Source: Bosea beijingensis (lineage in GTDB: Bacteria > Pseudomonadota > Alphaproteobacteria > Rhizobiales > Beijerinckiaceae). From it: 64,000 nucleotides of DNA. The notes under the pieces are model-generated. The model was not told the origin of the DNA. It made no database searches and saw only the letters and a list, made by a program, of their open reading frames with translations. The position numbers and the translations under genes are program-made. Location of the stretch: positions 822,811 to 886,810 of the forward strand of contig NZ_CP132359.1 in assembly GCF_030758975.1 (NCBI RefSeq). The letters are read 5' to 3'. Positions within the stretch are counted from its first letter, which is position 1. Every line of letters begins with the position of its first letter. This document shows, piece after piece, positions 1-64,000 of the stretch.

Positions 1-12
1 GGGAGATGCCTG

Positions 13-849
13 ATGGGCGAGATCGCCAATGCCACGACCCTTCCGCTCGCCGGATTCACGCCGGAGCATTTCAGCCTCTCGGTCTCCGGCAAGGTCGCGA
101 CTATGACGCTGAACCGGCCTGAGAAAAAGAATCCGCTGACCTTCGCAAGCTACCGCGAACTCACGGATTTTTTCCTCGCCGCGCAGAAGGAGGAAGAGGT
201 CAAGGCGATCGTCGTCACCGGCGCCGGCGGCAATTTCTCCTCGGGCGGCGACGTCTTCGAGATCATCGGACCGCTGGTCGCGATGGAGACCAAGGACCTG
301 CTCAAGTTCACCCGGATGACCGGCGAACTGGTCAAGGCGATGCGGGCCTGCCCGCAGCCGATCATCGCCGCGATCGACGGCGTCTGCGCCGGCGCCGGCG
401 CCATCGTCGCCATGGCGTCCGACCTGCGGCTCGGCACGGCCAGCAGCAAGATCGCCTTCCTGTTCAATCGCGTCGGGCTCGCCGGCTGCGACATGGGCGC
501 CTGCGCGATGCTGCCGCGCATCATCGGCCAGGGCCGCGCCGCTGAGCTGCTCTATACCGGACGGGTACTCAAGGGCGAGGAAGCCGAGCGCTGGGGCTTC
601 CTCAACCGCATCTGCGCCTCCGAGGCCGTGCTGTCGGACGCGCAGGCGCTCGCCGCCGAGCTGGCGGACGGCCCGACCTTTGCCAACGCCATGACCAAGC
701 GCATGCTCGAAATGGAATGGGCGATGTCGGTCGAGAGCGCGATCGAGGCCGAGGCCGTGGCGCAAGCCTTGTGCATGCAGACCGAGGATTTTTCCCGCGC
801 CTATCACGCCTTCGCCGCGAAGCAGAAGCCGGTCTTCGAGGGCAACTGA
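13..849 (+). CDS. Enoyl-CoA hydratase/isomerase (crotonase) family protein
   Basis: A 278-residue crotonase-fold protein, expected to hydrate or isomerise an acyl-CoA in the cytoplasm. The oxyanion-hole region NFSSGGDV (about residues 75-82) and the [11 protein letters not shown] segment (about 127-137) are clear. The two glutamates of classical enoyl-CoA hydratases appear replaced: the residue after GAGA is Ile, and the second position falls in FNRVGLAG. An Asp in GCDMGA may serve instead, so the reaction may not be plain hydration. The ATG overlaps a TGA (TGATG, 11-15), suggesting translational coupling to an upstream gene outside the window. Acyl-CoA dehydrogenase, aryl-CoA ligase and RidA follow on the same strand, pointing to CoA-dependent aromatic breakdown. 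Family is certain; substrate is inferred. Confidence 0.85.
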
Positions 850-850
850 G

Positions 851-2059
851 ATGGGCAGTGTTTCTCCTCTCGGCCTCGACATCCTCGGCGACACGCTGGA
901 CTGGCCGTTCTTCGGGGAGAGCCATCGCGCCTTCGCGACCGAGCTTTCCGGCTGGGCCGATTCCTACCTTGCCGACCTGCCTCCCGATGATGTCGACGAG
1001 GCCTGCCGGGCGCGTGTCGCGGCGCTCGGCGCTGCGGGCTTCCTGAAGGCTGTGGTGCCGGCGGCCTATGGCGGCTCGTCCGAAAAGCTTGATGTCCGCA
1101 CGCTCTGCCTCGCCCGCGAGATCCTGGCCGCGCATGACGGGCTCGCCGATTTCGCCTTCGCCATGCAGGGGCTTGGCACCGGCGCTATCTCGATCGCCGG
1201 CTCCGAGGCGATGAAGCGGCGCATCCTGCCGGATGTCGCAGCCGGCAAGCGCATCGCCGCCTTCGCCCTCTCCGAGAAGGAAGCCGGCTCCGACGTCGCC
1301 GCCATGGCGACAACCGCGACGCCAGAAGGCAAGACGCATGTCCGCATCGATGGCGAGAAGAGCTGGATCTCGAATGGCGGCATCGCCGACCATTACGTCG
1401 TCTTCGCCCGCACAGGCGAGGCGCCGGGCGCGCGCGGGCTCTCCGCCTTCCTGGTCGAGGCCGACACGCCCGGCCTGACCATCGCCGAACGCATCGAGGT
1501 GATCGCCCCGCATCCGCTGGCGACGCTGCGCTTCGAGGACTGCCGCGTGCCGCTGGACAACCGCATCGGCGGGCCGGGCGATGGCTTCAAGGTCGCGATG
1601 GCCACGCTCGACATCTTCCGCTCGACGGTCGGCGCCGCCGCGCTCGGCTTCGCGAGGCGCGCGCTGCACGAGACGCTTGAACACGCCAATGGCCGCAAGC
1701 TTTTCGGCGGCACGCTCGGCGATCTCCAGCTCTCGCAGGCGGCGATCGCCGAGAGCGCCGCCGAGGTCGATGCCGCCGCACTCCTCGTCTACCGCGCCGC
1801 CTGGACCAAGGATCGCGGTGCGGCCCGCGTCACCCGCGAGGCGGCGCTGGCCAAGCTCGTCGCGACCGAGAACGCCCAGACGGTGATCGACCGGGCCGTC
1901 CAGATCCATGGCGGCCTCGGCGTCACCAAGGGCGTCAAGGTCGAGGAGTTGTACCGGGAAATCCGAGCGCTGCGCATCTACGAGGGCGCCTCGGAAGTCC
2001 AGAAGGTCGTGATCGCGCGCGACCTGCTGAAAGCACAGGCCGGAAGAGCAGATCGTTAG
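851..2059 (+). CDS. Acyl-CoA dehydrogenase
   Basis: A 402-residue FAD-dependent acyl-CoA dehydrogenase of normal family length. It carries the flavin/substrate signature [11 protein letters not shown] (about residues 137-147), the middle beta-domain, and the C-terminal IYEGASEVQ segment (about 377-385) whose Glu is the usual catalytic base. It would introduce an alpha-beta double bond into an acyl-CoA and pass electrons to ETF. It starts one base after the crotonase stop, so the two are almost certainly co-translated. The following ligase favours a ring-derived CoA thioester over a straight fatty acid, but the substrate cannot be read from sequence. Confidence 0.9.
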
Positions 2060-2121
2060 AGGCGGATTCGCCGATCAGGCCGAGGGGACCTGATCGAATC
2101 CGGCTCGCGCAGGGGAACAGC

Positions 2122-3762
2122 ATGACAGCAACCGGATTCGCGAGATCGGGGCATCAGGACAGCTTCGCGCGGGACAACCTGCCGCCGCGCGCAAGCTGGC
2201 CCGACCTGAGGTTGGAAGAAGCAGGGCTCGCCTATCCCGAGCGGCTGAACTGCGTCGCCGAACTGCTCGACCGACACATCGTCGAGGGGCGCGGCGGGCG
2301 CACGGCGGTGATCGCCAATGACCTGCACTGGAGCTATGCCGATCTCGCGGACAAGGTGAACCGCATCGCCAATGTGCTGACCCGCGATCTCGGCATGGTC
2401 AGCGGCCACCGCGTGCTATTGCGCGCCGGCAATACGCCGATGATGGTCGCCGCCTATCTCGCGGTCATCAAGGCCGGCGGCGTCGCCGTCGCGACCATGC
2501 CGATGCTGCGGGCGGGCGAGCTCGCCTATCCGCTGCGCAAAGCGAAGATCGCTATGGCGTTCTGCGACCACCGCCTCATGGCCGAGTTGGAAAGCGCGAA
2601 GATGCAGGTGCCGGAGCTTGCCCGCATCGTCGCCTTCGGCAGCGCCGGCAGCGAGCTGGAAGCGCTGATGGCCCAACCGGGCTACGAGCGTTTCGAGGCC
2701 GTCGACACCGCCCGCGACGATGTCTGCCTGATCGCCTTCACCTCGGGCACGACCGGCGAGCCCAAGGGCACGATGCATTTCCACCAGGACATGCTGGCGA
2801 TCTGCGACTGCTACGGTGCCCGCGTGCTGAAGGCCTCGCCGGATGATCGCTTCACCGGCTCGCCGCCGCTCGCCTTCACCTTCGGGCTCGGCGGGCTCGT
2901 GCTGTTCCCGATGCGGATAGGAGCGGCGATGGTACTGCCCGAGAAGGCGGGCCCGGCCGACCTGATCGACGCAATCGAGCGCCACAAGGTCAGCGTCGTC
3001 TTCACCGCGCCTACCGCCTACCGCGCCATCCTCGACAAGCTCGACGGGCGCGACATCGCCTCGCTCCGCATCTGTGTCTCGGCCGGCGAGGCGCTGCCCA
3101 AGGCAACCTTCGACGCCTGGCTGGCGCGAACAGGCATGAAGCTGTTCGACGGCATCGGCGCGACCGAGATGCTGCATATCTTCATCGGTGCGCCGCAGGA
3201 GGCGATACGGCCGGGCGCGACCGGGCTTCCGGTGCCGGGCTACGAAGCCAAGGTCGTCGATGCCGAAGGGCGCGACGTGCCGGACGGCACGCCGGGCCGG
3301 CTCGCCGTGCGTGGCCCGACCGGCTGCCGCTATCTCGCCGACCCGCGGCAGGCGGTCTATGTCCTGAACGGCTGGAACATCACCGGCGATACCTATCTGC
3401 GCGATGCGGACGGCTATTTCTGGTACCAGGCCCGCTCCGACGACATGATCGTCTCAGCCGGCTACAATATCGCGGGGCCCGAGGTCGAAGCCTGCCTGCT
3501 CACCCATGAGGCCGTGGCCGAATGCGGCGTGGTCGGCGCGCCCTGCCCCGAGCGCGGGCAGATCGTGAAGGCCTACGTCGTGCTGCGAGAAGGCATCACC
3601 GGCGACGCCGCGCTGGCCAAGGCGCTGCAGGAGCATGTGAAGGCCGGCATCGCGCCTTACAAATATCCGCGCGCCATCGCATTCGTTCCGGTCCTGCCGA
3701 AGACCGCGACCGGCAAGCTGCAACGCTTCGCCTTGCGCCAGATGGCGCAGGGCGAAAGCTGA
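2122..3762 (+). CDS. AMP-forming aryl-CoA ligase, 2-aminobenzoate/benzoate-CoA ligase-like
   Basis: A 546-residue acyl-adenylate-forming enzyme that would activate a carboxylic acid with ATP and CoA. The P-loop TSGTTGEPKGT lies near residue 210, the DGIGATEM adenine-binding motif near 345, the hinge-region GDTYLRDADGYFWYQARSDD near 425, and the catalytic Lys near the C-terminus in KTATGKLQRFALR. Overall layout resembles benzoate- and 2-aminobenzoate-CoA ligases. Context (crotonase, acyl-CoA dehydrogenase, RidA) fits an anthranilate- or salicylate-type CoA pathway. The kynureninase at 45.3 kb would produce anthranilate, which supports that substrate, but this is inference; benzoate or a hydroxybenzoate is possible. 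Confidence 0.82.
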   Translation: MTATGFARSGHQDSFARDNLPPRASWPDLRLEEAGLAYPERLNCVAELLDRHIVEGRGGRTAVIANDLHWSYADLADKVNRIANVLTRDLGMVSGHRVLLRAGNTPMMVAAYLAVIKAGGVAVATMPMLRAGELAYPLRKAKIAMAFCDHRLMAELESAKMQVPELARIVAFGSAGSELEALMAQPGYERFEAVDTARDDVCLIAFTSGTTGEPKGTMHFHQDMLAICDCYGARVLKASPDDRFTGSPPLAFTFGLGGLVLFPMRIGAAMVLPEKAGPADLIDAIERHKVSVVFTAPTAYRAILDKLDGRDIASLRICVSAGEALPKATFDAWLARTGMKLFDGIGATEMLHIFIGAPQEAIRPGATGLPVPGYEAKVVDAEGRDVPDGTPGRLAVRGPTGCRYLADPRQAVYVLNGWNITGDTYLRDADGYFWYQARSDDMIVSAGYNIAGPEVEACLLTHEAVAECGVVGAPCPERGQIVKAYVVLREGITGDAALAKALQEHVKAGIAPYKYPRAIAFVPVLPKTATGKLQRFALRQMAQGES

Positions 3763-3808
3763 TTTCCCGTCAACAGAGCCCGAACGGCCGAAACCGAGGC
3801 GATACGCC

Positions 3809-4216
3809 ATGTCCGAACTTCCGCAATCCCGCGCCATCCTGCCCGAGGGCTGGCCGCAGCCGCGCGGCTATGCCAACGGCATGGTGGCGGAAGGCCGCGT
3901 TCTGGTGACCGGCGGGCTCGTCGGCTGGGACGCGCAGGGCGTCTTCGCCAAGGGTTTCATCCCTCAGCTCCGCCAGACCTTCATCAACATCAAGGCGGTG
4001 GTCGGGGCCGGCGGTGGGCGCGTCGAGGATATCGTGCGCCTGACCTGGTACGTCACGGATATCGCGGCGTATCGCGCCAGCCTCAAGGAGATGGGGCCGG
4101 TCTATCGCGAGGTCTTCGGCCGGCATTTCCCGGCGATGGCCGTGGTCGCGGTCACTGCGCTGGTCGAGACCGAGGCGATGGTCGAGATCGAGGCGACGGC
4201 GGTGGTTGGAGGCTAG
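3809..4216 (+). CDS. RidA/YjgF/Rid family protein
   Basis: A 135-residue RidA-family protein, full length for the family, starting at the ATG after a purine-rich GAGGCGA. The conserved core is visible, including the IVRLTWYVTD segment (about residues 73-82). Rid proteins hydrolyse reactive enamine/imine intermediates. Beside an aryl-CoA ligase this fits a pathway that releases an imine or ammonia, as anthraniloyl-CoA degradation would. It is the last gene of the plus-strand set. Its TAG overlaps the convergent cysN stop by three bases within the palindrome CTAG (4213-4216), leaving no room for a terminator between them. Confidence 0.85.
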   Translation: MSELPQSRAILPEGWPQPRGYANGMVAEGRVLVTGGLVGWDAQGVFAKGFIPQLRQTFINIKAVVGAGGGRVEDIVRLTWYVTDIAAYRASLKEMGPVYREVFGRHFPAMAVVAVTALVETEAMVEIEATAVVGG

Positions 4217-5847
4217 ATCCCCGCGCCGTCCTGCAAGGTGCCGATCGGCGCCTTGCGCCAGAGCCGCATATGCAGCGCCCGCAAGCCCGGCCGCAGCAGG
4301 ATGTCACCGAAGGCGAGCGCGAGCGAAGCCGGAACGTTTGCCGTCAACGCGAAGGCCGCCGCGAAGAGCCCTGCCGTGCTCAGGACCCGCCAGCTCACGC
4401 CCGCGAGCCAGACCCGGCGATCCGGCGTGCCACGCCTTCCGACGACGCGGAGGACGCCGCGCCGGGTCCGCTCCAGAACCCCGCCCTCGCCCACAACCTG
4501 TCGAGCCTCGCCCTCGCCCGGCTCGACGAAGCCGAACGCCACCGTCTCGTTAGTGATGCGATCGATCAGGATGAAGCCGCCGAGCTCGTGACTGCGAGCA
4601 TAGGGCAGCGAAACCAGCGGCCGGTCGAGACGCAGCGTGACGAGGCCGATGCCGTTCATGCCCAGGCTCTGCGCCGGCAGCGGCTGGGAGCCCTCGATAT
4701 CGATGCTGTGATGCAGCGTCTCGACCGTGGCATTGGCGCTCTGCGTCGCGAGCTTCACCAGGAACTGGCCGCCTTCGAGCATGGCCCGCTCGCCGGTCCA
4801 GAGCAGGCGCGCCTTCAGCCCCCGGCTGACCGGCAGTGCCATGCCGGCGGCGGCGATGACGTCGCCGCGCGAGATGTCGATATCGTCCTCCAGCGTCACC
4901 GTCGCGGCCTGGCCGGCAGCGATCTGGCTCGCCTCGCCCGCGGCGCCGATCAGGCGCGCGATGCGGCTGATGCGGCCGGAAGGCAATGCGATAACCGGAT
5001 CGCCGGCACGGGCGCGGCCGGTAACCGGAGTGCCGGCATAGCCGCGGAAATCGAGATCCGGCCGGTTGACCCATTGCACCGGCAGAACGAAGCCCTCCTC
5101 GGCCGGCACAGCACGCGCAATCGCGATGCTTTCGAGATAAGGCAGCAACGCCGGGCCGTCATACCACGGCATCAGCGTGGACGGGCGCATGACGTTCTCG
5201 CCGTCCCGCGCCGAGACCGGGACGAAGCGGATCGAAGCGAAGCCGAGGCTCTGCACCGCGGCGCGATAGTCCGCCGCGATCCGCTCGAAGACGGCTTCGT
5301 CATAGCCGACCAGGTCCATCTTGTTGATGGCGACGACGACATGGCGGACGCCGACCAGCGAGACGATGAAGGAGTGGCGGCGCGTCTGCGGCAGCAGCCC
5401 CTTGCGCGCATCGACCAGGATGATCGCGAGATCGGCGGTGGAGGCGCCGGTGGCCATGTTGCGGGTGTATTGCTCGTGGCCGGGCGTGTCGGCGACGATG
5501 AAGCTGCGCGTCTGCGTCGCGAAGTAGCGATAGGCGACATCGATGGTGATGCCCTGCTCGCGCTCGGCCGAAAGGCCGTCGACCAGCAGCGCGAAATCAG
5601 GCGCCTCGCCCTGCGTGCCGAACTTGCGGGAGTCGTTGTCGAGTGCGCTGAGCTGATCGTCGAAGACCGCGCCGGCCTCGTAGAGCATGCGGCCGATCAA
5701 GGTCGACTTGCCGTCATCGACCGAACCGCAGGTGATGAAGCGCAGCAGTGAATGCTGGCCGGTTTCGGATGAAGCTGGTGCATCGTTAGCCGGAAGCGGG
5801 GCCTGCGCCGGCCTCAGTGTCTTCTTTTTGGCGAGCGCGAAGCCCAT
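4213..5847 (-). CDS. cysN: Sulfate adenylyltransferase subunit 1 (GTPase) with C-terminal DUF2061-like extension
   Basis: The GTPase subunit of ATP sulfurylase, which with CysD converts sulfate and ATP to APS. The G-domain motifs are intact: GSVDDGKST near residue 37, DTPGHEQYTRNMATG near 120, NKMDL near 175. Translation-factor-like beta domains follow to about residue 460. At 544 residues it is some 70 longer than typical CysN. The extra C-terminus (about 470-540) has VSWRVLSTAG, hydrophobic stretches and LHMRLWRKAP, resembling a DUF2061 membrane domain, whereas many rhizobial CysN proteins instead carry an APS-kinase domain. Its ATG overlaps the cysD stop (TGATG). CysN assignment is secure; the DUF2061 call is from pattern memory. 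Confidence 0.93.
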   Translation of the reverse strand: MGFALAKKKTLRPAQAPLPANDAPASSETGQHSLLRFITCGSVDDGKSTLIGRMLYEAGAVFDDQLSALDNDSRKFGTQGEAPDFALLVDGLSAEREQGITIDVAYRYFATQTRSFIVADTPGHEQYTRNMATGASTADLAIILVDARKGLLPQTRRHSFIVSLVGVRHVVVAINKMDLVGYDEAVFERIAADYRAAVQSLGFASIRFVPVSARDGENVMRPSTLMPWYDGPALLPYLESIAIARAVPAEEGFVLPVQWVNRPDLDFRGYAGTPVTGRARAGDPVIALPSGRISRIARLIGAAGEASQIAAGQAATVTLEDDIDISRGDVIAAAGMALPVSRGLKARLLWTGERAMLEGGQFLVKLATQSANATVETLHHSIDIEGSQPLPAQSLGMNGIGLVTLRLDRPLVSLPYARSHELGGFILIDRITNETVAFGFVEPGEGEARQVVGEGGVLERTRRGVLRVVGRRGTPDRRVWLAGVSWRVLSTAGLFAAAFALTANVPASLALAFGDILLRPGLRALHMRLWRKAPIGTLQDGAGI

Positions 5848-6749
5848 CAGAAATAGCCTTCCTGCTTCTTCTGCTCCATCGAGCCGGAGCCGTCATGGTC
5901 GATGACGCGGCCCTGCCGCTCGGAGGATCGCGACGAGCGCATCTCGGCGATGATGTCGGTGAGATTGGCCGCTTCGCTCTCGACCGCGCCGGTCAGCGGG
6001 TAGCAGCCGAGCGTGCGGAAGCGAACGGTGCGCGTCTCGACGGTCTCGCCGGGGAGCAATTCCATGCGCTCGTCGTCGCGCATGATCCAGGCGCCGTCGC
6101 GCCGGACGACCGGGCGGGGCGCAGCGAAATAGAGCGGCACGACCGGGATGTTCTCCAGCGCGATGTAGTCCCAGACGTCGCGCTCGGTCCAATTCGAGAG
6201 CGGAAACACCCGAAAGCTCTCGCCGCGGTGCTTGCGGGTGTTGAAGAGCTGCCAGGGCTCCGGGCGCTGGTTCTTGGGGTCCCAGCGATGCTCAGGGCTG
6301 CGCAGCGAGAAGACGCGCTCCTTGGCCCGGCTCTTCTCCTCGTCACGGCGCGCACCACCGAAGGCCGCATCGAACCTGTAGAGGTCGAGCGCCTGCTTCA
6401 GCCCTTGCGTCTTCATCACGTCGGTATGGACGCGCGAGCCGGAGGTGAAGGGATTGATCCCGGCCTCGACGCCCTCGCGGTTGATATGGACGATCAGGTC
6501 GAGCCCGAGCCGCTGCGCAGTCTCGTCGCGGAAGGCGATCATCTCGCGGAATTTCCAGGTCGTATCGACATGGAGCAGCGGGAATGGAGGCTTTGCGGGA
6601 TGAAAGGCCTTCATCACGAGATGCAGCAGGACGGCGGAGTCCTTGCCGATCGAATAGAGCAGCACCGGCTTGTCGCAGGTCGCGGCGACCTCGCGGATGA
6701 TGAAGATCGCCTCCGCCTCGAGCTTCTGGAGATGGCTGAGCTGGATCAT
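5847..6749 (-). CDS. cysD: Sulfate adenylyltransferase subunit 2
   Basis: The catalytic ATP-sulfurylase subunit, 300 residues as in other bacteria. The PP-loop [12 protein letters not shown] lies near residue 28, [16 protein letters not shown] near 125, and the C-terminus ends in the CysD-typical QEGYF. I start at the ATG at 6749 (MIQLSHLQ), which overlaps the cysH stop as ATGA; the frame stays open upstream, but that sequence is cysH-coding in another frame. With CysN it makes APS for the CysH encoded just upstream, so the three genes form one tightly overlapping operon. Confidence 0.95.
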
Positions 6750-7555
6750 GCCTGCGCCTCCGCCGGGACAGATTTCAGGCGCGCCAGCTTTCCGTCCGGC
6801 CCGACATGCAGACCGCATTCCCTGGCCGCGTCGTCCTCCCACCACCAGCGCCCGGCCCGCTCGGGCTCGCCGGGGCGGATAGCGCGGGTGCAGGGCTGGC
6901 AGCCGATCGAGACGAAACCCTGCGCGTGCAGCGGGTTGATCGGCACGCCGTTCTCATGCGCGAAGGCGAGCGCGCGCTCGCGCGTCCAGTCGATCAGCGG
7001 ACTTGCCTTGACGAGGCCGCGCGCCATGTCGGCCTCCGCCAGCTTCACCCCGCCCCGCGCCGCCGATTGATCGGCGCGCAGGCCGGTGAGCCAGGTATCG
7101 GCACCGGCGAGCGCCCGGCCAAGCGGCTCCACCTTGCGGATGTCGCAGCAGGATTTGCGGGCATCGCGCGAGGCGTAGAAGCCGTTGATGCCGTTCTGGC
7201 GGACATGGAGTTCAAGCGTGTCATGGCGCGGATAATAGGGGCGGATCAGGATGCCGTAGCGCTCCTCGGTCTCCTGCCAGAGCGCATAGACCTCGGGGAA
7301 GAGTCGGCCGGTATCGAGCGTCGCGAAAGCGACCGGCAGCTTCGCGGTTGCGATGAAATGGGTGAGAACCTGGTCTTCGAGGCCGAAGGAGGTGGTGAAG
7401 ACAACCCGCCCGTTCGCTTCCGCGACGATGCCGGCAAGGCGCCCGGGCACATCCGCCTCGCCGAACACGTCATCCAGTGCAGCGGCACGGTGCGTCAGCA
7501 ATGTCTCCGACGGCGGTGCCGCCGTGAGTTGGTCCGAGCCGAAGCCGTTCGCCAT
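6746..7555 (-). CDS. cysH: Assimilatory APS reductase (phosphoadenylyl/adenylyl-sulfate reductase family)
   Basis: A 269-residue thioredoxin-dependent reductase forming sulfite. TTSFGLEDQ (about residue 54) and [13 protein letters not shown] (about 153) are family motifs. The paired cysteines [11 protein letters not shown] (about 135) and GCQPC (about 220) are the four ligands of a [4Fe-4S] cluster, marking the APS-using rather than PAPS-using type. That agrees with the lack of a visible APS kinase. I chose ATG 7555 (MANGFGSD); the longer frame to 7618 would need a TTG start and extra residues the family lacks. First gene of cysH-cysD-cysN. Confidence 0.93.
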
Positions 7556-7640
7556 GATCGTGGCCGCCTGTTCGGTAAATCGAACGAACCACTTATACCC
7601 ATGGCGGCAAAGGTTCAATTTACAGGAGGTAGCGTGTTTT
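7556..7640 (-). promoter_or_regulatory. Probable promoter/operator of the cysHDN operon
   Basis: Upstream of cysH, read on the minus strand, TTGAAC and TATAAG lie 15 bases apart, a weak sigma-70-like pair. Just downstream is a perfect 5-bp inverted repeat, GTTCG-N6-CGAAC (7570-7585), positioned to act as an operator. The cognate regulator is unknown; no regulator gene is adjacent. Confidence 0.35.
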
Positions 7641-7709
7641 TTCTTATTTCACTTCTGTTGGAGAAGTTTGTTTTGACGGACGCTTTCCGGGCCGCATAGC
7701 AGCATAAAC

Positions 7710-10700
7710 TCAATGGAAATCCCGCGACTTCGGGAGGATTCTGACATTGCGCGGGTGGCGATGACGGGGCAGCGGCGGGTTCTTGAGTTCGTCGATGGGC
7801 ATCGGAACCTCTGCGCGATGGGTATCCGAGAGCGAGAGCAGGTCGATCGAGCGGTCGGCGATGCGCTGGGCCATGAGATGAGTGACGCCCTCGACGCTTT
7901 TCTGCACCCGGCCTTCAACCAGCATCAATCGCGCGCCCATGACCTCGCGACGGAAGCGCTCGAACAATCGCGCCCAGATCACGACATTGGTGATGCCGGT
8001 CTCGTCCTCCAGCGTGACGAAGATGGCGTTGCCCTTGCCCGGCCGCTGGCGCACCAGCACGATTCCCGCCGTGCGGACGAAGGCGGCATCCGGCTTCGCC
8101 TCGGTCTCGGCGCAGCTCAGCACGCCCTCGCGCCGGAAACGCGGACGCAAGAGCTGCATCGGGTGGCCCTTCAGGGAGAGCCTAACGGTCTGGTAATCGG
8201 CGACGATATGCTCGGCGAGCGGCATGACCGGCAACGCCATGCTCCGTTCCGAGCCCAGCTCGCGCGCCTGCGCGGCCTGGAAGAGCGGCAGAACGGGATC
8301 GTCCGGCAGGCGGCGCACGGCCCAGAGCGCCTCGCGACGATCGAGACCCAGCGAGCGGAAGGCATCGGCATCGGCGAGCAGGCGCATCGCACGGGCGGGG
8401 AGACTGGCCCGGCGCATCAATTCCTCGACGTCGCGATAGGGGCCGCCCGCTTCGCGCTCTCCGGCGATGGCCTTGCCCCACTCATCCTTGAAGCCGTCGA
8501 TCTGGCGGAAGCCGAGGCGCAGTGCGAAGGGGTCACGCTTGCTCGGCCGGTGAGGCCGATCACGGTAAGAACTTGATTCCGAAACGGCTTCCAAGCTGTT
8601 GTCCAGAAAGCTGGAATTGACATCGGCCGGCCGCGGCTCGACGCCCCCGTTCTCTTCCGCCTCCCGCACGATCTGGGCGGGAGCGTAGAAGCCCATCGGC
8701 TGAGAGTTCAGCAAGGCGGCAGCGAAAGCCGCCGGGTAATGCTTCTTCAGAAAGGAAGAGATGTAGACCAGCTTTCCGAAGGAAGCCGCATGGCTTTCCG
8801 GGAAGCCGTAGCTGCCGAAGCCCTTGATCTGCTCGAAACAACGCTGGGCGAAATCGCGCTCATAACCGCGCGCAACCATACGCTCGACCATCATGTCCTG
8901 AAAATGATGGATCGTGCCGACATTACGGAAGGTTGCCATCGCCCGGCGAAGGCCATTGGCTTCAGGCTCCGTGAATTTGGCTGCCTGCATAGCGAGCCGC
9001 ATCGCCTGCTCCTGAAAGAGCGGGACGCCAAAAGTCTTCCTCAGCACTTCGTAGAGTTCGTCCGGCGGCCCATGCTCCGGCGATGGCGAGGGATAGGTCA
9101 CCTCCTCGATCCCGGCCCGTCGCTTCAGGTAGGGATGGACCATGTTGCCCTGGATCGGGCCGGGGCGGACGATCGCGACCTGGATGACGAGATCGTAGAA
9201 TTCCCGCGGCCTCAACCGCGGAAGCATGTTCATCTGGGCGCGGCTCTCGACCTGGAAGACGCCGAGCGACTTGCCCTCGCAGAGCATGTCGTAGGTTGCC
9301 TCGTCGCCATCCTTGAGGTCGGCGAGCGCGTAATCCTTGCCCCCGTTCTCCCTGATGAGGTCGAACGCCTTGCGGATGCAGGTCAGCATGCCCAATGCCA
9401 GCACATCGACCTTCATCAGACGCAATTCATCGATGTCGTCGCGGTCCCATTCGATGAAGGTGCGGTCCTCCATCGCGGCGTTGCCGATTGGCACGGTCTC
9501 GTCGAGGCGCCCGCGCGACAGGACGAAGCCGCCGACATGCTGCGAGAGATGGCGGGGATAGCCGAGCAGGCGAGTGGCGAAATCGACGGCGCGGCGGATC
9601 GTCGGATTGGTCGGATCAAGCCCGGCCTGGCGGACGCGGGCATCGCCGATCTCGCTGCCCCAGCTCCCCCAATTCGTATCGGCTATGCGGGCGGTGACAT
9701 CCTCGGTCAGGCCCAGCACCTTGCCGGCCTCCCGGATGGCGCTGCGCGGCCGGTAATGGATCACGGTCGCAGCGATGCCGGCACGCTCACGGCCATAGAA
9801 TTTGTAGATCCACTGGATCACCTCCTCACGCCGCTCATGCTCGAAATCGACATCGATATCGGGCGGCTCCTTACGCTCGGTCGAGATAAAGCGCTCGAAG
9901 AGCACGTCGTTCTCGGCCGGGTCGACGGCGGTGATTCCGAGGACGTAGCAGACCGCGGAATTGGCGGCCGAGCCGCGGCCCTGGCAGAGGATGCCCTTGC
10001 TCTCGGCGAATTCGACGATCTGGCGGATCGTCAGGAAGTAACGGGCGTATCCGAGCTTCCCGATCAGATCGAGCTCCTTCGCCAGCAGCTTCTCGACCTT
10101 CTCCGGCACACCCTTGGGATAGCGGATCAGGCAGCAGCGACGGACCAGCTCCACCAGCCAGTCCTGATCCTTCCAGCCGGGCGGGATCGGCTCGTCAGGG
10201 TACTCGTATTTGAGCTGACCGAGGTCGAACTCGATGCGGGAGAACAGGGCTTGCGTCTCGGCGATGGCCTCGGGCGCATCCCGGAAGAGACGGGCCATTT
10301 CCTGCGGCAGCTTGAGATGGCGCTCGGCATTGGATTCGAGCAGGCGCCCGGCCCGCTCGATGGTGGTGCCCTCGCGGATGCAGGTCAGCACATCCTGCAG
10401 GTCGCGCTGCGCGATGGAATCGTAGAGCGCGTCATTGGTCGCGATCAGCGGCGTGCGGGTCGCAGCGGCGATCGCCTTGAGACGCGCGAGGCGGCGGCGG
10501 TCGTCGCCGCGCCGGTGCATGCTGGCGGCGAGCCAGACAGCGCCGGGCGCTGCATCATCCAGCCGGGCGAGCAATGCGGGCAGGCCGTCGAGGCTGCGCG
10601 CGGGCATCAGGATCAGCAGCAGGTCGCGGGCATCGTTGAGGAGGTCGTCGAGAACGAGCTGGCATTCGCCCTTCCTGACACCATCCTTCAGGTTGCCATG

Positions 10701-11126
10701 GCTGAGCAGGCGGCAGAGCCGGCCCCAGCCGGCGCGATTGGCCGGGTAGGCAACGATGTCCGGCGTGGCGTCGGCGAAGACGAGACGCGTGCCGGTCGCA
10801 AGCTTGAAACGCTCCGCCTTTGCCTTCATCTCCTCTGGCGTGAAAGGCAAGGCGTCGAATTCGGGATTCTCGGCCCAGTAATATTCGCCGGGACTGCCGC
10901 CTTCCCGTATCTTGTCGGGCGCCGGCAAACCGTCCTCGCGCAACTGCTTCAGCGCCGCCCAGGCCCGCACCACGCCCGCCACCGTGTTGCGATCGGCGAT
11001 GCCAATACCGGAATAGCCGACCAGCAGGGCAGTCAGCACCATATGTTGCCCCGGCGAGGCGCCGCGCAGGAAGGAAAAATGCGAGGCGGCAACGGGTTCG
11101 GCGAAGAGGCTCCCACTCTGATTCAT
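7710..11126 (-). CDS. dnaE2: Error-prone DNA polymerase DnaE2 (ImuC)
   Basis: A 1138-residue C-family polymerase. An N-terminal PHP-type domain opens with ASHFSFLRGASPGQH and GIADRNTVAG. The palm carries the PDIDVDFEHERRE catalytic aspartates (about residue 430). Helix-hairpin-helix and OB-fold regions follow, including GIVLVRQRPGKGNAIF near 1030. DnaE2 is shorter than the replicative DnaE1 and performs translesion synthesis with ImuA and ImuB. Its ATG overlaps the imuB stop (ATGA, 11123-11126). Third gene of imuA-imuB-dnaE2, expected to be induced from the LexA box at 13440. Nothing looks truncated. Confidence 0.96.
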   Translation of the reverse strand: MNQSGSLFAEPVAASHFSFLRGASPGQHMVLTALLVGYSGIGIADRNTVAGVVRAWAALKQLREDGLPAPDKIREGGSPGEYYWAENPEFDALPFTPEEMKAKAERFKLATGTRLVFADATPDIVAYPANRAGWGRLCRLLSHGNLKDGVRKGECQLVLDDLLNDARDLLLILMPARSLDGLPALLARLDDAAPGAVWLAASMHRRGDDRRRLARLKAIAAATRTPLIATNDALYDSIAQRDLQDVLTCIREGTTIERAGRLLESNAERHLKLPQEMARLFRDAPEAIAETQALFSRIEFDLGQLKYEYPDEPIPPGWKDQDWLVELVRRCCLIRYPKGVPEKVEKLLAKELDLIGKLGYARYFLTIRQIVEFAESKGILCQGRGSAANSAVCYVLGITAVDPAENDVLFERFISTERKEPPDIDVDFEHERREEVIQWIYKFYGRERAGIAATVIHYRPRSAIREAGKVLGLTEDVTARIADTNWGSWGSEIGDARVRQAGLDPTNPTIRRAVDFATRLLGYPRHLSQHVGGFVLSRGRLDETVPIGNAAMEDRTFIEWDRDDIDELRLMKVDVLALGMLTCIRKAFDLIRENGGKDYALADLKDGDEATYDMLCEGKSLGVFQVESRAQMNMLPRLRPREFYDLVIQVAIVRPGPIQGNMVHPYLKRRAGIEEVTYPSPSPEHGPPDELYEVLRKTFGVPLFQEQAMRLAMQAAKFTEPEANGLRRAMATFRNVGTIHHFQDMMVERMVARGYERDFAQRCFEQIKGFGSYGFPESHAASFGKLVYISSFLKKHYPAAFAAALLNSQPMGFYAPAQIVREAEENGGVEPRPADVNSSFLDNSLEAVSESSSYRDRPHRPSKRDPFALRLGFRQIDGFKDEWGKAIAGEREAGGPYRDVEELMRRASLPARAMRLLADADAFRSLGLDRREALWAVRRLPDDPVLPLFQAAQARELGSERSMALPVMPLAEHIVADYQTVRLSLKGHPMQLLRPRFRREGVLSCAETEAKPDAAFVRTAGIVLVRQRPGKGNAIFVTLEDETGITNVVIWARLFERFRREVMGARLMLVEGRVQKSVEGVTHLMAQRIADRSIDLLSLSDTHRAEVPMPIDELKNPPLPRHRHPRNVRILPKSRDFH

Positions 11127-12667
11127 GCGAAGAGCCCGTGCAGGAACCAGCGCGGCGGGGCGCTGTCGGCCTCATAGAAGCCGATCCGGTAGAGCCAGAA
11201 GCGGCGCCCTTCAGCATCCTCGACGCGGTAATAATCGCGCATCGGCTCATCCGAGCCGTCGCGCCACCATTCGGGTGCGATGCGCTCGGGGCCTTCGGCG
11301 CGAGCGACGTCATGGGTGAGGCGACGCCAGCGAAAGCGGATCGGGGGGCCGTCCGGCACCTCCGCAATGGCTTCGACCGGCTGCGGCGGCTCGAAGAGCT
11401 GGAGCGGACGGGCCGGCGGTTCCTGCGGCTCGGGCGCAGGCCAGGATGCTTCGGGCAATGGCGCAGCGGCGGAGAGCGCCTTGGCGGAGCGGACGGGATG
11501 ATGCGTGTCCTGCGCCGCGAAGCGCAGCACCCGGTCGCGGCCGAAGCGGGTGACCAGCCGGTCGACAAGATCGGCCACCGCCTCCTCCTCCACCGCGCGG
11601 CCATCGAGGCTGTGCTGGGGCGTGTCGAGCGGTTCGCAAAGCGGCACAGCGAGCTTGATCGCATCGAAGCCGAAGCCCGGATCGAGCGGATCGGCCAGGG
11701 TCTCGATGCGCTCGCGATAGAGCCGAAGCAGCGCTTTCGCATCGCGCGACGGCCGGCCGGTCTCGATGGCGAGGCGGCGCACCGCGCCATCGCTGCGGAA
11801 GAAGCCGAGTTCGAAGATCCGCCCGCCCTCGCCACGGGCTTCCAGCACCCGCGCCGCCTCCCCGATCAGCCTGACGACGACGGCCTCGAGGCTTGCGGTA
11901 TCGGCGAAAGGCTCGGCGAATTGGCGCTCGACCACGCAATCGGGCGGCGGACGCAATGGCGTGATGCGGCGGTCCTCATGGCCGAGAATGCGCCGGAGCT
12001 TGACCGCCAGCGCCTCGCCGAAGCGGGCGGAGAGGGCCTCGGAGGGGCGCTCCGCGAGATGCGCCAGCGTTTTCAGGCCGGCGCGCGAGAGCGCGATCAC
12101 GGTCTCGGCGTCGGTATCGAGCGCGGCAGTCGGCAGGGGGCGGAGCCACGCCTCCTCCTGGCCGGGCGGGACGATGCCGCCGCGGCCATGCCGCGCACAG
12201 GCGCGGGCGGCATCGGGCGTGCCGGCAATGGCCGCTTTCAGCTTGAGACCACCCCGCTGCATGGAGCGACCGGCCAGATTGCCGAGCCCGGCCTCGCCGC
12301 CGAAGAGATGGGCGCAGCCGGTGATGTCGAGCATCAGGCCGTCAGGCTCGTCGAGGGCGACCAGCGGCGTGAAGCGGTCGCAGAAACCGGCGAGGGCTTC
12401 GAGGAATTCGCGATCGGCCAGGGCTTGCGTCTCCAGCGCGACGAGATCGGGGATGCGGGCGCGGGCATCGGCCAGTGTCATCCCCCGCGTCAGGCCGAGA
12501 GCGACGGCGCGGCTGTCGCAATCGACGATGCGCAAGGCATTGCCCTGCATCTCGGTCAGCACATGCGGCTTCTCAGCCGGCGCGCCGAAGGTCGGAATCG
12601 CGCCCGTCCGCCGTAACCTGTCGGTCGCCAGGAAGGGGAACCAGAGGGCGAGATAGCGGCGCGGCAT
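11123..12667 (-). CDS. imuB: ImuB, Y-family polymerase-like mutasome scaffold
   Basis: A 514-residue DNA-polymerase-Y-like protein that, in studied systems, bridges ImuA, DnaE2 and the beta clamp rather than polymerising. The start MPRRYLALWFPFLATDRL at 12667 is the family N-terminus; upstream residues in the frame are antisense of nothing but coincide with imuA coding sequence, so a longer protein is unlikely. LDITGCAHLFGGE (about residue 130) sits in the palm-like region. The C-terminal half is Pro/Glu-rich around residue 420 and ends in RRFWLYRIGFYEA, typical of ImuB. It overlaps the end of imuA by 95 bases and dnaE2 by four. Confidence 0.93.
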   Translation of the reverse strand: MPRRYLALWFPFLATDRLRRTGAIPTFGAPAEKPHVLTEMQGNALRIVDCDSRAVALGLTRGMTLADARARIPDLVALETQALADREFLEALAGFCDRFTPLVALDEPDGLMLDITGCAHLFGGEAGLGNLAGRSMQRGGLKLKAAIAGTPDAARACARHGRGGIVPPGQEEAWLRPLPTAALDTDAETVIALSRAGLKTLAHLAERPSEALSARFGEALAVKLRRILGHEDRRITPLRPPPDCVVERQFAEPFADTASLEAVVVRLIGEAARVLEARGEGGRIFELGFFRSDGAVRRLAIETGRPSRDAKALLRLYRERIETLADPLDPGFGFDAIKLAVPLCEPLDTPQHSLDGRAVEEEAVADLVDRLVTRFGRDRVLRFAAQDTHHPVRSAKALSAAAPLPEASWPAPEPQEPPARPLQLFEPPQPVEAIAEVPDGPPIRFRWRRLTHDVARAEGPERIAPEWWRDGSDEPMRDYYRVEDAEGRRFWLYRIGFYEADSAPPRWFLHGLFA

Positions 12668-13424
12668 GGTCTGTCCGGGCAGATCGATCGAAAAGGCTGC
12701 GTTCCGCAAAGCAATGTCGGTCACGGTCCCACTCCACACGCCACTCACGCTCGGCCGCGCCGCCGCGCTGGCGCAGCAATCTCAAGGCGAAAGCCGGGGC
12801 GCCCGGCGCATTCGCCTCCAGCGCCCGCGAGGCGAGCGCCCTCACCTGCCAGCGGGTGCGCGCCGCGCTCGGCGCCTCGGCGGCGGCCACGCGCAACAGC
12901 AGCACCGGCACGCCCGAGGCTTCAGCCGCCAAAGCGAGGCGTCGGCTCGCCGTCAGGTCGAAAGGGCGCGGCTCGCCCCAGGGCTCGATCAGCACGGCGC
13001 CCAGCGCGGCACAGCGCGCCGCCTCGGCTCCGGCCCGCAAGACGCCCTCGCCGTCGCGTGCCCGCACCAGCAGCAGGCGCGCCGGATCGAGGCCGAGTTC
13101 GTTCAGCCCCGGCGCATGCAACCGCCCGGCTTCGGCATCCACGAAATCCTGCCGCGCCCAGAGGATGGTGCGTTCGGCGGGTTTCTCCTCCGCCTGCCCC
13201 GCCCGCAATGCGAGGCCGAGCGCGAAGCCGGTCGCGGCGGCGAGGTCGGCGACCTCGGCCGCGTAGATTTCGTGCAACGCCGCCCGCGCAAGCCCGCCAT
13301 TCAGGGCCTCATCCACGGCAGGCACGCCCAGGCTGACCCGGCCAGCCGCAGCCGGGCCGCTCCGCAGAGCGGCTTCAGCGAGGCTGCGGCGCAGATCGGA
13401 CAGGGTCGGGGCGGTTTCGGGCAT
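12573..13424 (-). CDS. imuA: ImuA, RecA-like mutasome protein
   Basis: A 283-residue protein with ImuA layout: an N-terminal helix, then SLGVPAVDEALNGGLARAALHEI (positions about 29-51), then a RecA-like core. Start is the ATG at 13424 (MPETAP); an upstream extension would run through the LexA box. It heads the imuA-imuB-dnaE2 operon and promotes SOS mutagenesis, in part through RecA. The last 95 bases overlap imuB in a different frame, and the C-terminal tail there is Arg/Asp/Pro-rich and probably poorly constrained. Confidence 0.9.
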   Translation of the reverse strand: MPETAPTLSDLRRSLAEAALRSGPAAAGRVSLGVPAVDEALNGGLARAALHEIYAAEVADLAAATGFALGLALRAGQAEEKPAERTILWARQDFVDAEAGRLHAPGLNELGLDPARLLLVRARDGEGVLRAGAEAARCAALGAVLIEPWGEPRPFDLTASRRLALAAEASGVPVLLLRVAAAEAPSAARTRWQVRALASRALEANAPGAPAFALRLLRQRGGAAEREWRVEWDRDRHCFAERSLFDRSARTDHAAPLSRPLVPLPGDRQVTADGRDSDLRRAG

Positions 13425-13439
13425 GGGGGCAAGGCAATT

Positions 13440-13454
13440 GTTCTTTATTTGTTC
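13440..13454. promoter_or_regulatory. LexA (SOS) box of imuA-imuB-dnaE2
   Basis: GTTC-N7-GTTC, an exact match to the direct-repeat LexA box of alphaproteobacteria, 15 bp upstream of the imuA ATG. A GAAC at 13462-13465 makes an overlapping inverted pair GTTC-N7-GAAC (13451-13465). The position predicts LexA repression of the whole cassette. Confidence 0.85.
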
Positions 13455-13532
13455 TTTTATAGAACGCTCCCCGCCGGAAGGCGAGTCGAGTCTTCCAGCC
13501 GTCCCCATGCCCCTGCCAGAGCGTGACGCGGA

Positions 13533-14621
13533 TCAGGTCTCGCCGCTGATCGCCTGTGCCTTGATCTGCGAAGGCGGGCGGCCGAAGCGCTTCCGGAAGC
13601 AGCGGTTGAAATAGGAGAGATCACCGAAGCCGACCTCATAGGCGACGGCGCTGATGGTCAGGTTCCCCGCTTCCGCCGTGACCAGCCGATGCCAGGCGCG
13701 ATCAAGCCGGCGCTCCAGGACATAGTCGGAGAAGGTCCGCCCCTCGGCCTCGAACAGCTTCTGGACGACGCGGATGCTGACGCCGTGCAGGGACGCGATC
13801 ATCTCGACGCCGAGTTCGCGCCGCTCCAGCCGCGCCTCGATATCGGCCTTGATCGCGGCGAGGCGACCGGCCCGCCGATCTGCCATCGCAGCCGGCGCCG
13901 CGGGCTCGCGATCCGAGAGGGCCGCGCCGATGAGATCGTGGACATGGGCCTTGGCGAGGGCCTGAAGCTCCGCGGAGTTCAACGGCAGCAGGCCGCGCAG
14001 CAGGAGCGCGCCGTAATGCGCCAGCGCCTGCAAGCCCGGATTCGAGCGCGGGATGACCTGCATCAGCCCAGCATCGTCCACAAGCGATGGCAGCAAGGCC
14101 AAGTCCAGTTCGATCACATCGATGCGGCCGGGCTGGGCCAAGACGAACTCGGTCGGCTGGTCGAGAGCGAACACCGCCGCCTCGCGGGCACGCAGCGCGA
14201 TGCGGCGGTCACCTTGACGGATCACCACCCGTCCCTCGGCCGGACGAACGAGGCAATAGCGCGCGCCCTCCTCGCCCTGCCCCCGCTGCCAGGTCCAATG
14301 CGAAGCCGGCGCGAAGCAGGAGCGCAGGCCGATATCGGGACGCGTGGTCAGCACGCAGCGGGCGTCGAAAGGCAAGGGCAGATCGGGCGCTGCGGCTTCG
14401 CGGGCCACGTTACGGCCGAGGATGCGCCGCGACAGCGTGCTCGCCTCGTCGCGGCCGACATCGGCGGAGACCAGCCAGAACGGCACGAAATTTCGCGCTT
14501 CCGGCGCGGCCTCCAGGCCAAGGCGTGTCGCGACAGCCACATCTCCCGTTTTCGACACCGGATTCGTCTCAGTCCTATAGCGCGTTCGCGGGTGTCCAAG
14601 CTTACACCGCAGAAACATCAT
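13533..14621 (-). CDS. AraC-family transcriptional regulator
   Basis: Up to 362 residues: an N-terminal cupin-like ligand domain (AraC_binding_2 type, about 25-220) and a C-terminal pair of helix-turn-helices (about 265-355) with AVAYEVGFGDLSYFNRCFRKRFG, positions about 328-350. It is divergent from the TonB receptor at 14805, which is followed by an RhtX/FptX-like permease; this is the arrangement of siderophore-sensing AraC activators such as PchR or RhrA, so ferri-siderophore sensing is the likely role. The ATG at 14621 has no obvious Shine-Dalgarno, and a GTG about 20 codons in may be the true start. Confidence 0.85.
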   Translation of the reverse strand: MMFLRCKLGHPRTRYRTETNPVSKTGDVAVATRLGLEAAPEARNFVPFWLVSADVGRDEASTLSRRILGRNVAREAAAPDLPLPFDARCVLTTRPDIGLRSCFAPASHWTWQRGQGEEGARYCLVRPAEGRVVIRQGDRRIALRAREAAVFALDQPTEFVLAQPGRIDVIELDLALLPSLVDDAGLMQVIPRSNPGLQALAHYGALLLRGLLPLNSAELQALAKAHVHDLIGAALSDREPAAPAAMADRRAGRLAAIKADIEARLERRELGVEMIASLHGVSIRVVQKLFEAEGRTFSDYVLERRLDRAWHRLVTAEAGNLTISAVAYEVGFGDLSYFNRCFRKRFGRPPSQIKAQAISGET

Positions 14622-14687
14622 TACAGCAACAACTGAAATCGATCACGGATCTCACCAAAGATCGAATCCGCAATGAAATCAAGCTAC

Positions 14688-14704
14688 TTTACTATAATTC
14701 TAAA
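14688..14704. promoter_or_regulatory. Candidate iron-control (Irr/ICE-like) site upstream of the siderophore receptor
   Basis: TTTACTA-N3-TTCTAAA lies in the AT-rich gap between the AraC and receptor genes. The right half is a good Irr ICE half-site and the left half matches at five of seven positions. This is a similarity by eye; an Irr weight matrix would decide it. Confidence 0.3.
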
Positions 14705-14804
14705 GAACGAATTCTCAAGCTCTCCAAGTAAATCGTCACCCGTTCGGCATCGGCACCGCGCCCAACACATGGGCATGCCGCGGCCGGCGCCGCCGGATAG
14801 AACC

Positions 14805-17072
14805 ATGACCAGACCGATCAGCCTCGCCACCAGCCTCGTTGCCCTCCTCGCCTCCTCGATGGCGGTCGCGCAGGTTTCGCCACAGTCCGGCAGCCCTGCT
14901 GCATCGGGCCGCACCGCAACCGCGCCGACCACGATCGATCTCGACACCATCACGGTGACCGCCGCCCGCGCCGAACGCAGCTCGGCCGAGACGCCGCAAT
15001 CCATCCAGGTCATCGACCGGACGGAGATCGAGCAGCAGATGAAATTCAGCCCCAATGCCGCTGCCGCGCTCGGCAAGCTGGTGCCGGGCTATTCGATGTC
15101 GACGCAGACGGTCTCCAGCGCCTCGGAGAACTATCGCGGCCGCGACCTCCTGGTGATGATCGACGGCGTGCCGATGAACACGCCGTTGCGCGATGTCTCG
15201 CGCATCCTCTCGCTGATCGACCTCAACACGGTGGAACGGATCGAACTCGTCGCCGGCGCATCCAGCTTGTACGGCGCAGGCGCCACCGGCGGCACGGTCA
15301 ACTTCATCACGAAGAAGGCGGCCGAGGGCAAGCCGCGCGTCACGGTCAACACCGCAATCCGCGGCTTCACCCAGAACATCGGGCGCTCGCTGGCGCCGGA
15401 AGCCTCGGTGACGGTCTCCGGCAAGGTGCCTGACGGGATCGACTACCTGTTCTCCGGCCAGATCCGCGGCGCGGGCCGTACCTATGACGGCGCCGGTCGC
15501 GAACTGCCTTCCGACGGCCTGCTCGGCCAGGGCGGCGGCGACCGCTACAAAGCCGGGAACCTGCTCGCCAAGCTCGGCTACGATTTCGCCGGGGGCAAGC
15601 GCATCGAGTTCAACGCCTCCTGGATCGGTTTCGACCAGGACCCGAAATACCTGACCAATTATGCCGCGCCCTTCGCCCGGCCGGACCGGACGAAGCTCTA
15701 TACCGGCGAAAGTGTGCTGGAAGACACCAAATCCGTGTCGCTACGCTATAGCGACGCCGATTTCGCGCTCGGCAAGCTCAGCCTGCTCGGCTACTACAAC
15801 GACATCAAGAAGCGCTTCAATTACTCGACCTTCTCCTACCCCTACAATTCGCAGGTCTACTACTCCTTCAACCCGCTCTCGCCGACGAGCCGGGACAACC
15901 AGACCACGCTCTATTCGCAGCGCGGCGGCCTGAACGCCACGATCGACACATCCCTCGACGCGATCCTGCCCGGCGCCAAGCTGACCTGGGGCGGCGACCT
16001 GATCCAGGAGAAGACCTGGCAGACCCTGACCAGCGGACAGGATGTCTTCACGCCGCTGAAGCAGACGACGGCGGCCGGCTTCGGCCAGCTCCAGATCCCG
16101 ATCGGCGAGCGCGTCGTGCTGCGCGGCGGCCTGCGCTACGAGCATTTCTCGCTCTCGGTGAACGACTATACCCGCCCGGCCGCCTATGCTGCGGTGGCCG
16201 CCAACAACGCGCAGGGCTACCAGGCGTTCGTGCTGCCGGCGCTGCGCGTGCTCGGCGGCGATTTCGACTATTCGGCGCTGACCGCCAATCTCGGCGCGAC
16301 GATCAAGCTCTCCGAGACGAGCGAGATCTTCGGCGGCTTCTCGCAAGGCTTCGCTCTGCCGGATGTCGGCGCCTTCACCCGTCGCGCCGGCATCTCGACG
16401 CAATATGCCTGCCCGGTGCAGCTCCCGAACTGCCTGCCGGCCAACCGCCAGACGATCAGCTATTCGGCAATCGCGCCGAAAGCGCAGATCGTGAACAATT
16501 ACGAGCTCGGCATCCGCGGCAGCTATGACCGCTTCAAGGGCTCGCTGACCGGCTTCGTCAGCACCTCCGACGACGGCGTCACCTTCGATTCCGTGACCAA
16601 CACGATGTCGCAGCAGAAGGAGCGGATCTGGGGCGTCGAGGCGACCGGCGACGTCACCATCACCGACGCCTTCACCATGGGCACGGTCCTGTCCTGGCGC
16701 GAGGGCCGCTACGACACCAACGGCGACGGCCGGCTCGACAGCAACCTGCCGAACAACCGCATCGGCTCGCCCTGGCGCGGCATGCTCTATGGCAGCTACC
16801 GCTTCGTGAACGGCATGCAGTTCCGCGTCGAGGGCGAGGCGTTCTCGGACCGCGACGTCGCGATCGACCTGCGCGGCACCCGCTACAAGCTGAAGGGCGC
16901 GGCGACGATGAACGTCGCGCTGACCGCCCCGGTCTGGGAGGGCGAGGCCTATGTCGCGGTCAACAACCTGTTCGACCGCGCCTACCAGAACCCGACCGCG
17001 ACCTCGGTGCGCAACCTGCCGAACTATGGCTGGGGCCGCACCGTCACCCTCGGCTTCCGCAAGACCTTCTGA
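14805..17072 (+). CDS. TonB-dependent siderophore receptor
   Basis: A 755-residue outer-membrane receptor. ATG 14805 gives a clean signal peptide (MTRPISLATSLVALLASSMA, cut after VAQ). A TonB-box-like DTITVTA follows (about residue 46), then the plug domain with ELVAGASSLYGAGATGGTVN (about 149-168), then the 22-strand barrel ending in the typical C-terminal aromatic (TLGFRKTF). It would import a ferric chelate with TonB energy. Neighbours are a divergent AraC regulator and, downstream, a small cytosolic protein and an RhtX/FptX-like inner-membrane permease, making a minimal uptake set without siderophore biosynthesis genes. Ligand unknown. Confidence 0.9.
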   Translation: MTRPISLATSLVALLASSMAVAQVSPQSGSPAASGRTATAPTTIDLDTITVTAARAERSSAETPQSIQVIDRTEIEQQMKFSPNAAAALGKLVPGYSMSTQTVSSASENYRGRDLLVMIDGVPMNTPLRDVSRILSLIDLNTVERIELVAGASSLYGAGATGGTVNFITKKAAEGKPRVTVNTAIRGFTQNIGRSLAPEASVTVSGKVPDGIDYLFSGQIRGAGRTYDGAGRELPSDGLLGQGGGDRYKAGNLLAKLGYDFAGGKRIEFNASWIGFDQDPKYLTNYAAPFARPDRTKLYTGESVLEDTKSVSLRYSDADFALGKLSLLGYYNDIKKRFNYSTFSYPYNSQVYYSFNPLSPTSRDNQTTLYSQRGGLNATIDTSLDAILPGAKLTWGGDLIQEKTWQTLTSGQDVFTPLKQTTAAGFGQLQIPIGERVVLRGGLRYEHFSLSVNDYTRPAAYAAVAANNAQGYQAFVLPALRVLGGDFDYSALTANLGATIKLSETSEIFGGFSQGFALPDVGAFTRRAGISTQYACPVQLPNCLPANRQTISYSAIAPKAQIVNNYELGIRGSYDRFKGSLTGFVSTSDDGVTFDSVTNTMSQQKERIWGVEATGDVTITDAFTMGTVLSWREGRYDTNGDGRLDSNLPNNRIGSPWRGMLYGSYRFVNGMQFRVEGEAFSDRDVAIDLRGTRYKLKGAATMNVALTAPVWEGEAYVAVNNLFDRAYQNPTATSVRNLPNYGWGRTVTLGFRKTF

Positions 17073-17076
17073 CGCC

Positions 17077-17454
17077 ATGGTCAGCCTCGAGATCGATGCG
17101 GATGCGGTGGTGACGCTGCGCTTCATGCAGCCCTACGATCCGCAAGATGAGCGCGCCTATCTCGACGCGCTCCATCAGATCGGCCAGCGCGAGGAGCCCT
17201 ATACGCTGCTGACGATCTTCGGCGGCGGGCGGGCCCTCTCGCAGGCGGGCGAGCGCGAGCAGGCGCTCTGGTTCAAGGCGACGCGGGATCGGGTCTCGCA
17301 GGCGTGCCGGGCCTGTGCGATCGTGCGACCCGATGCCAGCGAGAAGACCGCCGAAATCTTCCGCCGGCTCTGGCCGTTCCCGATCGTCGCCGAGCGGGAG
17401 GAGGCTGTCGGGCGTGCCTTCCTGCTGAGCCAGTACAGCGGAACAAGGCCATGA
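17077..17454 (+). CDS. Small conserved protein, possibly STAS/SpoIIAA-like
   Basis: A 125-residue soluble protein with no signal peptide or membrane segment. Its start lies four bases after the receptor stop, and its stop overlaps the permease ATG (ATGA). The pattern (an early beta strand, a LLTIFGGG strand, a helix with AGEREQALWFKATRDRV, a CRACAIV strand and the terminal AVGRAFL helix) recalls small SpoIIAA/STAS-like proteins, but I do not recognise a named family. Being sandwiched between receptor and permease suggests a role in handling or sensing the imported ferri-siderophore; this is inference. Confidence 0.7.
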   Translation: MVSLEIDADAVVTLRFMQPYDPQDERAYLDALHQIGQREEPYTLLTIFGGGRALSQAGEREQALWFKATRDRVSQACRACAIVRPDASEKTAEIFRRLWPFPIVAEREEAVGRAFLLSQYSGTRP

Positions 17455-18722
17455 GCAGCGCGACGGAGCCCCTAAGCATGCCGGCCGCGCTCGCGCCGGG
17501 CCAACGCTACCGGCTCTTCGCCGTGCTGGGCGGCTTGTATCTGGCGCAGGCGATCCCGTCCTATCTCTTCGTCGCGGCATTGCCGCCGATCATGCGCGAG
17601 CTCGGGGTCTCGCGCACGGCGATCGGCGCGATGAGCATCCTGCTCCTGCCGCTCGTGCTGAAATTCATCTGGGCGCCCTGGGTCGACCGCATCCGCCCCT
17701 TCGCGCGGGCGCATCGCGCCGGCTGGGTTTTCATCACCCAGAGCCTGACGATCCTCGCGATCCTCGCCCTGATCATGGTCGGGCCGACCGAGGTCAACGC
17801 GATCATCGCGATCGGCTTCGTCGCCTCGCTGCTGATCTCGACGCAGGACATCGCGACCGACGGCTATGCCGCGAAATACCTGCCGGAAGCGGACCGCGCC
17901 ATCGGCAACGCGATCCAGGGCGGCTCGGTCGCCTTCGGCGTCGTCATCGGTGGCACGCTCGGCCTCGTTCTCTACCATCATATCGGCTGGACCGGGATGC
18001 TGGTGACCATCGCCGCGATCTCGCTGCTGCCCCTGGTCGCAGCCGCGATGATGCGGGAGAACGATCCGGTGCCGGGCGCCGCGCCTGCACCGCGTCCGTC
18101 GATCCGCGCCTTCCTGAAGCGCCCGGAAGCGCGCCAGATCCTGTGGATCGCCCTGACCTACCGGGCGAGCGAAGGGCTCGTGAAGGCGATGGAGGGCTCG
18201 TACCTGGTCGATGCCGGCATCCCGCTCGACCAGATCGGTTATCTCTCCGGCCTCTCGGCGACGACCGCGGGGCTTGCCGGCTCTGCCATCGCAGCCTGGA
18301 TGGTGAAGCGGCAGGGCCTGTCCTTCGTGCTCGCCCTGCTCGGCGGAATGCGGACGGTCTGCTTCGCGCTCTTCGCGGCCCATGCACTCGGCGCGGTCGT
18401 CGGGGTCTGGCCGCTGTTCGGTGCGGCCGGATTCCAGACGCTGATCCGCTACATGGAGATCGTCGCGCTCTATTCGCTGTTCATGGCGGTGACGACCTCG
18501 GACCAGCCCGGGACGGACTTCACCATCCTCGCCTGCGCGCAATTGCTGGTCTATCTCGCGGGCTCGATGCTGGCCGGCAAGCTTGCCGACGCGATGGGCT
18601 ACGGCGTCCTGTTCTCGCTGGCGACGGCGATCTCCGCCATCGCCGTGATCGCGACGGTCCGGATGCTCTCCCAGGCGAAGATCATGCAGTCGTCAGCCAC
18701 AGGAACGATCAAAGCCGGCTGA
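17451..18722 (+). CDS. MFS permease of the RhtX/FptX/AmpG type, putative siderophore importer
   Basis: A 423-residue membrane protein with about twelve hydrophobic segments. LYLAQAIPSYLFVAALPPIM (about residues 30-49) and QDIATDGYAAKYLP (about 138-151) are hallmarks of the AmpG/RhtX branch. RhtX and FptX carry intact siderophores (rhizobactin 1021, pyochelin) across the inner membrane with a single polypeptide. Placement directly behind a TonB receptor and an AraC regulator favours that role over AmpG-type muropeptide import. The ATG overlaps the stop of the small upstream gene. Substrate unproven. Confidence 0.82.
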   Translation: MSSATEPLSMPAALAPGQRYRLFAVLGGLYLAQAIPSYLFVAALPPIMRELGVSRTAIGAMSILLLPLVLKFIWAPWVDRIRPFARAHRAGWVFITQSLTILAILALIMVGPTEVNAIIAIGFVASLLISTQDIATDGYAAKYLPEADRAIGNAIQGGSVAFGVVIGGTLGLVLYHHIGWTGMLVTIAAISLLPLVAAAMMRENDPVPGAAPAPRPSIRAFLKRPEARQILWIALTYRASEGLVKAMEGSYLVDAGIPLDQIGYLSGLSATTAGLAGSAIAAWMVKRQGLSFVLALLGGMRTVCFALFAAHALGAVVGVWPLFGAAGFQTLIRYMEIVALYSLFMAVTTSDQPGTDFTILACAQLLVYLAGSMLAGKLADAMGYGVLFSLATAISAIAVIATVRMLSQAKIMQSSATGTIKAG

Positions 18723-18761
18723 GCATGGCGGATCGCCTCGCCTCGGGTTAGCCTCGGCCAC

Positions 18762-20207
18762 ATGTGGGGGATTCTCCAAGACTACTGGGCGCATATCCTC
18801 GCCGTCATCACCATCGTGACGTCGACCGTCGCCGGCGCGCATGCGGTGATGACGAAGGACGAGGTGCGCGCCGCCATCGGCTGGGTCGGCGTCATCATCC
18901 TCTCGCCGATCGTCGGGCCGCTGCTCTACGCCATCGCCGGGGTCAACCGCATCCGGCGCGCCTCGATCCTGGCCAATCGCCCTGGCCATGGCATGGCAGC
19001 CGCCGATTTCCATGTCGAGGACGAGGCGGTCGCGACGCATTTCGGCCGGCGCTTCCTGGCGCTCAAGACACTCGGCGACCGCGTCGCCCGCCATCCGCTG
19101 ACCACCGGCAACCGCATCGAGACGCTGGAGACCGGCGACGAAGCCTATGGCGCGATGCTTGCGGCGATCGCGGCATCCGAACGCAGCATCATCCTGGAAA
19201 GCTATATCTTCGACCGTGATCCGATCGGCCTGCGCATCGCCGATGCGCTGATCGATGCGCAGAAGCGCGGCGTCGCTGTGCGCGTCCTGATCGATGCGGT
19301 CGGCGCGCGCTATTCCGTGCCGAGCATCGCCGGGCACCTGCGCGAGGGCGGGGTTGCGGTCGACGTCTTCAACGGCAACATCATCATGGGCCTGAGGCTG
19401 CCCTATGCCAATCTCCGGACGCACCGGAAGATCATCGTCGTCGACGGGCTCGTCGGCTTCATGGGCGGCATGAATATCCGCGAAGGCTTCACCCGCGAAT
19501 TCGCGGGCGACGCTTTCGCGCATGACACGCATTTCAAGGTCGAAGGCCCGGTCGTGGCAGATCTTTTCGCGGTGGCGGCCGAGGACTGGTGCTTCGCCAC
19601 CGGCGAGCCGCTCACGGGTCCCGCCTGGGAAATTCCGACGCTCGAGCGCGGCGGCATGCCGGTGCTGGCGCGCGCGGTGCCGTCGGGGCCAGATGCCTAT
19701 CTGGAGACCAATCACAAGCTGTTGATGGGCGCCCTGTCTGTGGCACGCGATTCGGTGAAGATCATGTCGCCCTATTTCCTGCCCGACCAGGAACTGATCA
19801 GCGCGCTGGTCACCGCGGCGCGACGCGGCGTCGACATCGATATCGTCGTGCCCTCGGTCAATAATCTGGTGCTGGTCGACCGCGCCATGACCGCGCAATT
19901 CGACCAGATCCTGAAGAATTACTGCCGGATCTGGCGCTCCACCGGCGCCTTCGACCATTCCAAGCTCCTCGCCGTCGACGGGAGCTGGGCCTATATCGGC
20001 TCCTCCAATCTCGACCCGCGCTCACTCCGCCTGAATTTCGAGATCGACCTGGAGGTTCTCGACCACGGCTTCGCCCGCGAGATCGAGCGCCGGATCGGGG
20101 CGGTGATGGCGAGCGCGACCCCGGTGACGCTTGCCGGCCTGCGCGCCCGGCCCTATGTCATGCGTCTGATCGACAGGCTGATCTGGCTCGGCTCACCCTA
20201 TCTGTGA
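18762..20207 (+). CDS. cls: Cardiolipin synthase (phospholipase D family)
   Basis: A 481-residue membrane-anchored enzyme that condenses phosphatidylglycerol into cardiolipin. Two N-terminal hydrophobic segments (about 5-25 and 38-60) are followed by the paired PLD motifs: HRKIIVVDGLVGFMGGMN near residue 221 and HSKLLAVDGSWAYIGSSN near 402. Length and layout are those of bacterial Cls. It lies 39 bases behind the permease gene and may be independent of it. The following EEP hydrolase is often found near cls-type genes, though the link is not understood. Confidence 0.92.
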   Translation: MWGILQDYWAHILAVITIVTSTVAGAHAVMTKDEVRAAIGWVGVIILSPIVGPLLYAIAGVNRIRRASILANRPGHGMAAADFHVEDEAVATHFGRRFLALKTLGDRVARHPLTTGNRIETLETGDEAYGAMLAAIAASERSIILESYIFDRDPIGLRIADALIDAQKRGVAVRVLIDAVGARYSVPSIAGHLREGGVAVDVFNGNIIMGLRLPYANLRTHRKIIVVDGLVGFMGGMNIREGFTREFAGDAFAHDTHFKVEGPVVADLFAVAAEDWCFATGEPLTGPAWEIPTLERGGMPVLARAVPSGPDAYLETNHKLLMGALSVARDSVKIMSPYFLPDQELISALVTAARRGVDIDIVVPSVNNLVLVDRAMTAQFDQILKNYCRIWRSTGAFDHSKLLAVDGSWAYIGSSNLDPRSLRLNFEIDLEVLDHGFAREIERRIGAVMASATPVTLAGLRARPYVMRLIDRLIWLGSPYL

Positions 20208-20295
20208 ACCGATGCGGTCATACCCCTGACGCCATGGATGCCTAAGCCGTCACTCGCCCCATCACGGCGGGTCCGGAGCACGAGCCGGCGGAGCG

Positions 20296-21324
20296 ATGCA
20301 GAAGAAGAACCAGAGCCTGCCCGCCAGCATCATCGCCTCGCTGCGCCAGCGCAAGAACCGCCCCGGCACCGTGCCTGCGGGCGAGGATGGCCGTCCCGGC
20401 GCTACGCTGGTCGCGTCCTACAACGTCCACAAATGCGTCGGCATCGACGGCCGCTTCGATCCCGGCCGGGTCGGACAGGTGATCCGCGAGATCGCGCCTG
20501 ATGTCATCGCCCTGCAGGAGGCCGACAAGCGCTTCGGAGCCCGCCACGGCCTGCTCGACCTCGCCCGCCTGAAGGAAGAGACCGGGCTGGTTCCGGTCCC
20601 CGTGGAGAGCGCCAATGCCGCGGCGCATGGCTGGCACGGCAATGTCGTGCTGTTCCGGCAGGGGCTGGTGCGCGAAGTCCACCAGGTCTCGCTGCCGGGG
20701 CTGGAGCCGCGCGGCGCGCTCGTCGTCGATATCGACCTGGAGAGCGGCGCGGCGCTGCGCATCGTCGCCGCGCATCTGGGGCTGCTCAGGCGATCGCGCT
20801 CGCAGCAGGCCCGCATGATCATCGAATTGATGCGCAGCCGCGACGAGCGCCCCACCCTCCTGCTCGGCGACCTCAACGAATGGCGCCTCGGCGGCCGCTC
20901 GGCGCTGAGCGCGCTCGATGCTGCCTTCGGTGCGATGCCGGTGCCGGTGCCGAGCTTCCCGGCCGGACTGCCTTTGCTGGCGCTCGACCGGATCATCGCC
21001 AACCGCCCGGAAATCCTGTCGGAGGTCGCGGTCCACGACACGCCGCTCGCGCGCGTCGCCTCCGACCACCTGCCGATCAAGGCCTTCGTCGATCTGGCCC
21101 TGGCAGCGCTGCCGGTCAGCGCGCCCGAGCTCGCGCTCGTGCCGGCTGAGGCGGCCTCGAGAAAGCCGACCGCTCAGGACAAGGAAGCGCCCTTGCCTCT
21201 GCCTGCCTTGTCATCCGGCAAAGGGCACCACGGCAGCAATCGCGAACTCGTGCGCAAGGCCGGCGACCAATTGAAACGCGCCGTCAAACGCACCTTGCGT
21301 CGCCCGGACGCTCCGACGCGCTAG
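20296..21324 (+). CDS. Endonuclease/exonuclease/phosphatase family hydrolase
   Basis: A 342-residue EEP-fold hydrolase. VASYNVHKCVG (about residue 38), DVIALQEAD (about 71-79), LLGDLNEWR (about 192-200) and the final SDHLPIKA (about 256) supply the usual metal and catalytic residues. Substrates in this fold range from DNA to phosphoinositides and sphingolipids; next to cardiolipin synthase a lipid-phosphate substrate is plausible but unproven. The C-terminal 60 residues are basic and low-complexity (for example ELVRKAGDQLKRAVKRTL) and look like a nucleic-acid- or membrane-surface-binding tail. Confidence 0.85.
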   Translation: MQKKNQSLPASIIASLRQRKNRPGTVPAGEDGRPGATLVASYNVHKCVGIDGRFDPGRVGQVIREIAPDVIALQEADKRFGARHGLLDLARLKEETGLVPVPVESANAAAHGWHGNVVLFRQGLVREVHQVSLPGLEPRGALVVDIDLESGAALRIVAAHLGLLRRSRSQQARMIIELMRSRDERPTLLLGDLNEWRLGGRSALSALDAAFGAMPVPVPSFPAGLPLLALDRIIANRPEILSEVAVHDTPLARVASDHLPIKAFVDLALAALPVSAPELALVPAEAASRKPTAQDKEAPLPLPALSSGKGHHGSNRELVRKAGDQLKRAVKRTLRRPDAPTR

Positions 21325-21361
21325 GCAGCGTCGACAATTGCGGGATCATTCCCAGCCCCCT

Positions 21362-21490
21362 GTCATTCCGGGGCGCGCCGCAGGCGCGAACCCGGAATCC
21401 ACGACTGGGTGAAGCATTTTATGCCCGGTCGCAGGCCGCTCACCCAGTCGTGGATTCCGGGCTCTTCGCTCCGCCAAGCCCCGGAATGAC
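21362..21490. repeat. Long imperfect intergenic palindrome
   Basis: Two 51-base arms (21362-21412 and 21440-21490) are reverse complements except for an internal stretch of about 14 bases. The outer GTCATTCCGGGGC and the inner CCCGGAATCCACGACTGGGTGA sections match fully. The loop is 27 bases. This is the form of the mobile palindromic intergenic elements common in Hyphomicrobiales genomes. It may also end transcription of the upstream hydrolase gene. Confidence 0.85.
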
Positions 21491-21597
21491 AAAGGTGGTT
21501 TGAAGCCGCTGTCATGCCGGCAATGCGCTGCGGCGCTGGTCAATCCCGGCGAAGCCTGCTTTCTGGATTGCTCAGCCGTCTCAGGGCGCAGAATCAG

Positions 21598-22146
21598 ATG
21601 CCGAATGCCTTGGCCGAGCGCCCGAGCGCGCTGCAACTCTTCCTGATCTTCGCGCGGATCGGATTGACCAGCTTCGGCGGCGGCCTGAGCGGCTGGATGC
21701 TGCGGGAATTCGTGCAGCGGCGGCGGCTGATGAGCGAGGACGATTTCCTCAACGGGCTCTCGGTCGCGCAGGCCCTGCCCGGCGTCAACGTCACCAATAT
21801 GGCGATCTGGATCGGCTACAAGCTCGGCGGACGCAACGGCGCCATCGCCTCCTGGCTCGGCATCGTGGTGCCGGCCGCCTTCGTCATCGTGCTGATCGGC
21901 AGCGTCTTCGCCTCGCTCAGCGGCTATGAACTCAGCCATGTCGCGCTCAGCGGCGCGGCCGCCGCGGCGATCGGCCTTTCGCTTGCGATGGGGCTGACCG
22001 CGGCGCGACGGGTGCCGCGCCGCGTGTTCCCGCTCGCGATCATGGCCGCGACCTTCGTCGCCGTCGCCATCCTGAAATGGCCACTGCTCTGGACCGTGCT
22101 CGGCTTCGGCTCGCTCAGCGTCGCCGTGACCTATCGCGACGGTTGA
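21598..22146 (+). CDS. Chromate transporter, N-terminal-type CHR protein
   Basis: A 182-residue membrane protein of the short-chain CHR family, which exports chromate as a pair of single-domain proteins. It carries LTSFGGGLSGWMLREFV (about residues 23-39) and AQALPGVNVTNMAIWIGYKLGG (positions about 58-79), the CHR signature regions, plus five or so hydrophobic segments. Start ATG 21598 begins a plausible short cytosolic leader. Its partner lies at 22218. Some CHR pairs have no proven chromate activity, so the substrate is a family-level statement. Confidence 0.85.
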   Translation: MPNALAERPSALQLFLIFARIGLTSFGGGLSGWMLREFVQRRRLMSEDDFLNGLSVAQALPGVNVTNMAIWIGYKLGGRNGAIASWLGIVVPAAFVIVLIGSVFASLSGYELSHVALSGAAAAAIGLSLAMGLTAARRVPRRVFPLAIMAATFVAVAILKWPLLWTVLGFGSLSVAVTYRDG

Positions 22147-22165
22147 GCGTTTTTTTGCTTCAGAC

Positions 22166-22210
22166 GCATTTTCTTCACGCGAACCGGTGCCCACTTCGCT
22201 CGAAAATACT
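22166..22210 (+). repeat. Dispersed 45-bp repeat, copy A
   Basis: Aligns without gaps to 39571-39615 with 35 of 45 identical bases; the shared core is CGCGAACCGGT. It sits in the gap between the two chromate-transporter genes, ending seven bases before the second ATG, so it occupies the place of a Shine-Dalgarno. Confidence 0.6.
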
Positions 22211-22217
22211 TCAGGCC

Positions 22218-22754
22218 ATGCAATCCCTGCCTTTCAGCCTCCTGCTGGTCTTTCTGCCGCTCTCGCTGGTCACCATCGGCGGCGGCCAGAGCGCCATCGC
22301 CGACATGCACCGGCAGATCGTCGAGGTGCATCAGTGGATGAGCGCCGCGCAATTCGTCGATGCCTTCGCGATCGCTCGGCTGGCGCCGGGGCCGGGCTCG
22401 CTGCTGGCGACGCTGATCGGCTGGCAGATCGCCGGGTTCTGGGGCGCGATCGCCGCCACCGCCGGCATCTTTGGGCCGACGGCGTTCCTGATCTACGGGG
22501 TCGCCCATATCTGGTCGCGCTATGAGGGCGCCCGCCTGCTGCGCGCGCTCGAGAAGGGCCTGCGGCCTGTCGCGGCAGGCATGATCCTCGCGGCAAGCTA
22601 TGTGCTGATCCAGTCGCTCGACAGCGGCTGGCTCGGCCGGGCCATCGCGCTCATCTCGACTGCCCTGCTGATGCTGACGCCTGTCAATCCGTTGCTGCTG
22701 ATCGCGACAGGTGCCGGCTGCTTCGTCGGGCTGCATCTGCTGGCGCTGATCTGA
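22218..22754 (+). CDS. Chromate transporter, C-terminal-type CHR protein
   Basis: A 178-residue partner of the CHR protein at 21598. VTIGGGQSAIADMHRQIV (about residues 18-35), the RLAPGPGSLLATLIGWQIAG stretch (positions about 54-73) and GPTAFLIYG are family signatures, followed by hydrophobic segments to the end. ATG 22218 is the only start that puts the first membrane segment at the N-terminus; the frame is open upstream only through the repeat. A clear Shine-Dalgarno is missing, so expression may be weak or coupled to the first gene. Confidence 0.85.
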   Translation: MQSLPFSLLLVFLPLSLVTIGGGQSAIADMHRQIVEVHQWMSAAQFVDAFAIARLAPGPGSLLATLIGWQIAGFWGAIAATAGIFGPTAFLIYGVAHIWSRYEGARLLRALEKGLRPVAAGMILAASYVLIQSLDSGWLGRAIALISTALLMLTPVNPLLLIATGAGCFVGLHLLALI

Positions 22755-22991
22755 TCGCCGTTCACGGCATTCAGCCTGAATGGCCATTCATTCGCCGCAG
22801 CGATATCGAACAAACGCCCGATCAATTTGTCCAAAAGCACTTTACACGGCAATTTATTGTACTAATTATATTGTATAGACTGCGTTCTTTTGAATTGTAT
22901 TAATTATTATATTATCGGTCTAGCAAGAATCAACTTGCGAATCTTTTCACGAAACTATTAGACGCCCCAGACATAGGACTGGGGTTACGTA
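22755..22991 (+). promoter_or_regulatory. AT-rich promoter region of the heme-uptake locus
   Basis: No gene lies here. The middle (about 22850-22920) is strikingly AT-rich against a GC-rich background. TTTACA (22841-22846) and AATTAT (22864-22869) are 17 bases apart and could be a promoter. A 13-bp direct repeat, ATTGTACTAATTA (22856-22868) and ATTGTATTAATTA (22894-22906), is spaced 38 bases start to start and could bind an iron regulator. The regulator cannot be named from sequence. Confidence 0.45.
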
Positions 22992-25241
22992 ATGAATAAT
23001 AATTCCAAGCTGGCTTTCCTGGCGGCACTGCTGTCGACGACGGCCCTTTCGATGGCTCAGGCACAGACGCCGCAAGCCAACGGCAACACTGCCGAACAGG
23101 CGATCTCGCTCGATCAGATCACGGTCACCGCGACGCGCGGCGAAAAACAGGTGCTCGATGTTCCCGGCACCGTCAGCGTGATCACGCGGCAGGATCTAGA
23201 GCAGCGGATCACCCGCGATACGCAGGACCTCGTGCGCTACGAGCCGGGCGTTATCGTCAATCGCCAGACCTCCGGCACCGATCCGTTCGGCAATTATGGC
23301 GGCTTCACAATCCGCGGCGTCGGCGGCAACCGCGTGCAGATGCAGGTCGACGGTTCGCGCGTGATCGAGCGCATCACCGACGGCAACCGCGACTTCGTCG
23401 ACCTGCCCTTCCTCAAGAATGTCGAGATCGTGCGCGGCCCGGGCTCGGTGCTGTGGGGCGCGGATGCACTCGGCGGCATCGTCGCCTACCGCACGCTCGA
23501 CCCGCAGGACCTGCTCAAGGGCCGCAAGGACAAGCCCTGGGCAGTCAAGCTGGACACGAGCTATGACAGCTTCGACCGCTCCCTGGTGAAGACCGGCGTC
23601 GCGGCCTACAGCTTCTCGCCCGCCTTCGAGGCGATCGTCGGCGTAAGCCACCGCACGGCGCAGGAGGGCAAGCTGAGCAAGGCCCGCGCCGATGGCGGGC
23701 GCTGGGGCTGCCCGGTGCCGACCCTGCGCTTCCTGGGCTGCAACCAGCTCAATCCCCTCGACACCGAGGTGTGGAACGCCTTCGGCAAGCTCGTCTTCAA
23801 GCCATCTGCCGACCATACGATCAAGCTGACCGGCGAGTATTTCGACAACGATACCAAGGTGAACCAGCTCTGGGACTACAATGTCGTGAGCCTCGGCACC
23901 CGCAACGGCGCCTATATCCGCGACCAATCCAAGAGCCGCCAGCGCATCGCGATCGAACATGAATGGCAGGCGGGTCTGAGCTTCCTCGACTCCGTCCGCT
24001 GGCAGGCCTCGTTCTCCCCGCAGGAGCGCGAAATCATCAACAACCGCCTGCAGACGCTCTCGAACGGCCAGCAGCGCTTCACGCGCGGCCTGCTCGACTA
24101 CAAGGAGCGCTTCTCGCAGCTCGATATCCAGGCGAAGTCGAGCTTCGCGCTGGGTCCGACCTTCCACCGCCTGACCTATGGATTCCAGGGCGACGTCACG
24201 CGCACCGACTACAAGCGCCGCGACGACGTCCGGAACATGACGACCGGCGTGACCACCACGACGATCGCGGGCGGCTTCAACTTCGCCAATGCCACGACGA
24301 CGCGCTACGATTTCTACCTGCAGGACGAGATCGAGCTCATGAACGGGCGCTGGACGATCACGCCGGGCCTTCGCTACGCCAATTACAACATCGATCCGCG
24401 CATCGGGCAGGGTTACGTCATCGTGCCCGGCAAGGCGCCGCGCGAACTCGACTCGCACCGGGTGATCCCGCAGGTCGGCACGCTCTTCAAGCTCGACGAA
24501 ACCTATTCGCTCTATGCCCGCTATGCCGAAGGCTTCAAGATGCCGACAGCGCAGCAGCTCTACACCTCGCTGCCCTTCGGTACCCAGAATCTGATCCCCA
24601 ACCCGGACCTGCGCCCGGAGAAGGTGAAATCCTACGAAGCCGGCCTGCGTGGCCGCTTTGCCGATGGCTGGTTTTCGCTCGGCGCCTTCCATGCCGATTA
24701 CAAGGACTTCATCCAGGAGCTCTACGAGGTGCCCGGCACCACCGACATCACCTCGCGCAACCTGTCGCGGGTGAAGATCTCCGGCATCGAGGCCTCGGCC
24801 GAATGGCGCTTCCATGACCGCTGGGTCAGCCATCTCGCCGTCAGCTACCAGTACGGCAAGCAGCGCAAGGAACAGGGCTCACCCATCGTTCCCTACAATA
24901 TCAGCCCGCTGAAGGCCGTCGCCGGCCTGAAATACCTGATGCCGGAATACGGGCTGGAAGCCGAAGTGATCGGCACCTTCGCAGCCGGCGCGACGCGCGC
25001 GGATGCTCCGACCACGTCCAAGCCCGGCGGCTATTCGGTGTTCGATGCCTATCTGAACTGGAAGCCGACGAGCTACATCACGGTGCGCGGCGGCGTGCAG
25101 AACATCTTCGACCGGCGCTATTTCGCGGATGTGCTGAATTACTCCAAGACGGCAACCCTAGCGACCGCAGCGACCAATCCGCTGGAACTGCAGACGGCGC
25201 CGGGACGCACCTTCAAGCTGGCGGCTTCCATCGAGTTCTGA
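22992..25241 (+). CDS. TonB-dependent hemoglobin/heme-type receptor
   Basis: A 749-residue outer-membrane receptor: signal peptide (about 1-24, cut near AQAQ), TonB-box-like DQITVTATRG (about 41-50), plug domain with EIVRGPGSVLWGADALGG (about 148-165), barrel, and terminal Phe. The order FKMPT (about residue 516) followed by NPDLRPE (about 537) corresponds to the FRAP/NPNL boxes of heme and hemoglobin receptors. No His lies between these boxes, where HemR-type receptors carry a heme-binding His, so the ligand may differ or be bound otherwise. The next genes encode HmuS-like and ChaN-like proteins, supporting heme. Confidence 0.87.
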   Translation: MNNNSKLAFLAALLSTTALSMAQAQTPQANGNTAEQAISLDQITVTATRGEKQVLDVPGTVSVITRQDLEQRITRDTQDLVRYEPGVIVNRQTSGTDPFGNYGGFTIRGVGGNRVQMQVDGSRVIERITDGNRDFVDLPFLKNVEIVRGPGSVLWGADALGGIVAYRTLDPQDLLKGRKDKPWAVKLDTSYDSFDRSLVKTGVAAYSFSPAFEAIVGVSHRTAQEGKLSKARADGGRWGCPVPTLRFLGCNQLNPLDTEVWNAFGKLVFKPSADHTIKLTGEYFDNDTKVNQLWDYNVVSLGTRNGAYIRDQSKSRQRIAIEHEWQAGLSFLDSVRWQASFSPQEREIINNRLQTLSNGQQRFTRGLLDYKERFSQLDIQAKSSFALGPTFHRLTYGFQGDVTRTDYKRRDDVRNMTTGVTTTTIAGGFNFANATTTRYDFYLQDEIELMNGRWTITPGLRYANYNIDPRIGQGYVIVPGKAPRELDSHRVIPQVGTLFKLDETYSLYARYAEGFKMPTAQQLYTSLPFGTQNLIPNPDLRPEKVKSYEAGLRGRFADGWFSLGAFHADYKDFIQELYEVPGTTDITSRNLSRVKISGIEASAEWRFHDRWVSHLAVSYQYGKQRKEQGSPIVPYNISPLKAVAGLKYLMPEYGLEAEVIGTFAAGATRADAPTTSKPGGYSVFDAYLNWKPTSYITVRGGVQNIFDRRYFADVLNYSKTATLATAATNPLELQTAPGRTFKLAASIEF

Positions 25242-25286
25242 ACCCTGTTCGAGACGCCGGACGCCAAAAGCGCGGCGGATCAGCGG

Positions 25287-25310
25287 CGCCCCGGTCGAGA
25301 CCCCGGGGCG
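25287..25310. other. Intercistronic hairpin after the heme receptor gene
   Basis: CGCCCCGG and CCGGGGCG flank an 8-base loop. There is no T-run, so it is more likely a stability or attenuation element that keeps receptor expression above that of downstream genes than a full terminator. Confidence 0.35.
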
Positions 25311-25333
25311 TCGCAACCCTTTTGGAGACCATC

Positions 25334-26089
25334 ATGAGCAACGAGACCAATCCGCGCGAGAAATTCGCGCAGTCGCCGGCCGAAATCCTGCAAAGCCTGC
25401 CCGGCATGGGCCGCGTCATGCTCAGCACCCGCTCCGGCGGCGCGACCCATGAGCGGATGGGCGCGGTCGAGACCGTGACCATCGCCGGCAACGAGGCCCG
25501 CCTCTCCGGCGCCTTCCACGACAGCCGCATCGACCTCACCACGATCGTCAGCATCGTCGCCGACCGGACCAGCAAGATGCGCGAGCGCGTGCTGCCGCGC
25601 CTGGAATGCCAGGATGCGTCCGGCGAGACCCTGTTCAGCCTGATCGGGCTCGACGGGCTGGAGCCTTTCGACAAGGCGCTCGAACCGTTCGGCGCCGGCG
25701 AGACGCTGGAGCCGGTCCAGCGCGAGGCACCGGGCAGCGGCGGCGGTTCCGCCGATGTGCCGGAAGACGATCTCGGCGCCCGCAGCTTCGCGGCGATCCT
25801 TGCCAGTGGCGAGGCGATCGCGATCGATGTCGAGCGTGCCGGCCTGTTCCAGCACTGGCAGGGCGCCCTGCCCGAGCCGAAGCCGGCGATGGGCTTCGTC
25901 AACATCATGCAGGGCGATTTCCACCTGCATCTCAAGGCGGGCGCTGTCTCCGGCTGGGAGCGGACCGAAAGCGAGGGAAGCGTCGCTCTTCATGCCCGCG
26001 ACAGCGAGGGCAAGAGCTTCGGCCTCGTCCTGCGCGGCCCGGCTGCCGCCTTTGCAGAGGTCCCCAATGTCGATGTCATCAGCGGCTGA
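25334..26089 (+). CDS. HmuS/HutX-like heme-handling protein
   Basis: A 251-residue cytosolic protein beginning at an ATG with GGAG eight bases upstream. The first half (about 25-120), with GRVMLSTRSGGATHERMG, a central acidic strand region and TLFSLIGLDG, resembles the repeat unit of HmuS/ChuS and HutX proteins, which carry or degrade heme. The second half (about 150-245), with FHLHLKAGAVSGW, looks like a second, degenerate unit. It is about 100 residues shorter than classical HmuS. It lies between the receptor and a ChaN-like gene whose start it overlaps. Heme function is inferred from weak similarity plus context. Confidence 0.6.
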   Translation: MSNETNPREKFAQSPAEILQSLPGMGRVMLSTRSGGATHERMGAVETVTIAGNEARLSGAFHDSRIDLTTIVSIVADRTSKMRERVLPRLECQDASGETLFSLIGLDGLEPFDKALEPFGAGETLEPVQREAPGSGGGSADVPEDDLGARSFAAILASGEAIAIDVERAGLFQHWQGALPEPKPAMGFVNIMQGDFHLHLKAGAVSGWERTESEGSVALHARDSEGKSFGLVLRGPAAAFAEVPNVDVISG

Positions 26090-26966
26090 ACCGGCACCGA
26101 TGGGCGCGACCTTCGCCCATCCGCGCGCGACATGGCTTTGCCCGAACACGGGCAGGCTGCTGGCGCAAGGCGAACTGATGCAGGCGATGGCGCGAAAGCG
26201 CGTCGTCCTGCTCGGCGAGACGCATGACGTCGCCGAGATCCATCGCTGGCAGCTTCATGTCACGACCTGCCTGCATCTGCTGCGGCCACAGATGGCGGTG
26301 GGCTTCGAGATGTTCCCGCTGCGCATCCAGCCGGTGCTCGACGCCTGGGTCGCGGGCGAGATGGACACCGCGAGTTTCATCGAGCGCAGCGAATGGGCAC
26401 AGGTCTGGGGCTTCGATCCCGAACTCTACCTGCCGCTGTTCCATTTCTGCCGGCAGCAGCGCGTGAAGATGCTGGCGCTGAACTGCCATCGCCCGCTGGT
26501 CACGCGGGTCGGACAGGTCGGCTGGGAGGCGATCCCGGTCGAGGAGCGCGATGGCGTCACGCCGTCTGCGCCCGCAACGGAAGGCTATCGCGCCTATCTC
26601 GCTGCCATCACCGGCCGGTTCAGCGGAGCGGCCAAGCCGGAGGCGATGGCGCCGGAACGCTTCGACCGCTTCGTGCGAGCGCAGCAGTGCTGGGACCGCT
26701 CCTTCGCCTGCCGCGTCGCCGATCATCTCGCTGGGGCCAAAGACGATCCGCTGGTCGTCGGCATCATCGGGCGCGGTCATCTCGAATACGGCCATGGTAC
26801 GCCGTTCCAGCTCCGCGATCTCGGCATCGAGGATGTCGCGGTGCTGCTACCGGCCACCGATGCGGCGCCTGAAGCGGAGCCACTCGCCGGCATCGCCGAC
26901 GCGCTGTTCCGGCTCGATACGCCCGAGCCACCGCAATCGCGACGGACACCGCGAGCCGCGTCATGA
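26067..26966 (+). CDS. ChaN-family heme-binding protein
   Basis: A 299-residue ChaN/DUF399 protein. VVLLGETHDVAEIHRWQ (about residues 50-66), VGFEMFPLRIQP and the final VVGIIGRGHLEYGHG (about 232-246) are the family's conserved boxes. ChaN of Campylobacter is an iron-regulated lipoprotein that binds stacked hemes; this one shows no lipobox or signal peptide and would be cytosolic. The start at 26067 has AGAGG seven bases upstream and overlaps the previous gene; ATG 26100 is an alternative. It overlaps the next ABC gene (ATGA). Confidence 0.8.
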   Translation: MSMSSAAEPAPMGATFAHPRATWLCPNTGRLLAQGELMQAMARKRVVLLGETHDVAEIHRWQLHVTTCLHLLRPQMAVGFEMFPLRIQPVLDAWVAGEMDTASFIERSEWAQVWGFDPELYLPLFHFCRQQRVKMLALNCHRPLVTRVGQVGWEAIPVEERDGVTPSAPATEGYRAYLAAITGRFSGAAKPEAMAPERFDRFVRAQQCWDRSFACRVADHLAGAKDDPLVVGIIGRGHLEYGHGTPFQLRDLGIEDVAVLLPATDAAPEAEPLAGIADALFRLDTPEPPQSRRTPRAAS

Positions 26967-28699
26967 GGGCCGTGCTCTCCCAGATCATCGGGCTGACCCG
27001 GCTTTGCATCGCCGGGCCGGGCGGCAAGGTCGGCGCGCTCTATTTCCTGATGATCTTCGGGCTCGGGCTAGCCGGAGTTCAGGTCGGCGTGCGCCTGATC
27101 TCCTGGACCGCGGATTTCTACAACGCCCTGCAGAAGCTCGATGTCGACGGCGCGCTCAGGCAGATCGCGATCTTCTTCGGGCTGATCGCGATCAGCGTCT
27201 GCATCCATCTTGCCAGCGCCTATCTGCGCAAGATGCTGCAGATTCGCTGGCGGCGCGCGCTGACCGAGGCCGCGCTCGACCGCTGGCTCGCCGGCAAGGC
27301 CTATTGGCACATGCGCGAGCGAACGGATCACGGGCTCGACAATCCCGACCAGCGCATCGCCGAGGATTGCCGCATCTTCGTCGAGAAGCTCACGGTCGAA
27401 GGGCTCGAGCTCGCCACGAACATCGTCGCGCTGGTGACCTATGTCTCGATCCTGTGGTCGCTCTCGACCTTCGCGCTGTCCTTCACCCTGTTCGGCCATG
27501 CCATCGAAATCCCGCGCTACATGGTCTGGGCTGCACCGCTCTATGTGGCCATCGCGACCTTCATCACGCATGGCCTCGGCCGTCCGCTGAAGGCGCTGAC
27601 GGTCGAGCAGCAGCGACGTGAAGCCGATTTCCGCTTCTCGCTGGTACGCCTGCGCGAACATGTCGAGGGCGTGGCACTGGCCGATGGCGAGCCGGCGGAG
27701 CGGCGGCTGTTGCGCAAGCGCTTCGGTGCGATCGCCGGGAATTGGCAGAAGCTCGCCAATCGAGAGCTGATCCTCGGCTTCTTCACGCGCCCCTATTTCC
27801 AGACCGTGCTGCGCATCCCGCTCTTCCTGGCGCTGCCGGCCTTTCTCGCCGGGCGCGTCACCTTCGGCGGCCTGATGCAGATCGGCTCGGCCTTCCAGAA
27901 CGTGGTGACGACGCTGTCCTGGTTCGTCTTCTCCTATCGCGACCTGACCGATCTCGCCGCGGCCGCGAGCCGCCTCTCGCATTTCATGAAGGCGGCCGAA
28001 AACGCGGCCACGCCGGCAAGCGGCCCAGCGATGCACAAGGCGGGCAATGCGGAGTTGCGGCTGCGCGACCTCGTGCTCGCAACACCTGCGGGACGCCGCC
28101 TCCCACCCGTCCCGAACCTGAAGCTGGAGGCTGGCGGCAGCTATTGGCTCGCGGCACCCTCCGGCCATGGCAAGAGCACGCTGGCGAAGGCGATCGCCGG
28201 GCTCTGGACGCATGGCGAAGGTCGGATCGAGCGGCCGGCAGGACGGATGCTCGTCCTGCCGCAGCAACCTTATCTGCCGCTCGGGAGCCTGCGCGCCGCG
28301 CTGGCCTATCCGCTATCGCCGGAAGCCATCGACGATGCGACCTTGCGCCAGGCGCTCGCCACCGTCGAGCTGGAGGAGCTCTGGTCGCTCGACGAGGACG
28401 GCTGGACGGACAAGCGGCGCGGGCTCTCCGGCGGCGAGCAGCAACGCTTCGCACTGGCACGTGCGCTGTTGCAGGCGCCCGACTGGCTCGTGCTCGACGA
28501 AGCGACGAGCGCGCTCGATTTGGAATCCGAGGCGCAATTACTGGCTGCATTGCGCCAATCGCTGCCTGACAGCACGCTGGTCCTGATCGCACATCGTGCG
28601 CCGCAAGGGCTGGGCTCGCTCCAGATGATCGAGTTGAGGAAGCCGCGGCTGGAAGCAGCGACCGCCCCTGCCTTTGCACTGGCCGAGCCGGTAAGCTGA
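26963..28699 (+). CDS. ABC transporter with SbmA/BacA-type membrane domain fused to an ATPase
   Basis: A 578-residue half-transporter. The membrane domain has about six hydrophobic segments; WTADFYNALQKLD (about residues 48-60) and DNPDQRIAEDCR (about 129-140) are hallmarks of the ABC_membrane_2/SbmA-BacA group. The ATPase follows: Walker A PSGHGKST near residue 399, signature LSGGEQQRF near 488, Walker B VLDEATSALD near 507. This fold can import, as with Mycobacterium Rv1819c for cobalamin and SbmA for peptides. Behind a heme receptor, HmuS-like and ChaN-like genes it may be the inner-membrane importer, since no HmuTUV is present. This is inference. Confidence 0.85.
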   Translation: MRAVLSQIIGLTRLCIAGPGGKVGALYFLMIFGLGLAGVQVGVRLISWTADFYNALQKLDVDGALRQIAIFFGLIAISVCIHLASAYLRKMLQIRWRRALTEAALDRWLAGKAYWHMRERTDHGLDNPDQRIAEDCRIFVEKLTVEGLELATNIVALVTYVSILWSLSTFALSFTLFGHAIEIPRYMVWAAPLYVAIATFITHGLGRPLKALTVEQQRREADFRFSLVRLREHVEGVALADGEPAERRLLRKRFGAIAGNWQKLANRELILGFFTRPYFQTVLRIPLFLALPAFLAGRVTFGGLMQIGSAFQNVVTTLSWFVFSYRDLTDLAAAASRLSHFMKAAENAATPASGPAMHKAGNAELRLRDLVLATPAGRRLPPVPNLKLEAGGSYWLAAPSGHGKSTLAKAIAGLWTHGEGRIERPAGRMLVLPQQPYLPLGSLRAALAYPLSPEAIDDATLRQALATVELEELWSLDEDGWTDKRRGLSGGEQQRFALARALLQAPDWLVLDEATSALDLESEAQLLAALRQSLPDSTLVLIAHRAPQGLGSLQMIELRKPRLEAATAPAFALAEPVS

Positions 28700-28737
28700 G
28701 CGCAGATGAGTCGCCTGCCCTTTTCGTCAGCCTCCTG

Positions 28738-30597
28738 ATGACCGTTCCCTCGCTTTCCAAGGCGGCCGCCGCGCTTCGGCGGCGCCTGGCGCTTTGGCAG
28801 GACGTGCCGCGGCTGCTGCGCTCGCTCTGGCAGACCAGCCCGCGCCTCTTAGCGGCAATCGCGGCCTTGCGCCTGCTGCGCGCGCTCCAGCCGCCGGCGA
28901 TGCTCTTCGTCGGCAAGCTGATCATCGACGAGATCGTGCTTCAGACGCGAACGCCGGCGCCCGGGCCGGCCCTGTCGGACTGGCTGGAGAGCGGCCGGGC
29001 TTCGGCATTGGCTGGCTGGATCCTGCTGGAATTCCTGCTGGTCGCCGGCGGCAACACCCTCAACCGGCTGGGGACGCTGGTCGAGGGCCTGTTATCCGAG
29101 CGCCACGGCTTCGCGATGGGCGCCCTGCTCGTCGAGCGCGCGGCCGAGCTCGATCTCCGGGATATCGAAGGCGCAGTGGCGCAGGACAAGCTGCAACGCG
29201 CCAATGCCGCGACGATGCTCGGCTATCAGCTCGTGACCAATCTCCTCACGCAGGCCCAGAACGGCGTGACGCTGCTCGCGCTGCTGGCCGGCCTCGTGCT
29301 CTTCGTGCCCTGGCTAATCGTGCTGCTGCTCGTCGCACTGCTGCCGACCTTGCTGGTCGAGGCGCATTTCAATGCCCGGCAGTACGAAGCGGCCACGGCG
29401 CTGATCCCGGAACGGCGGCGCCTCAACTACCTCCAGCATGTCGGCTCCTCCACGCATGCGGCGAAGGAAGTGAAGCTGTTCGGCCTCGGCAGCTATATCG
29501 CCGGCCTGCTGCGGGAGGTCGCGGAGCGCATCATCGCCACCAACCGCCGGCTGGCCGTGCGGCGCGCCACCTGGAGCAGCCTGTCAGGGGCGATCGGCTC
29601 GCTCGCCTATTACGCGGCCTATGCCGTAGTCGCCTGGCGGGCACTCACGGGCCAACTCAGCATCGGCGACCTGACCTTCCTGGCGGGCTCGCTGATGCGG
29701 CTCAACGGGCTGTTCGAAGGGCTGATCGTCGGCCTCTCGCAGATCACCTCGCAGGCCCAGTATCTCGGCGATCTCTATGCCTTCCTCGACATGCGCTCGA
29801 CCGTGGCGCCTCCGGCGCATCCGCGCGCCTTTCCCGCGCCCCTCCGGCAGGGCGTCGTCTTCGAGGATGTCGGATTCCGCTATCCCGGCAAGCCGGACTG
29901 GGCCTTGCGCCATCTCAGCTTCACCCTGCCGGCCGGCGAAACGCTCGCGCTCGTCGGCGAGAACGGCGCCGGCAAGACCACGATCGTCAAGCTGCTGACG
30001 CGGCTTTACGAGCCCGACGAAGGCCGCATCCTGATCGACGGCATCGATATCCGCGATATCCCGCTGCCGGACTTGCGCGAGCATGTCGGCGCGATTTTCC
30101 AGGATTTCATGCGCTACAACCTGACGGCCTCCGAGAATATCGGCGTCGGCCGGGTGGTGCGGATCGGCGAGCGGCCGGCGATCGTCGAAGCTGCCCGCAA
30201 GAGCCTCGCCGATCCCGTTATCGCTGCCCTGCCAGAGTCTTACGACCAGATGCTCGGACTTGGATTCCAGAGCGGACTCGATCTCTCGGGAGGGCAATGG
30301 CAGAAGATCGCCATCGCGCGGGCCTATTTCCGCGACGCCGCGATCCTGATCCTCGACGAGCCGACCGCCGCGCTCGATGCCCGCGCCGAGGCCGAGATCT
30401 TCGAGCGCTTCCGCCACCTCACCACCGGCAAGACGACGCTGCTGATTTCGCACCGCTTCTCGACGGTGCGCATGGCCGATCGCATTCTCGTGCTGGAGAA
30501 CGGCGCGATCCTCGAACAGGGAAGCCATACCGAGCTGATGGCGCAGGACGGCCGCTATGCCGAGCTTTTCAAGCTGCAGGCTGCCGGATTCCAGTAG
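28738..30597 (+). CDS. ABC transporter, fused exporter-type membrane domain and ATPase
   Basis: A 619-residue type-IV ABC half-transporter. The N-terminal region has six hydrophobic segments; the ATPase has Walker A GENGAGKTT near residue 406, Q-loop FQDFMRYN, signature LSGGQWQKIAIARA near 516, Walker B ILILDEPTAALD near 536 and the H-loop in LISHRFSTV. It starts 38 bases after the previous ABC gene. The two could form a heterodimer, as with IrtAB or YbtPQ, exporter-fold proteins that import ferri-siderophores; alternatively this is an independent exporter. The sequence does not decide direction. Confidence 0.85.
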   Translation: MTVPSLSKAAAALRRRLALWQDVPRLLRSLWQTSPRLLAAIAALRLLRALQPPAMLFVGKLIIDEIVLQTRTPAPGPALSDWLESGRASALAGWILLEFLLVAGGNTLNRLGTLVEGLLSERHGFAMGALLVERAAELDLRDIEGAVAQDKLQRANAATMLGYQLVTNLLTQAQNGVTLLALLAGLVLFVPWLIVLLLVALLPTLLVEAHFNARQYEAATALIPERRRLNYLQHVGSSTHAAKEVKLFGLGSYIAGLLREVAERIIATNRRLAVRRATWSSLSGAIGSLAYYAAYAVVAWRALTGQLSIGDLTFLAGSLMRLNGLFEGLIVGLSQITSQAQYLGDLYAFLDMRSTVAPPAHPRAFPAPLRQGVVFEDVGFRYPGKPDWALRHLSFTLPAGETLALVGENGAGKTTIVKLLTRLYEPDEGRILIDGIDIRDIPLPDLREHVGAIFQDFMRYNLTASENIGVGRVVRIGERPAIVEAARKSLADPVIAALPESYDQMLGLGFQSGLDLSGGQWQKIAIARAYFRDAAILILDEPTAALDARAEAEIFERFRHLTTGKTTLLISHRFSTVRMADRILVLENGAILEQGSHTELMAQDGRYAELFKLQAAGFQ

Positions 30598-30606
30598 GTC
30601 CGGCAG
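30581..30606. terminator. Possible bidirectional terminator hairpin
   Basis: CTGCCGGA and TCCGGCAG form a perfect 8-bp stem with a 10-base loop across the stop codon of the ABC gene, at the junction with a convergent gene. No T-run follows on either strand, so the call is tentative. Confidence 0.35.
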
Positions 30607-30621
30607 CCGCTTCAGAGGTGA

Positions 30622-31902
30622 TTATCGTCCGCGGATCAGATCAGCCGCCTGATAGCTCCAATAGGTCATCTGAACCGCTGCCGTGCCGAACGGCCCGCCG
30701 TTCCAGACCAGGCCGAAGGGCGCGAAGAGCTTGTAGCGGTCGCTGGCGCCGTGGATCGCCTCGGCGATGACCGTGCCGCCGATCGCGGTGGTGTTCATGC
30801 CATGGCCGCCGAAGGCGGTGCAGTACCAGACGCCCGGCCGGTACTGGCCGATCTGCGGCATGAGATGGCGGGCATAGGACATCAGGCCCGACCAGGCGGC
30901 CTCGACCTTCAGCTCGGCGAGCTGCGGATAGGTCGTGACCATCTCGTGGCGCAGGATCGCGGCGACGTCGCTTGGCTCGGTCGTGCGGGTGGTGATGCGC
31001 CCGCCCCAGAGGATGCGCGAGCCGCCCTCGACCGTGCGGTAATAGTCGCCCGCGCGCCGGTCGTCGCCGACGCCGGTGCCGATGCGGATCGCAGAGCGGA
31101 TCAGGTCGGGCGCGGCCTCGGTCAGCAGCACATAGGTCGCGATCGGGATATAGGCCCGGCGCAGAGCCGGCAGCACGTCGCCGGTATAGCCGCCGGTGGT
31201 GAACAGCACCTGCTCGGCCTCGATCGTCGCCTTGGCCGTCTTCAGCCGCTTCACCGCGCCGTCGAGTTCGCAAGACGTAACCGGCGAACCCTCATGGATC
31301 CTCCCGCCGAGCCGGACGATCTCGCGGGCGAGCGCGCGGGCGTAGTTCAACGGGTGGAAATGGAAGGAATCGTCGGCCGTCAGCGAAGCGTGGTACTTCT
31401 GCGAATTGAGGAGCGCGCGCGTCTCGTCGCGGCCGAGATAGCGGAGCTTGCGCCCGAAGCGCTTCTCCTGCGTGTCGCGTACCGCCTGCAGCCCGGCGCC
31501 GCCGTCATAGCGCACGACCTTCATGATGCCCGGCGACGGCGCGGCCTCGGTGATGGCGAGGCTTTCGATATTGCCACGAACGATCTCGACGCCTTCCATG
31601 GTCAGGCGGTAGAGCTCGTCCGCCTGATCGCGGCCGGTCTGGCGCTCGATCGCGGCGAGTGAGGTCGCATAGCCCGGGCTGACGAAGCCACCATTGCGGC
31701 CGGACGCCCCCCAGGCGACGCGCTGCGCCTCCAGCAGCAGGACGGAGCGGCCGGCGCGGGCAAGGTTGAGCGCGGCGGTCAGGCCGGCGAGGCCGCCGCC
31801 GACGATGCAGATATCCGTCTTCAGCGTGCCTTCGGCCGGCGGATAGCTCTCCTGCGTCGCGAGAGCCCGGCGGTAATAGGTGTCGATATAGGAGGAGGAC
31901 AT
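30622..31902 (-). CDS. FAD-dependent amine oxidoreductase (DAO/PuuB-like)
   Basis: A 426-residue flavoprotein of the D-amino-acid-oxidase fold. The dinucleotide-binding CIVGGGLAGLTAALNLARAG lies at about residues 32-51, WGASGRNGGFVSPGYA near 67, and the C-terminal YCTAFGGHGMNTTAIGG near 375. The closest functional relatives I recognise are gamma-glutamylputrescine oxidases (PuuB), which oxidise secondary amines and release H2O2. It lies 95 bases downstream of the BisC-like gene on the same strand, with an amino-acid binding protein and a C-S lyase further upstream, so an amino-acid-derived amine is plausible. Start is ATG 31902; the upstream open frame is antisense sequence within bisC-like coding. 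Confidence 0.85.
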   Translation of the reverse strand: MSSSYIDTYYRRALATQESYPPAEGTLKTDICIVGGGLAGLTAALNLARAGRSVLLLEAQRVAWGASGRNGGFVSPGYATSLAAIERQTGRDQADELYRLTMEGVEIVRGNIESLAITEAAPSPGIMKVVRYDGGAGLQAVRDTQEKRFGRKLRYLGRDETRALLNSQKYHASLTADDSFHFHPLNYARALAREIVRLGGRIHEGSPVTSCELDGAVKRLKTAKATIEAEQVLFTTGGYTGDVLPALRRAYIPIATYVLLTEAAPDLIRSAIRIGTGVGDDRRAGDYYRTVEGGSRILWGGRITTRTTEPSDVAAILRHEMVTTYPQLAELKVEAAWSGLMSYARHLMPQIGQYRPGVWYCTAFGGHGMNTTAIGGTVIAEAIHGASDRYKLFAPFGLVWNGGPFGTAAVQMTYWSYQAADLIRGR

Positions 31903-31997
31903 GCGGTCTCGCGGAAGGCGGGCGGCGGGCTGTTTTCGTGGCCGGCTCCCGCGATCCGCCACCGGTTTTCCCGGCAGCGGATCGCGGATGTCGAGGC

Positions 31998-34346
31998 TTA
32001 CTCGGCGGCTTGTGCGGACTGCGAGCCCGGCGGGTCGAAGGCCTGGATCGGCGGCAGGTTGCCGTCGAAACGCGCGACCTGCACCGTGGTGAGCTGGCCG
32101 GTGCAGCCCTGCGCCAAAGCCGAGGTGCCGATATCGCGGGTCAGCACGTTGGGATTGCCGTGGACGCAGAGCGGCTTGTCCTCGGTCGGATCGGCGGGAT
32201 CGTACCAGGCGCCGGTCGGGAGCTGGATCACGCCCTTGCGGATGCCGTCGGTGACATGGACCGCGGCAAGGCAGGCACCGCGCTCGTTCGAGAGCCGGAT
32301 GATGTCGCCATCGGCGATGCCGCGCAGGGCCGCGTCGTCCGGATGCATATGCGCGACCTCGCGGCCGCGATGCTTGGCGTCGCTGCTGTGACCGCCGAAA
32401 TCGAACTGGCTGTGCAGGCGGGTCCTGGGCTGGTTGGCGACGAGAACATAGGGATTGGTCTCGTCGGGCACATTGCTGGCGCCGAGCCAGGTCGGATGAC
32501 CGGGGCAATCCGCCTCGCCGAAGCCGGCGATCGTCTCCGAAAAGATTTCGAGCTTGCCTGATGGCGTCGGCAGCGGCGCGGCATCGGGATCGTTGCGGAA
32601 GGCGCGGAGATTGCCGCCATCATCCGGCTGCTGCGGCAGGTCGAAGCCCTCGCCCGCCCAGAATTCGGCGAAGCTCGGCGCCGGCAGGCCCTTCGCCGCC
32701 AGCGCGTTGCGGGTCGGCTCGTAGAGGTGCTCCAGCCATTGCCGGGCGGTGCGACCTTCGGTGAAGGCCTCGGCCGTGCCAAGGCGGTCGGCCAGATCGG
32801 CGAAGATCGCGTAGTCGTCGCGCGCCTCGCCATAGGGCGCGACCACCGGATGCATCGGCACCAGCAGCGGGTCGTTGGGGTTGCCGCCGATATCCTCGCG
32901 CTCCAGCGTCATCGTGCAGGGTAAAACGATATCGGCGTGCCGGGCGGTGGCAGTCCATGCGAGCTCATGCACGACCAGCGTATCGATCCGCGCGAAGGCC
33001 TCGCGCAGGCGGTTTAGGTCCTGATGGTGATGGAACGGGTTGCCACCGGCCCAGTAGACCAGCTTGATCTCGGGATAAGTCCGGGTCTGGCCATTGTAGC
33101 GATAGGTCGTGCCCGGGTTCAGCAGCATATCGGAGATGCGGGCGACCGGGATGTAGTCGCTGATCGGATTCTTGCCTTGCGAGAAGGTCGGCATCGGTAC
33201 GGCGTTGTAGCGCCGACCGTAATAGGCGATGGCGCCGAGGCCGTAGCCATAGCCGCCACCGGGCAGGCCGATCTGGCCGAGCGCCGCGGACAGCACCATG
33301 CCCATCCAGACCGGCTGTTCGCCATGGGTGGCGCGCTGGAGGGCATGGGCCACGACGATGAGCGCGCGCTTACCGTGGAGGCGCTTCGCCAGCGCCACGA
33401 TCTCCCCGGCGGGCAGGCCGGCGATCGGCGCGGCCCAGGCTGCGTCCTTCGGCTGGCCGTCGGTCTCGCCGAGCAGATAGCGCTCGAAAACCGGCCAGCC
33501 GACCGTGTAGCGATCGAGGAAGGTGCGGTCGTGCAGGCCGTTGACGACGAGCGTGTGGACCAGCGCCATCATCAGCGCGGTGTCGCTGCCGGGCTTGTTG
33601 GCGACCCAGTCGGCGTGGGCTCCGGCCGGCAGGTCGCTGCGCAGAGGGCTGACCAGCACGAATTCACAGCCGCGCTCCTGCGCCCGCTCCATCGCGCCGC
33701 GCTCGACATGGCGGCTGGTGCCGCCGCCGGCGACCATGCTGTTCTTCAGCGCCATGCCGCCGAAGGCGAGCACGATCTCGCTGTGATCAGCGATCTGCTC
33801 CCAGGAGACGTTGCGCTTCACCAGGTCCTCATAGTCGCCGATGATATGCGGCACGAGGACGGAGGAGGCGCCCGAGGAGTAGCTATTGACCGACTTCACA
33901 TAGCCGCCGGTCGAGGTGTTCAGGAAGCGGTGGATCTGGCTCTGGGCGTGGTGGAAGCGGCCGGCACTGGCCCAGCCATAGGAGCCGCCGAAGATCGCGC
34001 CGGGCCCGAAATCGTCGCGCACGCGGCGCAGTTCACCGGCCAGCTTGTCGAGCACGGCCGACCAGGACATCGGCACGTATTCGTCGCGGCCGCGACGATC
34101 ATCGGGACCGGGTCCGTCCTCCAGCCAGCCGCGCCGGACCATGGGCTGGGCGATACGGGCGCGATGGCGCAAGGCCGCCGGGAAATTCTGGATGATCTCG
34201 TTGGGATCGGGATCGCCCGCATGCGGACGGACCTCGAGCTGCCCTTCCTTCATGCGCGCCGAGAACACCCCCCAATGCGAGGTATGCGGGCGGAACGCCT
34301 CGCTTTCGGCCGCAGCTTCGCCTGCCGGAACGATTGGAGCCGCCAT
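31998..34346 (-). CDS. Molybdopterin-dependent oxidoreductase, BisC/TorA (DMSO reductase) family
   Basis: A 782-residue molybdenum enzyme with full family length. It lacks the N-terminal [4Fe-4S] cysteines and has SYSSGASSV (about residue 160) where DMSO-reductase-type enzymes carry the serine Mo ligand. The cofactor-binding C-terminal domain includes NQPRTRLHSQFDF and HPDDAALRGIADGDII. No twin-Arg signal is present, so like BisC it should be cytosolic and reduce S- or N-oxides. Start ATG 34346 follows GAGGGTGAAGG. Its position between an FAD amine oxidase, an amino-acid binding protein and a PatB-like C-S lyase suggests an amino-acid sulfoxide substrate; this is inference. Confidence 0.85.
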   Translation of the reverse strand: MAAPIVPAGEAAAESEAFRPHTSHWGVFSARMKEGQLEVRPHAGDPDPNEIIQNFPAALRHRARIAQPMVRRGWLEDGPGPDDRRGRDEYVPMSWSAVLDKLAGELRRVRDDFGPGAIFGGSYGWASAGRFHHAQSQIHRFLNTSTGGYVKSVNSYSSGASSVLVPHIIGDYEDLVKRNVSWEQIADHSEIVLAFGGMALKNSMVAGGGTSRHVERGAMERAQERGCEFVLVSPLRSDLPAGAHADWVANKPGSDTALMMALVHTLVVNGLHDRTFLDRYTVGWPVFERYLLGETDGQPKDAAWAAPIAGLPAGEIVALAKRLHGKRALIVVAHALQRATHGEQPVWMGMVLSAALGQIGLPGGGYGYGLGAIAYYGRRYNAVPMPTFSQGKNPISDYIPVARISDMLLNPGTTYRYNGQTRTYPEIKLVYWAGGNPFHHHQDLNRLREAFARIDTLVVHELAWTATARHADIVLPCTMTLEREDIGGNPNDPLLVPMHPVVAPYGEARDDYAIFADLADRLGTAEAFTEGRTARQWLEHLYEPTRNALAAKGLPAPSFAEFWAGEGFDLPQQPDDGGNLRAFRNDPDAAPLPTPSGKLEIFSETIAGFGEADCPGHPTWLGASNVPDETNPYVLVANQPRTRLHSQFDFGGHSSDAKHRGREVAHMHPDDAALRGIADGDIIRLSNERGACLAAVHVTDGIRKGVIQLPTGAWYDPADPTEDKPLCVHGNPNVLTRDIGTSALAQGCTGQLTTVQVARFDGNLPPIQAFDPPGSQSAQAAE

Positions 34347-34465
34347 CGCCTTCACCCTCACCTTTTCGGACTTCAACAGCCCTTCCTCATTCCCCTTGTC
34401 CGATGCGGATCGCAAGAGGGTTTCGCAGATTGCCGGCAAGCGCCGCACGCTTGGCCGAATGAAGA

Positions 34466-34496
34466 AGGGCCCGGCTGCTCGTCGCAGCCGGGCCCT
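34466..34496 (-). terminator. Rho-independent-type terminator of the amino-acid binding protein gene
   Basis: A perfect 13-bp stem (34466-34478 with 34484-34496) and 5-base loop lie 30 bases beyond the stop of the gene at 34527. On the minus strand it is followed by TTCTTCATT. It would also partly insulate the BisC-like gene downstream. Confidence 0.8.
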
Positions 34497-34526
34497 CCCT
34501 ATTCCATCGGCCGGATGGCGTCGCGA

Positions 34527-35540
34527 TCAGCGGATCGGCGCAGCGTATTGCAGGCCGCCATTGGTCCAGAGCGCATTCTGACCGCGGGCGATCTTGAGGA
34601 GCGAGCCCTGGCCGAGGTTGCGCTCGAACATCTCGCCGTAATTTCCGACGGCCTTGATGGCGTTATAGGCCCAATCGTTCTTGAGGCCGAGCGCCTCGCC
34701 GAAGGTGCCTTCCTTGCCGAGCAGGCGCTTGATCTCGGGATTGTCCGACTTCTCGCGCATCTCGTCGACATTCGCCTGGGTCACGCCGAGCTCCTCGGCC
34801 GTGATCTGGGCGAAATGGACCCAGGTGACGATGTCGAACCACTGGTCGTCGCCATGGCGGGTGACGTAGCCGAGCGGCTCCTTCGAGATCGTCTCCGGCA
34901 GCACGATGTGATCCGCCGGGGCCTTGAAGCGCATGCGCTCGGAATAGAGGCCGGACGCGTCGGTGGTGAAGGCGTCGCAGCGGCCGCTCTCATAGGCCTC
35001 GGTCGCCTCGTTGTTGGTGGCGAAGGTCACCGGCTCGAACTTCATGTTGTTCTTGCGGAAATAATCCGCGGTGTTGAGCTCGGTCGTGGTGCCCTGCTGG
35101 ATGCAGATCGAGGCGCCGCTGAGTTCCTTCGCCGATTTGATGTTCAGCGACTTCTTCACCATGAAGCCCTGGCCGTCATAGTAATAGGTCGCGCGGAAGT
35201 TCTGGCCGAGCGTGGTGTCGCGGCTCATGGTCCAGGTCGTGGTGGCGGCGATGAGATCGGTCTCGCCGGACTGGAGCGCGGTGATCCGGTCCTTCGAGGG
35301 AAGCTGGATGAATTTCACCTTGGACTTGTCGCCAAAGACGGCCGCGGCCAGCGCCCGGCAATAGTCGGCATTGATGCCGGTCAGGACGCCATTCGCGTCC
35401 GGAACCGCAAAGCCGGCCAGATTGGCACCGGTGCCACAGTTCAGGACACCGCGCGACTGGATCGTCTTCAGGGTCTGCGCTTCGGCCGAAACCGAAACGG
35501 CGCAAACGGCGGCAGCGGCAAGCGCCAAGGTCAACTTCAT
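34527..35540 (-). CDS. Amino-acid ABC transporter substrate-binding protein (AapJ/BztA type)
   Basis: A 337-residue periplasmic binding protein. Signal peptide MKLTLALAAAAVCAVSVSA is cut near AEAQ. LQSGETDLIAATTTWTMSRD (about 90-109), YYYDGQGFMV and SGASICIQQGTTTELN are typical of general L-amino-acid binding proteins. No permease or ATPase gene is adjacent, so it must use a transporter encoded elsewhere; the Aap-type permeases at 47.7-49.9 kb are candidates. It is paralogous to the protein at 46674. Neighbouring BisC-like and PatB-like genes hint at a sulfur-containing amino acid. Confidence 0.9.
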   Translation of the reverse strand: MKLTLALAAAAVCAVSVSAEAQTLKTIQSRGVLNCGTGANLAGFAVPDANGVLTGINADYCRALAAAVFGDKSKVKFIQLPSKDRITALQSGETDLIAATTTWTMSRDTTLGQNFRATYYYDGQGFMVKKSLNIKSAKELSGASICIQQGTTTELNTADYFRKNNMKFEPVTFATNNEATEAYESGRCDAFTTDASGLYSERMRFKAPADHIVLPETISKEPLGYVTRHGDDQWFDIVTWVHFAQITAEELGVTQANVDEMREKSDNPEIKRLLGKEGTFGEALGLKNDWAYNAIKAVGNYGEMFERNLGQGSLLKIARGQNALWTNGGLQYAAPIR

Positions 35541-35643
35541 TGTTCGATCCCCATATTACGGTAGTGCTGACGATGTTCCACGCGGCCCCGCTCCCGTCAA
35601 TCGGCAGCGCGAGCCTTTCCTTACCAAAGGTCGCCTCGCCCGC

Positions 35644-36828
35644 TCATTGCAGGTCGGCGAAGGCAAGCTTCAGGCGCTCGACCGCCTCCGAAACGACATC
35701 GCGCGGCGTCGCCAGGTTGAAGCGCAGGAAGCTCTCGCCGCCCTCGCCGAAGGTCGGGCCATGATTGACGGCGATCTTTGCCTGCTTCTCGACGCGCGCG
35801 GTGAACTCGGCCGGGTCCATGCCCGTGCCCGAAAAGTCCGCCCAGGCGAGATAGGTCGATTCAAGCGGCATCGAGCGCACGCCCGGAATCGCGTTGATCC
35901 CGGCATCGAAGATGCGGCGATTGCCATCGAGATAGAGGTTGAGCGCATCGACCCAGGCCGCGCCCTCGGGGCTGTAGGCGGCGGTCGCCATCGCCATGCC
36001 GAAGGAATTCGGCGAGATGCCGAGCGCGTCCATGCGCCCGCGGAACAGCGTCCGCAGCCGTTCGTCGGGGATGATCACATTGCCGATATGGGCGCCCGCG
36101 ATGTTGAAGGTCTTGGTCGTCGCCGTCATCATGACCAGGCGGTCCATGATCTCGGGCGCGGCGACCGGCATCACCATATGCTTGTGCCCGGGCATGACCA
36201 GGTCGTGGTGGATCTCGTCCGAGACCAGGATGAGGTCATGGCGCTTGCAGAAATCGGCAATGGCCCGCAACTCGTCGCGCGTCCAGACGCGCCCGCCCGG
36301 ATTATGCGGCGAGCAGAGGATGAGCATGCGCTCCTTGCCGGTCATCGCGGCGTCCCAGGCGGGGACGTCGAGGACGTAGCGGCCCTGCTCCAGCGCCAGC
36401 GGGCACTCGACGACGTTCCGACCAGACGCGGTCACGATGCGCGCGAAAGCGTGGTAGACCGGCGTCATCAGGACGACGCCGTCGCCGGGCTTGGTATAGG
36501 CCTCGACGCAAAGCGCGGTGCCGTTGACCAGGCCATGCGTAGTGAAGACCGAATCCGGCGAGACCTCCCAGCCGTGGCGGCTCTGCATCCACCAGCGGAT
36601 CGCAGCGAGATAAGCGCGGTCATCGCCGAAATAGCCGTAGATGCCGTGGGCATTCATGCCGTCGAGGGCGTGCTGCACGCAGGCCGGCGGACGGAAATCC
36701 ATGTCGGCCACCCACATCGCGATGCCGCTATCCGCCGAGACGCCATAGACGGTTTCCATCTTGTCCCATTTGGCCGAATGGGTGCCGCGGCGATCGATCC
36801 GCTCGTCGAAATTATGGGAAAGCTGCAT
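35644..36828 (-). CDS. PLP-dependent C-S beta-lyase/aminotransferase (PatB/MalY family)
   Basis: A 394-residue fold-type I PLP enzyme of the MalY/PatB group, which cleaves cystathionine and S-substituted cysteines to pyruvate, ammonia and a thiol. MWVADMDFRPP (about residue 38), CSPHNPGGRVW (about 170), SDEIHHDL (about 205) and the PLP-lysine segment TATTKTFNIAGAH (about 235) are all present. Upstream on the same strand is threonine aldolase; downstream are an amino-acid binding protein and a BisC-like reductase. The set would suit catabolism of S-substituted cysteines or their sulfoxides. Confidence 0.9.
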   Translation of the reverse strand: MQLSHNFDERIDRRGTHSAKWDKMETVYGVSADSGIAMWVADMDFRPPACVQHALDGMNAHGIYGYFGDDRAYLAAIRWWMQSRHGWEVSPDSVFTTHGLVNGTALCVEAYTKPGDGVVLMTPVYHAFARIVTASGRNVVECPLALEQGRYVLDVPAWDAAMTGKERMLILCSPHNPGGRVWTRDELRAIADFCKRHDLILVSDEIHHDLVMPGHKHMVMPVAAPEIMDRLVMMTATTKTFNIAGAHIGNVIIPDERLRTLFRGRMDALGISPNSFGMAMATAAYSPEGAAWVDALNLYLDGNRRIFDAGINAIPGVRSMPLESTYLAWADFSGTGMDPAEFTARVEKQAKIAVNHGPTFGEGGESFLRFNLATPRDVVSEAVERLKLAFADLQ

Positions 36829-36986
36829 GGGCCCCTGCCGGCTAACACGGAGAATATCCTTCCCCTAGCAGGTCTCTCGGGAGAACACAGCCGTTGCCGG
36901 GCGCAATGCTGGCGCACGACGCGTGCATTCGTCGCCAACGCCGGAGGGCGCCGGACGACGTTGCAAGCAGCCTGCGTCAGGCCGCT

Positions 36987-38033
36987 TCAGGCGTGCAGCT
37001 TCGCTCCCGCCGATGCCGGCTTGCTGTCGAAGAAGCTTTCGCAGGCTTCCGCAACGCGCGAGACGGAGGCGTCGCTCACATCGAGATGGGTTACCCAGCG
37101 CAGCGTGCCGTAGCGCCCGCTGACGGCGATCCCACGCTCGCGCAGGAAGCCGGCGAAGGCTGCGGTGTCGAGCGCCTTCGGCGACATGAACACCATGTTG
37201 GTGCGGGCCGGCCCTGCCCCGAGCTCCGGAAAACGGGCCAGCACCTCGGCCAGCGCCGCGGCGCGCCGATGATCCTCGCCGAGCCGGGAGACGTTATGCT
37301 CCAGCGCGTAGATCGCGGCCGCCGCGATCACGCCGGTCTGGCGCATGCCGCCGCCGAGCATCTTGCGGATGCGGCGGCTCTTTTCGATGAAATCCCGGGG
37401 GCCGACGAGGATGGAGCCGACGGGCGCGCCCAGCCCCTTCGACAGGCACAACGAAACCGTGTCGAACTGGCCGGCGATCCAGGCCGCATCGCGGTTGCTC
37501 GCTGCGGCGGCGTTCATCAGGCGGGCGCCGTCGAGATGGGTGGCAAGGCCGCGCGAGCGGGCGAGCCCGGTCGCGGCTTCCAGATAGGCATCGGGCAGGA
37601 CCTGACCGTTGAAGGTGTTCTCCAGCGCCAGCAGGCGCGTCATCGCGAAATGGAAATCGTTCGGCTTGATCGCGTTGGCGATGGCGTCGAGCGCGATCGT
37701 GCCATCCGCCTCGTTCGGCAAGGGCTGCGGCTGGATCGAGCCCAGCACGGCCGCGCCGCCGCCCTCCAGCCGATAAGTATGAGCCATCTGCCCGACGATA
37801 TACTCCTCGCCGCGACCGCAATGAGCCATCATACCCGCGAGGTTCGCCTGCGTGCCGGTCGGAAAGAACAGGGCCGCCTCCTTGCCGAGCCGCTCGGCTG
37901 TCATGGCTTCCAGCCGCTTCGTCGTCGGGCAATCGTCGTAAACGGCGTCGCCGACCTCAGCCGCCGCCATGGCGGCACGCATCCCCTCGCCGGGGCGCGT
38001 CACCGTATCCGAGCGGAAGTCATCCACGATCAT
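36987..38033 (-). CDS. ltaE: Low-specificity L-threonine aldolase
   Basis: A 348-residue PLP enzyme that splits threonine or allo-threonine into glycine and acetaldehyde. DFRSDTVTRPGEGMR opens the protein, DDCPTTKRLE and FPTGTQANL follow, and the PLP-lysine motif is SLCLSKGLGAPVGS (about residue 203). Start is ATG 38033 (MIVDDFRSD), matching the family N-terminus; an upstream in-frame ATG adds a non-conserved leader. It follows serine dehydratase by 79 bases, and the two together degrade hydroxy-amino acids to glycine, acetaldehyde and pyruvate. Confidence 0.92.
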   Translation of the reverse strand: MIVDDFRSDTVTRPGEGMRAAMAAAEVGDAVYDDCPTTKRLEAMTAERLGKEAALFFPTGTQANLAGMMAHCGRGEEYIVGQMAHTYRLEGGGAAVLGSIQPQPLPNEADGTIALDAIANAIKPNDFHFAMTRLLALENTFNGQVLPDAYLEAATGLARSRGLATHLDGARLMNAAAASNRDAAWIAGQFDTVSLCLSKGLGAPVGSILVGPRDFIEKSRRIRKMLGGGMRQTGVIAAAAIYALEHNVSRLGEDHRRAAALAEVLARFPELGAGPARTNMVFMSPKALDTAAFAGFLRERGIAVSGRYGTLRWVTHLDVSDASVSRVAEACESFFDSKPASAGAKLHA

Positions 38034-38112
38034 CGATCCGATCCTTACAGGGCTGAGCGTCCACCCTATCGGGTGCTCGCCCGGCTCATCATGCAAAATT
38101 GAGGGGAAGGGC

Positions 38113-39492
38113 TCAGCATTCCGGCAGGTTGACCGCGAGCCCGCCCAGGCTGGTCTCCTTGAAACGCTCGTTCATGGCCTCGCCGGTCTGGCGCATCGCC
38201 TCGATGCAGTTGTCCAGCGGCATGAAATGCGAGCCGTCGCCGCGCAGCGCCAGCGAGGCGGCCGCGACGGCCTTGATCGCGCCGATGCCATTGCGCTCGA
38301 TGCAGGGCACCTGAACCAGCCCCGCCGCAGGATCGCAGGTCATGCCGAGATGGTGCTCGAGCGCGATCTCGGCGGCGTTCTCGATCTGGGCGGGCGTGCC
38401 GCCGAGCACGGCGCAGAGCCCTGCCGCCGCCATCGCAGCGGCCGAGCCGACCTCGCCCTGGCAACCGGCCTCGGCCCCGGAGATCGAGGCATTATGCTTG
38501 ATCAACCCGCCGATCGCCGCGGCCGTCAGCAGGAAATCGGCGACCTTCTCGGGCTCCGCTCCGACGCAATGGTCGAGATAATAGCGCAGCACGGCAGGCA
38601 CGACGCCGGCCGCGCCGTTGGTCGGCGAGGTCACCACCCGGCCGCCGGCGGCGTTCTCCTCGTTCACCGCCATCGCATAGACGCTGAGCCAGTCCGTCGT
38701 GGCATGAGGCTGCGAGCGATTGGCCAGCTTCTCGGCCTCAAGCTGCCGGTGGATGCGCGCGGCCCTGCGCCGCACGCGCAAGCCGCCGGGCAATTCGCCC
38801 TCCTGGCCCAGGCCGCGCTCGATGCAGTCATTCATCACCGACCAGAGCCGGCCGAGACCGCTGTCGACCTCTTCCGGCGACAGACGATGGATCTCGTTGG
38901 CGCGTTTCATCTCGGCGATCGACAGCCCGCTCTCCTTGGCCATGCGCAGCATCGCCGCCGCATTGGCGAACGGATAGGGCCAGGAAGCGGCCTCCGCCGC
39001 GGCTGCCGGCGCCCCGCGCTCCTGCGCCGTCACCACGAAGCCGCCGCCGATCGAATAATAGGTCTCGGACAGGAGTGCGGCCGCGTCGGAATCGCAGGCG
39101 GTGAAGACAAGGCCATTGGCATGGCCCGGCAGCGGCGGGCCGTAGTCGAAGACGATATCGGCCGCGGGATCGAAGACCAGCGGCGGCAGGCCGTCATGGC
39201 GCAGCAGATGACTGCGGCCGAGCTCTTCGAGCTGGCGCTCGGCCGCATCGAAATCGAAGGCGGCCGGCGTCCAGCCGAGCAGGCCGAGCGCGACCGCCCG
39301 GTCCGTGGCGTGGCCCTTCCCGGTGAAGGCGAGCGAGCCGTAGAGCGTCGCCTTCACCGCTGCGGCCCGGTCGCGCGACGGAGACTGGCGCAGCAATGCG
39401 AGAAAATGCCCCGCCGCCGTCATCGGCCCCATCGTATGCGAGGACGAAGGGCCGATCCCGATCTTGAACACGTCGAATACGCTCAGAAACAT
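38113..39492 (-). CDS. sdaA: L-serine ammonia-lyase, iron-sulfur, single chain
   Basis: A 459-residue [4Fe-4S] L-serine dehydratase giving pyruvate and ammonia. [18 protein letters not shown] (about residues 5-22) is the beta-domain signature; the three expected cluster cysteines are in GCQGEVG (about 343), MTCDPAAG (about 385) and VQVPCIERN (about 396). Start is ATG 39492 (MFLSVFD), the family N-terminus; an upstream ATG at 39612 would read through a dispersed repeat. It is followed by threonine aldolase on the same strand. Confidence 0.94.
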
Positions 39493-39516
39493 CCCGCCCC
39501 CTGCCGGACCCGATCC

Positions 39517-39615
39517 GGAGCGCTTCCACGTTTCCCAGAAAGGCGGGAGCGCTCCACGTTCTTGTTTATTCCATTTCCTTCGCGCGAACCGGTATCCACC
39601 TTGCTTGAACATATT
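39517..39615. repeat. Dispersed 45-bp repeat, copy B, with adjoining inverted repeat
   Basis: 39571-39615 matches the repeat at 22166-22210 at 35 of 45 positions. Beside it GGAGCGCT (39517-39524) and AGCGCTCC (39548-39555) form an inverted repeat that could fold as a hairpin behind the ABC exporter gene. The element fills most of the gap upstream of sdaA. Confidence 0.55.
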
Positions 39616-39637
39616 CTTGTACGTTTCGGAGGCAATC

Positions 39638-39679
39638 TCAGACCGAGATCGCCATGCCGTCGCGCTGCGGATCGGCTCC
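39638..39679 (-). pseudogene. Possible C-terminal remnant of a gamma-glutamyltransferase-like gene
   Basis: Fourteen codons on the minus strand read GADPQRDGMAISV-stop, which recalls the C-terminal end of gamma-glutamyltransferase family proteins. No start or upstream body exists: the reading frame runs out of frame into the ABC exporter gene. It would be a scar of gene loss. The match is short and from memory, so chance is quite possible. Confidence 0.3.
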
Positions 39680-39681
39680 GC

Positions 39682-41436
<1,755 letters not shown>

Positions 41437-41458
41437 ATCGGTCTCCGCGGGATCGCTC

Positions 41459-41635
41459 TCAGGCTGGAAGAGCGATCGGGCGCCGTGTCTGGGGATGGGC
41501 AACGATGCTCATCTCGCCGCCGTAGATACGGGCAAGTTGCTGCGGCGTCATCATCTGTTCTGCCGTCCGGCGCACGATCGGCCGGCGGGCGAAAGACTCA
41601 ATGCCGGCCGGCGCCCAAGTTCCCCATGGCCGCAT
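41459..41635 (-). CDS. Possible 58-residue small protein
   Basis: An ATG-started frame upstream of the ABC exporter on the same strand encodes a basic peptide with MTPQQLARIYGGEMS in its second half and no membrane segment. I recognise no family and see no strong Shine-Dalgarno; internal ATGs at codons 28-29 are alternative starts. It occupies most of an otherwise empty gap of about 330 bases (41437-41768), in which I see nothing else. Confidence 0.25.
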   Translation of the reverse strand: MRPWGTWAPAGIESFARRPIVRRTAEQMMTPQQLARIYGGEMSIVAHPQTRRPIALPA

Positions 41636-41768
41636 GAGGTGCAGCAGGTGGGCAGGCGCGATGGGATCGAAGGCCAGCGCTATGGTCGCAAGAACCAGGG
41701 TGCAGCCCCCCGGGGCCCATTCAGCTTGAACTCGCGGTCAGCCAAACAGGTGGAGAAACCGCGGACCG

Positions 41769-42656
41769 CTAACCGAACGCGAGCGTCATGTTCTTCATCA
41801 GCTCCGCGAAGAGCGCGCTATCGCGTGAGGCGAGCGTGCGACTCACTTCGAAGTGGTTCTGCCCTGGAGCGAGCAGCAGGGCGCTCGTCGCCCCGACCTT
41901 CCGCAAGGCGGCGTGAAACGTCACCGCGTGGCGTCGATATTCATCGGTCTCGCCATCGCCATAAGCGACGAGGACAGGGCACCCAAGCCGCTCGGCATGG
42001 CGGATGGGGCTGAACGTCTCGATCTCTGCCGCGATCAGCCCGAGATAGCTCCCGCGCGCGCTGAGCATAGGCCCTTCGAGATCATAGGCGCCGCTGGCGC
42101 AGAGGGCGCCGGCCACCAGGCCAGGCTCGATGCGATGCGGCGTGTCGGCCGTGAGCGCGGCCGAGACGAGATGGGCGCCCGAGGAATGACCGATCACGAA
42201 CAGGCGGCGGCGATCGAAGCCGAGTTCCTCCGCATGGTCGACGAGCCAGCGGATGCCACGCTGAACCTGCATCACCATCTCGGGGAGGCGGGCAGCGGGA
42301 ATGCTGGCGAAATCGAGCACCGCGAAATTCAGGCCGGTGCCGACGAAAGCCTCCGCCGCGAAGGCGCTGTCCATCCGGTCGAGCATGCGCCAGGCGCCGC
42401 CGTGGACATAGACGACGAGAGGCGCGCCTTGCGAGGCCGCAGGGAACAGGTCGATGCGCTCGGCCGGCCCCTCGCCATAGGCGAGATGGCGGCAGGCGAG
42501 CCTGCGATGCGCCTCCAGGCTGGCGCTGCGATACCAGGCGATGATCTCTTCGGCATTGGGCGCCCAGGCCACCTGGTTGTAGTTCAGGTCGAGCCGCGCC
42601 TGATCGTAGTCGAGATAGACGCGTGCTGCCGGTTCGGTCATGGCTGGCTCCGTCAT
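41769..42656 (-). CDS. Alpha/beta hydrolase, putative arylformamidase (kynurenine formamidase-like)
   Basis: A 295-residue alpha/beta hydrolase of the HGG group. The oxyanion motif YVHGGAWR is near residue 95, the nucleophile elbow IGHSSGAHL near 160, and the catalytic Asp and His in AYGDGETDEY and PGQNHFEVS. N-terminal DYDQARLDLNYNQ matches proteins that replace KynB as N-formylkynurenine formamidase in many bacteria and in yeast Bna7. Divergently across the GntR gene lies kynureninase, so a formylkynurenine substrate is well supported by context. It overlaps the amidohydrolase stop (ATGA); a second ATG five codons in is an alternative start. Confidence 0.82.
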   Translation of the reverse strand: MTEPAMTEPAARVYLDYDQARLDLNYNQVAWAPNAEEIIAWYRSASLEAHRRLACRHLAYGEGPAERIDLFPAASQGAPLVVYVHGGAWRMLDRMDSAFAAEAFVGTGLNFAVLDFASIPAARLPEMVMQVQRGIRWLVDHAEELGFDRRRLFVIGHSSGAHLVSAALTADTPHRIEPGLVAGALCASGAYDLEGPMLSARGSYLGLIAAEIETFSPIRHAERLGCPVLVAYGDGETDEYRRHAVTFHAALRKVGATSALLLAPGQNHFEVSRTLASRDSALFAELMKNMTLAFG

Positions 42657-44344
42657 CGCTCCGCCCCGGCTTGCGCCCGGTAGACGATGCCTCCATCGAC
42701 GATGGTGAGCTCGGACTCGATGCGGCCGAGTTCGTCCGGGGCGCATCGCAGCGGGTCGGCCGAGAGCACCGCGAGGTCGGCGAGCTTGCCGGTGGCGATG
42801 CTGCCCTTCTCGCCATCCTCGAAAGTCAGTTTCGCTCCGCCGAGCGTGGCGCACTCGAGCGCCTCCTCGCGCGTCAGGGCTTGCTCGGGCGAGATCACCG
42901 CACCCAAGCGGTCGCGCCGGTCGACCGCGAGCGAGAGCGACTGGAACAGGCTGAGCGGCGCGTTGTCGCTGCCGAAGGAGATCGGGACGCCGGCCTCGCG
43001 CAGGGAGCGCAGCGGCACGATCTCGCCGGCCCGCTCCCGCCCGAGCTTTTCGACCAGTTCGCTGCCGCGCTTGTAGATATAGGCGGTCAGGTGGGTGGTC
43101 ACCGCCAGCCCGAGGCCCGCGACCTGCTTCACCTGGTCCGGCGTCAGGCTGACGACGTGGCCGAGCACCCAGCGCTGGCCCGCAATCGGGGCGATCTTGT
43201 CCACCTCGGCGAAGAGATCGAGCATGTTGGGGAGGATGCCGACCGCGCGGATGCCGTTGCGCGCGGCCTCGACCAGCACCTCCTTCAGGGCCTCGCGCGG
43301 CAGCGACGAATTGTAATGGAAGCCGGCCCAGCCGGTCTGCGGAAACGCCCGGCTGCGTAGCTCGCGCTCGACGGAATCGTCGATCTCGCCATAGAGGCCG
43401 GCCATGCCAAGCCAGGCGTCGCCGAGCCCCTTGCCGGCGAGCCAGTGTCCCCAGGACTTGAGCAGGGCGCGGCAATCCTCGGCAGAGGTCGAAGGCCAGG
43501 CCGGGCTGAAGATCATCGAGGCGCGCACGGTCTGGCGTCCCTCGCTGCGCACCTGCCGATAGGCGTCGAGCACCTCGGCGGCGATGCCGTGCCCCTCGAA
43601 AACGCTGGTCGCGCCGGCGCGGTTGTAGAGCGTCATCGAGGCGGCGAGCGCGCCGGCCCGTTCGCTGGCGGAGAAATGCGGCGCCCGGTGCATCAGGCTG
43701 TGCTCGACCACCGGCATCTTGTTGGTCTCGACGAAGATGCCGTTCGGTTCGCCATCGGCATCGCGGCAGATCTCGATCGAGGGCGCCGGCGGCACCGTCG
43801 CGGCATCGATGCCGGCCAGCCGCAAGGCCCGGCTGTTGGCGATCGAGACGAGCGGGAGAGTGGAGCGCCAATAGCCCCAGATCGAGCGGATATAGACGGG
43901 GTTGTCGGGCGCAGCACGGTCGAGATCGTGGCGGTCCGGGAAACGGTGCTCGGCTATGCCCGCCAGCACGTCCTCATAGCTCGGCGGAATGCCGATCGGC
44001 ATGGTGATGATCCATTCGCCCGGCTTCCTGGTGCGGGCGATCGCGGCGATGCGCGCGACGATATCGTCGATCGAGCGGCAATCGGCGAGCGAGGGCAGCA
44101 CGCTCTTGAGACCTTCGCGGTCGAGATGGGCATGGCCGTCGACCAGCCCGGGGACCACGGTCCGGCCGGCGAGATCGATGATCTCGGTCGCGGCGGAGGC
44201 ACGGGCCGTAATCTCCGCCGAGGTTCCGAGCGCGACGATGCGATTTCCGGCGATCGCCAGCGCCTCGCAACTCCCGTCTTCAGCGAGAACCTTGCCGTTG
44301 ATCAGCGCGAGCGAAGGGCCGGCGTCGGGGAAGGCGGAAGGCAT
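42653..44344 (-). CDS. Amidohydrolase family 3 protein (YtcJ/NfdA-like)
   Basis: A 563-residue metal-dependent hydrolase of the composite-domain amidohydrolase-3 family, which includes the N-substituted formamide deformylase NfdA. The metal-binding GLVDGHAHLDREG (about residues 66-78), LGHVVSLT (about 393) and the late Asp in FGSDNAPLSLF (about 454) are visible, with the small beta-sandwich restored at both ends. Its stop overlaps the start of the formamidase-like gene, and it follows the GntR gene. A formamide such as N-formylanthranilate or formylkynurenine would fit the kynurenine context, but the family is broad. Confidence 0.82.
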   Translation of the reverse strand: MPSAFPDAGPSLALINGKVLAEDGSCEALAIAGNRIVALGTSAEITARASAATEIIDLAGRTVVPGLVDGHAHLDREGLKSVLPSLADCRSIDDIVARIAAIARTRKPGEWIITMPIGIPPSYEDVLAGIAEHRFPDRHDLDRAAPDNPVYIRSIWGYWRSTLPLVSIANSRALRLAGIDAATVPPAPSIEICRDADGEPNGIFVETNKMPVVEHSLMHRAPHFSASERAGALAASMTLYNRAGATSVFEGHGIAAEVLDAYRQVRSEGRQTVRASMIFSPAWPSTSAEDCRALLKSWGHWLAGKGLGDAWLGMAGLYGEIDDSVERELRSRAFPQTGWAGFHYNSSLPREALKEVLVEAARNGIRAVGILPNMLDLFAEVDKIAPIAGQRWVLGHVVSLTPDQVKQVAGLGLAVTTHLTAYIYKRGSELVEKLGRERAGEIVPLRSLREAGVPISFGSDNAPLSLFQSLSLAVDRRDRLGAVISPEQALTREEALECATLGGAKLTFEDGEKGSIATGKLADLAVLSADPLRCAPDELGRIESELTIVDGGIVYRAQAGAER

Positions 44345-44418
44345 AGGGCGTCCTTGTCGACTTTCAGGATCGGAGGCCTTGACGAGCGGCCTTCGGAGGT
44401 ATCGTCAGCGCGCGGGAG

Positions 44419-45156
44419 TCAGGTTGCCTCGCCTTCGAGATCCGTGGCGAGGAAGACCTTCCGGGTGAACTCGATATGCTCGTCCAGGAGCCTGACAGCG
44501 TGGTCGGCATCGCGATCCAGCGCCGCGTTCATCAGGGCGGTGTGCGGTTCGAGCGCCAGCGCCTCGCGCAGCGCGGCAAAACCGGGGCTGTCCTGCCATC
44601 GCGCGCCGGAGCGCGCATGCGACAAGGCCGGCGCGATCGAGAGCACGCGGTGGTGGCGCCGGAGCTGGTCCTTGATCTGGACGTAGAAGCGCATCAGCCA
44701 GGGCGACGTGCTGGCGGCGAGCAGAGCGGTATGGAAGGCCTCGTGCCGCTCTTCCCAATCGGTCAGGGCGAGTTCCTCCGGATTCTCCACGGGCGGCGTG
44801 CAGCGCGACAGCCGGTAATGGGCGGCAACCAGCGCCGTCTCCCAGGCCTCGTCGCCCCGGGCAATGGATTCGGCCAGCATCGGCAACTCGACCAGGCGTC
44901 TGGCGCGGGTCAGGTCACTGAGTTCTTCCAGCGAGACCGGTGCGACCGTGTAGCCCTTGTTGGCGCTCGACATGACCAGCCGCTCGGCTTCCAGGCGCGA
45001 CAGCGCCTCGCGCAGCGGTGTCCAGCCGATTCCATAGGCCTCGCGCATCGCGCCAAGCTTCAGCGGGGCGCCCGGGCGCAGTCGCGTCTCCAGGATGTCC
45101 TGGCGCAGCGTGCGGTAGGCGGACTCGGTCTTGGTGGCGATCTCGACTTCGTCCAT
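44419..45156 (-). CDS. GntR-family (FadR/FCD-type) transcriptional regulator
   Basis: A 245-residue regulator with an N-terminal winged helix (about 10-75; GAMREAYGIGWTPLREALSRL is the recognition region, positions about 34-54) and an all-helical FCD ligand domain with metal-binding histidines (HEAFHTALL near 136). It is divergent from kynureninase across a 143-base region holding two TATATATA sites, so it most likely controls both the kynureninase/transport genes and its own amidohydrolase/formamidase operon. Start ATG 45156 (MDEVEIATKTES) was preferred; an in-frame ATG at 45228 would put the operator inside the gene. Confidence 0.88.
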   Translation of the reverse strand: MDEVEIATKTESAYRTLRQDILETRLRPGAPLKLGAMREAYGIGWTPLREALSRLEAERLVMSSANKGYTVAPVSLEELSDLTRARRLVELPMLAESIARGDEAWETALVAAHYRLSRCTPPVENPEELALTDWEERHEAFHTALLAASTSPWLMRFYVQIKDQLRRHHRVLSIAPALSHARSGARWQDSPGFAALREALALEPHTALMNAALDRDADHAVRLLDEHIEFTRKVFLATDLEGEAT

Positions 45157-45180
45157 GGACCCCTCATGCGATGAGGCGAC

Positions 45181-45217
45181 TATATATAATCCATCCGCCT
45201 TGGCAAAATTATATATA
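45181..45217. promoter_or_regulatory. Probable GntR operator pair in the kynU-gntR divergent region
   Basis: TATATATAAT (45181-45190) and ATTATATATA (45208-45217) are perfect inverted repeats separated by 17 bases. Each contains the self-palindrome TATATATA. A TTGACA at 45222-45227 points toward kynU. The AT-rich sites stand out from the GC-rich surroundings. Confidence 0.6.
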
Positions 45218-45299
45218 TCAATTGACATCTTCGATAATGGCCGAAATGATCTGCCCCGACACTCCAGATGGCGCGATATCGATCATGAGCGGAGGCGGG

Positions 45300-46562
45300 A
45301 TGAGCTTGGCATCGCTGGACAACGCGGGCAGCGCTTCCGAGGGGGCGCGGCGGGATGCGGCCGATCCGTTGCGGCATCTGCGGGCTCGCTTCCATCTGCC
45401 GGAAGGCACGATCTACCTCGCCGGCAATTCGCTCGGTCCGGCGCCGGTCGCCGCCTTCGGCGACATGGAAACCGCGCTGCGCCGGGAATGGGCGGAAGGG
45501 TTGGTGCGGAGCTGGAACGATGCCGGCTGGTTCGCGCTCGTCGGCACGCTGGGCGATCGCCTGGGCCGCCTGATCGGTTCTGGCAGCGGCCAGACGGTGG
45601 TGTGCGATTCCGTCTCGGTGAACGTCTACAAGGCGCTGCACGCTGCGCTCGCGCTGCGGCCCGATCGCAACGTGATCGTCGCCGAGGGCGGCAGTTTCCC
45701 GACCGATCTCTATGTCGCCGAGGGCGTGGCTGCCGGCCGGCCCGATGTGGAGCTGAAGCTCGAAGGCGTCGATGCCGAGAAGATCGAGGACCTGATCGAC
45801 GAACGCACCGCGGTCGTGCTGGTCAACCATGTCGACTACAAGACCGGCGAATTGCGCGACATGGCAGCGCTCAACCGGCTGATCCACGCCAGGGGCGCGG
45901 TCGCGGTCTGGGATCTCTGTCACAGCGCCGGCGTCGTACCGGTCGATCTCGACGGTTCCGGCGCCGATCTCGCGATCGGCTGCACCTACAAATACCTGAA
46001 TTGCGGCCCGGGCGCGCCGGCCTTCATCTATGCTGCCACGCGGCACCATGAGGCCCTGTCGCAGCCGCTCTCCGGCTGGTGGGGCCATGCCGCGCCCTTC
46101 GCTTTCGAGCGCGGCTATCGGCCGGCCGGCGGCATCCAGCGCCTGCTCTGCGGCACGCAGCCGATCCTGTCCATGCGGGTCGTAGATGCCGGGTTGGCGG
46201 CGATCGAGGATGTCGAGATGACCGCGCTCAGAGCCAAGAGCCTCGGCCTCACCGATCTGTTCATGGAGCTGGTCGAGCCGGTCTGCCGGGTTCATGGCGC
46301 CAGCATCGTCACGCCGCGCGATCACGCCGCCCGCGGCAGCCAGGTCTCGATCACCTTCGAGCATGGCTTCGCCGTGGTCCAGGCCCTGATCGCGCGCGGC
46401 GTGGTCGGCGATTTCCGGGCGCCGGACATGATGCGCTTCGGCTTCGCGCCGGCCTATCTCGGCTATGCCGACGCCGAGGCCGCGGCGGAAGCCTTCAACG
46501 ACGTGATGACATCGGGGATCTGGCGCGACGAGCGCTTCACGAAACGCCGCGCCGTCACCTGA
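45300..46562 (+). CDS. kynU: Kynureninase
   Basis: A 420-residue PLP enzyme cleaving kynurenine to anthranilate and alanine. YLAGNSLGPAP (about residue 38), VWDLCHSAGVVPVDLD (about 203) and the PLP-lysine segment CTYKYLNCGPGAPAF (about 228) are kynureninase signatures, and GWWGHAAPFAF follows. I chose ATG 45300 because GGAGG lies four bases upstream; in-frame ATGs before it have none. It is divergent from a GntR regulator and followed by Aap-type transport genes, suggesting uptake and use of kynurenine or tryptophan. The anthranilate could feed the CoA pathway at 0-4.2 kb. Confidence 0.94.
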   Translation: MSLASLDNAGSASEGARRDAADPLRHLRARFHLPEGTIYLAGNSLGPAPVAAFGDMETALRREWAEGLVRSWNDAGWFALVGTLGDRLGRLIGSGSGQTVVCDSVSVNVYKALHAALALRPDRNVIVAEGGSFPTDLYVAEGVAAGRPDVELKLEGVDAEKIEDLIDERTAVVLVNHVDYKTGELRDMAALNRLIHARGAVAVWDLCHSAGVVPVDLDGSGADLAIGCTYKYLNCGPGAPAFIYAATRHHEALSQPLSGWWGHAAPFAFERGYRPAGGIQRLLCGTQPILSMRVVDAGLAAIEDVEMTALRAKSLGLTDLFMELVEPVCRVHGASIVTPRDHAARGSQVSITFEHGFAVVQALIARGVVGDFRAPDMMRFGFAPAYLGYADAEAAAEAFNDVMTSGIWRDERFTKRRAVT

Positions 46563-46673
46563 CGGCGGCCGGACAAGAGCGCGGCCGGCGAAGCGCCTGA
46601 AGCCGCGCCGATCGGGACGAGACAAGCCCGCGACAGCTCGCAGCGTCGAACGGGCGTTCCAGGGGAGGAGCTC

Positions 46674-47705
46674 ATGACGTTTCCATTCAAGTCGGGATTG
46701 GCCGCCGCCGCGCTGGCGATCGCCGCGACCTTTTCCGCGCCGGCCGAGGCCGGGCCGACGCTCGACGCCGTCCGCAAGCGCGGCGAGGTCGTGTGTGGCG
46801 TCAGCACCGGCATCGGCGGCTTCTCGATCGCCGACAGCTCAGGCCGCTGGACCGGGCTGACGACGGATTTCTGCCGGGCCGTCTCGGCGGCGGTGCTGGG
46901 AGACGCGGCGAAGGAGAAATTCGTCCCGCTCAGCCCGCAGCAGCGTTTCACCGCCCTGCAATCGGGCGAGATCGACATGCTCACCACCGTCGCGACCTGG
47001 ACGCTGACGCGCGATGCCTCCCTCGGCCTCATCTATGCCGGCGTCTATTTCTATGACGGCCAGGGCTTCCTGGTGCCGAAATCGCTTGGCCTGAAGAGCG
47101 CGCTGGAGCTCGACGGCGCCAGCATCTGCACGGCGACAGGCACGACGAGCGAGCTCAACCTCGCCGATTATTTCCGCGCCAACGGCAAGACGTTCAAGCC
47201 GGTCGTGTTCGAGGCCCAGAACGAGGCGCGCGCCGCCTTCTTCAGCGGCCGCTGCCAGGCCTTCTCGGCCGACATGTCCTATCTCTCCTCGGTCCGCGCC
47301 TCGGACGCACCGAACCCCGACGAATGGCAGATCCTGCCCGAAATGATCTCGAAGGAGCCGCTCGGCCCGATCGTCGCCCGCAACGACCTCGATTGGTACA
47401 CCGCCGCCAAGTGGGTGATGATGGCGCTGATCGAGGCGGAGGAGAAGGGCATCACCGCCGCCAATGTCGACCAGATGAAGGACAGCCAGAACCCCGAGAT
47501 CAAGCGCCTGCTCGGCACGGCCGGCGACATGGGCCAGAGGCTCGGGCTCGATCCGGGCTGGGCCTATCGCGCGGTCAAGCGCGTCGGCAATTACGGCGAG
47601 ATCTTCGAGCGCAATGTCGGCCCCAAGACACCGCTGCGGATGGAGCGCAATTCAAACGCGCTCTGGACGAAGGGCGGGCTGATGTACGCCATGCCCGTCC
47701 GCTGA
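46674..47705 (+). CDS. aapJ: Amino-acid ABC transporter substrate-binding protein (AapJ type)
   Basis: A 343-residue periplasmic binding protein, signal peptide about 1-26 (cut after APAEA), preceded by GGGGAGGAG. LQSGEIDMLTTVATWTLTRD (about 100-119), YFYDGQGFLV and DGASICTATGTTSELN are AapJ/BztA hallmarks. It lies 111 bases behind kynureninase and one base before the permease gene, and is paralogous to the protein at 34527. In this setting kynurenine, tryptophan or a related amino acid is a likely ligand; this is inference from context only. Confidence 0.9.
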   Translation: MTFPFKSGLAAAALAIAATFSAPAEAGPTLDAVRKRGEVVCGVSTGIGGFSIADSSGRWTGLTTDFCRAVSAAVLGDAAKEKFVPLSPQQRFTALQSGEIDMLTTVATWTLTRDASLGLIYAGVYFYDGQGFLVPKSLGLKSALELDGASICTATGTTSELNLADYFRANGKTFKPVVFEAQNEARAAFFSGRCQAFSADMSYLSSVRASDAPNPDEWQILPEMISKEPLGPIVARNDLDWYTAAKWVMMALIEAEEKGITAANVDQMKDSQNPEIKRLLGTAGDMGQRLGLDPGWAYRAVKRVGNYGEIFERNVGPKTPLRMERNSNALWTKGGLMYAMPVR

Positions 47706-47706
47706 G

Positions 47707-48882
47707 ATGAGCGCCGTCGCGGTCTCGCCGGTGAGAGCGGCGAGAGGCTGGTCCGATCCGGGCTTCCGGGCGCTGGCGACGCAGGTGATCGTGCTGGCTT
47801 TGCTCGCCGGCACCATCGCCTTCCTCGCCACGAACCTCGTCGGCAATCTCGAGGCGCGCTCGATCCGCACGGGCTTCGGCTTCCTCTGGCAGGCTGCCGG
47901 CTTCGAGATCGGCCAGAGCTTCATCGCCTGGAGCCCGAGCGCCAGCTTCGGGCGGGCGCTGCTGGTCGGCCTGCTCAACACGCTCGTGGTCGCTTCGCTT
48001 GGCATCGTGCTGTCGACGCTCGCCGGCTTCGTCGTCGGCATCGCCAGCCTGTCGCGCAACCCGCTGGTCAGCCCTCTGGCCCGGCTCTATGTCGAGCTCG
48101 TCCGCAACACGCCGCTGCTGCTGCAGCTCTATCTCTGGTACGCGGTTCTGACCCAGATGCTGCCGGCGGCCTCGGCCGCGCCGCAGCTACTTCCCGGTGT
48201 CTATCTCGCCAAGAGCGGGCTGCATTTCCCGGTGCTCCAGCACGGCGCCGGGCCGCTCCTGGCGGCCGTGTTCGCCGGCGCCCTCGCCTTCGCCGGGCAC
48301 GGCTTCTGGGCTCGCCGCAGGGCCGAGCGGACCGGCATGCCGGCGCGGCTCTGGCCGGGATTGCTGCTGCTCGCGCTGCCGATCGCCGCCGTTGCGCTCG
48401 AACACGCCGCGACGATCTCCTTCGACGTGCCGCGGCCGACCCGTTTCGGCTTCTCCGGCGGCGGCATGATCACGCCGGAGCTGACCGCATTGTTGATCGG
48501 GCTGTCGCTCTACAACGCCGCCTTCATCGGCGAGATCCTGCGTGCCGGCATCCTCTCGGTCGGCCGCGGCCAACTGGAAGCGGCCGCCGCGCTCGCCCTG
48601 AGCCGGGGGCAGAGCTTGCGCCTCGTGGTGATCCCGCAGGCAATGAAGGTCGCGGTGCCGCCGCTCGCCAGCCAATATCTCAACCTGGCCAAGAACACTT
48701 CGCTCGCCATCGCGATCGGCTATCCCGACCTGATGTCGATCGGCAACACGATCATCAACCAGACCGGTCAGGCGGTCGAGGTGATCGCGATCCTGATGTG
48801 CGTGTATCTGGCGCTGAGCCTCGCGATCTCGGCCTTCATGAACTGGTACAATGCCCGCGTCGCACTGAAAGGGGCGTCATGA
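47707..48882 (+). CDS. aapQ: Amino-acid ABC transporter permease (AapQ type)
   Basis: A 391-residue inner-membrane permease of the His/Glu/Gln family. The first TM segment is at about 17-40, followed by the periplasmic loop with SFIAWSPSASFGRALLVGLL that AapQ proteins share, the VELVRNTPLLLQLYLWY motif (about 133-149) and the EAA loop ALALSRGQSLRLVVIPQAMK (about 296-315). It pairs with the next gene to form the channel. Start ATG 47707 directly follows the binding-protein stop. Confidence 0.92.
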   Translation: MSAVAVSPVRAARGWSDPGFRALATQVIVLALLAGTIAFLATNLVGNLEARSIRTGFGFLWQAAGFEIGQSFIAWSPSASFGRALLVGLLNTLVVASLGIVLSTLAGFVVGIASLSRNPLVSPLARLYVELVRNTPLLLQLYLWYAVLTQMLPAASAAPQLLPGVYLAKSGLHFPVLQHGAGPLLAAVFAGALAFAGHGFWARRRAERTGMPARLWPGLLLLALPIAAVALEHAATISFDVPRPTRFGFSGGGMITPELTALLIGLSLYNAAFIGEILRAGILSVGRGQLEAAAALALSRGQSLRLVVIPQAMKVAVPPLASQYLNLAKNTSLAIAIGYPDLMSIGNTIINQTGQAVEVIAILMCVYLALSLAISAFMNWYNARVALKGAS

Positions 48883-49922
48883 ACGCCGCGGCGCTGTCCC
48901 TGCGCGCGCGGCTGTTCGGCAGCGTCGGCAACACGCTCCTGACCCTGGCGATGCTCGGCCTGTTCTCCGCCTATCTGCCCGCGCTGCTGCGCTGGGCCGT
49001 GTGGGACGCGACCTGGTGGGCGGCGTCTCCCGCCGCCTGCCGCGCGGCGGGCGGCGCCTGCTGGGCCTTCATCCACGAGAAGCTCCGGCTGGTCCTGTTC
49101 GGCCGCTACCCGTTCGAGGAGCAGTGGCGCCCTCTCCTCGCCTTGCTGCTCACCGTCGCCCTGGTGCTGGCGGGCTCCTCGCTGCGCTTCGGCTGGCGCA
49201 GCGTCGTCGCCGGCGGGCTGGCGGGCATCGTCGCCGTGATCGTGCTGATGCGGGGCGGCGTGCTCGGCCTCAACCTCGTGCCGACCGATCTGTGGGGCGG
49301 GCTGCCGCTGACGGTGTTCCTGGCCGTGGGCGGCATCATCGGCGCCTTCCCGATCGCGATCGGGCTGGCGCTCGGGCGGCGCTCCGAGCTTGGCGTCATC
49401 AGGGGCATCTGCGTCGTCTTCATCGAGATGGTGCGCGGCGTGCCGCTGGTCAGCGTGCTGTTCATGGCGTCGTTCATGATCCCGCTCTTCCTGCCTGGGA
49501 AGCTGCAGGTCGACGCGCTGCTGCGCGCCCTGATCGCGATCACCTTGTTCAGCGCGGCCTATCTGGCTGAGGCCATTCGCGGCGGCCTGCAGGCCGTTCC
49601 GGCCGGACAGGAGCAGGCGGCCAAGGCGCTCGGGCTCGGCTACTGGCAGAGATCGCTGCTGATCGTCGTGCCGCAGGCGCTGCGCCTTGCCATTCCCGCG
49701 ATCGCCAACCTGTTCATCGGCCTGTTCAAGGATACGTCGCTGGTGGGTATCGTCGGCCTGACCGACCTCCTGCTCGCGACCAAGCAGGCGCTGGGCGATC
49801 CGCAATGGCGCAGCTTCTCGCTCGAAGCCTATCTCTTCGTCGCCCTGCTCTATGTCGCGTTCTGCCTGTTCATCTCGCATTACGCCCGTGCGCTGGAGAG
49901 GCGCCTGCGATCCAGAGGCTAG
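48879..49922 (+). CDS. aapM: Amino-acid ABC transporter permease (AapM type)
   Basis: A 347-residue permease partner of the preceding gene, whose stop it overlaps (ATGA). FIEMVRGVPLVSVLFMASFM (about 183-202) and the EAA loop AKALGLGYWQRSLLIVVPQA (about 247-266) are clear, and extra hydrophobic segments at the N-terminus are typical of AapM. No AapP ATPase follows: the next genes are unrelated and convergent. The ATPase must therefore be supplied from another locus. Confidence 0.92.
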   Translation: MNAAALSLRARLFGSVGNTLLTLAMLGLFSAYLPALLRWAVWDATWWAASPAACRAAGGACWAFIHEKLRLVLFGRYPFEEQWRPLLALLLTVALVLAGSSLRFGWRSVVAGGLAGIVAVIVLMRGGVLGLNLVPTDLWGGLPLTVFLAVGGIIGAFPIAIGLALGRRSELGVIRGICVVFIEMVRGVPLVSVLFMASFMIPLFLPGKLQVDALLRALIAITLFSAAYLAEAIRGGLQAVPAGQEQAAKALGLGYWQRSLLIVVPQALRLAIPAIANLFIGLFKDTSLVGIVGLTDLLLATKQALGDPQWRSFSLEAYLFVALLYVAFCLFISHYARALERRLRSRG

Positions 49923-49960
49923 GATCGCCATGATCGGGCCGCGGCGTCATCGCCTCGATC

Positions 49961-49978
49961 CCGCCCGGCGTCGGGCGG
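49961..49978. terminator. Candidate bidirectional terminator between aapM and the DUF3008 gene
   Basis: CCGCCCG and CGGGCGG form a perfect 7-bp stem with a 4-base loop in the gap between convergent genes. Neither side has a T-run. Confidence 0.4.
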
Positions 49979-50040
49979 CTCAAAACGTGCGGTCATCGCG
50001 CTACTCTGCGGCGGCCAGTCCGGCCTCCGCGCATACGCGG

Positions 50041-50229
50041 TCAGTGCCTGGAAGCGTGCTCCGGCTTTCCCTTGCGCTTGGTCGAAGCCATTTTCTCCAG
50101 CTCGGTCTCGCTCATCGACTTCTCCATAGATTTCGATGCGCCCTTGAGCTTGCTTTTCTTCATGTCGCCGCGCTTGGCCGCCAGGGCGGCGCCTGCGGCC
50201 TTCTGCTGTGCGGCTGATTTTGCAGGCAT
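50041..50229 (-). CDS. DUF3008-family small basic protein
   Basis: A 62-residue, Lys-rich cytosolic protein: MPAKSAAQQKAAGAALAAKR, then SKLKGASKSM, SMSETELEKMA and STKRKGKPEH, the whole conserved length of the DUF3008 family. Start ATG 50229 has AGGAGG six bases upstream; an ATG five codons earlier lacks it. Function is unknown; such short highly charged proteins in alphaproteobacteria are often stress-induced. It follows the broken VOC gene and an acetyltransferase on the same strand. Confidence 0.85.
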   Translation of the reverse strand: MPAKSAAQQKAAGAALAAKRGDMKKSKLKGASKSMEKSMSETELEKMASTKRKGKPEHASRH

Positions 50230-50240
50230 GGCGTCCTCCT

Positions 50241-50337
50241 TCACTGGGATGAACGGGTTACGGCTTCGATCTTGTTGCCGTCCGGATCAAACAGCACGCG
50301 CGATATCGCTGGTGCCGACGGAGACGTGGTCGATCAT
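50241..50337 (-). pseudogene. VOC/glyoxalase-family gene reduced to its two ends
   Basis: The minus strand opens with MIDHVSVGTSDIARAV, a textbook N-terminus of a VOC (glyoxalase/bleomycin-resistance) protein, then hits TGA. Out of frame immediately after comes VLFDPDGNKIEAVTRSSQ-stop, the equally typical VOC C-terminus. About 90-100 codons between them are missing, with the junction at or near CGTGCTGTTTGAT (about 50288-50300). The ATG overlaps the stop of the upstream acetyltransferase (ATGA, 50334-50337), so an intact GNAT-VOC operon existed before an internal deletion. Confidence 0.75.
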
Positions 50338-50648
50338 CGCCTCGCTCCGTCGCTGGCTGCCAGAACGTCATGGAACTCGGGATGGCGACGGGCCCAGTCG
50401 GCGACGAAGCTGCAAGCGGGCACGATGCTTTGCCCTCGCTCGCGCGCAAGGCGGAAGACCCCTTCGACAAGGCGCTCGCCGATGCCGCGCCCGCGAAACG
50501 CCGCCGGCACCTCGGTATGGGATACGACAATGTATGCGTCGAGCTTGCGGTAGACTGCAAAGGCTTCGCCGCCCGGAAAGCTCATGACGAAACGATTGGC
50601 GGCAGGACGGTCGGCGACCGCCCATTCCGATTGGTCGAGCGCCGGCAT
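50334..50648 (-). CDS. GNAT-family N-acetyltransferase
   Basis: A 104-residue single-domain GNAT of the small NATD1/YjdJ type. YIVVSHTEVPAAFRGRGIGE (about 39-58) contains the acetyl-CoA-binding RGRGIG loop; LVEGVFRLARERGQSIVPAC follows as the next helix and strand. The usual C-terminal WARRHPEFHDVL is present, so it is complete. Targets of these small enzymes are mostly unknown. Its stop overlaps the start of the deleted VOC gene. Confidence 0.85.
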   Translation of the reverse strand: MPALDQSEWAVADRPAANRFVMSFPGGEAFAVYRKLDAYIVVSHTEVPAAFRGRGIGERLVEGVFRLARERGQSIVPACSFVADWARRHPEFHDVLAASDGARR

Positions 50649-51051
50649 GGCGTGTCCTATCGCGATGGAACTGATAGCGAATCGAACACGCCGGCCGGCA
50701 GCAGGTTCCCGTTCGCCGGCTCGAATTGAGCGAGGTCGAGCAATTCGCGCAGGCGAAAATCTTGAAACGGCGGTTGTGCGAAGTGACGAGCCGGCGACGG
50801 CGCAGCCCTGAACCTACCGCTATTCTCCGATGTCCGCTTGCCGGCGGAGGCTCAAGGCTGCCTCTGGCGCATCAGACGAGCGACGGGCGTATCATGGTGA
50901 CGGTGAAGGCGCCCGCGCCCTTGGCTCTCTGCCTGCTTACACGTCCTGCCGCCTCGGACTTTCCGACGGCCGGGTTTTCCGGCCGGCCACAAAAGCCCGA
51001 GGCGTTCTTCTTCGCTCATGGTCTCGCCCCAAAGGGTGAGCCTGCGGACGC
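50649..51051. other. Gap without a recognisable gene
   Basis: About 400 bases. Open frames here have no start signals or family features. A short stem GGCCGG-GTTTT-CCGGCC (50968-50984) lies about 70 bases beyond the RraA-like stop and may serve as its terminator. The base composition is less even than in neighbouring genes. Confidence 0.5.
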
Positions 51052-51711
51052 TCAATTCATGCAGCGCGCTTCCAGCGCGTCGACAAAAGAACGGTCCCAT
51101 TTCCCGTCTCGGATCGCCTGGATCGTCGCCTCTTCCTTGGCATGCTGGGCGAGCGCAGCCGTGATCGTCGCTTCGGCGAGCTCCGGCGGGAAGGCGAGCA
51201 GTCCATCCTGGTCGCCGACGATGATGTCGCCAGGGCGCACCACCATGCCGCCTATCGTGACGGGGACGTTGATCTCACCCGGCCCGTCTTTGTAGGGGCC
51301 GCGATGGTTGACACCGCGGGCATAGACTGGGAACTCGCGCGCCGCGATCTCGGCCACATCGCGGATGGCACCGTCGACGACCATGCCGCCCAGCCCCATC
51401 GTCTCCCCGCCGAAAGCCATGATCCCGCCGAAGACGGCGTTGGTCAGGTCGCCGCCGGCATCGATCACCATGACGTCGCCCGGCCGGCAGAAATCATAGG
51501 CGCGCAATGCCGCGAGATTGTCGCCGCCGCGAGTCCGGACGGTCACAGCCGTGCCAGCCATCGGCGCGGGCTTGTGATAAGGCCTCAGGCCCACGCTGCC
51601 GCGGTTGCGGTGCAGGTTGTCGCTAAGGAGCGCGATCGCGATCCCGCGGATCCGCGCGATGACCTTTGGGTCGACCTGCGGGGCGGACGGATTCTTGATC
51701 AATTCGGCCAT
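51052..51711 (-). CDS. RraA-family aldolase/decarboxylase-like protein
   Basis: A 219-residue RraA-fold protein. MAFGGETMGLGGMVVDGAIRD is at about residues 98-118, and the HMG-aldolase-type GxxxxxxRD arrangement (the Arg-Asp just before VAEI) is kept. Metal-dependent members cleave 4-hydroxy-4-methyl-2-oxoglutarate or 4-carboxy-4-hydroxy-2-oxoadipate to pyruvate. That role fits its operon, which also holds a 2-oxopentenoate-hydratase-like gene and an ABC importer. RNase-E-inhibitor RraA proteins are shorter and lack this context. Last gene of the operon. Confidence 0.85.
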   Translation of the reverse strand: MAELIKNPSAPQVDPKVIARIRGIAIALLSDNLHRNRGSVGLRPYHKPAPMAGTAVTVRTRGGDNLAALRAYDFCRPGDVMVIDAGGDLTNAVFGGIMAFGGETMGLGGMVVDGAIRDVAEIAAREFPVYARGVNHRGPYKDGPGEINVPVTIGGMVVRPGDIIVGDQDGLLAFPPELAEATITAALAQHAKEEATIQAIRDGKWDRSFVDALEARCMN

Positions 51712-51769
51712 GATGCAGCTTCCTTCGAGAGTAAGGGTGATGTCGGGATTGGGTGCCAGGCGCCCGGGC

Positions 51770-52822
51770 TCAGGGCCTGATGCCGTAAGCGGTCAGCACG
51801 TCCTTCTGCTGCTCGGGCGTGATCATGTCGTTGGAGCCGACATGGCGCGGCGACATGGTCGGACAGGGCAGTTCGGTCGGCGCCGGGACATTGGGAACGC
51901 CGCCCATCTTGCAGAGCAGCACCGCCGCATCGTGCCCGAGCTTCCAGTTGACGTAGAGCCGCGCGGCATTGGGATGCGGCGCCGTCAGCGGTAGTCCCAT
52001 CGCCATTTCGAGGCCATGGGTCGGGCCTTCCGGGCTGTAGAGCGTGATCGGCGCGCCCTGCGCGCGAATGTCGGTCGAATGGTTGATGACGCTCGGCACC
52101 ACCATCTGGAAGGCGCCGGCCGCGACCTGCTGCGCGCCTGACGGGCCGCCGGTGACGACCTTGAACTGGTTGGCGGTGAAGCCCTTGACCCAGTCCTCGC
52201 CATAGGTCTGGCGCATCAGCATCAGCCAGGAGACCATGTTGGTCGAGATCTTGGGATCGACCATGGCGATCTTGCCCTTCCAGCGCGGATCGGCCAGGTC
52301 CTTCCAGCTCTTCAGATGAGTGCTGATATCCGCCGCCGAGACGGTCGTGCTGTTATAGGCGACGATATGCGGCAGCACCTCGCCGACGACATAGTTCGGG
52401 TTCTTCGCCGGCACGATCACCCTGGTGATGTTCGGCACCAGCTCCGGTGTCAGCTTCTGGAACAGCTCGGGGCGCAACTGGTAGAGCTGCGACGAGCCGG
52501 AATAGAGCACGTCGGCGTGATGGGTCTTCTGCTCGCTCTCGCCGACGAAGCGCGTGAACAGCGTCGTCGAGGGGAAACGCAGCCATTCGATCTTGATGCC
52601 GGGATAGCGCGCCTCGAAGCTCTTCACGATCTCCTGCGTCTCGGCATCGACCGACGACGTGTAGAGCGTGAGCTTGCCCTCGGCCTTCGCCGCGGCTTCA
52701 AGCGCGACGCCCTCCAGCGGGGCCTGCGCCTTCGCCGCCGAGAGCGCTCCCGCGAGGACCATCGTTCCCACCGTGGCTGCCAGTACCAGCCGCAGCTTTC
52801 CGACCCATCCCGTCCTGCGCAT
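51770..52822 (-). CDS. ABC transporter extracellular binding protein (AfuA/Fe3+-type), copy 2
   Basis: A 350-residue binding protein with a signal peptide at about 1-32 (cut near AKAQA). LTLYTSSVDAETQEIVKSFE (about 50-69), IEWLRFPSTTLFTRF and DPRWKGKIAMVDPKIS (about 170) are typical of the Fe3+/AfuA and related group. It is clearly paralogous along its whole length to the protein at 56516. The two lie at opposite ends of one ABC operon that has a single permease and a single ATPase. The catabolic neighbours suggest an organic acid rather than iron. Start ATG 52822; upstream open sequence is not conserved. Confidence 0.88.
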   Translation of the reverse strand: MRRTGWVGKLRLVLAATVGTMVLAGALSAAKAQAPLEGVALEAAAKAEGKLTLYTSSVDAETQEIVKSFEARYPGIKIEWLRFPSTTLFTRFVGESEQKTHHADVLYSGSSQLYQLRPELFQKLTPELVPNITRVIVPAKNPNYVVGEVLPHIVAYNSTTVSAADISTHLKSWKDLADPRWKGKIAMVDPKISTNMVSWLMLMRQTYGEDWVKGFTANQFKVVTGGPSGAQQVAAGAFQMVVPSVINHSTDIRAQGAPITLYSPEGPTHGLEMAMGLPLTAPHPNAARLYVNWKLGHDAAVLLCKMGGVPNVPAPTELPCPTMSPRHVGSNDMITPEQQKDVLTAYGIRP

Positions 52823-52850
52823 GATCGATCCCGTCTTTGCTTGTGTTTCG

Positions 52851-53615
52851 TCAGCGCGCCGAGAGCGCGACCGGGCCGAGCGTCCCGATCCGCGCCCGGC
52901 AATCACGGACGCCCTGAAGGCTGACGGGGCCGAGCCTGGCCCCGGTGATCACCACGTCTCCGGCCTTGAGCGGCGCGCCGCGCGCGGCGGCGTGGTCCGC
53001 GAGCCAGCACAGTGCCTCCAGCGTCTGCTCGGTCGTGGGAGAATTGACCTTGAGCGACACCTCCTGCCCCGCCAGAGCCAGCGCGAAGGGAAGCTCCGCG
53101 AATTCCAGCGCAGCCCAGTCGGTCGTGGCGGCGCCGAGGATGACGGCGACGCAGCCTTGCAGGTCGGCCAGGCGGTGCAGATCGGGCGCGCTGTCCGGAG
53201 CCGCGAAACGGCTGGAAAGAAGCTCGACCGCGGGATGCACGCTGGCGATGCAATCGGCGAGCTTCGCCGGGCTCAGCGCCCGGCCCTGCCCCAGCGGGTC
53301 CTCTCTGAACCGGACGGCGATCTCGACCTCGGCGAGGCAGCCGTCCAGGAAGCCCGTATCGAACTGCGCGGGCGCATCGACGAAGAAGCGCGCCGGAATG
53401 GGCGAGCAGCGCGCCTTGCCCTCGCGCAAGGGCGAAACCTTCCAGCCGCCGCGCGTGCCGACCGCCCGGATGATGGCATCCTGCACCGCGTAGGCTTGCG
53501 CTTCCGAAGCGGGCCCGGGACCGGGCAACGCGGCCAGCCGCATCCCGCCTGCGATGGCCTGCGACAAGGCGGAAGCCGCCGCTTCGATCGTGTTGACAGT
53601 GTCGTGCATCGTCAT
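52851..53615 (-). CDS. 2-oxopent-4-enoate hydratase/4-oxalocrotonate decarboxylase-like protein
   Basis: A 254-residue FAH-superfamily member of the MhpD/DmpH type. AYAVQDAIIRAVGTRGGWKV (about 41-60), FLDGCLAEVEIAVRF (about 89) with metal-binding Glu residues, HPAVELLSSRF (about 127) and the late GDVVITGARLGPV (about 219) are family features. It would hydrate a 2-oxo-4-enoic acid to the 4-hydroxy-2-oxo acid, a natural substrate for an aldolase such as the RraA-family protein two genes on. The start lies five bases after the permease stop; a second ATG two codons in is possible. Confidence 0.8.
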   Translation of the reverse strand: MTMHDTVNTIEAAASALSQAIAGGMRLAALPGPGPASEAQAYAVQDAIIRAVGTRGGWKVSPLREGKARCSPIPARFFVDAPAQFDTGFLDGCLAEVEIAVRFREDPLGQGRALSPAKLADCIASVHPAVELLSSRFAAPDSAPDLHRLADLQGCVAVILGAATTDWAALEFAELPFALALAGQEVSLKVNSPTTEQTLEALCWLADHAAARGAPLKAGDVVITGARLGPVSLQGVRDCRARIGTLGPVALSAR

Positions 53616-53620
53616 CGTCC

Positions 53621-55336
53621 TCACCGCCAGGAGCGCGAGCGCACGAACAGCATCATCGCGCCGACGACGATGGCGTTGAGCAGGCACATGATGGTCGAGA
53701 AGGCAGCGAGCAGGCCGAAGCTGCCGGTTTCCCAGATCGTCAGGATGGCGAAGCCGATGACCGGCGTGCCGACGCCCGCGAGCAGGGCCGAGGCCGAGAG
53801 GTCGCCCATCATATGGACGAAGACCAGCGTCCAGCCCGCCGCGAAGCCCGACAGCGCGATCGGGAAGACGATCCGGCGGATCGTCCGCCCCTCGCCGGCC
53901 CCGGCGATATAGGAGGCTTCGCGCAGGTCGGTTCCGACCTGGGTGAGCGCCGAGGCGGCCGCGATCGATCCCGGCGGGATGTACATCACGATGAAGGCGA
54001 TCAGCAGGATGGTCAGCGTGCTCGACAGGAAGAACGGCGCGCCGCTGAAGGTGATCAGGAAGGCCAGCGAGATCACGAGGTTGGGGATGGTCGCCGGCGA
54101 CTTGATGACGAGATCGACGACCTTGCCGGTGATGCCGCCGCGGAAGGAGGCGTAGATCGCAGTCAGGATCGCGATGAACATCGCGATGGTCGCGCCGGTG
54201 CCGGCAAGCAGCAGGCTGTTGCGGAACGAAGCGAAAGTCACCCGGTTGACGAAGAGCACCTGCTCGAAATGGAAGAGCGTGAATTTCGAGGGGTCGATGA
54301 CCGGCGACCAGAAGCGCTGGACCGCGACCAGCAGAAGTGCAGCCATCGGCAGCACTGAGGCCATGGCGATGTAGAGCCACATCAGGACCCGCGCCGGCAG
54401 GCGCCACCGGCCGAGCGGCAGCAGCGAGCCCCCGCCGGCCCGCCCGCCGACCGTGACGAAATGGCCTGAGGAGGAAATCTTCTTCTGCAGGAACCAGAAG
54501 CCGAACACGACCATCAGCATGATCAGGCCGAGCAATTGCGCATCGGCCAGCTTCGGCGGGTAGTCCTTGACCAGGAGATGCACGATCTGCGTCGGCAGCA
54601 CGCTGATCTCGGCGGTGGTCGCGATGATCGCCGGGATCGAATAGGTGCCGAGGCCGGAAATCACGACGAGCAGGCATGAGCCGGCCAGAGCCGGCATGAT
54701 CGCCGGCAGAGAGACCCGGAACAGCGTGCGCAGAATGCCGGCGCCGCTGATGCGCGAGGCCTCCTCCAGTGCCGGATCGAGGTTCTTGATGGCGGCCGAG
54801 ACGACCAGGTAGGCGTAAGGCACGCCATGGATCGTGTAGACCCAGATCAGCCCGAACCAGGTGTAGATATTGACCTGGAAGACCTCCGGGCCGAGCAGCC
54901 AGTTGAGCACGCCGTTCATCAGGCCGACATTCGGCGCGGCGATGAAGACCCAGCCGATCGTCAGCGCCACGCTGGGCAGCAACAGCGGGATCACCGGAAG
55001 GATCGTGCCGAAGATGCCGAGGCTGGCATCCGTGCGCTCGTTCAGCCAGGCGAAGATCGCCCCGACCGCCACCGCCAGCACCGTGCTGATGCCGACCGCG
55101 ATCAGGGTGTTGCCGAGCACCGGCAGCAGCCAGGGCTGCTCCAGCAATGAGGATACTGCCGCGACATTGGGCACGCCGCCAGGCAGGAGCGTGCTGAGGA
55201 ACATCCGCCCGAGCGGGAAGACGATCAGCAGGGCAAGCGCCGCGAAACAGAGCCCGGTCAGCAGGTTGAGCGGCTGCAGAATCCGAGGCAGACCCGCCCT
55301 GCCCTCGTCCATGCCGGTGCGGTCCTGGATCGTCAC
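53621..55336 (-). CDS. ABC transporter permease with two fused transmembrane domains (Fe3+/AfuB type)
   Basis: A 571-residue permease with about twelve hydrophobic segments in two tandem units. Each unit carries an EAA loop: LEEASRISGAGILRTLFRVS (about 195-214) and LREASYIAGAGEGRTIRRIV (about 477-496). This FbpB/AfuB-type arrangement serves Fe3+, phosphonate, thiamine and organic-acid systems. Its ATG overlaps the ATPase stop (ATGA). Together with the ATPase and the two binding proteins it makes a complete importer. Confidence 0.92.
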   Translation of the reverse strand: MTIQDRTGMDEGRAGLPRILQPLNLLTGLCFAALALLIVFPLGRMFLSTLLPGGVPNVAAVSSLLEQPWLLPVLGNTLIAVGISTVLAVAVGAIFAWLNERTDASLGIFGTILPVIPLLLPSVALTIGWVFIAAPNVGLMNGVLNWLLGPEVFQVNIYTWFGLIWVYTIHGVPYAYLVVSAAIKNLDPALEEASRISGAGILRTLFRVSLPAIMPALAGSCLLVVISGLGTYSIPAIIATTAEISVLPTQIVHLLVKDYPPKLADAQLLGLIMLMVVFGFWFLQKKISSSGHFVTVGGRAGGGSLLPLGRWRLPARVLMWLYIAMASVLPMAALLLVAVQRFWSPVIDPSKFTLFHFEQVLFVNRVTFASFRNSLLLAGTGATIAMFIAILTAIYASFRGGITGKVVDLVIKSPATIPNLVISLAFLITFSGAPFFLSSTLTILLIAFIVMYIPPGSIAAASALTQVGTDLREASYIAGAGEGRTIRRIVFPIALSGFAAGWTLVFVHMMGDLSASALLAGVGTPVIGFAILTIWETGSFGLLAAFSTIMCLLNAIVVGAMMLFVRSRSWR

Positions 55337-56466
55337 GACTTGGCTCCCGCCGTCTCGGGATGCCGGATCAGGCGCAGGGCGGCCGGCTTGATCGACAGCC
55401 AGGCGGCATCGCCCTCGGCGAAACCGCGCAGCGTGTCGTCATGCGACCAGACGCGGAAGACCTGGTCCCCGGCGCTGACGACATATTCGGTATAGGCGCC
55501 CGAGAAGAGCTGCGCCTCGACCCGCACCGGAACCGTGTTCCGCGTCTCCCCTGACGGAGCCACGGCATCGAGAGTGATCTTCTCCGGCCGCAGCACGAGC
55601 TCGACCGCCGAGCCCGGCGCGAAGGACTGCTCCAGCGCGCCTGTCTCGAACAGGCCGAAACGGGTCTCGACCACCGTCCTTCCATCGGCGACGGAGCGGA
55701 CTTGACCGTCGAGGAAATTGCTGACGCCGACGAAATTCGCGACGTAGTGATTGGCCGGCTCCTCATAGACGCGCCGCGGCGTGTCGAGCGCCGCGATCCG
55801 GCCGGACTGGAGCACGGCGACGCGATGGCCGAGCTCCATCGCCTCGGCCTGGTCATGTGTCACATAGAGGCCGGAGAAGCCGATCTGCCGCTGCATCCGC
55901 TTCAGTTCGAAGCGGAGCTGGTTGCGGACCTGCGCATCGACATTGGAGAGCGGCTCGTCGAACAGCACGACCGAGGAATTGGAGACGAGCGCGCGCGCCA
56001 GCGCCACGCGCTGCTGCTGCCCGCCGCTGATCCGGCCCGGAAACTGCTGCTCGAGCCCGCCTACGCCGACAAGCTCCAGCGCCTCGCTGACGCGCCGCGA
56101 GATTTCTGCCGGCGGGAGCTTCCGGCCCTCCAGCGGGTAGCCGACATTCTGCGCCACCGTCATATGCGGCCACAGCGCATAGGACTGGAAGATCATGCTG
56201 AGCCGGCGCTGGTCGGGCGGCACAAAGATGCCCTTGGCGGAGGAGAACACGACCCGCCCGTCGATGACGATCTCGCCCTCGTCCGGCGTCTCCAGCCCGG
56301 CAACGCAGCGCAGCAGCGTGGTCTTGCCGCAGCCGCTGGGGCCGAGCAGCACGACGAGTTCGTTCTGCGCAACGGCGAGGCTGATATTGTCGACGGGCGT
56401 GATCGTTGCGCCGCCCGCCCGCCGATAGCGCTTGGTGACGTTGGTGATCTGGATGCGGTCGGTCAT
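55333..56466 (-). CDS. ABC transporter ATP-binding protein (PotA/AfuC type)
   Basis: A 377-residue ATPase. Walker A GPSGCGKTT is near residue 40, Q-loop FQSYALWPHMTV near 88, signature ISGGQQQRVALARAL near 145, Walker B VVLFDEPLSNVD near 167, and H-loop YVTHDQAEAMELG near 199. A C-terminal TOBE domain (about 285-365) is typical of polyamine, iron and maltose importers. It stands between the first binding protein and the fused permease, and powers that transporter. Confidence 0.93.
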   Translation of the reverse strand: MTDRIQITNVTKRYRRAGGATITPVDNISLAVAQNELVVLLGPSGCGKTTLLRCVAGLETPDEGEIVIDGRVVFSSAKGIFVPPDQRRLSMIFQSYALWPHMTVAQNVGYPLEGRKLPPAEISRRVSEALELVGVGGLEQQFPGRISGGQQQRVALARALVSNSSVVLFDEPLSNVDAQVRNQLRFELKRMQRQIGFSGLYVTHDQAEAMELGHRVAVLQSGRIAALDTPRRVYEEPANHYVANFVGVSNFLDGQVRSVADGRTVVETRFGLFETGALEQSFAPGSAVELVLRPEKITLDAVAPSGETRNTVPVRVEAQLFSGAYTEYVVSAGDQVFRVWSHDDTLRGFAEGDAAWLSIKPAALRLIRHPETAGAKS

Positions 56467-56515
56467 CGGCGCGCGAAACCTGTCCTGCGGAAGCTGGGTC
56501 GGGTCGGGACAGGGA

Positions 56516-57556
56516 TCAGGGCTTGAGCCCGAACTGCGCCATGATCTCGCGCTGCTGCTCGGCGTTCAGCGTATCGTTCGAGCCGACATGCTGGGGCGAG
56601 AGCGCGGCGCACTGGGTGCCGGCCGGCGGCTCGACATTGGGGACGCCGAGATTCTTGCAGATCAGCGCCGCGCTGTCCCGGCCGAGCTTCCAGTTGGCAT
56701 AGAGGCGGGCGGCGTTGGGATGCGGTGCGTTGGCGGGAATGGCGAGCCCCTGCTCGAGGCCGTGCGACGGCCCTTCCGGCGTGTAGACGACGAGCGGCGC
56801 GCCTTGCGCCCGGACGTCGGCACTGTGGCTCTGCACCGTCGGCACCACGATCTGGAAGGCGCCGGCCGCGACCTGCTGCGCACCCGAGGTGCCGGTGCCG
56901 ACGACCTTGAACTGGTTGGCGATCACGCCCTTGACCCAGGCCTCGCCATAGGTCTCGCGCATGTTGATCAGCCAGGACACGACATTGGTCGATATCTTCG
57001 GATCGACCAGCGCGATCTTGCCCTTCCAGCGCGGATCGGCGAGGCCGGCCCAGCTCTTCAGGTGCTTTTCGATATCCGCCTTGGAGACCAGGCCGGAATT
57101 GTAGCTGACGGCATGAGGCACGATCTCGGCCACGGCATAGTTGCCGTTCTTGGCAGGCACGCGCAGCGCCTTGACGTTCGGCACCAGCTCCGGCGTCAGC
57201 GGCCGGAACAATTCAGGCTGCTGCTGGTAGAGCTGCGTCGAGCCGGAGAACAGCACGTCGGCGGTGTAGATCTTGGCGTTCTGCTCGCCGACGAAGCGGG
57301 TGAACAGCGTCGTCGACGGGAAGCGCAGCCATTCCATCTTGATGCCGGGATAGGCCTTCTCGAACTGGCCGGCGATCTCCTGCATCTCGGCATCGACGGC
57401 CGAGGTGTAGATCGTGAGCTTGCCCTCCGCCTTGGCGGCGGCGATGACCTCCGCCGGGACCTCCGCCTGGGCCGCCACCGGAGACACGGCACCGAGCGGA
57501 AGGAGCGCGGCGATGGATGCGACCAGAACGGCGCGCAGGAAGGCTACGGTCTTCAT
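56516..57556 (-). CDS. ABC transporter extracellular binding protein (AfuA/Fe3+-type), copy 1
   Basis: A 346-residue binding protein, the first gene of the LysR-linked operon. The signal peptide runs about 1-30 (cut near VAAQ). LTIYTSAVDAEMQEIAGQFE (about 46-65), MEWLRFPSTTLFTRF and DPRWKGKIALVDPKIS match the second copy at 51770, including the shared end QHVGSND. I start at ATG 57556 (MKTVAFLRA); an ATG three codons earlier lies closer to GGAGG and is possible. Iron binding is not assured; the operon's enzymes favour a carboxylate. Confidence 0.9.
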   Translation of the reverse strand: MKTVAFLRAVLVASIAALLPLGAVSPVAAQAEVPAEVIAAAKAEGKLTIYTSAVDAEMQEIAGQFEKAYPGIKMEWLRFPSTTLFTRFVGEQNAKIYTADVLFSGSTQLYQQQPELFRPLTPELVPNVKALRVPAKNGNYAVAEIVPHAVSYNSGLVSKADIEKHLKSWAGLADPRWKGKIALVDPKISTNVVSWLINMRETYGEAWVKGVIANQFKVVGTGTSGAQQVAAGAFQIVVPTVQSHSADVRAQGAPLVVYTPEGPSHGLEQGLAIPANAPHPNAARLYANWKLGRDSAALICKNLGVPNVEPPAGTQCAALSPQHVGSNDTLNAEQQREIMAQFGLKP

Positions 57557-57626
57557 CTCGGGCATTTCCTCCACCTGCGCGCTTGGTCGCGCTTGACTGA
57601 TTTTGGAGGCAGCCTGAGGCAGGTGA

Positions 57627-57676
57627 TATAGAAAAGCGAATTCAAATTTTTGCGCAAGGCATTCAAATTTTCTATA
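57627..57676. promoter_or_regulatory. Probable LysR-regulator binding region
   Basis: TATAGAAAA (57627-57635) and TTTTCTATA (57668-57676) form a perfect 9-bp inverted repeat. Inside it ATTCAAATTTT occurs twice (57640-57650, 57661-57671) with a 21-base period, exactly two helical turns. It lies in the divergent gap between the lysR gene and the ABC operon, the expected operator site. Confidence 0.65.
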
Positions 57677-57704
57677 GCATCGAGCCAGACACGAGGACTT
57701 CCGG

Positions 57705-58598
57705 ATGCTCGACAGCCGACGGCTGACCTATTTCATCAATGCCTGCGAAAAGGGCTCGCTGACGGGCGGCGCCAATGCGTCGTTCGTGACCCAGCCTGTC
57801 CTGACCTATCACATCGCCGAACTCGAAAAGACGGTGGGCGAGCGCCTCCTGCATCGGCGCCCCGACGGCGTCGTGCCGACCGATGCCGGCATCGTGCTGC
57901 TCGCGCATGCCAAGCGCGTGATGGAAGCCATGCGTGCGACCGAGCTGGCGATGCGCGAGCGCAAGAGCCAGCCGACGGGGATCGTCACCATCGGGTTCCT
58001 GGCCTCGATCGCCCCCGCGGTGGCGTCGCGGATCGCGCGGGAATGCAAGGAGCGCTTCCCGGGCATCCAGTTGCAGCTCAGCGAAGGCACCAGCCTCTAT
58101 CTGCGCAAGGGCGTCGACGACGGCAGCCTCGATCTCGCCGTGAACCTGCGCGAGCGCGGGGCCGCTTCGTCGCAATCGATCCTGTTCGAGGATCTCTATG
58201 TCTTCGCACGGCCAAACCTGATCGACCTGAGAAAGCCGACCATCGCACTTGCCGATGTGCTGCAGCACCGGCTTCTTCTGCCGCCGCGCGGGCATGTCGT
58301 GCGCGAACTGGTCGAGGAGGCTGCGGAGAAGCACGGGCTGACCATCCGGATCGAGGCCGAGGTGGAAGGCTTCCCGACGCTCAAGAGCCTGATCCGGGAC
58401 GCGTTCGCTCCGGGCATTCTCGGCTACGGATCGATCAAGTCGGATATGGACAACGGCCGCTTCCAGGGCGCGAAGATCGTGAAGCCGACCATCCAGCGCG
58501 AGCTGGTGCTGGACGAGGGAGCGAACGTGCGCTTTCCGAAGGTGGTCGCCGAGTTGAGAAGCATCGTGACGCGGGCGGTGCGCGAATTGGCGCAATAG
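57705..58598 (+). CDS. LysR-family transcriptional regulator
   Basis: A 297-residue regulator. The N-terminal winged helix (about 1-60) has RRLTYFINACEKGSLTGGAN and VTQPVLTYHIAELEKTVGERL, and the effector domain begins at TGIVTIGFLASIAP (about 91). It is divergent from the ABC/hydratase/RraA operon across a palindromic AT-rich region, so it most likely activates that operon in response to its substrate and represses itself. The SxxTGGAN helix and the domain spacing resemble Nac/Cbl-type and tricarballylate-type regulators, but the effector cannot be read. Confidence 0.9.
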   Translation: MLDSRRLTYFINACEKGSLTGGANASFVTQPVLTYHIAELEKTVGERLLHRRPDGVVPTDAGIVLLAHAKRVMEAMRATELAMRERKSQPTGIVTIGFLASIAPAVASRIARECKERFPGIQLQLSEGTSLYLRKGVDDGSLDLAVNLRERGAASSQSILFEDLYVFARPNLIDLRKPTIALADVLQHRLLLPPRGHVVRELVEEAAEKHGLTIRIEAEVEGFPTLKSLIRDAFAPGILGYGSIKSDMDNGRFQGAKIVKPTIQRELVLDEGANVRFPKVVAELRSIVTRAVRELAQ

Positions 58599-58738
58599 CA
58601 TCTGGAAGCGGCCAGCACAGGCCTATTTGGCTTGCCACCCCAAAGCTAGGGCGCCAGCTTCATAGCCACCTCCGTCGTTCAGGATAGCTTTCCCAGCCTG
58701 CTCACTCGAAAGCGATCGTTCTGCCGGCGACAGAGGTC

Positions 58739-59083
58739 TTATGCCTTCACAAAGTCCTGGCGCATGGGCGTGAAGACGTCGACAAGCGTTCCAGCCTCGA
58801 TATTGACGGCTCCATGGATCGCATCGGGCGGAACGGTGAAGCTGTCGCCGGCGACGAGACGTTCCGTGCGGCCGGAGATGGTGATGTCGAAGGCGCCGCT
58901 CTCGACCAGCGAGCACTGGATATGTGGGTGGCTGTGGGCCGGGCCGACCGCGCCGGCCTCGAAGCGCACCCGCACCATCATGACCTCGTCGCGATAGGTC
59001 AGGATCTTGCGCGTCACGCCTTCGCCGGCCGGCTCCCAGGCGAGGTCGGCATCATGGGCGAAAGGCTCGTTCTTGCGGTCCAT
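58739..59083 (-). CDS. kdgF: Cupin protein KdgF-like (unsaturated uronate linearising)
   Basis: A 114-residue single-domain cupin. The metal-binding set is HSHPHIQCSLVESG (about residues 51-64) and the later His in PPDAIHGAVNIEAG (about 86). KdgF proteins open the ring of 4,5-unsaturated uronates to the linear keto form, and they are commonly encoded beside KduI and KduD, as here (12 bases after kduD on the same strand). The 140 bases between it and the LysR gene hold nothing recognisable. Confidence 0.82.
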   Translation of the reverse strand: MDRKNEPFAHDADLAWEPAGEGVTRKILTYRDEVMMVRVRFEAGAVGPAHSHPHIQCSLVESGAFDITISGRTERLVAGDSFTVPPDAIHGAVNIEAGTLVDVFTPMRQDFVKA

Positions 59084-59095
59084 GTCGAGTCTCCC

Positions 59096-59866
59096 TCAGC
59101 GCGCGAGCCAGCCGCCATCGACCGGCAGCACCACGCCGTGGATGTAAGCGGCGGCGGCGGAGGCGAGGAACACGGCCGCCCCGCCGATCTCCTGCGGCTT
59201 GCCCCAGTGCCCGGCCGGAATGCGGGCGAGAATCGCCTCGTTGCGGGCGGGATCGGCGCGCAGGGCCTCGGTATTGTTCGTCACGAAATAGCCCGGCGCG
59301 ATGGCGTTGACGTTGATGCCTCTGCCTGCCCATTCGCAGGCGAGCAGACGCGTCAGCCCCGCCAGCCCGCTCTTGGAAGCGGTGTAGGAGGGAATGCGGA
59401 TGCCGCCCTGGAAGGAGAGCAGCGAAGCGATGTTGATGACCTTGCCGCCCTTGCCGTCGGCGAGCATGCGTCTGGCCACGCCTTGCGTCAGGAAGAAGGT
59501 CGATTTCAGGTTGACGTCCATCACCGCGTCCCAGTCGGCCTCGGTGAAGTCGATCGCGTCGGCGCGGCGGATGATGCCGGCATTGTTAACGAGGATGCCG
59601 AGGCGTGAGCCATCGGCTTCTGCGGCGGCGGCGGCCTCTTCCACGATGCGCGCGATCGGCTCCACGGTCGCGAGATCGGCGGCGACCTCATGGAAGGGCT
59701 TGCCGGTCGCTGCGACCAGCGCCTTGGTCTCGGCCATGCTGGAGCGGCCGACTGCGACGATGCCGGCGCCGGCCTCAGCGAGCGCGACCGCGATCGCCTG
59801 ACCGAGGCCCGTATTGGCCCCGGTGACGATGGCGGTCCGGCCGGTCAGATCGAAGGGAGCGGCCAT
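59096..59866 (-). CDS. kduD: 2-dehydro-3-deoxy-D-gluconate 5-dehydrogenase
   Basis: A 256-residue short-chain dehydrogenase. TGANTGLGQA (about 14-23) binds NAD(H), NNAG is near residue 92, catalytic Ser is in INIASL, and YTASK (about 158) holds the Tyr-Lys pair; GYFVTNNTEALRADP is specific to KduD. It reduces 2,5-diketo-3-deoxygluconate to KDG in pectin and alginate breakdown. The ATG at 59866 overlaps the kduI stop (TGATG); the frame's longer TTG start is not needed. Confidence 0.92.
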   Translation of the reverse strand: MAAPFDLTGRTAIVTGANTGLGQAIAVALAEAGAGIVAVGRSSMAETKALVAATGKPFHEVAADLATVEPIARIVEEAAAAAEADGSRLGILVNNAGIIRRADAIDFTEADWDAVMDVNLKSTFFLTQGVARRMLADGKGGKVINIASLLSFQGGIRIPSYTASKSGLAGLTRLLACEWAGRGINVNAIAPGYFVTNNTEALRADPARNEAILARIPAGHWGKPQEIGGAAVFLASAAAAYIHGVVLPVDGGWLAR

Positions 59867-60702
59867 CAACGCAGGTCTCCGGTCGCGACCATGTCCATGT
59901 CGGTGTAGTCGACATTGTCGCCACCCATGCCCCAGATGAAGGAATAGGCCTTCGTCCCGACACCGGAATGGATCGACCAGCCGGGCGAGAGGATTGCCTG
60001 CTCGTTGGCGACGACGAGATGGCGGGTCTCCTGCGGCTCGCCCATCAAATGAAAGACGCGGGCGTCTGCAGGCACGTCGAAATAGAGATAGATCTCGCAG
60101 CGTCGGTCATGGACATGCGCCGGCATGGTGTTCCAGACGCTGCCCTCGTCCAGCGTGGTCACGCCCATCACGAGCTGGCTGGTCTCGCAGATTCCGGGGA
60201 TGATGTACTGGCGGATGACGCGCTTGTTGGCGGTCGCCTGCTCGCCGAGCGCCAGCGTTTTGGCATCAGCCTCCCGGATGATCTTGGTCGGATGCACCGC
60301 ATGGGCCGGGGTCGAGAGCAGGTAGAACTTGGCTGGATTGCCCGCATCGTCGCTGGCGAAGAAGACCTCGCCGGCTTCCTTGCCGACATAGAGCGCATCG
60401 CGCTTGGCCAGAGCATAGCCTTGGCCGCCGACCGAGACCTTGCCGGGGCCACCGACATTGACGATGCCGAGTTCGCGGCGCTTCAGGAAGGCATCGGTGC
60501 CGACCGCTTTCGGCGTCGGCAGCGCGATCGCGCTTGCCGTCGGCATGGCGCCGCCGACGATGACGCGGTCGAGATGGCTGTAGGTCAGCTTGACCTCGCC
60601 GGCGGCGAACAGCGTCTCGATCAGGAAGTGGCGCCTGAGCTCCGCCGTGTCGAAGCACTTGACGGCCTCGGGGTGCGAAACCTGGCGAATCTCGATGGTC
60701 AT
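59866..60702 (-). CDS. kduI: 5-dehydro-4-deoxy-D-glucuronate isomerase
   Basis: A 278-residue cupin-fold isomerase converting 5-keto-4-deoxyuronate to 2,5-diketo-3-deoxygluconate. The zinc ligands appear in MPAHVHDRRCEIYLYFDV (about 191-208) and the C-terminal GWSIHSGVGTKAYSFIWGMG (about 240-259). Start ATG 60702 (MTIEIRQVSHPEAV) matches the family. It is followed by kduD and preceded by the TRAP permease gene, so substrate uptake and the isomerase/dehydrogenase steps are co-expressed. Confidence 0.94.
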   Translation of the reverse strand: MTIEIRQVSHPEAVKCFDTAELRRHFLIETLFAAGEVKLTYSHLDRVIVGGAMPTASAIALPTPKAVGTDAFLKRRELGIVNVGGPGKVSVGGQGYALAKRDALYVGKEAGEVFFASDDAGNPAKFYLLSTPAHAVHPTKIIREADAKTLALGEQATANKRVIRQYIIPGICETSQLVMGVTTLDEGSVWNTMPAHVHDRRCEIYLYFDVPADARVFHLMGEPQETRHLVVANEQAILSPGWSIHSGVGTKAYSFIWGMGGDNVDYTDMDMVATGDLR

Positions 60703-60712
60703 GATCGGTCCT

Positions 60713-61993
60713 TCAGTGGAACAGGCGCGGCAGCCAGAGCGACAGGCCGGGCACATAGGTGACGAGCAGGAGCACGGCGACGCTGGCGCCGTAGAACGGC
60801 CAGATCGTGCGCATGGACTCGCCGATGGAGATGCGGCCGATGGCGCAGGCGACGAACTGCACCGAGCCGACCGGGGGGGTGTTGAGGCCGATGCCGGCGT
60901 TGAGGATCAGGATCACGCCGAAATGGATGGGATCGACGCCGAAGGCCTTCACCACCGGCAGGAAGATCGGCGTGCAGATGATGATCATCGGCGCCATGTC
61001 CATGAAGGTGCCGAGCACCAGCAGGATCAGGTTGATCATCAGCAGGATGACGATCGGATTGTCCGAGACCGCCTTCATCGCGGCGATCGTCGCCTGCGGC
61101 ACCTGCAGGAAGGCCATCAGCCAGCCGAAGGCGCCGGCCGTGCCGATCACCAGCAGCACCATCGCGGTGGTGCGTACCGCGCCCAGGGTCGCCTCGACGA
61201 AGGCCGTCCAGGTGAGCTGGCGATAGACGAAGATGGTGACGAGGATGGCATAGACCACGGCGACGCAGGAGGATTCCGTCGCAGTGAAGACACCGGAGCG
61301 GACGCCGCCGAAGATGATGCCGATCAAGAGGATGCCGGGCAGCGCCAGCACGACGTAACGCCCGACGGTGGCAAAGCCTGGAAACGGTTCGCGCGGATAG
61401 CCGCGCTTCACCGCGACCGCCCAGGCCGCGAACATCAATGCGCCGCAGAGCATGAGGCCCGGCACGATGCCCGCGGTGAACAGATCGGCGATCGAGAGAT
61501 TGCCGCCAGCCGAGAGCGAATAGATGATCATGTTGTGCGATGGCGGGATCAGGAGCGCGATGATCGCCGCGTTGGCGGTGACGTTGACGGCGTAGTCGGC
61601 GTCGTAACCGCGCTTTTTCATCTGCGGGATCATCAGGCCGCCGACCGCCGAGGCATCGGCCACGGCCGAGCCGGAGATGCCGCCGAAGAGCGTGCAGGTC
61701 ACGACATTGACCTGGCCGAGGCCGCCGCGCAGATGGCCGACGAGGCTCGCCGCCATCTGGATCAGGCGCTCGGCGATGCCGCCGCGGATCATCAGGTCGC
61801 CGGCATAGATGAAGAACGGGATCGCCATCATGGCGAAGGCGTTCATGCCGGAATTCATCTGCTGGAAGACGACGACCGGGGGCAGGCCCATATAGGCAAC
61901 GGTGGCGACCGAGGCGATGCCGAGACAGAAGGCGACGGGCACGCCGATCAGCAGCAGGACCGAGAAGACGCCGAAGAGAATCCAGAGTTCCAT
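60713..61993 (-). CDS. dctM: TRAP transporter large permease (DctM)
   Basis: A 426-residue membrane protein with about twelve hydrophobic segments. GIPVAFCLGI-like GVPVAFCLGIASV (about 18-30), FGGISGSAVADASAVGG (about 103-119) and LIPPSHNMIIYSLS (about 144) are DctM signatures. It is the sodium-driven transport subunit. With the DctQ and DctP genes upstream and kduI/kduD/kdgF downstream, the substrate is most likely an unsaturated oligogalacturonide or a uronate. Confidence 0.94.
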   Translation of the reverse strand: MELWILFGVFSVLLLIGVPVAFCLGIASVATVAYMGLPPVVVFQQMNSGMNAFAMMAIPFFIYAGDLMIRGGIAERLIQMAASLVGHLRGGLGQVNVVTCTLFGGISGSAVADASAVGGLMIPQMKKRGYDADYAVNVTANAAIIALLIPPSHNMIIYSLSAGGNLSIADLFTAGIVPGLMLCGALMFAAWAVAVKRGYPREPFPGFATVGRYVVLALPGILLIGIIFGGVRSGVFTATESSCVAVVYAILVTIFVYRQLTWTAFVEATLGAVRTTAMVLLVIGTAGAFGWLMAFLQVPQATIAAMKAVSDNPIVILLMINLILLVLGTFMDMAPMIIICTPIFLPVVKAFGVDPIHFGVILILNAGIGLNTPPVGSVQFVACAIGRISIGESMRTIWPFYGASVAVLLLVTYVPGLSLWLPRLFH

Positions 61994-61996
61994 GGC

Positions 61997-62530
61997 TCAG
62001 GCCTCCTGGCTTTCGCCGAAATGGACGAAGCCGAGCGGCGCCTGCTGCTCGCCGGTGATGAAGAGAAGGAGCTTTTCCAGTGCGAAGAGCGCGATCAGCG
62101 CGCCGCCCGCCGCGATCGGCACATAGTCCCAGCCGCGGGATATGCCGATGATCGGCATGCGGTCGGCCCAGGTGCCGGCGGCGAGCTGCCAGCCATAGCC
62201 GAGCATGGCGAGGCCGAAGGCGCAGACAAGGGCCTCGCCGATGACGATCAGCGCGGCTCGCATCGGCGGCGGCGACATCACCAGCCCGACCTCGAAGCCG
62301 AGATGGTCGCTCTCGCGCACGCCTACAGCGGCACCGAGCAGGATGAACCAGGACATCAGGAAGAGCGATCCGGCTTCGACCCAGATCGGCGTGTCGTTGA
62401 GCACATAGCGACCGAACACGCCCCAGGCGACCATCACGGTCATCAGGACGAGGCCGGCCCCGGCGGCGATCAGCGCGAACAGGCTGAGCTTGGCATCGAG
62501 GCGTGTCAGAAAGGCTGCGAAAGCGCGCAT
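61997..62530 (-). CDS. dctQ: TRAP transporter small permease (DctQ)
   Basis: A 177-residue protein with four hydrophobic segments (about 15-35, 55-75, 95-115, 140-160), the standard DctQ topology. VFGRYVLNDTPIWVEAGSLF (about 39-58) is the family's conserved first loop. Start ATG 62530 (MRAFAAF) puts the first helix near the N-terminus; the frame begins seven codons earlier. It is three bases from dctM and separated from dctP by a strong hairpin. Confidence 0.92.
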   Translation of the reverse strand: MRAFAAFLTRLDAKLSLFALIAAGAGLVLMTVMVAWGVFGRYVLNDTPIWVEAGSLFLMSWFILLGAAVGVRESDHLGFEVGLVMSPPPMRAALIVIGEALVCAFGLAMLGYGWQLAAGTWADRMPIIGISRGWDYVPIAAGGALIALFALEKLLLFITGEQQAPLGFVHFGESQEA

Positions 62531-62560
62531 GTAATCTGCCCGGGCTGGCAAGGGGCCGAA

Positions 62561-62590
62561 GGTGGGGCGGCCGCCATGGGCCGCCCCACC
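62561..62590 (-). other. Intercistronic hairpin between dctP and dctQ
   Basis: A perfect 12-bp GC-rich stem (62561-62572 with 62579-62590) and 6-base loop lie 11 bases beyond the dctP stop. Without a T-run it is probably a partial terminator or 3'-end stabiliser that allows more binding protein than permease, as in many TRAP operons. Confidence 0.7.
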
Positions 62591-62600
62591 TGGACGAGGC

Positions 62601-63587
62601 TCAGTTCACCGCCTGGATCGCGGCGACCATCTCCTTCAGCTTCGGGTCGGTGACGAACTTGTCGTAGACCGGCTTCATCGCGTCGATGAAGGGCTTCTTG
62701 TCGACCTGGTTGATCTGGGCGCCGCCGGCCTTGACCTTGGCCTCGGACGCCTTCTCGCGCGCATCCCAGAGCTCGCGCATCTTGGCGACCGACTCCTTCG
62801 CAGCCGCCTTGATGATCGCCTGGTCGGCGGCGTTGAACTTGTCGAAGCTCTTCTTCGACATCACCAGCGCTTCCGGCGAGAGCGAGTGCTCGGTCACCGA
62901 GTAAAACTTGGAGACCTCGAAATGCCGGGTCGATTCATAGGACGGCCAGTTGTTCTCGGCACCGTCGATGACGCCGGTCTGGAGCGCGGAATAGACCTCG
63001 CCGAAGGGCATCGGCGTGGCATTGGCGCCGAGCGCCGAGACCAGCGCGACGAACATGTCGGACTGCTGGACGCGGATCTTCAGGCCCTTCATGTCGGCGG
63101 GCGTGTTGATCGGGCGCTTGGAGTTGTAGAACGAGCGCGAGCCGGAATCGTAGAGCGCCAGCCCGATCAGGTCGTGCTTCTCGAATTCCTTGAGCAGGTT
63201 GTCGCCGATCGGCCCGTCCATCGCCTTCCGCATATGGTCGACCGAGCGGAAGATGAAGGGCAGGGACGGAATGTTGGTCGCCGGGATCAGGTTGTTGAAC
63301 GGCGCCATGTTGATGCGATTGATGTCGATGACGCCGAAGCGGGTCTGGTCGATCGTGTCCTTCTCCTGGCCGAGCTGGGCCGAGTGAAAGACGTTGATCT
63401 TGACGCGGCCCTGCGTGCGCTCCTCGAGCAGCTTGCCGAGATAGCGGACGGCCTCGACGGTCGGGTAGTCGGTCGGGTGGATGTCGGCCGAGCGCAGCGT
63501 CACGCTCTGGGCCAGGGCTGAAGTCGCGGCAGCGGCCGAGAAGGCGAAAGCTGCGGTATAAGCGAGGAAACTGCGGCGTGCGGTCAT
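62601..63587 (-). CDS. dctP: TRAP transporter substrate-binding protein (DctP)
   Basis: A 328-residue periplasmic binding protein. The N-terminus MTARRSFLAYTAAF has an RRxFL motif and may be Tat-exported; cleavage near ALAQ. YLGKLLEERTQGRVKINVFH (about 48-67), GLKIRVQQSDMF (about 162) with the carboxylate-binding Arg, and TGVIDGAENNW (about 205) are DctP hallmarks. Start ATG 63587 follows GGGAGAA; the open frame upstream holds no signal. First gene of the uronate operon, divergent from a GntR gene. Confidence 0.94.
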   Translation of the reverse strand: MTARRSFLAYTAAFAFSAAAATSALAQSVTLRSADIHPTDYPTVEAVRYLGKLLEERTQGRVKINVFHSAQLGQEKDTIDQTRFGVIDINRINMAPFNNLIPATNIPSLPFIFRSVDHMRKAMDGPIGDNLLKEFEKHDLIGLALYDSGSRSFYNSKRPINTPADMKGLKIRVQQSDMFVALVSALGANATPMPFGEVYSALQTGVIDGAENNWPSYESTRHFEVSKFYSVTEHSLSPEALVMSKKSFDKFNAADQAIIKAAAKESVAKMRELWDAREKASEAKVKAGGAQINQVDKKPFIDAMKPVYDKFVTDPKLKEMVAAIQAVN

Positions 63588-63692
63588 GTGCGTTCTCCCG
63601 TGTTTTCGGGCGCCTTGCCGTTTCCCGGCTTGTTCGCTGGCGCCTCGAACGTAAGCTTGCTGTCCGCTCCCGTCGCGGTTGCGGCAGTAGTT

Positions 63693-63715
63693 GTATGGTA
63701 GTATGTTGCGGTATG
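63693..63715. promoter_or_regulatory. GTATG repeat cluster between dctP and the GntR gene
   Basis: Three GTATG copies (63693, 63701, 63711) lie in the 157-base divergent gap. They could be half-sites for the adjacent GntR regulator. The signal is short and could be chance. Confidence 0.3.
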
Positions 63716-63744
63716 GCACGCAACAGGCTGTGGAGGTTTTTGAC

Positions 63745-64000
63745 TTGAGCCTTTCGTTGGCGTCCCCCGCCCTCGCTCCGGGCGCTTCGGCGGCCGGGCG
63801 CGTCGAAGCCGAGTTGCGCCGGGCGATCGTCGCGCTGGAGTTGCCGCCGGGTACGCGCCTGTCGGAGCAGGAGATCGCGTTGAAGTACGGCGTTTCGCGT
63901 CAGCCGGTACGCGAGGCCTTGATCGCTCTCGCCAGGACGCGGCTCGTCGACGTGCAGCCGCAGCGCGGCACGGTCGTGGTCAAGTTCTCGGTCCGCAAGA
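63745..64000 (+). CDS. GntR-family transcriptional regulator, cut by window edge
   Basis: The first 85 codons of a GntR regulator; the gene continues past the window. The winged helix is complete: VEAELRRAIVALELPPGTRL (about 21-40), SEQEIALKYGVSRQPVREAL and the wing QPQRGTVV. I start at TTG 63745 because GGAGG lies eight bases upstream; an in-frame GTG at 63730 has no such site. It is divergent from dctP and so probably the regulator of the uronate operon. The effector domain type cannot be seen. Confidence 0.85.
   Translation, partial: MSLSLASPALAPGASAAGRVEAELRRAIVALELPPGTRLSEQEIALKYGVSRQPVREALIALARTRLVDVQPQRGTVVVKFSVRK

What the first reader, a model, noticed from the sequence alone, without database searches (positions are those of the whole stretch)
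22755..30597. Heme-type uptake locus built on two exporter-fold ABC proteins instead of HmuTUV
Seen: TonB receptor with FRAP/NPNL-like boxes, HmuS-like protein, ChaN-like protein, an SbmA/BacA-type fused ABC protein and a type-IV ABC half-transporter, all on one strand with overlaps or short gaps. Known: bacterial heme import normally uses HmuTUV, while IrtAB, YbtPQ and Rv1819c show that exporter-fold or SbmA-like ABC proteins can import. Inferred: these two ABC proteins may form a new inner-membrane route for heme or a heme-like chelate, with ChaN- and HmuS-like proteins receiving it inside. This is the best candidate here for an undescribed system.
Basis: partly seen in the sequence, partly recalled or inferred. 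Interest (0 to 1): 0.75.

Follow-up and report, generated by a model that had tools for sequence, protein, structure and literature searches.

The report
YddA-type ABC gene in heme-uptake operon
Besides its ordinary heme importer this bacterium carries a conserved gene set that pairs a hemoglobin receptor with a different kind of pump, one whose nearest solved relative imports vitamin B12, so it may be a second way of bringing heme into the cell.

Summary
The five genes are as described (22992-30597, + strand). The conserved core is a hemin/hemoglobin-type TonB receptor plus an SbmA/YddA-type fused ABC protein nearest to Rv1819c, usually with a shortened two-domain HemS ("mini-HemS") and a ChaN-like protein. 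Of 56 loci with relatives of this ABC protein, 52 have the same receptor type, three another hemin-type receptor, one is cut by a contig end; 45 have mini-HemS, 43 ChaN, 38 all four. None of 44 other SbmA-like loci has mini-HemS or ChaN. The heme-linked ABC proteins form one clade. The second ABC protein (ORF5) is not core: missing in 9 of 18 same-genus genomes with the module-type ABC gene and in 39 of 39 loci outside the genus. The genome also has hutX and hmuTUV, as do most module genomes, so "instead of HmuTUV" fails. Most likely: an additional heme (or heme-derived) import route through one, probably homodimeric, YddA-type transporter, parallel to Rv1819c standing in for BtuCD. Substrate and direction are inferred. 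New variant of a known kind; no description found in the open-access papers searched.

The parts
22850..22991 (+). AT-rich leader and probable promoter region, partly conserved in the closest relatives; no ICE (Irr-box) match here
22992..25241 (+). TonB-dependent receptor, hemoglobin/hemin type, FKMP-box subclass
   Evidence: TIGR01786 and TIGR01785 over cut-off; Met517 in 52 of 53 and His392 in 53 of 53 module receptors
25334..26089 (+). mini-HemS: shortened two-domain HemS/PhuS/ChuS-fold protein, predicted cytosolic
26073..26966 (+). ChaN-like protein (Tiki superfamily), no signal sequence seen
   Evidence: PF04187 188.6 bits; profile of five matches C. jejuni ChaN chain 2g5g at E 4.7e-8; GExHD, E76 and GxGH conserved
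26963..28699 (+). SbmA/YddA-type fused ABC transporter (ORF4), proposed inner-membrane step
   Evidence: Rv1819c 6tqe, E 6e-106; clade; signature residues; Foldseek best hit Rv1819c, TM 0.79
28738..30597 (+). MsbA/ABCB-like half-transporter (ORF5), optional neighbour, not part of the conserved core

Best explanation
This is a heme-uptake module in which a hemin/hemoglobin-type TonB receptor brings heme (or a heme-bearing breakdown product) into the periplasm, and a homodimeric YddA/Rv1819c-type fused ABC transporter carries it into the cytosol without a periplasmic binding protein. There mini-HemS and the ChaN-like protein, or in some members a HutZ/HugZ-like protein, receive or degrade it. 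In most genomes it works next to HmuTUV, as Rv1819c serves vitamin B12 uptake where BtuCD is missing. ORF5 is an optional neighbour. Shown here: gene content, conservation, clade, folds. Inferred: heme as substrate, import direction, homodimer, receipt by mini-HemS and ChaN.
For: Linkage: of 56 loci of the ABC clade (window not counted) 52 have the module receptor on the same strand; L033 and L038 have a receptor matching TIGR01785 below its cut-off (212.8, cut by the contig start, and 315.1 against 316.85), L055 one over the cut-off on the other strand; L126 is cut by a contig end. Mini-HemS in 45, ChaN in 43, HutZ/HugZ-like within 4.5 kb in 5, receptor + mini-HemS + ChaN + ABC in 38. Gene order differs between groups while content recurs. 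Control: 44 non-clade loci, 0 mini-HemS, 0 ChaN, 0 HugZ, 1 weak receptor hit. One clade, SH-aLRT 100. Partners are heme-protein folds or families. Nearest solved ABC protein: Rv1819c, needed for corrinoid uptake (PMC3603451, passages). ORF4 has complete ATP-site motifs, invariant in 25 aligned relatives. One genome (Roseovarius halotolerans, L056) has the four genes, no HmuV over cut-off, and a single FecCD permease near a receptor that best matches the B12 receptor model, though below its cut-off.
Against: No transport, binding or growth data. HmuTUV is present in most module genomes (HmuV over cut-off in 28 of 35; 18 of 18 in the genus), so a need for heme import alone does not explain retention. 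E. coli YddA, from the neighbouring group, is reported as a multidrug exporter (PMC9728188, abstract); its deletion lowered extracellular and raised intracellular uroporphyrin, though not in a tolC mutant (PMC11943725, passages), which points to export. Mini-HemS lacks the segment that carries the known axial histidine of HemS. ChaN is absent in 13 of the 56 loci and in 13 of the 19 found by mini-HemS. The nearness to the FusD/YddA rows has modest support (81). Of iron-regulator sites only the ICE pattern was searched, and it is not upstream of the operon.
Confidence: 0.58

Rival explanations
1. The YddA-type protein exports excess heme, porphyrin or degradation products and protects the cell while HmuTUV does the import.
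For: E. coli YddA is described as an exporter (PMC9728188, abstract) and affects uroporphyrin distribution (PMC11943725, passages); HmuTUV coexists in most module genomes.
Against: The nearest solved relative imports corrinoids (Rv1819c) and ABCD4 also handles cobalamin; the module repeats an uptake chain (receptor plus cytosolic heme-fold proteins), and one genome seems to have it without a dedicated HmuUV.
Confidence: 0.17
2. The module imports another ligand: a heme-peptide or globin fragment, another metal-tetrapyrrole, or a different iron chelate.
For: SbmA-like transporters carry peptides and Rv1819c corrinoids (PMC13316013 and PMC3603451, passages); the receptor subclass has FKMP in place of FRAP, and in the 36 of 53 receptors where my pattern matched there is no His between the two boxes; mini-HemS lacks the usual ligand segment; ChaN keeps its conserved GExHD/E/GxGH motifs, which would fit an enzyme (inference).
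Against: The window receptor and four of the six module receptors from other loci that I scanned score over a hemin or hemoglobin cut-off; L033 and L038 do not. HutZ/HugZ-like neighbours appear in distant members.
Confidence: 0.2
3. ORF4 and ORF5 form an IrtAB- or YbtPQ-like heterodimer.
For: Adjacent on one strand in 8 of the 18 same-genus genomes with the module-type ABC gene; in a ninth (G055) both genes end at contig ends.
Against: 9 of the 18 have no ORF5, one of them (L124) with only a 111-codon remnant; 0 of 39 loci outside the genus show it; two genomes have ORF5 without the module. ORF4 has complete ATP-site motifs of its own.
Confidence: 0.05

Closest known systems
Rv1819c (BacA-like ABC transporter of M. 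tuberculosis)
   Same: SbmA-like membrane domain fused to an ATPase; best sequence and fold match; an alternative to the BtuCD-type route for a metal-tetrapyrrole cofactor (PMC3603451, passages)
   Different: substrate corrinoids; no pairing with a TonB receptor or heme proteins known to me (recalled)
Fus ferredoxin-uptake system / E. coli yddAB-pqqL
   Same: TonB receptor gene in one operon with a fused YddA-type ABC gene, which is proposed to import a released cofactor (PMC5095587 and PMC6793856, passages); neighbouring rows in the tree
   Different: Fus has an M16 protease and a TonB-like protein; the module has HemS- and ChaN-like proteins and a hemin-type receptor
HmuRSTUV / HutX-HmuTUV heme uptake
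   Same: hemin-type receptor and a HemS-fold protein
   Different: binding protein, FecCD permease and separate ATPase are replaced by one fused SbmA-like ABC protein
Campylobacter jejuni ChaN (2g5g)
   Same: PF04187 family, shared motifs
   Different: C. jejuni ChaN is a lipoprotein (PDB name 'putative lipoprotein'; otherwise recalled); here no signal sequence is seen

Membership tests
YddA/Rv1819c-type (SbmA-like fused ABC) transporters | SbmA/BacA-ABC_membrane_2 domain fused to ABC_tran | tested here: met
   PF06472 162.4, PF05992 102.8, PF00005 64.7 bits; best fold match Rv1819c
YddA/Rv1819c-type (SbmA-like fused ABC) transporters | imports its substrate into the cytosol | not testable with these tools
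   needs a transport assay; direction is disputed for YddA
HmuTUV-type heme importer | Peripla_BP_2 protein, FecCD permease and separate ATPase in the locus | tested here: not met
   none among the eight window proteins scanned; none of the genome's six FecCD places lies in the window
Fus ferredoxin-uptake system | M16 protease and TonB-like protein with the receptor and ABC gene | tested here: not met
   neither among the eight window proteins scanned; an M16 profile hit none of the related module loci but L155 (32 bits, several kb away)
IrtAB/YbtPQ-like heterodimeric importer | two half-transporter genes kept together | tested here: not met
   ORF5 missing in 9 of 18 same-genus genomes and not seen in 39 of 39 outside loci, three of which hold under 1.5 kb behind the ABC gene
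HemS/HmuS/PhuS | two-domain HemS fold | tested here: met
HemS/HmuS/PhuS | axial heme histidine on helix alpha-7 (His196 in HemS; PMC6018153, passage) | tested here: not met
   HemS residues 181-229 are not covered by either aligned stretch; the conserved His are 39, 62, 197, 199; another residue could serve
ChaN | Cofac_haem_bdg domain | tested here: met
   PF04187 188.6 bits, cut-off 27.7
ChaN | lipoprotein signal | tested here: not met
   by eye: four annotated relatives and 15 of 44 N-termini printed, whose starts my script chose; no predictor was run
Hemin/hemoglobin TonB receptors | scores over the TIGR01785/TIGR01786 cut-offs | tested here: met
   340.8 and 379.9 bits

The most novel reading that the evidence does not exclude
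A clade of the YddA family, whose function is called unknown, is a dedicated heme importer that works without HmuTUV. It comes with its own receptor subclass (FKMP box), a HemS variant that has lost the segment with the known axial ligand, and a cytosolic ChaN, and is marked by Cys136, Pro277 and Phe323 (each in 56 of 56 heme-linked and 0 of 53 other sequences aligned).
Probability: 0.45. Interest if true: 0.75.

Novelty: new variant of a known kind. Interest (0 to 1): 0.6.

Why it matters
YddA-type ABC proteins are conserved among Gram-negative bacteria and mycobacteria and called 'of unknown function' (PMC13316013, passages). A clade tied to hemin receptors and heme-fold proteins makes their substrate and direction directly testable. 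If true, heme joins vitamin B12 as a metal-tetrapyrrole carried by SbmA-like ABC proteins, and surveys that look only for hmuTUV miss a heme route. Mini-HemS also raises the question how heme is held without the usual histidine.

Tried and rejected
Rejected: an ORF4-ORF5 pair as the core. Rejected: HmuTUV is missing. Of the seven module genomes without HmuV over the cut-off of 261 bits (L057 was not held) I keep only Roseovarius halotolerans (best 204.5 bits) as probably lacking a dedicated HmuUV. Both Labrys genomes, Pseudophaeobacter leonis and Oligella have FecCD matches of 231-345 bits beside HmuV-like genes of 232-251 bits, so probably have the system; Devosia 66-14 and the Azoarcus MAG are unclear. 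PF05171 gave no hit in R. halotolerans, but that search missed its mini-HemS too and so says little. Completeness of these assemblies was not given.

Led nowhere: the ICE pattern at the operon; its only window match (2 mismatches) lies at 14688, near another receptor gene. Aligned leaders of 17 same-genus loci showed an AT-rich conserved stretch in the closest few but no operator that I recognise. Paper searches for such a heme system (open-access PMC papers only; one search listed 15 of 30 papers, 12 of 3,473) showed no description. PMC5225302 (passages) describes an ordinary hmuTUV cluster. Structures of ORF5 and of dimers were not predicted.

Weak points. The tree is a quick one, with 26 of the 49 non-linked rows; a second SbmA paralogue in L024 was labelled 'heme' by my script, falls outside the clade and was counted as 'rest'. 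L123 repeats L023 and was dropped from counts; L132 was too short for the tree. HugZ-like genes were checked against NCBIfam in L033, L038 and L052 only; those in L030 and L054 rest on my two-sequence profile. Against the rule 'mini-HemS means module': eleven hits of 132-170 bits in one genus stand alone, three weak ones belong to HmuT/HmuU loci, one (L169) is a decayed module. Alignment A3 begins three codons behind the likely ChaN start.

Full report

HmuTUV exists. hutX (TIGR04108 175.2 bits, cut-off 110), a Peripla_BP_2 protein, a FecCD permease and a HmuV protein (NF010068 295.8 bits, cut-off 261) lie together at about 4.38 Mb of the same genome. A second receptor over the TIGR01786 cut-off lies at 3.32 Mb, with no hmu genes beside it that I could see by eye. 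In the genus 18 of 67 genomes have the module-type ORF4 and all 18 have HmuV over cut-off, as do 40 of the other 49. Of 35 module genomes reached through loci, 28 have HmuV over cut-off.

The core. In plasmids of Pannonibacter, Devosia, Rhizobium and Paracoccus the order is receptor, ABC, HemS-like, ChaN, with no second ABC gene in the annotation beside it. A scan of genome contigs with the ABC alignment kept 80 loci. Profile searches of the neighbourhoods and one count over 56 loci of the ABC clade, window excluded, give: module receptor on the same strand 52, mini-HemS 45 (44 on the same strand), ChaN 43, HutZ/HugZ-like 5, ORF5 7, and receptor, mini-HemS and ChaN together 38. The four loci without a module-receptor hit are L033, L038 and L055, which have other hemin-type receptors, and L126, where the contig ends. 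The 44 non-clade SbmA-like loci have 0 mini-HemS, 0 ChaN, 0 HugZ and one weak receptor hit. From the other side: a mini-HemS search of 397 genomes of the order found hits in 35. Eleven weaker hits in one genus stand alone, three belong to HmuT/HmuU loci, one is a decayed module. So receptor plus ABC gene is the firmest link, mini-HemS next, ChaN the loosest.

ORF5 is optional. In the genus (67 genomes) strong ORF5 hits (over 600 bits) are in 11: 8 next to ORF4, one (G055) with both genes at contig ends, two (G074, G048) without the module. Nine of the 18 genomes with the module-type ORF4 lack it, one of them (G037, L124) with a 111-codon remnant behind ORF4. Outside the genus 0 of 39 loci show it, three of them with under 1.5 kb behind the ABC gene. 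ORF4's ATP-site motifs are complete and invariant in 25 aligned sequences (S400-K404, L488-Q494, D512-E513, H544), so it does not need ORF5 to form two ATP sites.

Ancestry. In a quick maximum-likelihood tree of 87 ABC rows, 57 heme-linked rows form one group with SH-aLRT 100. Next to it, with 81, stand E. coli YddA, a Pantoea protein from a cluster with a receptor and an M16 protease gene, and a Klebsiella plasmid protein beside a siderophore-type receptor. E. coli yddA sits beside yddB and pqqL, the operon related to Fus (PMC5095587, passages). The nearest solved structure is Rv1819c by sequence profile (E 6e-106) and by fold (TM 0.79, 31% identity). Cys136, Pro277 and Phe323 are in 56 of 56 heme-linked (window included) and 0 of 53 other sequences.

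How it likely works. The receptor takes heme, from hemoglobin or free, into the periplasm (inferred from family). The ABC protein, as a homodimer without a binding protein, carries it inward (inferred; precedents: Rv1819c for corrinoids, PMC3603451, passages; FusD, proposed to carry an iron-sulphur cluster, PMC6793856, passages). Mini-HemS and ChaN receive it in the cytosol (inferred from fold, family and lack of signal sequences). Five of the 56 loci carry a HutZ/HugZ-like gene within 4.5 kb: two Gilliamella (L052, L054), Oligella (L038), Devosia (L030) and Mesorhizobium (L033). The proteins of L038 and L052 score 76.6 and 148.7 bits against a HutZ cut-off of 225, that of L033 52.7 against a HugZ cut-off of 240: relatives, not confirmed members. 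HutZ and HugZ relatives bind or degrade heme (PMC6018153, passages).

What stays open. Direction: E. coli YddA is reported as an exporter (PMC9728188, abstract) and its loss shifts uroporphyrin inward, though not in a tolC mutant (PMC11943725, passages). Need: HmuTUV is usually present; only Roseovarius halotolerans looks free of a dedicated HmuUV, its single FecCD permease lying near a receptor that best matches the B12 receptor model, below cut-off. Ligand chemistry: the HemS segment 181-229, which holds His196, has no aligned counterpart in mini-HemS, which keeps His39, His62, His197 and His199 (46, 44, 45 and 46 of 46).

Verdict. It is a conserved but patchy module (strong mini-HemS hit in 20 of 397 sampled genomes of the order, window's own included), a new variant of heme-uptake loci, and a concrete hypothesis for a family of unknown function.

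Noticed in passing
window 13533-18722: A second iron-type locus: an AraC-like regulator, a TonB receptor ending at 17072 with an ICE-like site at 14688-14704 (2 mismatches) before its likely start, and an MFS-like protein. Labels of regulator and MFS gene are recalled from the look of the sequence, not tested.
   Followed up: partly
window 21514-22754: Two overlapping half-length chromate-transporter genes (PF02417) directly upstream of the module.
   Followed up: no
L158-L168 (one genus of the order): Eleven stand-alone mini-HemS relatives (132-170 bits) without receptor, ABC gene or ChaN nearby; function unknown.
   Followed up: partly
L133 and L134: ORF5 relatives without the heme module; in L133 it follows an oligopeptide/nickel-type permease gene (Opp4C 261.8 bits, below cut-off), in L134 it lies near what looks like a peptide-type binding protein (by eye).
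   Followed up: partly
L124 6448-6780: 111-codon remnant of ORF5 just behind ORF4, pointing to loss of the optional gene.
   Followed up: no
L169: Decayed module: ChaN-like gene split over frames and a short mini-HemS piece.
   Followed up: no
L022 (Klebsiella variicola plasmid): SbmA-like fused ABC gene behind a siderophore-type receptor with sigma-70 and FecR-like genes: another receptor class paired with this ABC family.
   Followed up: no
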